From: a virus
DNA: 37,422 nucleotides
Direction: 5' to 3' (one strand)
IMG/VR virus record: IMGVR_UViG_3300046457_000003
Location: 1-37,422 of that record
Shown here: piece by piece, positions 1 through 37,422 of the stretch
Numbering within the stretch: position 1 is the first letter of the stretch
Layout of the letters: every line of letters begins with the position of its first letter
The notes under the pieces: generated by a model
Told to the model about the DNA's origin: nothing
Seen by the model: only the letters and a program-made list of their open reading frames with translations
Databases searched by the model: none
Position numbers and translations under genes: made by a program

Positions 1-1
1 C

Positions 2-538
2 AGCCCGTTCGAGCACGGCTCCTTCACCTTCGTCATCGAGGCACCGATCTTCGTGGCCCGAGAGTTCTTCCGCCATCGCGCTGGCTGGAGCTACAACGAG
101 GAGAGTGGGCGCTACCGCGAGCTCCGCCCCGTCTTCTACGTCCCTGGCCCTGAGCGCAACCTCCAGCAGGTCGGCAAGCCCGGCGCGTACACCTTCGAGC
201 CCGGCACCCCTGCCCAGTACAGCTCGGTCACCGCCTCCTCGAAGGACGCCTACCAGGTGGCGTGGAACGCCTACCAGAACCAGCTCCAGGCGGGCGTCGC
301 CAAGGAGGTAGCGCGCAACGTCCTGCCGGTCGGGATCTTCACCTCCTTCTGGGCCACCTGCAACCCGCGCAGCCTCATGCACTTCCTCTCCCTGCGAACC
401 AACCGGCAGAACGCCAAGGTCCCGAGCTTCCCTCAGCGGGAGATCGAGATGGTGGCCGACGAGATGGAGCTCGCCTTCATGGACGTCATGCCCCACACTC
501 ACCGCGCCTTCGAGATGAACGGGCGGGTAGCTCCGTGA
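2..538 (+). CDS. thyX: Flavin-dependent thymidylate synthase ThyX (5' end cut by window)
   Basis: Makes dTMP from dUMP using methylene-tetrahydrofolate, FAD and NADPH. The frame is open from base 2, so the N-terminus lies outside the window. The visible start SPFEHGSFTFVIEAPIF followed by RHRAGWSYNEESGRY is the ThyX signature, containing the FAD/dUMP-binding RHR and the nucleophilic serine region. The later NPRSLMHFLSLR segment is the conserved C-terminal substrate-binding region of the family. The signature has eight residues between RHR and the final serine, where the textbook form is RHR-x7-S. It works downstream of the dCMP deaminase and ribonucleotide reductase also encoded here. Its stop overlaps the next small ORF (GTGA). 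Confidence 0.93.
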   Translation, partial: SPFEHGSFTFVIEAPIFVAREFFRHRAGWSYNEESGRYRELRPVFYVPGPERNLQQVGKPGAYTFEPGTPAQYSSVTASSKDAYQVAWNAYQNQLQAGVAKEVARNVLPVGIFTSFWATCNPRSLMHFLSLRTNRQNAKVPSFPQREIEMVADEMELAFMDVMPHTHRAFEMNGRVAP

Positions 539-663
539 GTCCAGCCGAGACAGCGGCTGTGATCCTCCAGCGCAACCCGCCGCCACCCCTGACCGACGAC
601 CAGGTCGTCCACCTCCGAGCCATCTTCAACCCCACGTCGCACCGCAGCCGCAAGGCTGCATGA
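535..663 (+). CDS. Small hypothetical protein (42 aa) translationally coupled to thyX
   Basis: A GTG at 535 overlaps the thyX stop as GTGA, the coupling style used throughout this genome. It opens a 42-residue frame beginning (M)SPAETAAVILQRNPPPPLTD and ending in a basic SHRSRKAA tail. The terminator starts directly after its stop. I do not recognise the family. The overlap and terminator position argue that it is translated, but no independent start signal is visible. Confidence 0.55.
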   Translation: MSPAETAAVILQRNPPPPLTDDQVVHLRAIFNPTSHRSRKAA

Positions 664-665
664 CA

Positions 666-699
666 GAAGCCCCCGCCTCACTTCGAGGACGGGGGCTTC
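666..699. terminator. Bidirectional hairpin terminator between thyX operon and integrase
   Basis: Ten-base arms GAAGCCCCCG (666-675) and CGGGGGCTTC (690-699) pair perfectly. An inner CCTC/GAGG (676-679/685-688) extends the stem. It sits between convergent genes, with the small thyX-linked ORF ending at 663 and the integrase ending at 712, so it can serve both strands. Confidence 0.85.
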
Positions 700-711
700 T
701 TGCGTTGTGCT

Positions 712-2130
712 TCAGGCTGCGAGCTGCAACTCCAGCTCATCCGCCTGGCCGGGCGTGGCGTTCCAGTGCACCGCGATGTGCTCCGGGCCAGACGCCGAGC
801 GACCCTTGCCTCGCCGCTTCAGCTCGACCTTGCGGATCAGGTGCTGCACCACCGCGCGCTTCTTGTCCAGGTCCAGCTTGGCCCACTCGACCGTCATGTC
901 CTTCGACTTCAGCAGGCCGGACACGGGAGAGTCTCCGGTCATGGCGTCGAGCTGCTTCTCCAGCTCCGCCAGCTTCTCCCGAGCCGCCCCGTACATGCGC
1001 AGGAAGGACTCGCGGCTGATCATGTCGGCCTCCCGGTCCTCCTCGTACTCGCGCATCTTGTCGCGCACCTTGACGACCTCCTCGCGGATCTCCTCCACGT
1101 CGCCGTCGCCGCTGGACATCCAGATCGAGGCCGCTGAGGGCACCCGCAGGGCCGCGAAGACCAGGCCCTCGACAGTCTGGTCCAGCCAGTCCGCCCGGTG
1201 GCTCAGGCAGTGCTTCCCTCGGCACTCGTACACCCGGTACGCGCCGATCTCCCCGCGCTTCCCGCGCCATGCAGTCTTGACCGTGGCCGAGCAGTGCGAG
1301 CAGATGGCCACACCGCTCAGCAGGTTCTTCCGATGCCCGCCTCCACCAGTCCGACGCTCCGGTCGAGTGAGCAGGCGAACGGCTGCACGGAACACGTCCT
1401 CCGGGACGATCGGCTGCCACGCAGCCTTGCCCACCTCCTCGCCCGCGTAGGTACGGATGCCCGCGTTACGGGGGTTGAGGAGAACGGGGCGTAGGGACGA
1501 GGCGGTCCACGGCTTGCCGGTGTTGGTGACCATGCCCAGCCGGTTGAGCTCAGCGGCGAGAGACATGACCGTCGCTCCCGAGAGCAGCGCCTCGTAGGCA
1601 CCAGCCAGGGCGGTCGCCTCGTCCACTCGCAGGCTGCCGTCGAACTCCAGACCGAAGGGTCGGCGCGGCCACCAGCTCTTGCCCATCTGTGCCCGCTGCA
1701 CAGCCGCCGCCTTCTGCCGTTCGCCCTTCATCTCACCCTCGAAGGTGTTCACGATCGCGTGGAAGCGAGCCTGCATCCGACCCGAAGGGGTCGACAGGGT
1801 CATGGGTCCGTCGAGCACCGAGTGGATCGGCTTGTCCAGGTCGATCAGCGCCTCCAGATCCTTGCCCTTGCGGAACAGTCGATCGGAGGACCACATCACG
1901 ATGTGCTCGGGCCGCATGTTGAGCAGCTTCTCGAAGCCGGGGCGCTTGCCTCGGGTGGCAGACACGGAGTTCTCACGGATCACCGCGACGATCGGCCAGC
2001 CGCGCTTGTCGCACAGCTCCCGACACATCTTCTCCTGCCGCTCTACGCCGAGCTCGTTGCCGTTCTTGTCCAGCGAGATCCGTGCGTAGATGACGGTCGG
2101 CGTTCCCGCTGGAACATCCTCTGTGCCCAC
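712..2130 (-). CDS. int: Large serine integrase
   Basis: Site-specific recombinase that would integrate the phage by attP x attB recombination. From the chosen GTG at 2130 the protein has 472 residues. The N-terminal resolvase domain has YARIS with nucleophile Ser19, then LGVERQ, SATRGKRPGF and SSDRLFRKGKDLEALIDL. A recombinase domain follows, then a zinc ribbon (CSHCSATVK and a later ECRGKHC), then a long charged coiled-coil around EEIREEVVKVRDKMREYEED. Length and motif order resemble R4 Sre (469 aa). The frame stays open to an ATG at 2166, but GTG 2130 has GAGAGGA six bases upstream and places the serine at the usual position, so I prefer it. Convergent with thyX. Confidence 0.93.
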   Translation of the reverse strand: MGTEDVPAGTPTVIYARISLDKNGNELGVERQEKMCRELCDKRGWPIVAVIRENSVSATRGKRPGFEKLLNMRPEHIVMWSSDRLFRKGKDLEALIDLDKPIHSVLDGPMTLSTPSGRMQARFHAIVNTFEGEMKGERQKAAAVQRAQMGKSWWPRRPFGLEFDGSLRVDEATALAGAYEALLSGATVMSLAAELNRLGMVTNTGKPWTASSLRPVLLNPRNAGIRTYAGEEVGKAAWQPIVPEDVFRAAVRLLTRPERRTGGGGHRKNLLSGVAICSHCSATVKTAWRGKRGEIGAYRVYECRGKHCLSHRADWLDQTVEGLVFAALRVPSAASIWMSSGDGDVEEIREEVVKVRDKMREYEEDREADMISRESFLRMYGAAREKLAELEKQLDAMTGDSPVSGLLKSKDMTVEWAKLDLDKKRAVVQHLIRKVELKRRGKGRSASGPEHIAVHWNATPGQADELELQLAA

Positions 2131-2349
2131 TTGGTTCCTCTCAGTAGTCGATGCAACAAGGTGCATGCTACATCATTCAAGAGGTCCATGTTCACTGGCT
2201 CAGCAGACAACTGTTCTTGCAGGCCAGAGGGACGACGGCCCACCAACAGGGCTCCTCGGGTGCCACCGAGGACGAGTCCCTGGTTGCTCCTGATCGGCGC
2301 TGACAGTGAGCCGCCGCCACCTCCACCGTCCGCTCATCCTGGTCTCAGG
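2131..2349. other. Integrase upstream region, candidate attP location
   Basis: This is a 219-base gene-free stretch between the integrase start and the next gene on the same strand. It holds the integrase RBS, a possible -10 (TAGCAT on the minus strand near 2163-2168) and an ATGCA..TGCAT inverted repeat near 2151-2166. Large serine integrases commonly have attP next to the gene, so this is the likeliest place. The core dinucleotide cannot be fixed from one sequence. Confidence 0.4.
2254..2271 (-). terminator. Weak hairpin, possible terminator after the 66-aa ORF
   Basis: CCTCGG (2254-2259) pairs with CCGAGG (2266-2271) around a six-base loop. It lies downstream of the small gene ending at 2350 on the minus strand. 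The stem is short and there is no T-tract, so it could also be part of the att region. Confidence 0.35.
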
Positions 2350-2550
2350 TCAAGCCGGTCTGCGGTTCAGGACCAGGGCCTCGGTGCGGTCGACCACGAC
2401 CACCCTCATGGCGTCGCCTCCTGCCCGCCTCAGCGCCTCTCGCCTCACCCGAGGGTCCAAGTACCCGACGCCCAGCTTCACGACCTCTACGGGGCCGCAC
2501 AGCTTCTTCGCCGGGACGGTCTTCGCTACCAGGTGGGTGCGTCGCGCCAT
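2350..2550 (-). CDS. Small basic hypothetical protein (66 aa)
   Basis: ATG at 2550 with GGAAGGG about ten bases upstream, four bases after the Lsr2-like stop, so it is probably cotranscribed with that gene. The protein is rich in Arg, Lys and Val: MARRTHLVAKTVPAKKLCGP, then a RREALRRAGG stretch and a C-terminal VVVVDRTEALVL. I do not recognise a family. Its position between the Lsr2-like gene and the integrase would suit a regulator or an accessory recombination factor, but nothing in the sequence proves either. Confidence 0.6.
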   Translation of the reverse strand: MARRTHLVAKTVPAKKLCGPVEVVKLGVGYLDPRVRREALRRAGGDAMRVVVVDRTEALVLNRRPA

Positions 2551-2554
2551 GGGC

Positions 2555-2881
2555 TCAGCCCTTCCGCGCCTTGTACTGCTCGATCACAGCCTGGGGGATG
2601 CGGCCTGTCGCGGCCACCTCTACCCCGTTCTCAGCGGCCCACACACGGACGGCTGCGTTGTCTACCTTCCCGTTCCTCCGGGACTTCCGTGCCGGTGCAG
2701 CAGAGCGCACCTCACGGGCCTTCTCGATGTAGGGAGCCAGGTCCTTCCGGAGCTTGGCTTCGTTCCTCTTGTTGAGCTCGATCTCGTAGGTCTTCCCGTC
2801 GAGAGCGAAGGCGATGGTCGATGCGTTACCCGACCCGTCGATGTCGTCAACCAGGTCGATGATCACTCGTTCGTTCTTCAT
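2555..2881 (-). CDS. lsr2: Lsr2-like nucleoid-associated protein (H-NS-type)
   Basis: Lsr2 bridges AT-rich DNA and silences foreign genes in actinobacteria. This 108-residue protein has the family layout. The N-terminal beta/dimerisation part is IIDLVDDIDGSGNA.. TIAFALDGKTYEIEL. A helix KRNEAKLRKDLAPYIEKARE follows, then a basic linker ARKSRRNGK. The C-terminal DNA-binding helix pair is AVRVWAAENGVEV..TGRIPQAVIEQYKA. The RGR hook of bacterial Lsr2 (..TRGRIP..) reads ATGRIP here, so its first arginine is missing. ATG 2881 matches the family start; a TTG at 2890 is an in-frame alternative. It is followed by a small ORF and the integrase. It might silence phage or host genes in the lysogen, or interfere with host Lsr2. 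Confidence 0.9.
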   Translation of the reverse strand: MKNERVIIDLVDDIDGSGNASTIAFALDGKTYEIELNKRNEAKLRKDLAPYIEKAREVRSAAPARKSRRNGKVDNAAVRVWAAENGVEVAATGRIPQAVIEQYKARKG

Positions 2882-2896
2882 GCCCCGCAAGGTACA

Positions 2897-2937
2897 ACAA
2901 GAAGGCCCCCAGAACCGAAGTTCCAGGGGCCTCTTGT
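2897..2937 (-). terminator. Hairpin terminator with UUCG loop
   Basis: Arms 2897-2909 and 2926-2937 pair with one bulged A (2903). An inner GAAC/GTTC (2912-2915/2920-2923) closes a tetraloop that reads UUCG in minus-strand RNA. It separates the 55-aa gene ending at 2946 from the Lsr2-like gene, implying that lsr2 has its own promoter or depends on read-through. Confidence 0.75.
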
Positions 2938-2945
2938 GGGCGGTC

Positions 2946-3113
2946 TCACCGCGCCTGTTGCTTCAGGAGCTTGTTCTGCTCCTTCAACAACTTGTTGGTC
3001 TTCTTCTGCGCGTTCTTCGCCTTCCGGGTGGAAGTAGCGATGCGCTCCTTGTCGGACTTCCAGTCCACCAGGCCAAGGGTCATGGCGCTGGTGCTCTTGC
3101 GGATGATGCCCAC
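2946..3113 (-). CDS. Small lysine-rich hypothetical protein (55 aa)
   Basis: A GTG at 3113 is preceded by AAGGAG eight bases upstream, a strong start. The protein begins (M)GIIRKSTSAMTLGLVDWKSD and continues with KERIATSTRKAKNAQKKTNK and a coiled-coil-like KLLKEQNKLLKQQAR end. A hydrophobic start, a LGLVD-type motif and a basic helical tail are typical of small actinobacterial proteins of unknown function. It lies 42 bases after the ribonucleotide reductase and ends at a UUCG-loop terminator. Function unknown. Confidence 0.72.
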   Translation of the reverse strand: MGIIRKSTSAMTLGLVDWKSDKERIATSTRKAKNAQKKTNKLLKEQNKLLKQQAR

Positions 3114-3155
3114 GTTCGTTGCTCCTTCAAGTAGGGGGAGCAGAACGCTACAACA

Positions 3156-5237
3156 TCAGCGAACAGGGCACGCACCAGATGCGCAGTCTTCGTCGGTCGA
3201 GTCTTCGATCCGAGTCAGTTCGTACTGGTCGAACTCGGCTTCCGAGATCCGCTCGTAGGGAGCCTGCTCTCGGGTGCCGTCGACCATGATCGTGGTCCCC
3301 TTCAGGTGGGGAAGCCACGACTGGATCACAGCCATCGTCTCGTCCACGTCCAGGCCCTCGGGAACGTTGGCCGTGAAGCTCACGGCGTTGTCCGCGTAGT
3401 GGGTCTGGTACATCGCCTGGAAGGACAGCATCTGGTCGAGCGTGAGCTCGTCGGCAGACTCAACGAGATCGGCGTCGAAGCCCATCTCCTCGACCTCGGC
3501 GACCAGCTTGTCCTTCGTCGGGAAGGTGACCACCACGGTGTTGCCGGACTGGTCGTAGACGCAGGTGTCCACGGCGTAGCCCTGCATGAAGAAGCGGTCC
3601 ACACTTGCAGCCTGGTCGGCATCGGCGAGAGAGAAGCGAACCCGTCGAAGGAACGTCCGCCCGTAGATCGGGTGGATGCCCTCCGTCACGCCCGGCATCT
3701 TGGCGATCGTGCCAGTCGGCGCGACCGTCGTGACCTTGACCGGCTCGGGGATGCGCAGCTCGAAGGCGTAGTCACGGGCCTCCTCGCGGACGACCTCGTA
3801 CAGATCCTCCAGGAGCGACGGCATGAACGTGAACGGGGCGGTCGAGTACCGGACTCCGGACTTCGCGAGGAAGCCCTGGACACCGAAGTGCCCGACACCG
3901 ATGCGCCGGTTGGCTGCGAGCTTGGCAGCCTGGCCCGCGTCGTTCACGTCGCCGTAGGTGGCACGGATCAGGAACCGGGTGACGAGAGCGTGCGCCTCCT
4001 TCATGCCAGCCTCATCGAACTCCCCGCCCTTGACGGACGGAGCGAACGCATCGAGGTTGACGTGACCGAGGTTGCAGTTCTCCCAGGCTTCGAGCGCGAT
4101 CTCGCCGCAGGGGTTGGTCGCGATGACCTCGCCGACCTCACCCTCGTTGGACAGCGTGCTGTTCCAGTAGCCAGGCTCTCCGTTCCGGAGCATGCCCTCG
4201 ACCACTGCACGGTGCACGTCGACCGCACTCTCATGCCCCTTGGCCAGCGCCTCGGTGAAGGCACTGTCGATCTCGACCGAGATGTTCGTCGTCCAGTGCT
4301 TCGAGCCGTCGACCTTGCAGTCAAGGAACTCGCGGACGAACGGGTCACGCCAGTGGCAGATCGCCATGCGGGCCGAGCGACGGTTGCCGCCCGAGACCAC
4401 GCACTCAGCGATGGCATGGTCGATCTCCATCGCCTCGGTGGGGGTGATCCACCAGGTGGGGACGCTGAGGAGCGGGTCGGTCTTGTAGCGGTCGACGTCC
4501 GACGCCCGGCTCAGCACCTTGCCGATCTCCTGCATCATGCGACCGAACGGAGCCGGACCCGAGGCCGTACCACCGAAGGTCTTCAGTCGGGCACCCTTGC
4601 CTCGCACTCGGCTCACGTCGTAGACGCGGGCTCGGTGCTTGACCTCGTCGTCGGTCATGAACGTGTCGATCAGGTCGACCAGGGCGTCAGCCCAGCCCTC
4701 GCGGGAGTCCTCGACCTCGAAGGCTCCGTCCCAGTCCGAGTCGTACTCGGAGGACAGGAGGCCAGCCGACTGCATCTCGGCGTAGTCGGGGTGGGTCGGG
4801 TCGCACACGATGTGGACGTCGAGCTCACGGCGAGGCGTGCCGAACGGCATCAGGTACTTGGAGGAGTAGTTCGCTCCGACACCGCCGCCCTCCATCAGGC
4901 GGAGGAAGGTGAACTCGAAGTGCTTGGCCAGCGTCTCGCCCCAGCCAGAGACATGGCAGTTGAACAGGTACTGCCGACCCTTCACACCGGACGCCCAGAG
5001 GTGACGACCAGCCGGGAGGATGGCGAACCTCTCCATGTAGCCGGTCAGCTTCTCGGCCTCCTGCGACACTGTCACATCCCAGCCAGCTCGGGGACCGTAG
5101 ACCAGCGCGAGGTTCCCCTCGACCACGCGGGCGACCGTCTCGGGCCAGGTCTCCTTCTCGCCGTTGGCCTTGGTGCGGGAGTAGGTGCGCTCGTACACGG
5201 TCTGGCCGGTCGGACCGAAGGGGATGGTGTTGCTCAC
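3156..5237 (-). CDS. nrdJ: Class II (adenosylcobalamin-dependent) ribonucleoside-triphosphate reductase
   Basis: Reduces ribonucleotides to deoxyribonucleotides with a cobalamin-derived thiyl radical. The 693 residues match the monomeric RTPR type known from Lactobacillus leichmannii. Visible are Cys94 in LFNCHVSGW (redox partner), NPCGEI with radical Cys377 and Glu379, and Cys388 in WENCNLGHVNLD exactly 11 residues later, as C408/E410/C419 are spaced in that enzyme. A C-terminal pair (EDCASGACPVR) would be rereduced by thioredoxin. GTG 5237 has AAGGAGG nine bases upstream. It frees the phage from oxygen-sensitive or iron-dependent RNRs but needs host B12. It works with dCMP deaminase and ThyX. 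A stable hairpin lies in its leader. Confidence 0.96.
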   Translation of the reverse strand: MSNTIPFGPTGQTVYERTYSRTKANGEKETWPETVARVVEGNLALVYGPRAGWDVTVSQEAEKLTGYMERFAILPAGRHLWASGVKGRQYLFNCHVSGWGETLAKHFEFTFLRLMEGGGVGANYSSKYLMPFGTPRRELDVHIVCDPTHPDYAEMQSAGLLSSEYDSDWDGAFEVEDSREGWADALVDLIDTFMTDDEVKHRARVYDVSRVRGKGARLKTFGGTASGPAPFGRMMQEIGKVLSRASDVDRYKTDPLLSVPTWWITPTEAMEIDHAIAECVVSGGNRRSARMAICHWRDPFVREFLDCKVDGSKHWTTNISVEIDSAFTEALAKGHESAVDVHRAVVEGMLRNGEPGYWNSTLSNEGEVGEVIATNPCGEIALEAWENCNLGHVNLDAFAPSVKGGEFDEAGMKEAHALVTRFLIRATYGDVNDAGQAAKLAANRRIGVGHFGVQGFLAKSGVRYSTAPFTFMPSLLEDLYEVVREEARDYAFELRIPEPVKVTTVAPTGTIAKMPGVTEGIHPIYGRTFLRRVRFSLADADQAASVDRFFMQGYAVDTCVYDQSGNTVVVTFPTKDKLVAEVEEMGFDADLVESADELTLDQMLSFQAMYQTHYADNAVSFTANVPEGLDVDETMAVIQSWLPHLKGTTIMVDGTREQAPYERISEAEFDQYELTRIEDSTDEDCASGACPVR

Positions 5238-5281
5238 TGAGTGGTTCCTCCTTGAAGTTCGTCTGTTCTCTCACTGCCGCA

Positions 5282-5309
5282 AGGCGACAGCCCCGAAGGA
5301 CTGCCGCCT
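5282..5309 (-). terminator. 12-bp hairpin with UUCG tetraloop upstream of the RNR gene
   Basis: Arms 5282-5293 and 5298-5309 form 12 continuous pairs in minus-strand RNA, two of them G-U wobbles, closed by UUCG. The wobbles fit only the minus-strand transcript. It can terminate the upstream 122-aa gene or, if transcription starts at the adjacent repeat, sit in the RNR leader. Purine-rich AGTGAGAGA follows, as it does at the hairpin near 11145. Confidence 0.7.
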
Positions 5310-5325
5310 GCTGCACTCACTTGCA

Positions 5326-5345
5326 CGTACACAGTAACACACTCA
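5326..5345 (-). repeat. 20-bp intergenic repeat, copy 1
   Basis: CGTACACAGTAACACACTCA is identical to 9813-9832. On the minus strand each copy begins with the TGA stop of the preceding gene and continues GTGTGTTACTGTGTACG, followed by a tetraloop hairpin. TGTTACTGT resembles an extended -10 promoter, so the repeat could be a promoter or regulator site. Confidence 0.75.
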
Positions 5346-5711
5346 CACCGGTCGACCGGTCAGCTCACCCAGGACCACGATCATCCGCTTCAGGGTGCCC
5401 GCGCTGTACGCAGCCAGGTCACACAGGTTGGAGATGATCGCTGCGGTCTCCTCGGGCGACGGCGAAGTGAGCTCCATGTAGGCCAGGCACTTCACCAGCC
5501 GCTCGTCCAGGTAGGGGACAGCCTCCTTGGCCGCAGCTCCCAGCATGTCGAGCTGGCGCTGCTTGGCGTAGTTCGCCATCTCGCCCTCGTTGTAGGGCCG
5601 GGAGACGATCGTGCCGTCGACCTGCCGCTCGTAGTAGGTGAGGGTCTTGTCGTCCCAGAACTCGACCGCGTTGGGGTTCATGCCCTCGGGCTGCGCTGCC
5701 ACTTCACTCAC
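5343..5711 (-). CDS. Hypothetical protein (122 aa)
   Basis: GTG 5711 overlaps the stop of the sigma-region-4-like gene as GTGA, so translation is probably coupled. The protein begins (M)SEVAAQPEGMNPNAVEFWDD and has a helical middle (GEMANYAKQRQLDMLGAAAK) and a hydrophobic helical end (AAIISNLCDLAAYSAGTLKR, then MIVVLGELTGRPV). I do not recognise it. As the third member of a tight cluster with the two sigma-like genes it might be a regulator or anti-sigma partner. That is only inferred from position. Confidence 0.72.
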   Translation of the reverse strand: MSEVAAQPEGMNPNAVEFWDDKTLTYYERQVDGTIVSRPYNEGEMANYAKQRQLDMLGAAAKEAVPYLDERLVKCLAYMELTSPSPEETAAIISNLCDLAAYSAGTLKRMIVVLGELTGRPV

Positions 5712-6097
5712 GCTGCTTCCTCCTTGATGTCGTCGTACCCGTCGATGTAGTCCGTGCCGTTCAGGAAGGCAGCGAGCTTGCCGACCGCCTTCTCGCACCG
5801 CTTCGAGATCGCCTGCTGGCTGACGCCGAGCTGGACTCCGATCTCTCGCTCCGTCCAGTCCATCCCGTACCGCAGGACGACCGCCTGCTTCTCGCCGAGC
5901 GAGAGCGGACCCTTCTCCCAGGCCCGCCCCATGTCGGCAAGGTGGGCGAACAGGGTGTTCGCGTGCTTGGGGTTCGCCTTGACCTTCGGCATGTCCGCGT
6001 CCGGCGCGGTCTCGTTCTTCACGCCGTAGGCCGCAGCCGGATCGAAGTGAGCGGGCAGAAGCTGCTCGACCAGCGCCCGGTTGTACGCACCCGCCAC
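5708..6097 (-). CDS. Sigma-70 region 4-like protein (possible half of a split sigma factor)
   Basis: 129 residues. After a roughly 50-residue N-terminal extension, LSLGEKQAVVLRYGMDWTER, EIGVQLGVSQQAISKRCEKA and VGKLAAFL (about 65-112) match the sigma-factor region 4 helix-turn-helix pattern that reads the -35 element. There is no region 2 (-10 recognition) in this protein; the gene directly upstream looks like one. Start is GTG 6097, immediately after that gene's TGA. A simple HTH transcriptional regulator is the alternative. It probably directs RNA polymerase to phage promoters alone or with its neighbour. Confidence 0.78.
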   Translation of the reverse strand: MAGAYNRALVEQLLPAHFDPAAAYGVKNETAPDADMPKVKANPKHANTLFAHLADMGRAWEKGPLSLGEKQAVVLRYGMDWTEREIGVQLGVSQQAISKRCEKAVGKLAAFLNGTDYIDGYDDIKEEAA

Positions 6098-6454
6098 TCA
6101 GACACCCAGCCCTTCGAGCTTCGTGAGGTTGTCCTCGTAGCTGGTCACCTTGGCTCGCGTCCTCTTGGTCGCGGTCTGCTTGTTCTTGTCGGTCAGGTCC
6201 TGGACGAGGCGGGCGTACAGCAGTCCCGGCTCTCCAAGCGCAGCCCGGAGGTTGCGCCGCGTGGCCACGAAGACCAGCGCGTCCTGGTAGGCATCCTCGA
6301 ACTCCGTCGTCCGGGTGTCCTCGTACTTGTTGGCGATGTGCCGAGCGGCCCGCGTGATCGCCTTGTCGACCTCGTCGCCCGGCTTGTGCCAGGACCAGTC
6401 GGCGGTCGCTTCCTCGGCGGTCTCGTAGGCGTTGCTGATCTCGATGATGTTCAC
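6098..6454 (-). CDS. Sigma region 2-like protein (possible other half of a split sigma factor)
   Basis: 118 residues from GTG 6454, which overlaps the upstream stop (GTGA) and has AAGGAGG seven bases before it. The middle part, AITRAARHIANKYED (about 32-46), EFEDAYQDALVFVATRR (51-67) and LLYARLVQDLTDKNKQTATK (78-97), has the helix pattern and D..QD spacing of sigma region 2.1-2.4, the core-RNAP and -10 binding part of ECF sigma factors. No helix-turn-helix region 4 follows; instead the next gene supplies one. The similarity is by eye and moderate, so an unrelated helical protein is possible. Confidence 0.62.
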   Translation of the reverse strand: MNIIEISNAYETAEEATADWSWHKPGDEVDKAITRAARHIANKYEDTRTTEFEDAYQDALVFVATRRNLRAALGEPGLLYARLVQDLTDKNKQTATKRTRAKVTSYEDNLTKLEGLGV

Positions 6455-7638
6455 CGGACCACCTCCTTCAGGTTCGTGTTGCCGTCCTTGGTGACGGCGA
6501 CGATGAGGCCAGGGGCACCGGTCGTACCCTTGGCGTGCCTCCACCAGGTGCTCTCGCTCTCCATCGCCGGGGGCTGGATGAAGGTGCGGAACCCATCGGT
6601 GTCGACGTGTTCGTGGTGCAGGTGACCGGCCAGGAGGAGGTCGGCCTGATGGAAGGCGGACGCCCGGTTGAACGCCTGGCCCTTCCAGTAGTCGAAGTGC
6701 TTGCCCGGTCGGAACTGGTGACCGTGGACGTGGGCGACGACCGTGCCCGAGCACTCGACTACGACGCTCAGCTCGTCCGTGTCCGGCACGTAGAACTCGA
6801 CGTGACCGAACCGCTCGGGGCTCAGGTCGGCCGCGTCCTTGACCGCGATCAGGGACTCGGTGTCGTGGCTGTCGTCGTACCGCGTCACGCCCTTGCCGTT
6901 GATCCGGACAGCCTCACCGTGGTTGCCAGGGACGGCAGCCATCGTGAGCCGAGCGACCTTCGGCGCGAAGATGAGCAGCGCGTGGAGCATCACTCGCCGG
7001 GTCAGGCGAATCTGCTCGTTCAGCGTGAGCACCGTCCGCCAGGTGTTGGCCCCACCCTGAGAGACGAAGCCCTCGATGTGGTCACCGAGCCAGGCGATGT
7101 GCACATGCCCGATCGAGAAGCGCAGTCGGTACTGCTCCAGAAGCGCAGCCGCCTTGTTGAGGCAGTCGATCGTGCGCTCCAGGGTTCCCTCAACACCATC
7201 GCCGTCGATCTTGCCGAACTGCATGTCACCGATGGCGACGATGAAGGTGAACTCCCCGTCTGTCTGCGACACTGTCACACCCGGACCGAAGTTGTCAACG
7301 GCACGGATCAGCTCGTCCAGCGACAGAGGCTCGACGTCGAGCAGCGGGTCACGGCGCTTGAAGGTGTAGCGGTTGCTCACCCCGAGGTCGCCGTTCGCCA
7401 TGGTCCACTCGCCAGAGCGGAAGCCGGTAGCGATCCACAGCTCGGGGTCCTCGCCCTTCGAGCGGAGGTAGTCCGCAGCCGCGCTCTCGTCCACCTCGTC
7501 CGGCAGACCTCGCACCGTCACCGCAGCGACGTCGCCCTGCACCTCGATCTGACGAGTGAAGTCCTTCTCAGGGTTGGTCTTGCGGGCAGGGACGCTCGGT
7601 CCGACAGGCTTCTTCAGGAGCTCATCCTTCAGTGACAC
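6451..7638 (-). CDS. Calcineurin-like metallophosphoesterase
   Basis: 395 residues from GTG 7638 with GAAGGAG upstream. The two-metal phosphoesterase motifs appear in order: GDMQFG (Asp138), WLGDHIEG (Asp186), PGNHGE (Asn239-His240), AHVHGH (about 302-307) and GHLHHEH (His339/His341). An N-terminal 130 residues (LPDEVDESAAADYLRSKGED and following) precede the catalytic domain and are not part of it. The family includes SbcD/Mre11 nucleases and DNA phosphatases. Its place in the replication block suggests a DNA-processing role, but substrate is not shown. Its start lies inside the end of the preceding 69-aa gene by 17 bases. Confidence 0.88.
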   Translation of the reverse strand: MSLKDELLKKPVGPSVPARKTNPEKDFTRQIEVQGDVAAVTVRGLPDEVDESAAADYLRSKGEDPELWIATGFRSGEWTMANGDLGVSNRYTFKRRDPLLDVEPLSLDELIRAVDNFGPGVTVSQTDGEFTFIVAIGDMQFGKIDGDGVEGTLERTIDCLNKAAALLEQYRLRFSIGHVHIAWLGDHIEGFVSQGGANTWRTVLTLNEQIRLTRRVMLHALLIFAPKVARLTMAAVPGNHGEAVRINGKGVTRYDDSHDTESLIAVKDAADLSPERFGHVEFYVPDTDELSVVVECSGTVVAHVHGHQFRPGKHFDYWKGQAFNRASAFHQADLLLAGHLHHEHVDTDGFRTFIQPPAMESESTWWRHAKGTTGAPGLIVAVTKDGNTNLKEVVR

Positions 7639-7831
7639 GGTTCAGACTCCTTCGGTAGGTACGGATCGTGGAAGCCGAGACGTCGTGTCCGTACTTCCGC
7701 AGCGTCGTGGCCAGCCAGTCGGCTGACGTACCTCCGTAGAGGTGGTCGAAGAACAGGTCCCGCTCGCGCTCACCCAGCTTCTGCCAGATGAGCGCGATCG
7801 AGGGGAACCTGTCGGTTCCAGGGAGGGCCAC
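7622..7831 (-). CDS. Small HTH-like hypothetical protein (69 aa)
   Basis: GTG 7831 overlaps the upstream TAG by one base (TAGTG). The protein reads (M)ALPGTDRFPSIALIWQKLGE, then RERDLFFDHLYGGTSADWLA and a C-terminal HDVSASTIRTYRRSLNRV, which looks like a helix-turn-helix recognition helix. No family recognised; a small DNA-binding regulator or recruitment protein is plausible. Part of the tight early operon. Confidence 0.65.
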   Translation of the reverse strand: MALPGTDRFPSIALIWQKLGERERDLFFDHLYGGTSADWLATTLRKYGHDVSASTIRTYRRSLNRVTEG

Positions 7832-7980
7832 TACTGGATGGCCCCGCTTCCGATCATCAGGGTGATCAGGTCGAAGGCTTCCTCCGAGGAGAAGCCCTCC
7901 TTGATCAGCTCGGTGCGGAGATCGCCCAGCACGGTGGACAGTCGCTTGACGTCCGAGAAGGGGTCCTGGCTCGCAGCCAT
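7831..7980 (-). CDS. Small hypothetical protein (49 aa)
   Basis: ATG 7980 overlaps the previous TGA by one base and the stop TAG overlaps the next GTG, so it is embedded in a coupled run of genes. Sequence starts MAASQDPFSDVKRLSTVLGD and continues LRTELIKEGFSSEEAFDLIT, ending LMIGSGAIQ. Two predicted helices; no function recognised. Confidence 0.65.
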   Translation of the reverse strand: MAASQDPFSDVKRLSTVLGDLRTELIKEGFSSEEAFDLITLMIGSGAIQ

Positions 7981-8318
7981 CAGACACCGTCCAGGGAAGC
8001 CACAGCGGCGACAGCCTGAGCGGCCAGGAGGATCAGCGCCTCGCGCCGGTCGGCGTCCGTCGTGGCAGCGCCAGCCGCGTGAGCGTCCTCGACCAGGAGG
8101 CCGTCGACCCCGAGGTGGCCGAGCTCCGATCGGGACTGGTTGATGACGCTCCAGCGGTGCTCCTGCTCCGCGTGGTACGCCTGCCCCGACTCGACCACCC
8201 GACCACCCACGAAGCGCAGGTCGTCGTAGTCGTCGGCCTTCGCCTTGACCTCGTTCAGGATGGCGGTCAGCGGGTTCGCCTTGCGGGTCTTCTTCGTGGT
8301 CTCAGTCGTCTCAGTCAC
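7980..8318 (-). CDS. Hypothetical protein (112 aa)
   Basis: GTG 8318 overlaps the primase stop (GTGA). The start is Thr/Lys-rich (MTETTETTKKTRKANPLTAI), the middle mixed (DDYDDLRFVGGRVVESGQAY) and the end alanine-rich and helical (EALILLAAQAVAAVASLDGV). No catalytic motif is apparent and I do not recognise the family. It follows the primase genes and may be an accessory replication protein. Confidence 0.7.
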   Translation of the reverse strand: MTETTETTKKTRKANPLTAILNEVKAKADDYDDLRFVGGRVVESGQAYHAEQEHRWSVINQSRSELGHLGVDGLLVEDAHAAGAATTDADRREALILLAAQAVAAVASLDGV

Positions 8319-8980
8319 TCCGAGTCCTCCTTCTTGATCAGTGCGTACAGGGCGTCAGCCCCGCCCTTCAGGTACGTGTCAGTTACATCTCCGTCTCGCA
8401 GGCGCACGCCCTTGGCAGAGCGCAGCGAGCGGGTGATCTTGGCGACGAGCTCAGCTCCAGCGTCGTCCGGGTCACCGAAGACCCAGACGCGGTTGAAGCC
8501 AGCGAGCATCCGTCGGTAGTGGTTGCGCCAGCCCTGTGCGCCAGGGACAGCGACAGCCGGGATGCCGATCATGTTCAGGACCATCGCGTCGAACTCGCCC
8601 TCGGTGACAGCGATCTCGGTGTCAGCCCGGTGGACAGCGCCCACGTTGAACATGCGGGGCGGCTCGTCCTTCATGCCCATGTACTTGCCGTGACCGAAGT
8701 CGCGGTGGTTGTGCTCCTGGATGCAGCGGAAGCGCATCGAGAGCGGCTTGCCGTTCCGGTCCAGGTAGGGGATCGCGAGGAAGCCTCGGAACCTCTCATG
8801 CCCTGGGAACGGATCAGCTACGACGCCAACGCGGTTGGTAACTGCCGCCGTTCGATCGAGGCCCCGACCCACCAGGTACCTTGCGGCTTCCGCCGTAACG
8901 GCTGCCTCGTAGCTCGCTGTCGCTTCTTCCAGAGCTTCCCTCTGGGAGGCCGAGAGTGGTTGCAACGGTTCGTGCTCCAC
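8315..8980 (-). CDS. DNA primase, TOPRIM (catalytic) part
   Basis: Synthesises RNA primers. 221 residues with an N-terminal helical segment (ASQREALEEATASYEAAVTA, YLVGRGLDRTAAV) typical of the region just before the DnaG core, then the TOPRIM fold: TEGEFDA (Glu127/Glu129) and VWVFGDPDDAG (Asp170/Asp172). The zinc-binding part is in the preceding, overlapping gene in another frame. GTG 8980 lies inside that gene, with AAGGAGGGG ten bases upstream, giving a 167-base overlap. No C-terminal helicase domain is present. Confidence 0.87.
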   Translation of the reverse strand: MEHEPLQPLSASQREALEEATASYEAAVTAEAARYLVGRGLDRTAAVTNRVGVVADPFPGHERFRGFLAIPYLDRNGKPLSMRFRCIQEHNHRDFGHGKYMGMKDEPPRMFNVGAVHRADTEIAVTEGEFDAMVLNMIGIPAVAVPGAQGWRNHYRRMLAGFNRVWVFGDPDDAGAELVAKITRSLRSAKGVRLRDGDVTDTYLKGGADALYALIKKEDSE

Positions 8981-9251
8981 GGAAGTCTGTCCCCTCCTTC
9001 AACATGATCATCGTGTAACTGTCGCCGCCTTCTCCGCAGGAGTGGCAGCGCCAGAGCCCCTTGTCCGTGTTGTAGGACATCGAGGGTGTGTGGTCTTCGT
9101 GCAAGGGGCAGCGCCCCATCCCGGTCGCACGCTCCGGGTTGAAGTCGATCTCGTAGTGGTCGAAGACCGCCGAGAGCTCGGGCTTGCTGTCGTCGTCGTT
9201 GTCCCAGCTCCTGCCCTTCGGCTTGCTGGGCTCTCGCCACTGGATGGCCAC
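8814..9251 (-). CDS. DNA primase, CHC2 zinc-binding part
   Basis: 145 residues from GTG 9251 (TAGTG overlap, GGAGG upstream). Cys48-x2-His51 and Cys69-x2-Cys72 in GRCPLHEDHTPS and LWRCHSCGEGGD form the CHC2 zinc ribbon that binds template DNA in DnaG-type primases. Sequence stays primase-like to about GLPE (residue 103). The last 40 residues are a Gly/Ser/Arg-rich tail read opposite the helical start of the TOPRIM gene in the +1 frame. The two products may work as a pair, or be joined by frameshifting. Confidence 0.85.
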   Translation of the reverse strand: MAIQWREPSKPKGRSWDNDDDSKPELSAVFDHYEIDFNPERATGMGRCPLHEDHTPSMSYNTDKGLWRCHSCGEGGDSYTMIMLKEGTDFRGARTVATTLGLPEGSSGRSDSELRGSRYGGSRKVPGGSGPRSNGGSYQPRWRRS

Positions 9252-9400
9252 TACACCTCCACGTCGTAGAACTCCTCGACCGCGAGGATCACGTCCATGT
9301 CTGAGTCGGGGTCTTCGATGAAGGCGAAGAACGCCTCGGTCTCATCGGCGAGCTGATCGCGTTCCGCCTGGGTCATGTCCCAGCCCATGAAGCCGATCAC
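9251..9400 (-). CDS. Small acidic hypothetical protein (49 aa)
   Basis: GTG 9400 overlaps the resolvase stop (GTGA) and its TAG overlaps the primase GTG. The product is very acidic: (M)IGFMGWDMTQAERDQLADET, then EAFFAFIEDPDSDMDVILAV. High Asp/Glu content and small size recall phage DNA mimics or inhibitors of host nucleases, but that is only a composition argument. No family recognised. Confidence 0.68.
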   Translation of the reverse strand: MIGFMGWDMTQAERDQLADETEAFFAFIEDPDSDMDVILAVEEFYDVEV

Positions 9401-9759
9401 TCGGGGTCCAGACCGAAGTACCGCTCGACCGTGGTGATGATGTACGCCTTGCGCCAGGGCTTGCGGTACGCCTTCACGATCACGACGCCGTCGACCTTGT
9501 CGGGGTCCAGGCCCCGGTGCTGGGCGAAGTGACCGACCTCGGTCTCCATCTCCCGCACGAAGGTGTTGGCGTCCATCTTCGCGTTCTTCGCTTCGACTAC
9601 CAGGTAGGTGCCGTCGCCGTTCCGGATGACCAGGTCACCCTCGTCCTCGCTGCCGTTCAGGTGCAGGTGCTCGATGTCCTTGCCGACGAGGCGGAACTTG
9701 TTCTTCAACTCGTTCTCCCACTCGGCACCCTTCTTCTTGTTCCTGACGGGGTTGCTCAC
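9397..9759 (-). CDS. Holliday junction resolvase-like nuclease (PD-(D/E)XK fold)
   Basis: 120 residues. KKKGAEWENEL (Glu15), DEGDLVIRNG (Asp42) and LVVEAKNAKMD (Glu56-x-Lys58) form the Hjc-like PD-(D/E)XK active site, and the length fits archaeal-type and phage resolvases. It would trim branched DNA during replication or packaging. GTG 9759 with GGGAG about ten bases upstream; first gene after a tetraloop hairpin and the 20-bp repeat, so it may have its own promoter. A VRR-Nuc type nuclease is the closest alternative. Confidence 0.8.
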   Translation of the reverse strand: MSNPVRNKKKGAEWENELKNKFRLVGKDIEHLHLNGSEDEGDLVIRNGDGTYLVVEAKNAKMDANTFVREMETEVGHFAQHRGLDPDKVDGVVIVKAYRKPWRKAYIITTVERYFGLDPE

Positions 9760-9778
9760 ACTCTCACACTCCCTTCAA

Positions 9779-9807
9779 GGAGAGGCGACCTTGCGGTCGC
9801 CCTCTCC
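9779..9807 (-). terminator. Hairpin with GCAA loop upstream of the resolvase gene
   Basis: GGAGAGGCGACC (9779-9790) pairs with 9795-9807, with one bulged C, around TTGC, which reads GCAA (a GNRA loop) on the minus strand. It lies between the helicase gene and the resolvase gene and is the second member of the hairpin plus repeat cassette also seen at 5282-5345. Confidence 0.7.
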
Positions 9808-9812
9808 GTCTT

Positions 9813-9832
9813 CGTACACAGTAACACACTCA
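9813..9832 (-). repeat. 20-bp intergenic repeat, copy 2
   Basis: Identical to 5326-5345. On the minus strand it starts with the helicase stop TGA and continues GTGTGTTACTGTGTACG. A diverged third version lies at 11176-11194, again beginning at a stop codon and followed by a hairpin. Confidence 0.75.
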
Positions 9833-10726
9833 GCTCCCGAAGGACAGGTTCTCCAGCGCCGTAGTCGGCGTCCATCCAGAACCGGCAGGAGCGGGGGTGT
9901 TCGGCTGGCTCGTCTTGGCCATGACCTCCAGCTTGGAGAAGCGCGTCACCTCGGGGTGGCAGCGCATCATGGCGTAGCTACGAGCAGTGGGGTCACACGG
10001 ACCCATGCGCTGCTTCACGCAGGCGACCCGGTACTCCAGGCTGGTCGGGTCGAGAGCGACCGTCAGGGACAGCTCGGGCTTCTCGGAGAGACCGCCCTTC
10101 ACCTGGTCGCGGGACGGGGGAGCCCACGGGTCGCTCTTGGCTTCCCAGCTCTTGTCGCTCGCGTGGTGAAGGATGATGACCGTCGCGCCGGTAGCACGGG
10201 CCAGCTCGGTCGCGTTGGACATGACCGCCATCTGCTCGGTGTAGTCCGACTCCGCGCCCTCGAAGTCCATCAGGTTGTCGAACACGATGACCTCGGGGTA
10301 GGCATCCCACAGCTCGACGTAGGCTTCCAGCTCCTCATCGACGGCGCGCCAGGTGATGGGCGATCCGAAGCTGAAGGTGATGTTCGAGTGGGACAGTGCG
10401 TCGATGTAGCCCTGACGGTGCTTGCCGCCCTGGGCCATGCCAGCCTCGACCATCTCGGTCGTGTCTCCAGTCGCCATCGAGGCGAGACGCGAGGACGCCG
10501 TGAAGGCGCTCATGTCAGCGGAGAAGTACAGGCTGGGCAGGTTCATCGACGCCACCCAGAACAGAGCGAAGCCGGACTTCTGTGTGCCGGATCGACCGGC
10601 GATCATGATGACCTCACCATGCCGGGGGCGAACGCCCTTCTGGTACAGGGCCTCGAACGCCTCAACACGGGGGAGCTCGCGTCCCGACTCCGCGTGAAGC
10701 GACAGGGACCTTCCAGGGGTGAGCAC
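9830..10726 (-). CDS. RecA-fold replicative helicase/ATPase (DnaB/RadA-like)
   Basis: 298 residues from GTG 10726, which overlaps the deaminase TAG (TAGTG) and has AGAGGAGA upstream. Walker A is AGRSGTQKS (43-51), Walker B EVIVFDNLMD (Asp150), followed by IILHHASDKSWEAK, the sensor region of the DnaB/RadA family, and a C-terminal substrate-loop region. There is no N-terminal primase-interaction domain, so it is a short, single-domain version as in many phages. It would unwind DNA at the fork together with the separately encoded primase. Confidence 0.85.
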   Translation of the reverse strand: MLTPGRSLSLHAESGRELPRVEAFEALYQKGVRPRHGEVIMIAGRSGTQKSGFALFWVASMNLPSLYFSADMSAFTASSRLASMATGDTTEMVEAGMAQGGKHRQGYIDALSHSNITFSFGSPITWRAVDEELEAYVELWDAYPEVIVFDNLMDFEGAESDYTEQMAVMSNATELARATGATVIILHHASDKSWEAKSDPWAPPSRDQVKGGLSEKPELSLTVALDPTSLEYRVACVKQRMGPCDPTARSYAMMRCHPEVTRFSKLEVMAKTSQPNTPAPAGSGWTPTTALENLSFGS

Positions 10727-11118
10727 TACTTGTCTCCTCTCACGACCACGCGCTTGATGCCAGCGGCGTTGATCAGGGTCTGGCACGCAGGGCAGGGAGC
10801 CCGCGTCACGTACAGGGTTGCGCCGGACAGCTCGACAGGGTCGGCGTGCTCGATCGCGTTGCGCTCAGCGTGTGTCGCCGGGCAGTTCGAGTAGTCGCTG
10901 TTCGCCGCGACCTCCTCGTAGGACAGCCGCCCTCTCGGACAGTTGCCCGCAGTGGCACATCCAGGGATGCCAGCGATCAGGCCGTTGTAGCCCACGCTCA
11001 GCACCCGGTGAGACCGGCTCAGCAGGACAGCTCCCACCTGCGATCTCGAACAGTCAGCTCGGGTTGCCACCGCCTCAGCGATGGTCAGTGCCCAGTCGTC
11101 CCAGCTCGGTCGGTTCAC
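10726..11118 (-). CDS. Deoxycytidylate (dCMP) deaminase
   Basis: Converts dCMP to dUMP, the substrate of ThyX. 130 residues. Zinc ligand and proton shuttle HAERNA (His83, Glu85) and PCPAC (Cys109, Cys112) are intact. An extra CATAGNCPRG / SNCPATHAE insertion fits the second structural zinc of the dCMP deaminase group. GTG 11118 is chosen because AGGAGG lies five bases upstream; the open frame extends to 11181 without a better start. Preceded by a strong hairpin. Confidence 0.93.
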   Translation of the reverse strand: MNRPSWDDWALTIAEAVATRADCSRSQVGAVLLSRSHRVLSVGYNGLIAGIPGCATAGNCPRGRLSYEEVAANSDYSNCPATHAERNAIEHADPVELSGATLYVTRAPCPACQTLINAAGIKRVVVRGDK

Positions 11119-11144
11119 AGGCACCTCCTCTCTCACTGCCCCAA

Positions 11145-11170
11145 GGGGGCCGCCCCGTAGGACGACCCCC
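11145..11170 (-). terminator. 11-bp hairpin with UACG loop upstream of the deaminase gene
   Basis: Minus-strand RNA pairs 11170-11160 with 11155-11145 (five G-C, then mixed pairs with two U-G wobbles) around UACG (11159-11156). The wobbles fit the minus-strand transcript. It lies between the SSB-like gene and dCMP deaminase and is followed by GGCAGTGAGAGAGGAGG, close to the leader after the 5282 hairpin. Confidence 0.75.
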
Positions 11171-11191
11171 GCAGTGGTCACACAGTCACAC

Positions 11192-11623
11192 TCAGTCGAA
11201 GTCGGGCGCAGCGTCGAGCGCCGCGTTCACCTCGGCCTCGCGCTTGGTCGCGTAGTCGATGACCTTCTGCTGAGCAGCGCGCTCAGCCTGACGCCACACC
11301 CACGCGGGGTAGGCACCCGGCTTCTTGGCCGGGATCTGGGCCAGGGTCACGATGGTGGCACCACCGACGATCGCCTCCAGGTCACGGGCGAGGACCGTCT
11401 GCTCGATGCGCTGGCCCTTGGCGATCTCCGGGCGACCGGCGTCGAGGTCGGCCTGCGTCTTGAAGACGGAGATGTCGGCGAGGACGGAGTCCTTCGGACC
11501 GTTCGGGGTCGGGCGCTGCCTGTCGAACTGCTTGACCTCGATGAGGATCGCGACCGCGTCCACGTTGTCCTTCGGCTTGAACCAGCCGCCGCCCTGGGTG
11601 GGGATGTCCATGAAGTTCAGCAC
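11192..11623 (-). CDS. Hypothetical early protein (143 aa), possibly ssDNA-binding
   Basis: GTG 11623 has AAGGAG nine bases upstream. The protein starts (M)LNFMDIPTQGGGWFKP, has beta-rich stretches (AVAILIEVKQFD, SVLADISVFKT, QTVLARDLEAIVGGATIVTL) and ends in a helix and an acidic tip DAAPDFD. A beta-barrel-like pattern plus acidic C-terminus would suit an SSB analogue, as would its place beside recombination and replication genes. That is inference; no family is recognised. The first eight residues resemble those of the RecB-like nuclease encoded two genes upstream. Confidence 0.75.
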   Translation of the reverse strand: MLNFMDIPTQGGGWFKPKDNVDAVAILIEVKQFDRQRPTPNGPKDSVLADISVFKTQADLDAGRPEIAKGQRIEQTVLARDLEAIVGGATIVTLAQIPAKKPGAYPAWVWRQAERAAQQKVIDYATKREAEVNAALDAAPDFD

Positions 11624-11688
11624 TGTGTTGTTCTCCTTCGTTCGGTGAGTCTGTTACTCGGTGTCTGTTGGGGTGGGTGGAGCTGGTA

Positions 11689-12174
11689 CTACGCGGCGCT
11701 GAGCGCCTTGCCCTTCGCCTTCCACGCGGCCATCACAGCCGGGTCAGCGAAGAAGTTCTGGTTCTCGGCCCACAGTCGCTTCAGACCAGCGACGTCGCTC
11801 TGCTTCTCGATCTCGCCGAGGATGTAGGCGTTCGGGTCTTCAGCAGGCTGAGCTGCCGGGGGAGTGGCCGCTCCGCTTCCGACTGCCGCCCACGGGTCTC
11901 CGCTGGGAGCCGATGCAGCCGGTGCCGGGTCAGGGCCAGCCTCGCTCGGGGGGATGATCGTCCCACCCAGGAAGCGGGCGATGTTGCCCTTGCCGTGGGC
12001 CAGGCTGGTGACCTCCACCACCAGCTCGCTGAGCGTCAGCTCAGTCACACTGTCACGCATGAGGCCGAAGTAGGAGATGATGTCCTCGCGGACCTCGTCC
12101 GTTCCGCCCTTGAAGACCGCCCAGGTCTCCTCGTAGCCCTTGCCGTACTTGATGGTGACGGTCAGTTCCCTCAC
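11689..12174 (-). CDS. Hypothetical early protein (161 aa)
   Basis: GTG 12174 with AGGAG nine bases upstream, first gene after a strong promoter at 12242-12214. An N-terminal folded part (MRELTVTIKYGKGYEETWAV and EDIISYFGLMRDSVTELTLS) is followed by a long Pro/Ala/Ser-rich linker (about 76-113) and a C-terminal helical part (ILGEIEKQSDVAGLKRLWAE, DPAVMAAWKAKGKALSAA). The domain-linker-domain layout suggests a protein that tethers partners. Placed between a RecB-like nuclease and an SSB-like protein, a recombination or replication role is likely, but the family is not recognised. Confidence 0.75.
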   Translation of the reverse strand: MRELTVTIKYGKGYEETWAVFKGGTDEVREDIISYFGLMRDSVTELTLSELVVEVTSLAHGKGNIARFLGGTIIPPSEAGPDPAPAASAPSGDPWAAVGSGAATPPAAQPAEDPNAYILGEIEKQSDVAGLKRLWAENQNFFADPAVMAAWKAKGKALSAA

Positions 12175-12213
12175 GCTGTTGTGCTCCTCTCGTTGTTCTC
12201 TCTGTCGTGGTAC

Positions 12214-12242
12214 AAGTTACACGATCCGGAGCTTGGTGTCAA
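12214..12242 (-). promoter_or_regulatory. Strong sigma-70/HrdB-type promoter
   Basis: On the minus strand TTGACA (12242-12237), 17 bases, TAACTT (12219-12214), about 40 bases before the 161-aa gene. A consensus -35 and good spacing make it the best promoter in the window; it would drive the replication block. The -10 lies within the repeated motif GTGTAACTTGTACCA. Confidence 0.72.
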
Positions 12243-12306
12243 CCTCGCGGTTCTTGCGACTTGCGCTTCAGCTCGTCGCTTCCGCGTCGCTCTGACTTGG
12301 TACAAG

Positions 12307-13275
12307 TTACACAGCTTCGGCGGAAGAAGCAAGCTCGTTCTCCGTGACCTGCGTCACGAACGGCTTCATCGCACCACGGGTGCTGCGCGCCTTGCGGATC
12401 TGAAGCGCGAGCTGGGCCAAGGCCCACCCGATGTTCAGGTCCACCCAGTACAGGTCACACTGTCCCGTGCCAGCAGGCAGGTGGACGATGATGCCCCAGT
12501 CCTGGTTCACCTCGGGGAGCGGGCTGTACGCCTTCTCCGCCTCGGCTGCGTCGACCGCCACCTTCTTCCATGCGGCCAGGGCCTTCTTGTCCTGGTGGTC
12601 CACAGGGAACTTCGTGTGGTCGTACTTCTCTCCTCGCGAGTAGATCGCGAGCTGGCTCGCCATCTTCAGCGCCCCGTACTCGACGGACCCTGTCTTCAGG
12701 TCGCCGATGAACAGGCCCGAGATGGGCTTGCCGTCCGGGCCAGGCCCGTCGTACTCGTAGGTGCGGTCGAAGGTGCCACCGACGTTGAGCTCGTTCACTA
12801 CCACGAACTGCTCGACGGCATGGACCTTCAGCACCGACGTGGCCAGCATGTAGCCCATCATGTCCTCGACGTCCACCTGCGGCGTACCGAAGGGGAGCGG
12901 CTTGCCCGCGTCCACGTACTCGGACAGCGTGTGAAGGTGGGTGCCCTTCTCCCGCTTGTCGTTCGCGCCGCTGATGTCGACGGCACGCTCAGCGAGACCG
13001 TCCAGCTTGCGCTTGTCGTCCTTGTCGTTGGGGTCCAGCTCGCGGATGGCGTCGAGCAGGGCCGGGTTCTTGGCCAGCCCCACTCCCACCATGCGCTTGC
13101 CCCAGTTGATCAGGTTCGACTTGTCCTCGATGCAGTCGATGAACGTCGTCGTCCTGGTGTGTCCGACCGGCTTGCCGCCAGCCTTCGGCACGATGAGCGG
13201 GCGATCCCACCCGTCACGCGGAACCGACTGGTTCGGGTGAGTCTGGTTCGGGATCTCCATGAAGTTCAGGGTCAA
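12307..13275 (-). CDS. RecB/Cas4-like PD-(D/E)XK exonuclease
   Basis: 322 residues. GTHLHTLSEY (His113/His115), VGGTFDRTYE (Asp170), FIGDLKTGS (Asp192-x-Lys194) and a downstream Gln208 in MASQLAIYS follow the RecB/Cas4/lambda-exo nuclease order. It probably processes DNA ends for phage recombination. The only start that keeps the N-terminus is TTG 13275, with GGAGG nine bases upstream; it would begin (M)TLNFMEIP. That start lies 62 bases inside the end of the preceding gene in another frame. An ATG at residue 6 is the alternative. Confidence 0.85.
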   Translation of the reverse strand: MTLNFMEIPNQTHPNQSVPRDGWDRPLIVPKAGGKPVGHTRTTTFIDCIEDKSNLINWGKRMVGVGLAKNPALLDAIRELDPNDKDDKRKLDGLAERAVDISGANDKREKGTHLHTLSEYVDAGKPLPFGTPQVDVEDMMGYMLATSVLKVHAVEQFVVVNELNVGGTFDRTYEYDGPGPDGKPISGLFIGDLKTGSVEYGALKMASQLAIYSRGEKYDHTKFPVDHQDKKALAAWKKVAVDAAEAEKAYSPLPEVNQDWGIIVHLPAGTGQCDLYWVDLNIGWALAQLALQIRKARSTRGAMKPFVTQVTENELASSAEAV

Positions 13276-13645
13276 GCGGAACTACCTCCAGTGTCGTTGT
13301 GTCGAACGGCGTCACTGTCAGCGCATCCACTGAGGCAAGGAGCTCCCGGACCATCTCAGCCTCGGCCACCTCGGGCGGCACGATCGGCGTCAGGTAGATC
13401 CGGGTGAACCCGCCAGGCATGAACTCCACGTCGCACTCCGTGTACGGCATGAGCTCCAGGCCCCACCACTCCGCCTGCTTCAGGACCGACCTCATCCTGT
13501 CCGGCGAGTAGCCGAACGTGGCGTCGATGTAGAAGCAGAAGTTCTCCAGGTCGAAGACGAACTCGATCGTCCCGTCTTCGGTGATGAAGCTGTACGGATC
13601 TCCGTGTGCCCTGTCCATCGCTGGCAGGACTTCGCGGTACGGCAT
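13214..13645 (-). CDS. Hypothetical early protein (143 aa)
   Basis: ATG 13645 has AGGAGG ten bases upstream and lies downstream of a promoter at 13726-13697. The protein begins MPYREVLPAMDRAHGDPYSF, has an aromatic middle (IEFVFDLENFCFYIDATFGY, QAEWWGLELMPYTE) and an acidic Pro-rich end (DPELHGDPEPDSPEPVGSA). No family recognised. Its 3' end overlaps the RecB-like gene by 62 bases. It is the first gene of the early minus-strand operon, so an early regulator or host-takeover function is possible. Confidence 0.75.
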   Translation of the reverse strand: MPYREVLPAMDRAHGDPYSFITEDGTIEFVFDLENFCFYIDATFGYSPDRMRSVLKQAEWWGLELMPYTECDVEFMPGGFTRIYLTPIVPPEVAEAEMVRELLASVDALTVTPFDTTTLEVVPLDPELHGDPEPDSPEPVGSA

Positions 13646-13673
13646 GGTGTTGCATCCTCCTGGTGCTGTGGTG

Positions 13674-13684
13674 TGCAACTTGCG
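13674..13684. promoter_or_regulatory. Candidate operator, TGCAA-C-TTGCG
   Basis: Near-perfect 11-bp palindrome (one mismatch) between the promoter at 13726-13697 and the gene start at 13645. It lies 48 bases from the perfect copy at 13722-13732. Repressor or activator unknown. Confidence 0.45.
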
Positions 13685-13696
13685 CTGACGGAGGAG

Positions 13697-13726
13697 ACAG
13701 TAGCACCGTCCCTGCGCAGTGTGCAA
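13697..13726 (-). promoter_or_regulatory. Sigma-70-type early promoter
   Basis: On the minus strand TTGCAC (13726-13721), 18 bases, TACTGT (13702-13697), 50 bases before the ATG at 13645. The -35 overlaps a perfect TGCAA-G-TTGCA palindrome, a position where a repressor would block polymerase. Confidence 0.65.
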
Positions 13727-13732
13727 GTTGCA
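13722..13732. promoter_or_regulatory. Candidate operator, TGCAA-G-TTGCA
   Basis: Perfect 11-bp palindrome overlapping the -35 of the 13726-13697 promoter. Related sequences with the core AACTTGYA (either strand) occur at 12209-12219, 12301-12311, 13674-13684 and near 14332-14341. Confidence 0.5.
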
Positions 13733-13807
13733 TCAGATGTCTGGTTGTAGCCCATCGTTCCCGTGGCACCGGGGTCGAGCGGGTCGTGCGGTTGAGCGGA
13801 GAGAACC

Positions 13808-13846
13808 GTAGCACTCCTCAGTGAACCTTCAACTACGGGGTGCTAC
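13808..13846 (-). terminator. Possible terminator after the 151-aa regulator-like gene
   Basis: GTAGCACTCC (13808-13817) pairs with GGGGTGCTAC (13837-13846) over a 19-base loop; one pair is a mismatch in minus-strand RNA and a wobble in plus-strand RNA. It lies just beyond the stop at 13852. The stretch 13646-13851 otherwise holds only the promoter and palindromes listed. Confidence 0.4.
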
Positions 13847-13851
13847 CGGGG

Positions 13852-14307
13852 TCAGTCGACAGCCTTCAGGCGCGTCGAGACCTTGGGCTTGTGAACCAGG
13901 TCACCATCACCCTCCTGGCGAGGGATGTAGAAGAAGCCCTCCTCAGTCTCCGGGTCGTAGTGCACCACGGCGTTGTTGTCGGTGAGCATCTGCTTCCAGG
14001 CTGCGAGGCGGGTCGCCTCCAGCTCGCTGAGCGCAGCATCGCCCTTCTCTCGCCGACGAGCCTCGACTCGTAACATGCCGACCGGGTACAGCCAGCGGTG
14101 CTCAGGCTTGACCTGCCAGGGGATGAGCTCGTCCGAACGGGTGATGCGACGGTCGAGCCCACGACGACGCCGGAAGTTGCCCCACAGGGACGGCACCGTC
14201 TCGATGTTGTACTTGCGGCGGTACTCCTCGACCATCCACTTGTAGGTCTTGCCCTCCTCGAACCAGCGCATGACCTCGCTCTCGTCCTGGATCTTCCGTG
14301 CTCCCAT
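13852..14307 (-). CDS. Putative DNA-binding regulator (151 aa), candidate immunity repressor
   Basis: ATG 14307 with AGAGGAGA five bases upstream. The N-terminal part, DESEVMRWFEEGKTYKWMVE, EYRRKYNIETVPSLWGNFRR, RRGLDRRITR, has the helix spacing of a helix-turn-helix followed by a basic arm. The middle is helical and charged (YPVGMLRVEARRREKG), the end VVHYDPETEEGFFYIPRQEG. It is divergent from the plus-strand gene at 14440 and beside promoters with repeated palindromes, which is the setting of a lysogeny switch. Repressor function is inference from position and HTH-like pattern; the family is otherwise unknown to me. Confidence 0.72.
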   Translation of the reverse strand: MGARKIQDESEVMRWFEEGKTYKWMVEEYRRKYNIETVPSLWGNFRRRRGLDRRITRSDELIPWQVKPEHRWLYPVGMLRVEARRREKGDAALSELEATRLAAWKQMLTDNNAVVHYDPETEEGFFYIPRQEGDGDLVHKPKVSTRLKAVD

Positions 14308-14365
14308 GTCGTTCTCCTCTCATGTCCACCCCGGTAACTTGTAGACACACTCTTGCACACGGAGC

Positions 14366-14394
14366 GTGACAGTGCAAGCATCTTCGTGTAGGTT
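14366..14394 (+). promoter_or_regulatory. HrdB-type promoter for the plus-strand gene
   Basis: GTGACA (14366-14371), 17 bases, TAGGTT (14389-14394). The -10 matches the TAGPuPyT form common for Streptomyces HrdB promoters. Transcription would start about 40 bases before the ATG at 14440, and the intergenic region is shared with the divergent regulator gene. Confidence 0.7.
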
Positions 14395-14439
14395 GCATCT
14401 ACCGAGCAACACACCCTCACCAGCGAAGGAGACATCCAC

Positions 14440-14724
14440 ATGGCGAAGATCCAGGTCACCGTCTGCGACATCGACCCGACCGAGGTTGGCAAGCCGACCA
14501 CGCACTACACCATCACACGCGACGGCGACCGTAGCGAGATGGACCTGTGCCGCGACCATGCCGGGCCGATCGAGACCCTGCTCTACAACGTCGACCAGAC
14601 CGGCGAGAAGATCAAGGCGGTGCCGGTCAAGCGGACCCCCGCCAAGAAGGCGGCTCCTACTCGCCGACGCGGCACCGCGAAGATCGTCAGCCTGGAGGAG
14701 ATCGAGGCGATGAAGTCCTCATGA
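14440..14724 (+). CDS. Small basic-tailed protein (94 aa) with degenerate zinc-ribbon pattern
   Basis: ATG 14440 with AAGGAG eight bases upstream. The first 45 residues (VCDIDPTEVGKPTTHYTI then DLCRDHAG) look like an actinobacterial C-x2-C...C-x2-H ribbon in which the second cysteine is Asp12. The rest is basic (VKRTPAKKAAPTRRRGTAK) and ends VSLEEIEAMKSS, so it likely binds nucleic acid. It is the only gene on the plus strand between 664 and the right edge, divergent from the regulator-like gene and closed by a strong terminator. It may be expressed from the prophage or act in the switch. Confidence 0.8.
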   Translation: MAKIQVTVCDIDPTEVGKPTTHYTITRDGDRSEMDLCRDHAGPIETLLYNVDQTGEKIKAVPVKRTPAKKAAPTRRRGTAKIVSLEEIEAMKSS

Positions 14725-14743
14725 GGCCCAGGCCGGTAGACGA

Positions 14744-14785
14744 CAGAAGACCCCCACTCAGCACGTAGCTGGTGGGGGTCTTCTG
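14744..14785. terminator. 14-bp bidirectional terminator
   Basis: CAGAAGACCCCCAC (14744-14757) pairs perfectly with GTGGGGGTCTTCTG (14772-14785). It lies between the plus-strand gene ending at 14724 and the minus-strand holin gene ending at 14795, so it isolates the late operon from the regulatory zone. Confidence 0.9.
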
Positions 14786-14794
14786 CGTTGAGGG

Positions 14795-15034
14795 TCAGCC
14801 CTCGGTGGTCAGCTCGTTCTCGGGCAGACCGTCCTCGGGGAACTCGGCCTCGCCGGTCGAGCCGTTCGGCTGGGCGTACACACCCAGGGCGGTCAGGCCC
14901 TGGACGATCGCGGCCACGCGCGGGTCATCCGCGTAGAGCAGCGTCGCGACCGAAGCCACGGTGCCCAGGAGGGCGAGGATCGCCTTCGCGTAGGGCCGGG
15001 CCTTGACCGGGAGCAGGGGGAGAAGCAGGGTCAC
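14795..15034 (-). CDS. Holin-like membrane protein (79 aa)
   Basis: Follows the endolysin, the usual place for a holin that releases lysin through the membrane. From GTG 15034 it reads (M)TLLLPLLPVKARPYAKAIL, then hydrophobic segments ALLGTVASVATLLYA and AAIVQGLTALGVYAQPN, and an acidic cytoplasmic-type tail (EAEFPEDGLPENELTTEG). I chose GTG 15034 because AAGGAG lies six bases upstream. ATG 15085, which overlaps the endolysin stop as ATGA, would add 17 residues and has no clear RBS; a dual start as in other holins is possible. Confidence 0.75.
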   Translation of the reverse strand: MTLLLPLLPVKARPYAKAILALLGTVASVATLLYADDPRVAAIVQGLTALGVYAQPNGSTGEAEFPEDGLPENELTTEG

Positions 15035-15081
15035 GAAGGACTCCTTCTGGAAGCGGGGGGTAGGGGCGGAGTGCTTGCCGG

Positions 15082-15915
15082 TCATCGCCGACCGCACTGC
15101 TTCTGGAGGGCGAGGTACCCAGCCGGACCGATGCGGGTGTCACGGCGCAGCCCGACGTTCTTGTACTTCGGGTTCCGCTCATGCCACAGGGCGACAGCGG
15201 CCTCGGTGTTCGGGCCGTAGAAGTCGGTCACCGCACCGGGGATCTTGTAGCCCAGCTTGATCAGGAGCTGCTGGATGTCCTTGACCTGGACGTGGTGGCA
15301 GCCGGGCTTCACCGCGTCGCTCAGCTTGTAGAGCGTCGAGGTCGGCTTGACCGGCGCAGGCTTGGCCGGGGCGGGCTTCGCAGGAGCAGGCTTGACCGGG
15401 GCCTTGGGAGCCTCGCTCGCCCACTTCGGGTCCGCCGACTTGATGCCCTCGGGGAACTTCGGGTAGCCGTAGCCGTAGACGAAGTCGCTGCGACGCTCAC
15501 GCTTCTTGCGGTAGACGCCGTCGCCCTCAGCCGAGCCGTTGTCGTTGGTGTTGCCCTCGACCGTGTAGATGTAGTCGGCGTCGTAGGAGACGACGATGCC
15601 GGTGTGGGTGCCACCGCCCGAGCCGTAGAAGACCTGAGCTCCGACAGCCGGGTAGGCGCTGAAGCGACCGATCTTCTTGAACCAGGCGACGCCAGCCTCG
15701 CAGCTCGCGGTGCGCGGGTAGAGCTCAGCGGCTCCAGCCTTCAGCGCGACCCAGGAGCAGAACGTGGCGCACCACGCCTGGTAGTCAGCCCAGGCCAGGC
15801 CGGGGACCTCAGCCGCGTACTTCTCCTTGTTGTTCCAGTGGCCACTGGAGTTCTTGCCTTCGTGGTAGCCAACCTCCGCAGAGGCGATGTCGATGACCTT
15901 CTGGGTGAGAGTCAC
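15082..15915 (-). CDS. Endolysin: CHAP-type amidase/peptidase plus peptidoglycan-binding domain
   Basis: 277 residues. The N-terminal domain has QAWCATFCSW (catalytic Cys49, Cys53 near), GTHTGIVVSY (His104) and TVEGNTN (Glu120/Asn122), the Cys-His-Asx order of CHAP hydrolases. A Lys/Pro/Ala linker (APAKPAPAKPAPVKP, about 176-191) leads to a C-terminal peptidoglycan-binding domain (VKDIQQLLIKLGYKIPGAVT, YGPNTEAAVALWHERN). GTG 15915 with GAAGGAG ten bases upstream. No signal peptide, so export relies on the adjacent holin. Confidence 0.92.
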   Translation of the reverse strand: MTLTQKVIDIASAEVGYHEGKNSSGHWNNKEKYAAEVPGLAWADYQAWCATFCSWVALKAGAAELYPRTASCEAGVAWFKKIGRFSAYPAVGAQVFYGSGGGTHTGIVVSYDADYIYTVEGNTNDNGSAEGDGVYRKKRERRSDFVYGYGYPKFPEGIKSADPKWASEAPKAPVKPAPAKPAPAKPAPVKPTSTLYKLSDAVKPGCHHVQVKDIQQLLIKLGYKIPGAVTDFYGPNTEAAVALWHERNPKYKNVGLRRDTRIGPAGYLALQKQCGRR

Positions 15916-15940
15916 TGTGTGGGTACTCCTTCGGGTACGG

Positions 15941-15975
15941 CGAAGGCCCCGACTCGATGTGAGCCAGGGCCTTCG
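15941..15975 (-). terminator. Hairpin terminator upstream of the endolysin gene
   Basis: CGAAGGCCC (15941-15949) pairs with GGGCCTTCG (15967-15975) with a 17-base loop, between the 130-aa membrane protein and the endolysin gene. It may reduce read-through from tail genes into lysis genes. Confidence 0.7.
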
Positions 15976-15986
15976 CGGTGGGTGTG

Positions 15987-16379
15987 TCAGTCAGTCGAGC
16001 TGACGACGGCAGCGACAGAGGCTGCGGTCGCGGCTGCGACAGTGGTCAGGTGGTGGTCGAGTCGTTCGCTCACGGCCAGGCGCTCGATGCGCTCCTGGCG
16101 GAGGTCAGCTCGCAGGCCACCGATCTCTACACCGTGGGTTCTCAGGACGTCGAGGACTTCTCGAACGTCATCGTGGAGGCGGTCCATGTCGTCGCGGAGG
16201 TTCGTAGTGTGGGAGTTGGCGACCTGGTCGCGGGCGACCTGAGCGTTCTCCTTCACCTCCGTCAGGGCCTTGTGGTTGCGTCGAAGGAACTCGACCACCA
16301 CGCCGATGAGGGTCACAAGGATCGTGCCTCCGGTAGTTACAAGCGCCACCTGAACAGTGGGCTCCATGCTTGCGGTCAT
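15987..16379 (-). CDS. Membrane-anchored coiled-coil protein (DUF2746-like, 130 aa)
   Basis: ATG 16379 overlaps the fibre stop (ATGA). One N-terminal transmembrane helix (TTGGTILVTLIGVVVEFL, about 15-32) is followed by charged helices. These include NSHTTNLRDDMDRLHDD, the motif I associate with actinophage DUF2746-type proteins, and VLDVLRTHGVEIGGLRADLR, likely a coiled coil. An Ala/Val-rich end follows. Proteins like this near the lysin are often called second holins or lysis regulators; that role is inferred from position. Confidence 0.78.
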   Translation of the reverse strand: MTASMEPTVQVALVTTGGTILVTLIGVVVEFLRRNHKALTEVKENAQVARDQVANSHTTNLRDDMDRLHDDVREVLDVLRTHGVEIGGLRADLRQERIERLAVSERLDHHLTTVAAATAASVAAVVSSTD

Positions 16380-17647
16380 GAGGCCAGGGCCTCGACCAGC
16401 TTCTCCAGGCGAGCGACCTTCTCCTCCAGCGACTCGATGCGAGCCTGCTGGTCCTGGACAACGGGGATGAGAGCAACGCCGAGCAGGTCGTAACGCAGAC
16501 CGTCGACCTCGCCGTCCAGGTAGTTGACGACCTGGGGCAGGGTCTGCGCGACCTCCTCAGCGATGAGGCCGAACTCGTCCTTGCGCGCCTCCAGCGGCTT
16601 GCCGTCCTCGGAGAGGGTGGGCTTGCGGTCGTAGACGCGAGGACGCAGCGCGAGGACATCCTCGGGCCGGATCTCGATGTCGCGGACGTTCTCCTTGAAC
16701 TTGATCGAGGAGGTGTTCCGGCAGAAGTTGTGGTTGCCGTCGACCCACACCGCGTACCAGGTCGAGCCCGAGGGGCCGTAGCTGTGCGGGCGGTCCGAGC
16801 CGTTGGCGCGGTAGATCGTGTCGTTGTAGTCCAGGTAGCTGTGCGAGTGCGACGCCGGGGCGAAGGTACTCGGCTTGCTGGTGATCGAGTTCCAGTCGTG
16901 CGAGTGAGTCGACGGCGCGAACGTGGACGGCTTCGACGTGATCGAGTTCCAGTCGTGCGAGTGGGTGCTCGGGGGGAACGTCGTCGGCTTGTCCGTGGTG
17001 TCAGCCCACAGGTGAGTGTGAGCGGACGGAGGGAACGTACCCGGCTTGTTGCTCAGGTTGCTCCAGTCGACAGCCTGGACGAGGTTGGCCCACGCGGTGC
17101 CGTTCCAGAACTCCCAGGCCAGGGTGTCGGTGTTGAAGCCCATGCGCCCGACGCGAGGAGTGGTGGGGCGAAGCGCCGTGCTCCAGGACCCGATGCGGGA
17201 ACCGACCCACCGACGCTGGTCCGTGATGTTGGCAGTCACGATCGAGGTGGCACTCGCGCCGACCGCGATGTTCGCCAGGCACAGCTCGTAGATGCCAGTG
17301 TCGGTCTGCGTCAGGGCCGGGACACCGCCGCCAGCCGCGCCCTTCAGGATGGCCAGGACGATGCTGTTCGCAGCCGGGTCGAGGCGCAGGACGACACGGT
17401 CAGTGCGAGCCGACGTGTCGGCAGCCGCGACGGTCAGCGTGGTCGCTGCGTCGTTGTTGTAGAAGTGCCCACGCACGACGGCTGCGCCGATGGCGACCGA
17501 CAGGGTCATGCCGGTCGTCGCCGTGACCTTCAGGGTGGTGCTGTCGGACGAGCCGACGACTCCGTTGTCCTGGAGCTCACGGAAGTACTGGCTGTACTGG
17601 GACTCGGTGACGCTCTGGGCGTCGAACGGGTAGGAGGTCTGTGCCAC
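16376..17647 (-). CDS. Tail fibre/receptor-binding protein with C-terminal S74 self-cleaving chaperone
   Basis: 423 residues. The N-terminal part (YPFDAQSVTESQYSQYFREL) resembles baseplate-attachment domains. Residues 205-270 contain 19-residue repeats with THSH/AHTH triplets. From about 312 the intramolecular chaperone begins: SSIKFKENV, with Ser313 and Lys318 spaced as the S-K dyad of peptidase S74. FGLIAEEVAQTLPQVV and a C-terminal coiled coil (QARIESLEEKVARLEKLVEA) follow. The chaperone trimerises the fibre and is then cut off. GTG 17647, AAGGA upstream. It is the last structural fibre before lysis genes. Confidence 0.9.
   Translation of the reverse strand: MAQTSYPFDAQSVTESQYSQYFRELQDNGVVGSSDSTTLKVTATTGMTLSVAIGAAVVRGHFYNNDAATTLTVAAADTSARTDRVVLRLDPAANSIVLAILKGAAGGGVPALTQTDTGIYELCLANIAVGASATSIVTANITDQRRWVGSRIGSWSTALRPTTPRVGRMGFNTDTLAWEFWNGTAWANLVQAVDWSNLSNKPGTFPPSAHTHLWADTTDKPTTFPPSTHSHDWNSITSKPSTFAPSTHSHDWNSITSKPSTFAPASHSHSYLDYNDTIYRANGSDRPHSYGPSGSTWYAVWVDGNHNFCRNTSSIKFKENVRDIEIRPEDVLALRPRVYDRKPTLSEDGKPLEARKDEFGLIAEEVAQTLPQVVNYLDGEVDGLRYDLLGVALIPVVQDQQARIESLEEKVARLEKLVEALAS
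16838..17035 (-). repeat. 19-residue HxH-containing repeats in the fibre gene
   Basis: Three full units and a partial: FPPSAHTHLWADTTDKPTT, FPPSTHSHDWNSITSKPST, FAPSTHSHDWNSITSKPST, FAPASHSHS. The second and third units are nearly identical in DNA, 57 bases apart. H-x-H triplets in trimeric phage fibres coordinate metal ions, as in T4 gp12. Confidence 0.85.
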
Positions 17648-17675
17648 TGGGGTTCCTTCCTGGTGGGCATGGAAG

Positions 17676-17704
17676 AAGCCCCCGGCCAGACGGCTCAGGG
17701 GCTT
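17676..17704 (-). terminator. Hairpin terminator upstream of the S74 fibre gene
   Basis: AAGCCCC (17676-17682) pairs with GGGGCTT (17698-17704) around a 15-base loop, in the gap between the 128-aa tail protein and the fibre gene. It probably attenuates rather than stops transcription, since downstream genes need it. Confidence 0.6.
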
Positions 17705-17719
17705 GAAGTGCGGGGTGGG

Positions 17720-18106
17720 TCAGAGGACGTAGGTCGCGGAGAACCGGATGGTCTCGCCGACCGAGAGGCTGTACGTGTTGGTCGTGCGGATCGTGACGTT
17801 GCCGTCAGCGGTGATGTCGCACTCACCATCCGCGTAGCCAGTCGAGTACAGGGCGGTCATCGTCTGCCGGGGGCGGAAGCCGTCCGGGATGTTGCCGATG
17901 ACGGTGTCTGCCAGGTTGTACGGAGCGGAGCTGCCTGCGCTCATCGCGGTGTTGATCGCGAGGTCCGCCTTGACGGTGGCGATGCCGTTGATCTTCGTCA
18001 GGAAGCAGTTGTTGACCGAGAAGCCGCTCGTCGCCGTGACACCAGAGGTGAGGGTGACCGGCGACGGGGCGGCTGCTACGGGTGGGGGGTAGAGGGCTGC
18101 GCCCAT
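17720..18106 (-). CDS. Small tail-tip/fibre-associated protein (128 aa)
   Basis: ATG 18106 with AAGGA nine bases upstream. It begins MGAALYPPPVAAAPSP, nearly the same as the N-terminus of the preceding gene (MGAGLYPPP). The remainder is beta-rich (TLTSGVTATSGFSVNNCFLT, GNIPDGFRPRQTMTALYSTG, ITADGNVTIRTTNTYSLSVG), and DGFRP-type segments recur in phage tail-fibre head domains. It is likely a virion surface or receptor-binding head protein held by the shared N-terminal peptide; this is inference. Confidence 0.75.
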   Translation of the reverse strand: MGAALYPPPVAAAPSPVTLTSGVTATSGFSVNNCFLTKINGIATVKADLAINTAMSAGSSAPYNLADTVIGNIPDGFRPRQTMTALYSTGYADGECDITADGNVTIRTTNTYSLSVGETIRFSATYVL

Positions 18107-18157
18107 GGGGGGATGTCCTTCGGTTGCGCTGTACCTGAGTAGGGGCAGGGGTTGGAG

Positions 18158-18664
18158 CTACGGGACGGGCCAGGCCCCGATGTCCTCGACGTGCAGCGAC
18201 GTAGTGTTGCCGCCCTGGGTGAGGATGCGGACCTGGCCGTAGGTGGCCGCTGGTCTGGTCGCCTTCAGCGTGATCGCTACTGCGACAGGGCCTGCCGTCA
18301 GGCCGCCGATGAACCAGTCGTGGTTCGCTCCCGAGCCGGACGTCGAGTCGTCGGTGAAGACGGACGCGAAGAACGCGCCTGTGTCGTTGCTCGTCACGGT
18401 GGCGTCAGTGCCGTAGGCCCAGCGACACCGCAGGGTCGCGCTGTTGACGGCACCTCGGTACGTCGTGTTGCTGGCATCGCAGTCCACGACGGCGAGGTTG
18501 AGCGTGACCCGGTACAGCCGACTGGGGTCGGCGGTCCAAGTCGCGAGGTAGGCGCGAGTCTCGGTGTCGCCGACGTAGGACGTTGCGCCGAGCGTCGAGT
18601 AGTACCGGGTGCCGCGAGGCAGGTTGGGGTTGGCGGTCGGAGGTGGGTACAGCCCAGCTCCCAC
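18158..18664 (-). CDS. Small tail-tip/fibre-associated protein (168 aa)
   Basis: GTG 18664 with AAGGGAG six bases upstream. Starts (M)GAGLYPPPTANPNLPRG, sharing its first nine residues almost exactly with the next gene. The body is Thr/Ser/aromatic-rich beta sequence (LYRVTLNLAVVDCDASNTTY, AGPVAVAITLKATRPAATYG) with no enzyme motif, ending VEDIGAWPVP. The jelly-roll-like composition suggests a carbohydrate-binding or decoration domain. The family is not recognised. Confidence 0.75.
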   Translation of the reverse strand: MGAGLYPPPTANPNLPRGTRYYSTLGATSYVGDTETRAYLATWTADPSRLYRVTLNLAVVDCDASNTTYRGAVNSATLRCRWAYGTDATVTSNDTGAFFASVFTDDSTSGSGANHDWFIGGLTAGPVAVAITLKATRPAATYGQVRILTQGGNTTSLHVEDIGAWPVP

Positions 18665-18700
18665 GTTGATCTCCCTTCTGTCACAAGGGGGGTGGGTGAG

Positions 18701-20839
18701 TTACTGCTCAGCCGGGTAGCGGACCGTGGAGAGGTCGACCCAACCGTTGTTGATGGTGCCGATGCCGGGAGCGCCGACCGTCATGTAGCCGCCTGCCGCG
18801 TAGATGTCGACGCGCATCAGAGCCGCGTTGTTCGGCAGGTAGAAGATGTGGTTGGCGAAGGGGCGGTAGCCGACCGGCATGGTGCAGATGTCGTAGCCGC
18901 TGGTCGCGACTCCGCCCTTGATCAGGCCCTTGAACTCGACCATGCGGCCAGCGCCCATGCGGTAGCCAGCGCCTCGGTAGAGAGGCGTCGCGCCGTCCGC
19001 AACCTGGGGCTCGGGGTACACGCCCTCGGTGCCAGCGGAGTACGAGGTCCAGGAGTTCTTGTAGGCCAGCGGCCTCCAGTGATCCAGGAACTCGCCGGTC
19101 CCCAGCTTCAGCGACGGGATGCCGACGCCGTCGATGTTGACCTGAGCGACCATGACGTAGTCCTCGCCGAACGGCGTCTGGTTGCCGGTGTAGTCCGTGA
19201 TCACGAAGTTGGCAGGCACCGACGCGGCAGCTCCACCGTAGGGAACCTTGTACCAGAGAGATCCCCACGCGACCGAGCGCAGGGGGATGCGACCGTTGGC
19301 GACGGTGACCGAGGTGGTGGCTCCCGTGGTTCCGATGACCGGGATGACCGTGCCGTTGGGCGGCATGTCGATCTGGAAGTAGCCACCCGCCGAGAGGCCG
19401 GTGCCACGACCGTTGCCGAAGGCGACCAGGAACCGCTTGCTCCAGGACAGGTTCATGTTGTCCCAGAAGATGTTCCCCCCACCGCTGATGTGGCTTCGGG
19501 CCATGAGGCCCAGGCTCTGGATCGGGGTGAGGGTCTTGTCGCCGATGACCTGGATGGTGCCGTCGCCTTGCCGGACCTTGCCGACTCCGGACTCGGAGTA
19601 GAAGATCGCGGCACCGGAGGCAGTCGCAGGCGCAGTGCTCACGTCCTTCAGTGCAGCCGAGCCAGCGACCGTCAGCTTGGCTGACGAGCTTGGGACCGTG
19701 GTGCCCACGGCGACCTGACCAGTCCCTCGATCCGCGTAGACGACAGTCGACTTGAAGGAGCCGTCGTCGTTGCGAGAGGAGATCCGCAGGTTGCCGCCGT
19801 TGCCAGCGCCATCCTCTACGACGTCGTCCTTCTGGAACGTCCACCGCTTCACGCCACCGACATCGAAGCTGAACTGCCGGTAGGAGCCCGATGCGCCTTC
19901 CAGGCTGAAGTCACCAGTGAACTTGCCGCCCGTGGTCGGCATCGCGTCACCGACGTTGAAGGTGTTGCTGCCTTCCTTCAGCTTCAGCTTGCCGCCCTCG
20001 GACCACAGGTACACACCGCCGACCGGGTCAGTCGTCGGCACCACAGAGGCGTTCTTGATCCCAAGGACGAACTTGCCCCCACCGAACGGGGTCGTCGTGT
20101 CACCGACGCCCATGTTGTAGAACGTCGCCCGCGTACTGTTGCTGTACGGGTGACCCTGGTCGGTGACTCGGAAGTACGTCGCCGGGTCCGTGCTGCCGTA
20201 CACGGTGAGGCCGTGCCCCGAAGGCGGGGTGATCGTCCCGCCCGTCAGAGGCAGCGCGCTCACGTCAGCGGCGCTCAGCGTCACGTCGCCGGACTTGCCG
20301 TTGACGGTAGTGACGGCTCCTGGATCACCCTTCGGACCCTGCGGGCCAGTGGCACCAGTAGGGCCGGTGGCCCCAGTGGAGCCGGTCGCTCCGGTAGCGC
20401 CCTTCTGGGCGAGGAGCTGGTAGTTCACCAGAGTGTCCGGAGGAGAGCCAGCAGACGACGTGTGCGCCGTGGTGACTCGGTAGGACGAGCCGTTGTAGGT
20501 GACCGCATCGTTGACGACGTAGGCCGTCGAGGCGACCCAGGCGTTCTTCCAGACCAGGCCAGCCGGACCGATCGGGCCAGTCGCACCGGTCGGTCCGATC
20601 GGACCCTGAGCGCCGGTCGCGCCGGTTGCACCCGTAGGGCCGGTGGCACCCGTAGCTCCAGTCAGACCAGTCGGGCCAGTCGGACCAGCCGGACCCGTGG
20701 GGCCAGTAGCGCCAGTGGCACCCGTAGGGCCAGCGGGACCAGCCGGGCCGGTAGCTCCGGTGTCACCCTTCAGACCCTGCGGGCCGGGCGCACCGACGAG
20801 GCCAGAGACCTCCGGGGCGGGGACTACGTTGAAGCCCAT
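18701..20839 (-). CDS. Large tail fibre with collagen-like repeats and chitin/cellulose-binding-like module
   Basis: 712 residues, ATG 20839 overlapping the upstream TGA. After [15 protein letters not shown] come about 25 Gly-X-Y triplets ([16 protein letters not shown] and similar, residues 17-94), then a small module with [20 protein letters not shown] and [13 protein letters not shown] matching the CBM5/12 pattern, then a second short collagen-like run ([18 protein letters not shown]). The rest is beta-rich, with [20 protein letters not shown] (common in tail fibres), and the C-terminal part ends near [15 protein letters not shown]. It is a trimeric receptor-binding fibre. Collagen length is likely variable between relatives. 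Confidence 0.9.
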
Positions 20840-21147
20840 CAGGCAGCCACCTCCACTCCGCAGATGTGCACACCGAGACCGGTCGTGCTGCCCTGGACTT
20901 CGATCGCCTGACCGGCGACGTCCATGACCTGTGTCATGTCAAGGGTGAAGATGCCGTTCGCCGGAACAGGTGTGTTCGGGATGATGGTGATGGCACCCAT
21001 CTTGACGAGGATGGTCGAGGGGGTCGTGTTGACGTTGGCCACGACGATGTTCGTCACGATCGCCGTCGTGCTCGTCGGCACGGTGTAGACGGACGTGAGC
21101 GTCGTAGAGGCAACGCCCCTGAAGAACTTCTTGGGCACGTTGGCCAC
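20839..21147 (-). CDS. Small minor tail protein (102 aa)
   Basis: Starts at GTG 21147, four bases before the preceding stop, with GGGAG somewhat far upstream. Sequence [20 protein letters not shown], then [20 protein letters not shown], is a beta-sandwich-like pattern common in phage tail attachment and decoration proteins. Placed between the Gp37-like tail protein and the collagen-like fibre, it probably joins the fibre to the tip. No specific family named. Confidence 0.78.
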
Positions 21148-21150
21148 TTG

Positions 21151-22368
21151 TCACCACACTCCCATGATGCGAAGGATCTGATCGTCGGCAGAGACACCGC
21201 CACCACCCGAGCTGTTGCGCTCCAGTTGGCTGACTCGGTTCTCTGTGTTCTGGACTCGCTGCGCGTAGGCAGCTTCGGCGTTGAAGCCGGTTGCATCACC
21301 GAGCTCGACGCCGATCTTGAAGCCCTCGGAGGTGGCCTTCAGGATCATGCCGGTGACAGTGGAGACGAGCTCCTGGTCGTTGACCACGACCGAGACGACA
21401 TCGCCCAGGCCCCAGTCGACGCCGAAGGTCATGGCCGTGTCCTCCATCGGGACCGCCTGTACGGCGACCGCAGTGAAGCCCTTGTCGGCCAGCGTCTCCA
21501 GTCCGGACTGGTCAAGCTCAGCGTCTTCCGACTGGTCGCGCTGGTCTTGGAAGACCTCGATGCGCCTGCCCCAGTCCGCCTCTGCGGCAAGGGACTCGGG
21601 AGTCGTGACGTCGCGGAAGGTCCGGTCCACCTGCTCGCCCTGGCCAGCCACGATGACGTGGGTCGCAGCCGGGGGAGTGATGGCCACCCGCTGTCCAGCG
21701 AGCGTGTTGTTCATGACGTCGAGCCGGATGTAGCTCGCGCGGTTGGTGATCTGGTACGTCTCGAAGACGAGGTTCGCGTCACGCTGCACGACCCGGAACC
21801 CGAGGCCATCCACGATGGCGATGTCGGTGAGCAGGTTGCCCAGCACGGGGAAGCGCGCCTTCTTCGTCATGACCGTGCCGCGCGCCAGGTTGGTGCCCAT
21901 GATGAGCCCAGCCTTGCGTCGAGCAGCCGGTGCGCTCGGTCCGATGTTGGCGTTGACGTAGGCGTGAAGCAGAGTCTCGGCAGGTCCAGTACGGATGTCG
22001 TGCGAGAGCGTCTGCGTGGTTGGGTTGACGTTGGTCGGGTCAGGGAACGAGAGCATGTCCGACAGGACGCAGGTGTCGCTGATCCCCTCGAACACCACGG
22101 AGCCACCGGGGTCTTCAGGAGTCGCAGCGAACTCGCTCTTGGTCGTCGGACCTGACATCAGGATGTCGGTCGGGCCGGTGATGATCACGCCGGAACCTGG
22201 AGTACGCAGGGCCGTAGCGAGCGGGTGCTCGACAGCCAGCGTGAGCTTCCAGGTTCCGACGTTGTTGAACTGGTCTTCCAGTTCGAGCACCAGCTCCTCG
22301 GGGCGGATGGCACCGACGCGCTTCAGCGCCTTGTCCCGCACCTCGACCGTCAGGTCGCGGAGCTTCAC
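21151..22368 (-). CDS. Minor tail protein, Gp37-like (ReqiPepy6 Gp37 family)
   Basis: 405 residues. The opening MKLRDLTVEVRDKALKRVGA, the SGVIITGPTDILMSGPTTKS segment and the later WGLGDVVSVVVNDQE and EGFKIGVELGD fit the Gp37-like family found after the distal tail protein in actinobacterial siphoviruses. That position corresponds to the tail hub or tail-associated lysin region. The C-terminus has a coiled coil (AYAQRVQNTENRVSQLERNS) and a Gly-rich end. GTG 22368; RBS weak, so it probably depends on coupling to the gene 5 bases upstream. Confidence 0.82.
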   Translation of the reverse strand: MKLRDLTVEVRDKALKRVGAIRPEELVLELEDQFNNVGTWKLTLAVEHPLATALRTPGSGVIITGPTDILMSGPTTKSEFAATPEDPGGSVVFEGISDTCVLSDMLSFPDPTNVNPTTQTLSHDIRTGPAETLLHAYVNANIGPSAPAARRKAGLIMGTNLARGTVMTKKARFPVLGNLLTDIAIVDGLGFRVVQRDANLVFETYQITNRASYIRLDVMNNTLAGQRVAITPPAATHVIVAGQGEQVDRTFRDVTTPESLAAEADWGRRIEVFQDQRDQSEDAELDQSGLETLADKGFTAVAVQAVPMEDTAMTFGVDWGLGDVVSVVVNDQELVSTVTGMILKATSEGFKIGVELGDATGFNAEAAYAQRVQNTENRVSQLERNSSGGGGVSADDQILRIMGVW

Positions 22369-22372
22369 AGGA

Positions 22373-23227
22373 TCAGATCACCATCCACTTCCGAGGCTTC
22401 CACTCCACCGTGATCTTCGAGGCAGACGTGATGTTGAGGAGGCTGGCCGTGCAGGTTGCAGTGCCAGGGTCGATCGCCCAGAACCGAGGAGCGGCGGCGA
22501 GAAGGGCGTACTGGTTCGAGCCGTCCTCGCGCTTCACCGTGCCGCTGCGTGTGTCCACGATCAGCGACTGGTTGGCAGCGAGGGTGCCCTTCCACCACAG
22601 CGTCTCGCCCGTAGGGGAGATCGCCTTGAAGTTGTCGCCCGGACCGAAGATGGTCCAGACGGGGTAGGCCGCGACGTCGCCCGTGTTCTCCAGGGTGATC
22701 GAGCCCATCGCCTGCGAGGAGGCGACCGGCAGTGACATGAACCCGGAGACGAACGCGCCAGCCGACGTGCCGCCGATCTGCTGAGTGGTGGTCACCGAGG
22801 ACGTCCAGTAGGGATCTCCCGCACGAAGCGTGATGACCGTCTGGACATCCCTATTGCCGGTGGTGTCGTTGCCGTAGCTGTACTCGCCACCGCCGACACG
22901 GACGACCTCGGTAGACCAGTCGGACCCGTCGTCCTCAACCAGTCGTAGGGTGCACGGCCCGGCCAGCATCTTCGCCAGCCGGGACGTGATCTTCTTCAGG
23001 TCATCGCGGTTGCGCCCGACGATGTCCAGCGGGATGTCGATGTCCCGCGCGAGGGTGCGAGAACGACGGAACTTCGCCCCGTCACCCGCACCCTCCAGCC
23101 ACTGGACGGACACGGGGGGCAGACCCAGACCGGACACGCCAGTCGTTGCCTGCACCCCCCTGCCCTCTTCCTCGATCCCGTTGAGGGACAAGGAGTCCAG
23201 GGCGTTCTCCAAGAGGAGCTTCGCCAT
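22373..23227 (-). CDS. Distal tail-like minor tail protein (284 aa)
   Basis: ATG 23227, two bases after the tape-measure stop. The order tape measure then this gene, and the pattern RTLARDIDIPLDIVGRNRDD, LAKMLAGPCTLRLVEDDGSD, VITLRAGDPYWTS, fit the Dit/siphovirus tail component family: an N-terminal ring domain and a C-terminal galectin-like domain (GDVAAYPVWTIFGPGDNFK, LIVDTRSGTVKREDG). It forms the hexameric ring at the tail end on which the hub and fibres assemble. Confidence 0.85.
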   Translation of the reverse strand: MAKLLLENALDSLSLNGIEEEGRGVQATTGVSGLGLPPVSVQWLEGAGDGAKFRRSRTLARDIDIPLDIVGRNRDDLKKITSRLAKMLAGPCTLRLVEDDGSDWSTEVVRVGGGEYSYGNDTTGNRDVQTVITLRAGDPYWTSSVTTTQQIGGTSAGAFVSGFMSLPVASSQAMGSITLENTGDVAAYPVWTIFGPGDNFKAISPTGETLWWKGTLAANQSLIVDTRSGTVKREDGSNQYALLAAAPRFWAIDPGTATCTASLLNITSASKITVEWKPRKWMVI

Positions 23228-23229
23228 CG

Positions 23230-26200
23230 TTACCAGCCCACCATCCTTGCTCGGTTCGACGCGGCGAACAGGTCTTCCTCCGAGGAGAGAGACGAGCCCG
23301 GAGCCGCGTAGTAGTTGAGTACCTTCGTGACACCGCCTTCCGTGCCACCGTCAACCGCCGAAGCGACTGCCGACGAGACGTCGAGCTGAGCCACCGCAGG
23401 CGGCTGGATGTCGTAGCCAGAGACGTCAAGCGCCATGGCCTTCATGGACCCGAGGACGCTGGTGCGCCCCTTGTCCAGGCCCTTGCTCAGGCCCTTGCCG
23501 ACCCACACACCGAGCGCCTTCATCACCCGCGAGGGGGAGTGGATGCCAAGCGCCTTCTTGATGGCCTTGACCATCGAGTCGGCGATCTTGATCATCTGGT
23601 TCTCGATCGCGTTGGCCTGCTTCTCCAGACCCTTGACGAGCCCTTCGGCCATGTGGATGCCGTTGTCGTACATCACTTCTGACGCGGTCTTGCCGACCTT
23701 GCCAGCGGCTGCTGCGAGCTGCTTCTCCAGGTCGTTGACCTGCTTGACGCCCGCAGCCCCAGCGTTGGCCAGAGCCTCAGCCGCAGCCATGCCAGCCTCG
23801 GGGCCAGCCTGCGCGAGCTGGTCGAACATCTCCTGGTTGAGACCCAGCTTCTTCAGCTTGGCCAGGACGTCGGCGAAGTGCTTCGCCTGCTCGACCTGCA
23901 TCTTCAGTGAGGTCATGATGCCGCTGAAGCCGCCGTCCATCTGGGTGACGTTGGCGGCGTCCACGATCTTCTGAGCGATGCTTCCGGCGTAGTCCGCCTT
24001 GGCCGTCTTCAGATCAGCGAGCTTCTTCTTGGCCGCGTCGAGCTTGGTGTCGATCGCATCCCACGTCTTCAGCATCTTGTCGAGCTGCGACTTCTGGGCC
24101 TTCAGGTGGTCGGTCAGACCCTTGCTGAGCTTGGCCTTGCCGATCAGGTCAGTCAGTCCGTTGAGGGACTTCTTGACGTTGTCGAACTGGGACTCCAGGC
24201 CCTTGACGAGGCCCTTGATGATCACGACACCGGCGTTGTAGAGCAGCACCTTGTCCTTGGGCAGCGGACCCTTCCAGTCCGTCAGCTTGCTGGTCAGGTC
24301 GCCGAGCTTGCTCTTGACCGAACCGAACATCGAGCTGATGCCCGAGATCAGACCGGAGATCAGAGCCTTGCCCGCGCCGATCAGGACAGAGCCCATCGAC
24401 CCGAGGGCCGACCGCGCCTGTCCAGGGAGACCCCGGACGAGCGTCATGCAGGACGAGATGCCAGAGGACACAGCGCCCTTCAGCGACGACCAGGCCGACG
24501 AGAAGATGCCCTTGACCGCAGACCAGCCGGACGAGAACAGACCGCCCAGGCTCGACATGAGCGAGCGACCGAGGCCAGCAAGCGTCGAGCCGAAGCCCGA
24601 GAAGCCGCCCTTGATCGCACCCCAGGCCGCTTCGCCGAGACCCTTGACGATGGCCCAGCCAGCCTTGAACGCAGCACCGATGGACTTCAGGATCTTGCCT
24701 GCGGTGCCGAGGATGCCGACGTTCAGGAAGATCGCGAAGGCACCAACGATGGTGTCCCAGATGCCCTTGACGAAGGACCAGATGCCGGACCAGAACTGGT
24801 TCCAGCCAGCCTTCAGGGTGTCGGTGTTGCCGGTGAACAGCGCAACGATCAGACCCCAGGCGAACTTCAGGACGCCGACGATGATGTCCCACGCGCCCTT
24901 GAAGACCTCGACCAGACCTTCGAGTACCAGACCCACGCCGTTGATCGCAGCCACCAGCGAGTCCGCGAGGATGCCGATGATGAACGACAGGACGGGAACC
25001 AGGATCGGCATCAGGAAGTTGACGACCGCGAGCAGTGCATCGAGCACCGGCTGGATCGCCTCGAACACCCGCTTGATCGCGTCCGCCAGGGGAGGCAGGA
25101 CGGACTGGATGATCTCGCTCAGCATCGGGAGCAGCGGCGTGATGACCGCAGTCACGATCTGGAGCGCCGTAGCGATGATCGGCTGGAGAGCCGTGAGCAC
25201 CGTCTGGAGCGCAGCCGACAGCACCGGGAGGATCGGAGCCAGGGCCGAAGCCAGGGCGACGATCAGCGGAGCGACAGCCGTGTAGATCTGGGCGAACAGT
25301 TGAGCGATGATCGGGAGGATGGGAGCCAGCGCCGAGACCAGGATGCCGACGAGCGGAACCACGGCCTGGAGCATCGAGCCCATCGCCGTCATGATCGACG
25401 GGAGGATGCCGGACAGTGCCGAGAAGGCACCGGTCAGCGCAGCCCCGATGACCGGGACGAGCTGCATGAGCAGCGGCGCGAGCATCTGGACTGCCTGGAG
25501 CAGAGCGCCCGACAGCATGGTGATGACCGGCTGGATCATCGGAGCGAGCTGAGCGAAGGCCGTAGCCAGCGGGGTCAGCACCGCAGCGATCAGCGGACCG
25601 AACGCGGTGAGCATGGTGCCCACGACCTGGAGCAGAGCGCCGAGCGCCTGACCCACAGGACCCATCGCAGGGGCGAGGGCGTTGACCGCAACCAGGATGC
25701 CGTCGAAGACAGCCTTGATGCCGTTGGTGACAGCGGGCTGAGCCAGGGCCGAAGCCACCGCACTCAGTGCCGTACCGATGATCTGACCCACCTGCGGCAG
25801 AACCGAGGTGAGCAGCTTGCCGAGCTCCAGGAACAGGTTCTTGACTGCCGGGCCAGACGTGGTGGCGATCGTGTTCATCGCGGTGTGAGCCGCCTTGAAC
25901 ACGTCGACCAGACCAGACTGGAACGCCGGGCTGTCGACCGTGTCGTGGATGCCCTTCAGCGTGTCGTTCAGCATCGCGAGCGTGGAGCCACCGGCCTGCT
26001 GTGCAGCGCGGCCCAGCCCGGCGAAGATGCCGAACAGGTTCGAGATGACCCCGCCCAGTTCCTTCAGGTTCTGGATGGCCAGGTCGATCCACTCAGCCAG
26101 CTTGCCGTTGCCCTCGCTCTTGGTGAGGAAGGTGGAGAAGCGGTCGGTGAGGTTGCCGAACCAGGACGCCAGCTCGGGGAGGTACGAGGTACCCACCTTG

Positions 26201-27342
26201 CCGAGAGTGGCGATGATGTTGGCCAGCGAGCCCGTGTGCCCGGTCATGATCTGGATCGACTGGGACAGGTCGCCGAACATCTGGTTGAGCGCCGGGTCGA
26301 GCGCGCCCTTCAGTCCCGTAGCCAGGCTGCCGAAGAAGCCGCCGAGCTGAGTCGAGGTCTTGGCGAACCCTGCGGAGAGCTTGGGCAGAAGCCCGTCGAC
26401 CAGGTCCTTGATCGGAGCCTTGGCCTTCTCCCAGAAGTTCTTGGAGATGGTGTCCTGCAAGGCGGAGAGCTGAGTCTTCACCTCGGGCAGAACCTTGTTG
26501 AAGTCCTTGAACGCGGCGAACGAAGCGCCGAGTCCTACTGCGAGACCACCGAACAGGCCGGGAAGCAGAAGGGCTGCTGGTCCGATCTGCGCAAGCGACG
26601 ACGACAAGGCGAACAGGTTGCTCGCTGCCGTGAGTCCGAACCCCGCGAGACCGGCCATGGCCGTTGCGAGCGAGCCGATGATCGGCACGGACTTGTCGAG
26701 GTTGCGGATCGTGTTACCCAGGTGCTCGAACATCTCCGAGATGACGCGCGCACCAGACAGGGCAGCCAGAGCTGCACCCACCTTGGCGACGGCTGCGTTG
26801 TTGAGATCCGGGATGATCGACACGGTGCGGGGCCGGGTGAGTACGGCCATGCGGGCAGAGGTGATGGCAGCCCCAGTGGAGCTCCAGTCCGGCTCGACCT
26901 TGATCTTGATCGGGCTGTGGTTGTCAGCCCAGTCCTTCAGGTCGTGAGCCGCCTTGTCCGCAGCAGTCTGGTCGAGCTCCAGCTTGATCGCGCCAGTGAC
27001 TTCAGCGCCGTCAACCTTGAACTTGATCTTCTGCTGGTCCGCCTTCTCCTGGAGACGACGACGCGCAGTCGAGATCTCCTGCACCATCCCGTCCGTGGAG
27101 ATGGTCGTGTGGAACCGGATCTTGCGGGAGTCCATGTTCCGGTTGCGCTGGTTGATCTTGCGCAACTCCTCCAGGAACTCTCGCGACGCACCGCTCATGT
27201 CCACCTTGGTGGCGACCGTGAGCTTCAGCGTCTTCTCGATCTTGTTGAGAGCCTTCTCAGCTTCTCGGCGGAAGTCGGAGGTGTCCGGCAAGACCTTGAC
27301 CGAGACGCGCCCGATCACCTGTCCGCCTGGTGAACCTGCCAC
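23230..27342 (-). CDS. Tail tape measure protein (1370 aa)
   Basis: The longest gene, GTG 27342 with AGGAGG six bases upstream. It begins with charged helices (FRREAEKALNKIEKTLKLTV), then long hydrophobic Ala/Leu/Ile/Val repeats from about 560 to 880 (VVPLVGILVSALAPILPIIA, PILPVLSAALQTVLTALQPI). Gly/Trp-rich stretches follow (KGIFSSAWSSLKGAVSSG), then a helical C-terminal part with GIHSPSRVMKALG, a motif common in tape measures. It sets tail length; at about 0.15 nm per residue the tail would be near 200 nm. The hydrophobic part may insert into the host membrane during DNA entry. Confidence 0.97.
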   Translation of the reverse strand: MAGSPGGQVIGRVSVKVLPDTSDFRREAEKALNKIEKTLKLTVATKVDMSGASREFLEELRKINQRNRNMDSRKIRFHTTISTDGMVQEISTARRRLQEKADQQKIKFKVDGAEVTGAIKLELDQTAADKAAHDLKDWADNHSPIKIKVEPDWSSTGAAITSARMAVLTRPRTVSIIPDLNNAAVAKVGAALAALSGARVISEMFEHLGNTIRNLDKSVPIIGSLATAMAGLAGFGLTAASNLFALSSSLAQIGPAALLLPGLFGGLAVGLGASFAAFKDFNKVLPEVKTQLSALQDTISKNFWEKAKAPIKDLVDGLLPKLSAGFAKTSTQLGGFFGSLATGLKGALDPALNQMFGDLSQSIQIMTGHTGSLANIIATLGKVGTSYLPELASWFGNLTDRFSTFLTKSEGNGKLAEWIDLAIQNLKELGGVISNLFGIFAGLGRAAQQAGGSTLAMLNDTLKGIHDTVDSPAFQSGLVDVFKAAHTAMNTIATTSGPAVKNLFLELGKLLTSVLPQVGQIIGTALSAVASALAQPAVTNGIKAVFDGILVAVNALAPAMGPVGQALGALLQVVGTMLTAFGPLIAAVLTPLATAFAQLAPMIQPVITMLSGALLQAVQMLAPLLMQLVPVIGAALTGAFSALSGILPSIMTAMGSMLQAVVPLVGILVSALAPILPIIAQLFAQIYTAVAPLIVALASALAPILPVLSAALQTVLTALQPIIATALQIVTAVITPLLPMLSEIIQSVLPPLADAIKRVFEAIQPVLDALLAVVNFLMPILVPVLSFIIGILADSLVAAINGVGLVLEGLVEVFKGAWDIIVGVLKFAWGLIVALFTGNTDTLKAGWNQFWSGIWSFVKGIWDTIVGAFAIFLNVGILGTAGKILKSIGAAFKAGWAIVKGLGEAAWGAIKGGFSGFGSTLAGLGRSLMSSLGGLFSSGWSAVKGIFSSAWSSLKGAVSSGISSCMTLVRGLPGQARSALGSMGSVLIGAGKALISGLISGISSMFGSVKSKLGDLTSKLTDWKGPLPKDKVLLYNAGVVIIKGLVKGLESQFDNVKKSLNGLTDLIGKAKLSKGLTDHLKAQKSQLDKMLKTWDAIDTKLDAAKKKLADLKTAKADYAGSIAQKIVDAANVTQMDGGFSGIMTSLKMQVEQAKHFADVLAKLKKLGLNQEMFDQLAQAGPEAGMAAAEALANAGAAGVKQVNDLEKQLAAAAGKVGKTASEVMYDNGIHMAEGLVKGLEKQANAIENQMIKIADSMVKAIKKALGIHSPSRVMKALGVWVGKGLSKGLDKGRTSVLGSMKAMALDVSGYDIQPPAVAQLDVSSAVASAVDGGTEGGVTKVLNYYAAPGSSLSSEEDLFAASNRARMVGW

Positions 27343-27345
27343 TTG

Positions 27346-27738
27346 CTACCTCCTGGAGAACGCCTTGTAGATGTCGGCCACGGACTTGAACTTCTTCTCG
27401 CTCTTGTCCTTCTTGGCCTTGGGTCGCGGGTACTCGGGGATCTTGGGCGCACCCTTCTTCCCCCACTGACCAGTCGCCCGCGTGTTCTGGTTCAGCGCGT
27501 CGTACAGGTCGGCGGTCATGTGTCTGTCCATGCCCCAGCCGAAGTGCTCCCTGCCGCCCGACGCGAGGGCGATGGTCAGTGATGTGTCCGGCAGCCTCTG
27601 CACCAGCAAGAGGACGAGAGACGGGGAAGGACCCCGACCTGCGATCACCTCGCGGAGGTCAACTCCGAAGTAGTGCAGCAGGTCGGGGTAGAGCCCTTCG
27701 CCGTAGTCGTCTACGAGCCGGGCGAGGCTCAGGCTTCC
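27346..27738 (-). CDS. Tail assembly chaperone, frameshifted C-terminal part
   Basis: Read in the -1 frame relative to the upstream chaperone. From codon 27738 it continues GSLSLARLVDDYGEGLYPDL, then LHYFGVDLREVIAGRGPSPS, and after SLTIALASGG a tail with HFGWGMDRHM and IPEYPRPKAKKDKSEKK, typical of the extension of the long chaperone form (lambda gpGT analogue). No convincing independent start exists; the GTG at 27648 has no RBS and would discard the first 30 residues. The fused product would be about 235 residues and is needed in low amounts to load tail protein on the tape measure. Confidence 0.85.
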   Translation of the reverse strand, partial: GSLSLARLVDDYGEGLYPDLLHYFGVDLREVIAGRGPSPSLVLLLVQRLPDTSLTIALASGGREHFGWGMDRHMTADLYDALNQNTRATGQWGKKGAPKIPEYPRPKAKKDKSEKKFKSVADIYKAFSRR

Positions 27739-28052
27739 CCCGCCTGAGTCCCCTCGCCGTAGGTCTCGAAGATCTGGGCCAGCACGGCGAGGTCGTCGCC
27801 GATCGCCGAGAGCAGCTTGTCCGCCGCCTTCTCGGACTCAGCGACCAGGCGGATCGCGTCAGCGAGCACCTGCTCCTGGTCGACGTCCTCGCCGTCGAGC
27901 TTGCTCTGGATGTTGATCAGTTCGTTGCGCTTCCCCTTCGGGAGGCGGAGCGGGTTGAGCAGTCGGCAGACGTCGTCGCCGAACTGGATGTCAGTGGAAC
28001 CGTACTTCGCCTCAGCGGCGGAACGGATGTCATCGAGAGAGAAGCTGGCCAT
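27729..28052 (-). CDS. Tail assembly chaperone, N-terminal (unshifted) form
   Basis: 107 residues from ATG 28052, AGGAGG eleven bases upstream. MASFSLDDIRSAAEAKYGST, LPKGKRNELINIQSKL and VLADAIRLVAESEKAADKLL are typical of lambda-gpG-like chaperones located between tube and tape measure genes. It ends ..EGTQAGEA just after a GGGGGAA run (27741-27735) where a fraction of ribosomes can slip to make the long form. Confidence 0.88.
   Translation of the reverse strand: MASFSLDDIRSAAEAKYGSTDIQFGDDVCRLLNPLRLPKGKRNELINIQSKLDGEDVDQEQVLADAIRLVAESEKAADKLLSAIGDDLAVLAQIFETYGEGTQAGEA
27735..27741 (-). promoter_or_regulatory. Candidate -1 frameshift site GGGGGAA
   Basis: In the 0 frame it reads GCG GGG GAA GCC TGA, four bases from the stop. 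Slipping back one base joins the chaperone to the open -1 frame. The P-site GGG can re-pair perfectly; the A-site GAA can re-pair only partly, so the site is imperfect by the XXXYYYZ rule. Confidence 0.65.
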
Positions 28053-28106
28053 GGGGTTGCGGACCTCCTGTGTTGGTGGGACTTGCTGGACGCGGACCTT
28101 CGAGAT

Positions 28107-28126
28107 GGGGCTCCGGGTGGAGCCCC
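28107..28126 (-). terminator. Second hairpin, overlapping arm with 28123-28164
   Basis: GGGGCTCC (28107-28114) pairs with GGAGCCCC (28119-28126) with a four-base loop. Its CCCC (28123-28126) is also used by the longer hairpin, so only one full structure can form at a time. Confidence 0.6.
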
Positions 28127-28164
28127 GGTGTGCAAGCGGGTCCGCACTCACTTGCACACCGGGG
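28123..28164 (-). terminator. 14-bp hairpin terminator after the major tail protein
   Basis: CCCCGGTGTGCAAG (28123-28136) pairs perfectly with CTTGCACACCGGGG (28151-28164), loop 14 bases. It lies 19 bases past the tail-tube stop and would lower transcription into the chaperone and tape-measure genes, matching their lower need. Confidence 0.8.
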
Positions 28165-28183
28165 AGTTCAGGCGATCGTCAGA

Positions 28184-28735
28184 TCACGCCGAGATGGAAC
28201 CCAGCGGGGTGACCGCGTAGGTCCAGGTGTTGGTGCTGTGGGCCATCGGCTTGACGCCGAGCGGCAGACCGGCCAGCGACTCGGTGTCCGCGAGGGACAG
28301 GTCGTCGGCACGGTAGATCTCCGCCTTCGGCGCGTAGAACGCGAAGACGTTGTCGCCGTCCACGAAGATCGCGAGGAACGCGGCGACCGTGGGCTCCGGG
28401 TTGGTCGGGACGCCGACGCTGCCGTCAGGCAGGATCGGAGCGTTCGCACCGTAGTAGAGCTTCAGGCCAGCCTCATCGAACTGCTGGAGGGTGAAGGTCA
28501 TCGTCTCGGTGCGGGCGCTGTACTTGGTCCGGAGGGACTTGTTCTGGAGCGTCCCGATGACGGTGGCCTCGCCACCCTCGGACGAGATGCTGAAGATGTC
28601 CTCCAGCGAGGTGTGACCGACGTTCACCCAGGGGGTGTTCACGGTCAGAAGGTCAGCGGGGATGTCGGTACCGACCGGGGCGGTCAGGTAGTTACCGGAA
28701 CCGATGACGAGAGTTGCGTCGTCGTTCAGAGGCAC
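28184..28735 (-). CDS. Major tail (tube) protein
   Basis: 183 residues, GTG 28735 with AAGGAG nine bases upstream. Located after the tail terminator and before the chaperones. The sequence (MPLNDDATLVIGSGNYLTAP, FSISSEGGEATVIGTLQNKS, RTETMTFTLQQFDEAGLKLY) is the beta-rich tube fold common to actinophage major tail proteins. It polymerises around the tape measure. Followed by a strong hairpin, consistent with high expression. Confidence 0.9.
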   Translation of the reverse strand: MPLNDDATLVIGSGNYLTAPVGTDIPADLLTVNTPWVNVGHTSLEDIFSISSEGGEATVIGTLQNKSLRTKYSARTETMTFTLQQFDEAGLKLYYGANAPILPDGSVGVPTNPEPTVAAFLAIFVDGDNVFAFYAPKAEIYRADDLSLADTESLAGLPLGVKPMAHSTNTWTYAVTPLGSISA

Positions 28736-28751
28736 TGTGTGTACTCCTTGC

Positions 28752-29255
28752 TCAGGGGGTCAGGTTGGGGTAGGGCCGGGATCGTGGCTTGCGGATGCTG
28801 ATCTGGTAGATCGACTCGTAGCGCCACACCCCCGTAGGCAGGTCGGCGTACTGGACAGGCCCTGCGGCTGTTGCCCAGTCAGTGACTCGCCGTGGTGCGG
28901 ACGTGAGCTCGACCTTGGTGAAGTGGCCACGTCCGGGAACGACCTTCTGGCTGAGCCAGGCGTCGCGAAGGACGACGCGGACAGCCTCAGAGAGGATGGC
29001 CGCGTCCTCGTCACCGTCAGGGTCAGGACAGAAGGTGTGAACGACCACCTGCGCCGAGTCGGTGAAGCGTGTGTCGCCGCCCCACTCCCCGAAGGTTGCG
29101 GTGCGACGTGCGAGTACGAGAGGGAAGGTCTGGTGTGCCTCGATCAGGGACTTGACCTGGATGCCAGGAAGGCCCTCTCGAAGGACGTAGAGGAGCAGGT
29201 CTTCGACCGGGCTCATCTCCGCCATCGCCTTGATCTCGGCGGGAAGTCCAGCCAT
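28752..29255 (-). CDS. Tail terminator protein
   Basis: 167 residues; ATG 29255 overlaps the upstream TGA by one base. Position directly before the major tail protein and the pattern MSPVEDLLLYVLREGLPGIQ, VLARRTATFGEWGGDTRFTD, AQVVVHTFCPDPDGDEDAAI are those of tail terminator/minor capsid proteins (lambda gpU group), which cap the tube and join it to the head. Assigned mainly by synteny and these motifs. Confidence 0.8.
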   Translation of the reverse strand: MAGLPAEIKAMAEMSPVEDLLLYVLREGLPGIQVKSLIEAHQTFPLVLARRTATFGEWGGDTRFTDSAQVVVHTFCPDPDGDEDAAILSEAVRVVLRDAWLSQKVVPGRGHFTKVELTSAPRRVTDWATAAGPVQYADLPTGVWRYESIYQISIRKPRSRPYPNLTP

Positions 29256-29638
29256 CAGAGATGCACCTTGCCCTTCCGCTTCTTCGGAAGGTTCGAGGCG
29301 GTGGCGAGGATGAACAGTCCGTCCATCTCACCCCAGGAGACGGTCTCGATCTCGCCGGTCTTCTTGTTGCGGACTTCCTTCTCGCCAGCCGCGCGTCCGT
29401 ACTCGATGGACATCGCGTGCTTCTGGCCTGCCTCATCGGACAGGACCACGTAGCGGTCGGTCTTGCCGCGCTCGACGTCGATCGAGGCGTCGCCTTCCAT
29501 GCGGTGCTCGGTGAGCAGCGCCTCGGCTCGGACCGCGATCTCGAAGGTGCGGTTGTCGAGTTCATGGACAACGCCGTCGTTCAGCGCGATGAAGTCTTCG
29601 ATGGTCTTGCGACCAACGTGGTACTCGATCTTGGCCAC
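29255..29638 (-). CDS. Head-tail connector protein (DUF5403-like, 127 aa)
   Basis: GTG 29638 with AGAGGA just upstream; adjacent genes are packed within a base or two. MAKIEYHVGRKTIEDFIALN and AVRAEALLTEHRMEGDASID followed by VVLSDEAGQKHAMSIEYGRA are typical of the small connector protein (HK97 gp10-like) that occurs between the stopper and the terminator in actinophages. Its end is basic (PKKRKGKVHL). Confidence 0.75.
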   Translation of the reverse strand: MAKIEYHVGRKTIEDFIALNDGVVHELDNRTFEIAVRAEALLTEHRMEGDASIDVERGKTDRYVVLSDEAGQKHAMSIEYGRAAGEKEVRNKKTGEIETVSWGEMDGLFILATASNLPKKRKGKVHL

Positions 29639-29639
29639 G

Positions 29640-29975
29640 TCACGTCCTCTCTCGGATGTCGATCGACCAGTGCCGAGACTTGCGAGGACCGTGGTGGTAG
29701 GCGGGCGGCGTAACGATGTCCCACTGCTTGCCCGCGTACTCGACCCGGGACCAGAGGGTCACGTCTTCCAGGTCGGCGGCGACGATCATCCGGGTCACGT
29801 TGATCAGTTGCTGGCCAGGCACTTCGGCCTTGCCGGATCGCTGCGGGATGAAGGCGGCTCGAACCACATGGGGTCCGTCCGCGTCTGCCGTCATGAGCTT
29901 GTTGCCGCGCCGGTCCTCGACCAGCTTGGTCTTCCAGATGCGCGCCGTCTGGCCGCGCCTGCGCTGCATGCTCAC
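29640..29975 (-). CDS. Head-to-tail stopper protein (111 aa)
   Basis: GTG 29975 overlaps the preceding stop (GTGA); an ATG two codons later is an alternative. RTARIWKTKLVEDRRGNKLM, VRAAFIPQRSGKAEVPGQQL and VTLWSRVEYAGKQWDIVTPP show the beta-rich SPP1 gp16-like pattern, with a basic end (HHGPRKSRHWSIDIRERT). It plugs the connector after DNA packaging. Assigned by gene order plus pattern. Confidence 0.78.
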   Translation of the reverse strand: MSMQRRRGQTARIWKTKLVEDRRGNKLMTADADGPHVVRAAFIPQRSGKAEVPGQQLINVTRMIVAADLEDVTLWSRVEYAGKQWDIVTPPAYHHGPRKSRHWSIDIRERT

Positions 29976-30457
29976 CAGGGACTCACCTCGTCCTCGAAGA
30001 ACGGGAACGGGTCGCCCTGGTAGTCGACGGGAACGAGCCCGTCGGTGGTCAGCTTGTAGGGGGCCTCGCCGTGACGGCCCCGGATCTTCGTCTTGTACGG
30101 GGTGACGGGGACACTGATCAGGCCAGGCTTCTTGCCAGCCAGGGAGATCAGGAGCTTCTGCTCGTCGTCGGTGAAGTAGACGGTGCCAGCGTTCTCGCCA
30201 GCCTTGTCGTTCCAGGCCAACGTCTCGTCGCCTGCACGGGACTGCGTGTAGCCGTCCGGGTTCTTCATGTACCGCTGTGCGGCCTTCAGGACCAAGGTCC
30301 GAACCAGGCGAGGCGCTGAGTTCTCAGCCCACTCTCTGCCGTAGTGGGCAGCGAGGTCTGAGGCATCTTCCAGCGCCCCGCCTGCGATCCGCTCCTCGTC
30401 CTCGTCAAGCTCCCAGTCGAGGCGAGCCTTCAGGTCTTCCATCGTGGCGTAGGCCAT
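29972..30457 (-). CDS. Head-to-tail adaptor protein (161 aa)
   Basis: ATG 30457 with AAGGAG upstream, first gene after the capsid terminator. MAYATMEDLKARLDWELDED, EEERIAGGAL-like helices and ENSAPRLVRTLVLKAAQRYM match the helical bundle of gp6/gp15-type adaptors that bind under the portal. A mixed C-terminal part (AWNDKAGENAGTVYFTDDEQ, DPFPFFEDEVSPW) follows. Confidence 0.82.
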   Translation of the reverse strand: MAYATMEDLKARLDWELDEDEERIAGGALEDASDLAAHYGREWAENSAPRLVRTLVLKAAQRYMKNPDGYTQSRAGDETLAWNDKAGENAGTVYFTDDEQKLLISLAGKKPGLISVPVTPYKTKIRGRHGEAPYKLTTDGLVPVDYQGDPFPFFEDEVSPW

Positions 30458-30480
30458 CGGTCACTCCTTCGCGAGGACGA

Positions 30481-30519
30481 ACCGAGGGGGCCAGCTCGCA
30501 GTGAGCCAGCCCCCTCGGT
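30481..30519 (-). terminator. 17-bp hairpin terminator after the major capsid gene
   Basis: Minus-strand RNA pairs 30519-30503 with 30497-30481 (17 pairs, two G-U wobbles) around a five-base loop. It is the longest hairpin in the window, located 9 bases past the capsid stop, and would make abundant capsid RNA end here. Confidence 0.88.
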
Positions 30520-30527
30520 CAGCGGGA

Positions 30528-31556
30528 TCAGGCAGCCGGGTCGGCGACGATCGGACGCTCGGTCAGACCGGTGATCTTCTGGAGGTCCGAGCCCACGGTC
30601 GGGTACTCGGAGGCACCGCCGAGCGTGAGCTTGATGCCACGCACGAAGTGCTCGCTCGCCGAGACGACCTCGGAGTTCTTGGTCTCGTCCCAGCCGACCA
30701 GGACGTCGGTCACCGCGCGGAAGCCCGCGTAGGTGTTGACGACCGAACGGTCCTGCATGTACGTCGGGTCGTAGTCACGGACCCAGCGGAGCGCGATGCC
30801 CTCGAAGGACGTGGTCGCGCCGTAGGGCACCGACTGCGGGACGCTCGGGGCACCCGACAGGAAGACGAACGCGGAGCCAGCGAAGGCGAACGCGGCGTCG
30901 GACGGGATGGTCTGGTCGACCACGATCTTGAAGCCGAAGCGGTTCGTGATCGTCGCGGACTGAAGCGCGGACTCGGCCTCGCTGTCGCCGACGTTCTGGG
31001 CCAGGGTCAGCTTCTCGTCCGAGAGCAGAGCCGACTCGAAGTCGGAGCCGACGAGCAGGTACCGCTGGTCGCCCGGAACGTTGAACTTGTTGAGGACACG
31101 ACGGGCCTCGATGATCGCGCCACGCAGGTTGGCCTCAGCGCCACCGATGGTGACGGCGTAGTCCTGGCCGAGCAGGGTGCCGACAGCGCGACGGGACAGA
31201 CCGCGAGCGACGGCCTTGACCTGCGGACGGAGGAGCTGGCCCCAGTCGTTCAGGTCGAAGTCGTTCTGCTCGTCGGTGACCTTGACCGCCGAGTACACGT
31301 TGCCCCCGAAGGTGACAGCGATCTTCCGCTCCTTGTACTCGTCGAAGACGATCGGCGCGGAGCGGTCGTTGCGGAAGGCGTAGTCGTGGAACGGCAGGAC
31401 GCCCTCGACCTTGACGGAGACGGTGTCGTTGTCCGCGCCCTTGAACTGGTCGATGCCCTCCTTCTGGAACAGGTTGGGGATGACGAGCTCCTGCTCCAGC
31501 ATCCCGACCGCAGTCGCGGCGAGCTTCTCGGGCTTGACGATCTGGTGTTCAGCCAC
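30528..31556 (-). CDS. Major capsid protein
   Basis: 342 residues, GTG 31556 with GGAGGT eight bases upstream. Located after the scaffold and flanked by hairpins. MLEQELVIPNLFQKEGIDQF, GVLPFHDYAFRNDRSAPIVF, DFDLNDWGQLLRPQVKAVAR and RGAIIEARRVLNKFNVPGDQ, RYLLVGSDFE are the P22-coat-like HK97-fold pattern common in actinophages. The C-terminal part has VRDYDPTYMQDRSVVNTYAG. No N-terminal delta domain is fused; a separate scaffold is encoded instead. Confidence 0.93.
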   Translation of the reverse strand: MAEHQIVKPEKLAATAVGMLEQELVIPNLFQKEGIDQFKGADNDTVSVKVEGVLPFHDYAFRNDRSAPIVFDEYKERKIAVTFGGNVYSAVKVTDEQNDFDLNDWGQLLRPQVKAVARGLSRRAVGTLLGQDYAVTIGGAEANLRGAIIEARRVLNKFNVPGDQRYLLVGSDFESALLSDEKLTLAQNVGDSEAESALQSATITNRFGFKIVVDQTIPSDAAFAFAGSAFVFLSGAPSVPQSVPYGATTSFEGIALRWVRDYDPTYMQDRSVVNTYAGFRAVTDVLVGWDETKNSEVVSASEHFVRGIKLTLGGASEYPTVGSDLQKITGLTERPIVADPAA

Positions 31557-31583
31557 TGGTAGTTACCTCCAGGTGTAGGAAGA

Positions 31584-31604
31584 CCCCGGTCGTTGTGACC
31601 GGGG
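31584..31604 (-). terminator. Hairpin upstream of the major capsid gene
   Basis: CCCCGGTC (31584-31591) pairs with GACCGGGG (31597-31604) with a five-base loop, in the scaffold-capsid gap. It could be an attenuator or a 5' stabilising structure for capsid mRNA. Confidence 0.7.
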
Positions 31605-31633
31605 CCTGGGTGTTGAGTGGGGTGGGAAGTGCG

Positions 31634-32176
31634 TCAGCGACGTCGTGTACGGCGCGCGAGCTTGCGCGGGTCCATCTCGTCGTCGTTGTCGTCGGACGGC
31701 GTCAGACCGCCACCCAGCGACTCGGGCGCAGCGGGGACGGCGTACTTGGAGAGGGTCTTCGCGACCAGCTCCAGCGCCTCCTCGGTGTCGCCCTTCAGGA
31801 GAGGCACAAGCTCCTCGGGGAGCTCGTACTTGCGTGCGACCTTCGTCACCACGACTTCGTGCTCCAGCTCAGCGATCCGCTTGGAGAGCTCGGTCCGGGC
31901 GGACTCGAACTCCTCGGGGGTCTTGGCGTTCTGGAGGGTGGCCTCGGCCTCCCGCAGCTTCGTGCGGTAGTTCGCGGCTTCACCGCGCACCTTGGTCAGC
32001 TCCTTGCGTGCCCACTCGGGCAGCTCGTCCTCGGGCTTGGTCTCCGGGGTGACGCCCTCAGCGGGCTTCTCCTCGGTGCTCGGGGTCGACGGCGTCTGAG
32101 GAGTGGTGCCCTCTGCGGGCTTCTCCTCGGTCGCCGGGGTGGAGCCGGGGGTTGCAGTCTCGGTCGGGGTGCTCAT
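31634..32176 (-). CDS. Capsid scaffolding protein
   Basis: 180 residues from ATG 32176 with AGGAGG ten bases upstream. A disordered Thr/Pro/Glu-rich start contains two copies of TEEKPAEG. Long charged helices follow (ARKELTKVRGEAANYRTKLR, EEFESARTELSKRIAELEHE) and the protein ends in a basic tail (DPRKLARRTRRR) that can contact the capsid. Position just before the capsid gene and coiled-coil composition are those of scaffold proteins. It shapes the procapsid and is then removed. Confidence 0.87.
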   Translation of the reverse strand: MSTPTETATPGSTPATEEKPAEGTTPQTPSTPSTEEKPAEGVTPETKPEDELPEWARKELTKVRGEAANYRTKLREAEATLQNAKTPEEFESARTELSKRIAELEHEVVVTKVARKYELPEELVPLLKGDTEEALELVAKTLSKYAVPAAPESLGGGLTPSDDNDDEMDPRKLARRTRRR

Positions 32177-32181
32177 CGGTG

Positions 32182-33282
32182 TTACGCCTCCTGGACGCTC
32201 GTTGTGGATCGCCGCGCCTCCTGGGCAGCGGCTTGCTGTTCCGTGCGGATGAAGCGCCGCCAGGCGGAGACAGCGGCCTTGCCGCTCAGTCCCTTGGTCA
32301 CCTGGGGCCACAGCTCCTCGTAGCGCCGGTTCACGGCGTAGGTCGGGGAGTTGCGGTACTGCTGCATGGAGAACACGGGCTCCGCGTAGCAGTGGCAGTT
32401 GTCGTGGTACTTGTCACCGTCGCCGTACTCGGCGGTCTTCTCAGACCGGTAGACAGGTCCACGCGAGATCAACATGGCGCACCACCCGCAGGGGGTTCCG
32501 GTGCGCGAGAGTCGGATGTAGCCGAGTGCGCGCTTGTCGCGCTGAGCGTGGTTCCAGACCGTCGAGCGCCCGCCGTTCATGGCGATGCGCTCTGCCGCAG
32601 CAGCTTGCCGAGCACCAGCTTGGGCGTGGGCCTCGTCGCGGAGCCTGTCCACGTCCTTGGCCGGTGCCTCTGGGTCGATGCTGCGCAGCTTCTTGTCGAG
32701 GTTGTCGGGGCCGAGCGTCTGGAGTAGTTCCTTCAGCTCAGCCTCTGCCTCGCGCTCGATCCGTTCCTCGTCCTCCTTCAGCCGCTCCAGCTCCTCGACC
32801 AAGATGCGGTCGGCCTCTGCGTCCTCGGAGTCTTGGTCCGCAGGAGCGTCAGGGTCGTCCGTCTTGGGGGGCTGTGCGGGCTGCGAGTCGGAGCTGGTCT
32901 CCTTGGTAGGGGCCGACTCTGATCGGCCCTCCTGGGGCTGCTCAGAGCCTCCAGCCAGGGAGGCGAACTCACGACGCAGGACGTCGAGCGTCACGTAGGT
33001 GGGCTCGGGGTGGTACGGATCAGCGACGGTCGTGCCGGTACGCAGTGCGCGTGCCAGCCGGTAGTACGCCCTGGCCAGGTCGCGGCTCATGCGCCGCCTG
33101 GTCATCACCAGAGTGATGGCCTTCTTCAGCCAGGAGCTGGACGCCGAAGCCCTTGCGGTAACAGGGACTTCGGCCCACAGCTTCAGTGCTTCCTCGACCG
33201 TCTTCACACCGATCTGGGTGAGGGCGATCTGGAACGCGACGCTTGCCTTCTCGGCCTCAGTGGCGCGAGAGGCAGTCGTCAC
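32182..33282 (-). CDS. MuF-like capsid maturation/head morphogenesis protein
   Basis: 366 residues, GTG 33282 overlapping the portal stop (GTGA). Helical N-terminal part (KAITLVMTRRRMSRDLARAY), then an acidic coiled-coil region (ADRILVEELERLKEDEERIE). The C-terminal MuF-type cysteine/histidine cluster is TPCGWCAMLISRGPVY and KYHDNCHCYAEPVF. Follows the portal as in SPP1 gp7. It is injected or internal; some family members carry toxin domains, none of which is visible here. Confidence 0.87.
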   Translation of the reverse strand: MTTASRATEAEKASVAFQIALTQIGVKTVEEALKLWAEVPVTARASASSSWLKKAITLVMTRRRMSRDLARAYYRLARALRTGTTVADPYHPEPTYVTLDVLRREFASLAGGSEQPQEGRSESAPTKETSSDSQPAQPPKTDDPDAPADQDSEDAEADRILVEELERLKEDEERIEREAEAELKELLQTLGPDNLDKKLRSIDPEAPAKDVDRLRDEAHAQAGARQAAAAERIAMNGGRSTVWNHAQRDKRALGYIRLSRTGTPCGWCAMLISRGPVYRSEKTAEYGDGDKYHDNCHCYAEPVFSMQQYRNSPTYAVNRRYEELWPQVTKGLSGKAAVSAWRRFIRTEQQAAAQEARRSTTSVQEA

Positions 33283-34718
33283 TCGGTGGCCACCTCCGGT
33301 GTCGCCGCGATGGGCGTCATGTCCGGAGTGGCACGGGAGATCGAGGAGGAGAGCTGACCGATCGGGTCATCGTCTTCCCGCATCGACTCCCAGTCTTCGA
33401 GCTCGGTCTGGGTGACACCAGGCACGCGCTTCCAGAGACCGCGAGCAGGGATGCCCAACTGCTCCTTCAGCTTGCCGAGAGCGTCAGCAGCCTGAGCCAG
33501 CGAACGCTGCTCCATGTCCCGCCAGATGACCTCGCCAGCGAAGTCCTCCGCAGAGGTCACGTCGCCCTCCATCTCTCCAGCCAGGCGCATCACGCGCTCC
33601 CAGCTCTCACCGAAGGACGCCCGGAACTCTGCGATCTTGCGCGACAGCGCAGTCTCGGCAGCGAGCAGAGCCTCAGCGGAGAGGTTCGCGATCTGACCCA
33701 GCAGGTGGTGCGGCGGCGTCTGAGAGACGGCAGCCAGGTGGCGGATGCTCATGTCGACGGACTCGATGAGACCGCTCAGCGGGCCACCAGGCAGGGAACC
33801 GAACTTGACGTCCGAGTCCTCAGCGAACAGGAAGCGCCGAGCGTTGTGGTTCATCGGGATCGCCTTGGGCTGACCCTGCTCATCCAGGACCGGATCGCCG
33901 TTCTCGTCCCGCTCGATGGGCGGGGCCATGCCGGTCGCGTACCGCACCTCATGCGAGGTGTAGGTCTGGGCGACCAGGAGATCGAAGATGGTCTGGTTGA
34001 TGCGGTTCTGAAGCGCGATCATCGGCTCGATCACGCCGATGGTGCGACCTTCAAGGTCGACCTGCGCAGCGAACCGGGTGACCGGACACTCGCTCGCGCC
34101 GTGGCGCTTGCCGGTGCCGACCGTGATGGCCTTCAGATCCCCGAGCGCCTTGAAGGTCACGGGGTACTCAGCCTTGCCGTCGAACAGGCGAGCCTTGCCG
34201 GGCTGCTCATCCTTGGGCCACAGCGTGACGGTCAGCGCCGCGTAGGGCGTGTCGTCGTTCGCCGGGTCCTCGAACAGGGCAGCCGTCCGCATGGCCGACA
34301 GGCCCTTGGTGATGACGCCCTTCTTGGTCTTCTCGGTCAGTGTGAAGCTGTGACCGAAGGCGAGAGCGCCCCGGTACACCGCCGACTGACGAGCGTCCAG
34401 TCGTGAACGCTGCCAGTGCTTCCACTCGACGGTCGTTGAGTCGGGCTCGGGAGCGGAGACGTCGTCCAGCGAACCTCGCCGGAAGCCATCCACGTAGAGA
34501 GCCTGAGCCGGTGTGCCAACCAGGAGGGGCATCCAGTTGGACACTGCCCTCCGGGCCAGGAGCCGGTACTCGTCATCCGCCTGGGGCGGCATGTAGGGGT
34601 CGTCGTGGTTGCCCTGGTTGTAGCGGTCGATGCGCTTCAGCCGGTCGCTGTCCCGGTGAAGGATGGCGAGTAGCTGCTTGGCCAGCGATGCTGGAGAGGT
34701 GTCAGCCACAGGCCCCAC
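33279..34718 (-). CDS. Portal protein
   Basis: 479 residues. It lies between the large terminase and MuF genes. IDRYNQGNHDDPYMPPQADD, LLARRAVSNWMPLLVGTPAQ, ALYVDGFR and the later VIEPMIALQNRINQTIFDLL and MSIRHLAAVSQTPPHHLLGQ are hallmarks of SPP1-gp6-like portals. It forms the DNA entry ring. GTG 34718 has GGAAGGAC about five bases upstream; GTG at residue 4 is an equally good alternative. Confidence 0.95.
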   Translation of the reverse strand: MGPVADTSPASLAKQLLAILHRDSDRLKRIDRYNQGNHDDPYMPPQADDEYRLLARRAVSNWMPLLVGTPAQALYVDGFRRGSLDDVSAPEPDSTTVEWKHWQRSRLDARQSAVYRGALAFGHSFTLTEKTKKGVITKGLSAMRTAALFEDPANDDTPYAALTVTLWPKDEQPGKARLFDGKAEYPVTFKALGDLKAITVGTGKRHGASECPVTRFAAQVDLEGRTIGVIEPMIALQNRINQTIFDLLVAQTYTSHEVRYATGMAPPIERDENGDPVLDEQGQPKAIPMNHNARRFLFAEDSDVKFGSLPGGPLSGLIESVDMSIRHLAAVSQTPPHHLLGQIANLSAEALLAAETALSRKIAEFRASFGESWERVMRLAGEMEGDVTSAEDFAGEVIWRDMEQRSLAQAADALGKLKEQLGIPARGLWKRVPGVTQTELEDWESMREDDDPIGQLSSSISRATPDMTPIAATPEVATE

Positions 34719-34739
34719 CGTCCTTCCGTAGTCTCACTG

Positions 34740-36386
34740 TCACAGGAAGTACCCGCGACCGGTCTTCTTCTTGATCTTCTTGCCGCGAGCTCGCAGCTCC
34801 ATCAGCGCCTCATGCGCGAGGAGCAGGGCTGCGTAGGCGTCGACCTTGCGTGGGGAGTCCTTCGACTCCTTGCGGAAGCTGACGCCGTAGTTGTTCGTCG
34901 CCCGGCGCGCGTTGAGCGCGTGACGACGCAGGGTCAGGTCACCGTCGTGGGTGAGCTTCTTGTCGAAGACGGACCGCATCAGGCGCTCATGCGCCATGGT
35001 CGAGGTCTTCTGCGAGGAGCGCATGTCCCACCCGATCGAGTCCTTGCCGAGCGGTGAACGCACCGCCAGGCCCTCGCCGTAGTGGTCATCCCACTCGGAG
35101 ATGTACGACTCCCACAGGGCAACGTCAGCGAAGAAGCCCTGCACCGAGAAGGTGCCGAAGGCGTCATGCACTGCGCTGTCCACAGCGGCGCGAGGAACGA
35201 TCCAGCCGTCACCGGCCTGACCGTCTGGCTTCTCCCAGATCCCGAGGACGAAGGCTGTCATGTCGGCGATGCGGAGAGCCACCAGGGCAGTCGCGTCGTC
35301 CGTCTTGCCACCGTCGAAGCCGAGGACGATCTCGTCTCCAGGACGCAGAGTCTTCGACTCGTCGCGGAGGACATCCCACTCGGCAGGGCCGTAGAGGGCG
35401 TCTTCCTCAGCCACGATCTGGTTGAGCCACATCCGTCGAGAGCGCGACGCAGAGAGCGTCGTGTCCAGGACGGACTGGATGATCGTCTCCACCTGAAGCC
35501 AGACAGCGTCACCCCGGATCTTCGGGAGGACGATGCGCAGAGCTTCGGGGGAGAGCGGTGTCTTGGGGTGCGCTTCGAGGCTGTCGTACATGAAGCCGAT
35601 GTCGAGGGCGCGGCCCTCGCGGATCTTCTCGAACGCCTCGCGCATCCGTTCTGCCACTGAGTCTTCGCCGGGCAGGTAGGCGTTGGTGATCGCCAGGTAG
35701 CGCGAGTCCTTCTTGGTCGCGTTACCGTCGATCGTCTCGTACATCTTGTCGCCGTTGTTCCCTCGGACCCAGTGATGGGTCTCGTTGAGAACGACGAAGG
35801 TGGACCGGCCACCTTCAAGTGCACGGAAGCTGGACGTCACGGCTTCGAGGCGCTGCCGCCCACCGTTCGCACGGATGAGCTCAGCACCGGCCTTGATGCC
35901 GAACGTGTTGATGAAGTGGTCCGACATGAGCGACGGGAACAGGGTCATCGTGTTCCGCGTCTGGTCGCGGCTGACTGCCGCCACCTGGACCCAGGCTTGG
36001 GGGTGAGGTGCGCCGACAGGCTCGCCGTTCGCATCCCAGTGAGAGAAGCGCGACGGCCCAACGAACTCGACCAGGCACATCACCGCGAGGAGGGGGTCCT
36101 TGCCCCAGCCCTTCAGTCGCTGAAGGACGCCCTTGCGGTTGATGAACCGACCGTTCTTGTCGACGGCGTACCAGTGGAGGATGAAGCGAAGCTGCTCCCT
36201 GGTGAACTTCCAGGGACCGCCAGTCTCGGAGCGCAGGTACTCAGCGCACCAACCGGCGATCTGCCAGCCGAGCGTCTTCTCCGGGAGAAGCCAGGAACCG
36301 TCGTCCTTCTTCAGCCACGTCGGGCCAAGGAAGATGGGTTCGAGAGCGTCGATCTCCTCGGGAGACAGCGTCGATGACGTGGCCAT
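34740..36386 (-). CDS. terL: Terminase large subunit
   Basis: Packaging motor and nuclease, 548 residues, ATG 36386 with GGAGGTG five bases upstream. ATPase: deviant Walker A RLKGWGKD (90-97), Walker B FVVLNE (Glu202) with ETHHW. Nuclease: VLGFDGGKTDDATALV (Asp358), and a distal Asp in DSPRKVDAYAALLLAHEAL. The Phage_Terminase-type organisation is complete. Preceded by the small subunit. The basic end GKKIKKKTGRGYFL may touch DNA or the portal. Confidence 0.96.
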   Translation of the reverse strand: MATSSTLSPEEIDALEPIFLGPTWLKKDDGSWLLPEKTLGWQIAGWCAEYLRSETGGPWKFTREQLRFILHWYAVDKNGRFINRKGVLQRLKGWGKDPLLAVMCLVEFVGPSRFSHWDANGEPVGAPHPQAWVQVAAVSRDQTRNTMTLFPSLMSDHFINTFGIKAGAELIRANGGRQRLEAVTSSFRALEGGRSTFVVLNETHHWVRGNNGDKMYETIDGNATKKDSRYLAITNAYLPGEDSVAERMREAFEKIREGRALDIGFMYDSLEAHPKTPLSPEALRIVLPKIRGDAVWLQVETIIQSVLDTTLSASRSRRMWLNQIVAEEDALYGPAEWDVLRDESKTLRPGDEIVLGFDGGKTDDATALVALRIADMTAFVLGIWEKPDGQAGDGWIVPRAAVDSAVHDAFGTFSVQGFFADVALWESYISEWDDHYGEGLAVRSPLGKDSIGWDMRSSQKTSTMAHERLMRSVFDKKLTHDGDLTLRRHALNARRATNNYGVSFRKESKDSPRKVDAYAALLLAHEALMELRARGKKIKKKTGRGYFL

Positions 36387-36400
36387 GGGCTCACCTCCAG

Positions 36401-36829
36401 TTACTCGGCGAGCCCCAGCTCCTGTCGGTAGTCAGCGATGGCGACAACCGCAGCGGTGTCACCCTCCACCTCGGGCTCATGTAGTTCGATGCGGACACGA
36501 CGTCGGTCGCCCTCCGCAACGAGCAGTCGCTCGAAGCTGGAGTAGATGGTCTGGAGCATCTGGCCGCTGCGCTTCCCCGACTTCTTGTAGACGGAGAGGT
36601 CTTCGCACAGCGAGTAGGCGAAGGCCCAGTCGCTGTTCTGGTAGAAGTCGGCTTGGCCGGACGTCTTCAGGGAGTCCCAGAGACGACGGGCGATGGGGTG
36701 CCACTCTCGATCCGCGTTGGGGATCTTGACTGGGCGCATCTCGCCCTTGGTGACGGGCTGAACGTCCGAGCCCTTGCGCTCTCGGGGGCGAGCCAGGTCG
36801 GACTCGCGGTTGGGTACGGGGCCAGGCAC
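36401..36829 (-). CDS. terS: Terminase small subunit
   Basis: 142 residues, GTG 36829 with AGGAGGTGA six bases upstream, and 14 bases before terL. Basic N-terminus (MPGPVPNRESDLARPRERKG), WHPIARRLWDSLKTSGQADF (typical of phage small terminases of the P27-like group), SDWAFAYSLCEDLSVYKKSG, and LQTIYSSFERLLVAEGDRRR. It recognises the packaging site. Assigned from these motifs and its place before terL. Confidence 0.88.
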   Translation of the reverse strand: MPGPVPNRESDLARPRERKGSDVQPVTKGEMRPVKIPNADREWHPIARRLWDSLKTSGQADFYQNSDWAFAYSLCEDLSVYKKSGKRSGQMLQTIYSSFERLLVAEGDRRRVRIELHEPEVEGDTAAVVAIADYRQELGLAE

Positions 36830-36842
36830 TGACTCTCACCTC

Positions 36843-37211
36843 CTACTTGCTACCGATGCCGTGCGCGTAGCCCTTGTCGGCTACGAAGTCGTTGATGTCG
36901 TCGTTCAGACAGCGGCCCTCGACGTCGTGCAGGATGCCCACGTAGCGACCCAGGGTCTGGGCCTCCTTGTCGGCGCGGGTCCGGATGGTAGTGACCACGA
37001 AGGGCCACTCGTCGCCATCGGGGTCGCTCTCGTTCAGCCAGTCCAGGACGAACTGGCGAGTCTCCTTGCCGCCCGGCTGCTTCAGCTCGGGGGCGAAGGT
37101 CTCGTACAGGCGTAGGTTCAGGGTCTTCGTGTCGCCGAAGCCCTGGTCGAGCCGCACCCGCAGCGTGTCGCCGTCGTGCGCGTCCTCGACGTGAGCTCTC
37201 CGGTCCCACAT
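36843..37211 (-). CDS. Staphylococcal-nuclease-like (SNase/TNase) protein
   Basis: 122 residues from ATG 37211, which overlaps the upstream TGA by one base. VEDAHDGDTLRVRL, then LNLRLYETFAPELKQPGGKE, then TLGRYVGIL, follow the SNase order DGDT - Arg35-type RL - APE - GR; Arg, Glu and Arg catalytic equivalents are retained, while the Asp40 equivalent appears replaced near ETFAPE. There is no signal peptide, so it acts inside the cell. It occupies the slot where many cos phages have an HNH nuclease beside the terminase. Confidence 0.8.
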   Translation of the reverse strand: MWDRRAHVEDAHDGDTLRVRLDQGFGDTKTLNLRLYETFAPELKQPGGKETRQFVLDWLNESDPDGDEWPFVVTTIRTRADKEAQTLGRYVGILHDVEGRCLNDDINDFVADKGYAHGIGSK

Positions 37212-37414
37212 CAGACGAGGCCGCCTGTGAGGAAGTGGATGCTCAGCCACGCCAGGAAGGCGAGGAGGGCGAACCGGCGCAGACGAAGCAGGCCCGTGGG
37301 CTGCTTGCCCTTCGGGGTGTACTCGACGTCGCGCCGAGTCCCGAAGATGCGCCACACCTGCTCGGAGAGCGTGTCTCCGGGCTGCTTGCGGTAGAGGGCG
37401 ATGCCCTCGATCAC
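37211..37414 (-). CDS. Small membrane protein (67 aa; 5' end may lie outside the window)
   Basis: From GTG 37414: MIEGIALYRKQPGDTLSEQV, a basic middle (TPKGKQPTGLLRLRR) and a C-terminal transmembrane helix (FALLAFLAWLSIHFLTGGLV). The frame remains open to the window edge (codons reading Phe-Val before the GTG), so the true start may be further right. Function unknown; C-terminal tail-anchored layout. Confidence 0.6.
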   Translation of the reverse strand: MIEGIALYRKQPGDTLSEQVWRIFGTRRDVEYTPKGKQPTGLLRLRRFALLAFLAWLSIHFLTGGLV

Positions 37415-37422
37415 GACGAACG

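Follow-up and report, generated by a model that had tools for sequence, protein, structure and literature searches.

A predicted two-gene sigma-like pair in the replication cassette of Streptomyces phages

Introduction

Can two small adjacent phage genes each encode one half of a single sigma factor? The question is raised by a locus of an IMG/VR virus record, which we analysed in its entirety (37,422 bases; "the window"). A sequence-only reading had described at 5708-6454 two adjoining, coupled genes, the first resembling sigma region 2 and the second carrying a region 4 helix-turn-helix (HTH). Their products are called here P1 and P2, respectively; loci from our scans are numbered with the prefix L.

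Results

The locus

The near kin of the window are the Camvirus phages of Streptomyces (Joe, Sitrop, Verabelle and Kamino), with 84-88% DNA identity across the region. The genomes of these relatives measure 48-50 kb as against 37,422 bases for the window, which is therefore probably partial. Its right end, at 37422, stops inside the genes upstream of terminase, and the region where the late operon of the relatives starts is absent from it.

P1 and P2 are encoded in a minus-strand cassette of replication genes ordered primase, two small genes, MRE11-like nuclease, P1, P2, a third gene and class II ribonucleotide reductase (RNR). The features of the locus are the following:

6451..7638, minus strand: metallophosphoesterase/MRE11-like exonuclease, upstream, in the conserved slot
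6098..6454, minus strand: P1, sigma2-like (region 2) protein of 118 aa, GTG start, PHROG 1340 (ORF and profile comparison)
6152..6373, minus strand: predicted helical core of P1, residues 28-101 (H28-43, H52-65, H67-70, H76-101), aligned to sigma region 2 (AlphaFold, most blocks pLDDT >90)
6281..6298, minus strand: P1 residues 53-58, EDAYQD, the [DE]DxxQ[DE] motif (conservation)
6095..6100, minus strand: P1/P2 junction, stop TGA abutting start GTG in the same frame, offset 0 (sequence)
5708..6097, minus strand: P2, sigma4 (region 4) protein of 129 aa, GTG start, PHROG 3512 'sigma factor' (Pfam, NCBIfam, PHROG)
5918..6085, minus strand: P2 residues 5-60, the best-conserved stretch of P2 (alignment)
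5765..5908, minus strand: P2 residues 64-111, sigma region 4 domain (Pfam; hhalign 97.4% against bacterial region 4)
5798..5857, minus strand: P2 residues 81-100, helix-turn-helix WTEREIGVQLGVSQQAISKR (sequence, Pfam)
5343..5711, minus strand: third coupled gene, 122 aa, PHROG 4123, unknown function
3156..5237, minus strand: class II ribonucleotide reductase, downstream, the other edge of the conserved slot

Both ORFs are thus as first described, with TGA and GTG abutting, and the three peptides quoted from them (EFEDAYQDALVFVATRR, LLYARLVQDLTDK and WTEREIGVQLGVSQQAISKR) are present letter for letter. The coupling extends on both sides: the stop of the nuclease gene (6451-7638) and the start of P1 share 4 nt, while the P2 stop and the start of the third gene overlap as GTGA. 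This third gene (5343-5711) had also been put forward as a possible sigma partner. No support was found for such a role, its product matching no family of known function.

In the record of phage Salutena a 53-aa protein, gp38 (L034, 2660-2821), is annotated 'RNA polymerase sigma factor'. The window counterpart (7622-7831) matches PHROG 3979 and PHROG 1923, both of unknown function, and no sigma model, so the name given to gp38 is doubtful.

P2 and sigma region 4

The assignment of P2 is direct. It matches the Pfam model Sigma70_r4 (PF04545) at 2.3e-8, above the cut-off, in agreement with NCBIfam and PHROG 3512, and hhalign aligns it to bacterial region 4 with a probability of 97.4% (P 1e-11). 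The region 4 HTH proposed for the second gene is therefore present, as WTEREIGVQLGVSQQAISKR. The sequence of this HTH varies among phages, which is the expected outcome if their promoters differ.

Upstream of this domain lies a stretch (residues 5-60, consensus YNRALVEQLLP...AYG.K....DADMPK....K.ANTL.AHLADI..AW) in which no known domain was found. It could be a linker, a part docking on P1 or a finger entering the RNA polymerase (RNAP) active-site channel; the DADMPK motif lies within it.

At 5765-5930 of the window, the HTH part of P2 is unlike that of the close Camvirus relatives and closer to that of L045 and L097. Judged by its sequence, the region 4 module of the window P2 looks like one swapped by recombination.

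P1 and sigma region 2

P1 required family-level comparison. As a single sequence it matched no sigma model of Pfam or NCBIfam, remaining below every curated sigma cut-off; a search of the window with PF04542 matched nothing, and the family of P1, PHROG 1340, carries no function label. We therefore aligned by hhalign 40 P1 sequences with 43 sigma region 2 sequences from four actinobacterial genomes. The P1 family matched bacterial region 2 with Prob 83, score 33.3 and P 9e-6, in the register to be expected, which sets EDAYQDALVF against EDLTQEVF.. and YARLVQDLTDK against WLHRITTNLFLD. Among 274 controls, the 200 column-shuffled profiles peaked at 15.9, and the 74 genuine families of phage proteins drawn from these loci at 16.2. 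The score of the P1 family is twice that of the best control, and thus the resemblance to region 2, first noticed by eye in the sequence, is beyond chance at the level of the family.

Other profiles point the same way. The PHROG 1340 profile, built by others, matches a host sigma ORF at 1.9e-4 over a stretch that PF04542 also covers (9e-12), and the P1 HMM built here matches this same ORF at 2.6e-5. PF04542 is the Pfam model most frequent among P1 proteins (4/40, best value 0.0077), and 17 of the 40 match PHROG 354 'sigma-K factor', at best with 3.4e-7.

The [DE]DxxQ[DE] motif is invariant in the 67 distinct Streptomyces-type P1 proteins (67/67). Matching by eye, we take EDAYQD (residues 53-58) to correspond to residues D403, Q406 and E407 of sigma70 region 2.2. 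In sigma70 these three residues contact the beta' clamp helices. Taken as sequence comparisons, these results support P1 as a region 2 homologue at the family level.

Structure models of P1 and of the joined chain

AlphaFold, given 40 sequences, folded the helical core of P1 at high confidence, and the layout of the helices fits sigma2. Searches with this model alone were mostly directed elsewhere. Foldseek retrieved no sigma factors from the PDB; in BFVD only the family of P1 itself was significant, and a full-length protein of a phage, under the name sigma-70 region 4, matched P1 with a probability of 0.77 but an E of 2.0. By VIA the C-terminal domains of DXR came first (Z 6.8), followed by a single sigma chain, 8gzg_F (Z 5.5, rmsd 2.7, 67 aa).

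We also modelled P1 and P2 as one chain read through the stop, purely as a modelling device. Of the 50 best PDB rows, nearly all are then sigma factors, and many of the alignments span residues ~20 to ~235, from region 2 to region 4 and in order. These matches are largely due to P2, the P2 part of the model matching sigma4 domains structurally. The pTM of the joined model is 0.45, and therefore it predicts neither an interface nor the relative placement of the two halves.

Pairing of P1 and P2

The first scans yielded 131 viral loci of the Streptomyces type, with several overlapping views of one contig among them, and in all 131 P2 directly follows P1. The offsets between the two genes are 0 (55 loci), -4 (50) or -1 (24), plus -8 and -14. 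Records of isolated phages, all of them Streptomyces phages, number 172 for P2 and 171 for P1. In a wider set both genes were found in 205 loci, and the cases with P1 only are accounted for individually: one is a host sigma factor (L182), one lies at a contig end (L254), one has a P2 ORF that falls below threshold (L258), and the remaining three are mycobacteriophage loci with a single ORF. These counts support P1 and P2 as an obligate adjacent pair.

Stop-codon read-through was considered, TGA and GTG being in frame in the window, but rejected: in other lineages P2 starts in a different frame, with an overlap of 1 or 4 nt. As the frames of the junction differ between lineages, what they share is coupling and not read-through.

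One prophage ORF of Streptomyces sp. YIM 98790 (L144, 5641-6705) contains both P1 and P2. We gave it no weight as a natural fusion. At the join the last residues of P1 give way to those of another frame, which may mean that the ORF is frameshifted, decayed or wrongly sequenced.

The same slot in other actinophages

In SWU1, an L5/D29-like phage, the slot between metallophosphoesterase and RNR is filled by one 234-aa ORF bearing the RefSeq name 'sigma-K factor'. Single ORFs of ~180-300 aa lie there in Fromanvirus and other cluster A mycobacteriophages, in Rhodococcus phage RGL3 and in Streptomyces phage Ponzi. They form the family Pfam PF25684 / PHROG 354, with 674 phage records. The N half shares homology with P1 (Prob 91, P 1.2e-6) and is similar to sigma region 2 (P 1.8e-4). 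In the C half no HTH is recognisable; it aligns weakly with P2 (score 21.6, P 0.011), with a gap at the place of the HTH. The single-ORF version of Ponzi lies at 3196-3747 of L297; the split is therefore not simply tied to the host genus.

Cutibacterium phages have a second split pair: gp25 belongs to PHROG 1340 (2.9e-38), and gp23 matches PHROG 3512 (3.8e-6) and the P2 profile (Prob 92). The two are separated by gp24, of 94 aa. Since single-ORF and split versions occupy one syntenic position, the factor exists both as one ORF and as two.

Two proteins of mycobacteriophage LHTSCC, gp46 and gp49, are reported to recover RNAP beta' in pull-downs (PMC7474061), and both were considered as the sigma gene. 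Neither is; the sigma gene of LHTSCC is gp53.

Repeats elsewhere in the window

An exact 20-nt repeat, TGAGTGTGTTACTGTGTACG, occurs on the minus strand at 5326-5345 and 9813-9832, in each case just upstream of a gene (the RNR gene and that at 9397-9759, respectively). Its 17-nt core is found twice as against 0.03 occurrences expected by chance, and near-copies are present at the first site (5326-5345) in Joe, Sitrop and phiCAM. This repeat could be a promoter or an operator.

Sites with the sequence GTAACTTGTAC lie at 12210-12220, 12300-12310 and 14334-14344, in intergenic or gene-edge positions, two of them inside a 26-nt repeat. They too are commoner than chance (0.03 expected) and are possible repressor operators or stoperator-like sites.

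Discussion

The locus carries, as far as sequence comparison tells, a real two-gene sigma-like pair, whose function is predicted. Our preferred reading, which we consider likely, is that these abutting, translationally coupled genes together encode one ECF-like phage sigma factor in two proteins, P1 being its sigma2 half and P2 its sigma4 half, and that this factor shifts host RNAP to later promoters. Homology, pairing, gene order and same-slot relatives were computed, and from them we infer a P1-P2 complex, RNAP binding, promoter choice and late timing. Since related phages carry a one-piece factor, the pair probably redirects the host polymerase to phage genes. In this scheme P1 would bind host RNAP at the beta' clamp helices and open promoters at the -10 region; P2 would sit on the beta flap and use its HTH, which varies between phages, to read the -35 element. 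The joint effect would be to turn RNAP from early promoters to later ones of the phage, with structural-gene promoters as the probable targets. A search for late promoters in the gap upstream of the late operon of five genomes, a region absent from the window, gave no convincing shared motif. In D29/L5 early transcription begins at a known promoter. Late transcription sets in afterwards, at about 230 bp from the left end, and its starting place was described as poorly understood (PMC5712189).

Three other explanations were weighed. The pair may be a real two-protein sigma factor that serves middle or replication genes, or exit from lysogeny, instead of late structural genes. The genes do lie among replication genes in phages that carry integrases, and nothing was found that links them to the late operon; yet the poorly understood late start of D29/L5 (PMC5712189) leaves room for a late factor made by the phage, and we judge this explanation unlikely.

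That only P2 acts in transcription seems to us improbable. P2 would then be a stand-alone region 4-like regulator, either a late activator of the RinA/ArpU/Q type or a beta-flap binder like T4 gp33, working with a host sigma. P1, small and helical, would be unrelated and might, for example, work with the MRE11-like nuclease, whose gene shares 4 nt with that of P1. The match of P2 to PHROG 79 'anti-termination protein Q-like' (1e-4) would suit such a regulator, as would the absence of a sigma match for P1 as a single sequence and the mostly non-sigma helical domains returned by its structure search. At the family level, however, P1 scores far above all controls against both sigma region 2 and the single-ORF 'sigma-K' family, and its putative beta'-contact motif is invariant. 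Moreover, P1 is never found without P2 among the Streptomyces-type loci, and the slot that holds two ORFs in Streptomyces-type phages holds a single one in mycobacteriophages.

Least probable is a pair that binds RNAP like a sigma factor but only appropriates or silences host transcription, as a sigma competitor or anti-host factor with no promoters of its own: the lack of a conserved motif upstream of the late genes of five genomes would fit, as would the single-ORF mycobacteriophage relatives, which without an HTH would have no usual reading of the -35 element, but the HTH of Streptomyces-phage P2 is intact and variable between phages, which suits promoter reading better than mere competition.

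Returning to a two-protein sigma factor for later promoters, we tentatively extend it, with less confidence than we place in the pair itself, to one actinophage sigma family held in one conserved slot, which would be the missing late-transcription initiator. The family would cover roughly at least 900 sequenced phage records, from isolates of Streptomyces, Mycobacterium, Rhodococcus and Cutibacterium phages. L5/D29-type and Rhodococcus phages would make it as a single protein, Streptomyces and Cutibacterium phages as two, owing to a gene fission or fusion during phage descent. With a two-gene factor on one side and a one-gene relative in the best-studied actinophages on the other, the question of the L5/D29-type late start becomes directly testable. 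P1 and P2 offer a natural pair for studying a sigma factor with its -10 and -35 halves on separate proteins, and possibly orthogonal parts for Streptomyces expression systems.

Comparison with known systems

The sequence-only reading had considered a phage split sigma factor controlling its own late promoters as new. In principle a split sigma factor of a phage is not, given that T4 gp55/gp33 and SPO1 gp34/gp33 are phage-made two-protein late sigma systems. T4 gp33 is not known to read a -35 element and acts together with the sliding clamp; P2 differs in keeping an intact HTH. T4 gp55 and SPO1 gp34 are essential late sigma factors (PMC9429907). Labels also exist in the databases: Joe P2 is a 'sigma factor' in RefSeq, the Sitrop record reads sigma70 region 4, and both halves are named sigma factor in the records of Vanseggelen and Salutena, the latter with the HHpred notes 1RP3_G and 5UXX_C. 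No paper on a split phage sigma factor in actinophages was found in the open-licence literature library. The present analysis adds statistics in favour of the region 2 half, shows that the pairing is fixed, and links the pair to the single-ORF mycobacteriophage family and to the split pair of Cutibacterium phages.

The mycobacteriophage gene 53 protein (PF25684, PHROG 354) resembles the pair by its slot and by an N half homologous to P1, and differs in being one ORF with a C half lacking a recognisable HTH. In Cutibacterium phages (Pahexavirus), gp25 belongs to the PHROG of P1, gp23 matches that of P2, and the two follow the same order; unlike in the window, gp24 lies between the halves. A literature table for these phages places the sigma label on the region 4 half only (PMC3094311).

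ECF (group 4) factors have only regions 2 and 4, to which P1 and P2 align, but they are single polypeptides, whereas P1 and P2 are two ORFs with a stop between them. The SigO-RsoA system of Bacillus is split like P1/P2, with sigma2 and sigma4 on two small proteins (PMC8103513, PMC10141391) encoded by adjacent genes. It differs as a bacterial stress system from another host phylum, and the N terminus of P2 carries a long conserved segment peculiar to it. In a two-subunit sigma factor of this type the two proteins bind each other and RNAP and are both needed for initiation, as we propose for P1 and P2. Such a factor also has sigma2 and sigma4 on separate, adjacent and co-occurring genes, which is the arrangement of P1 and P2, standing in this order in 131/131 loci.
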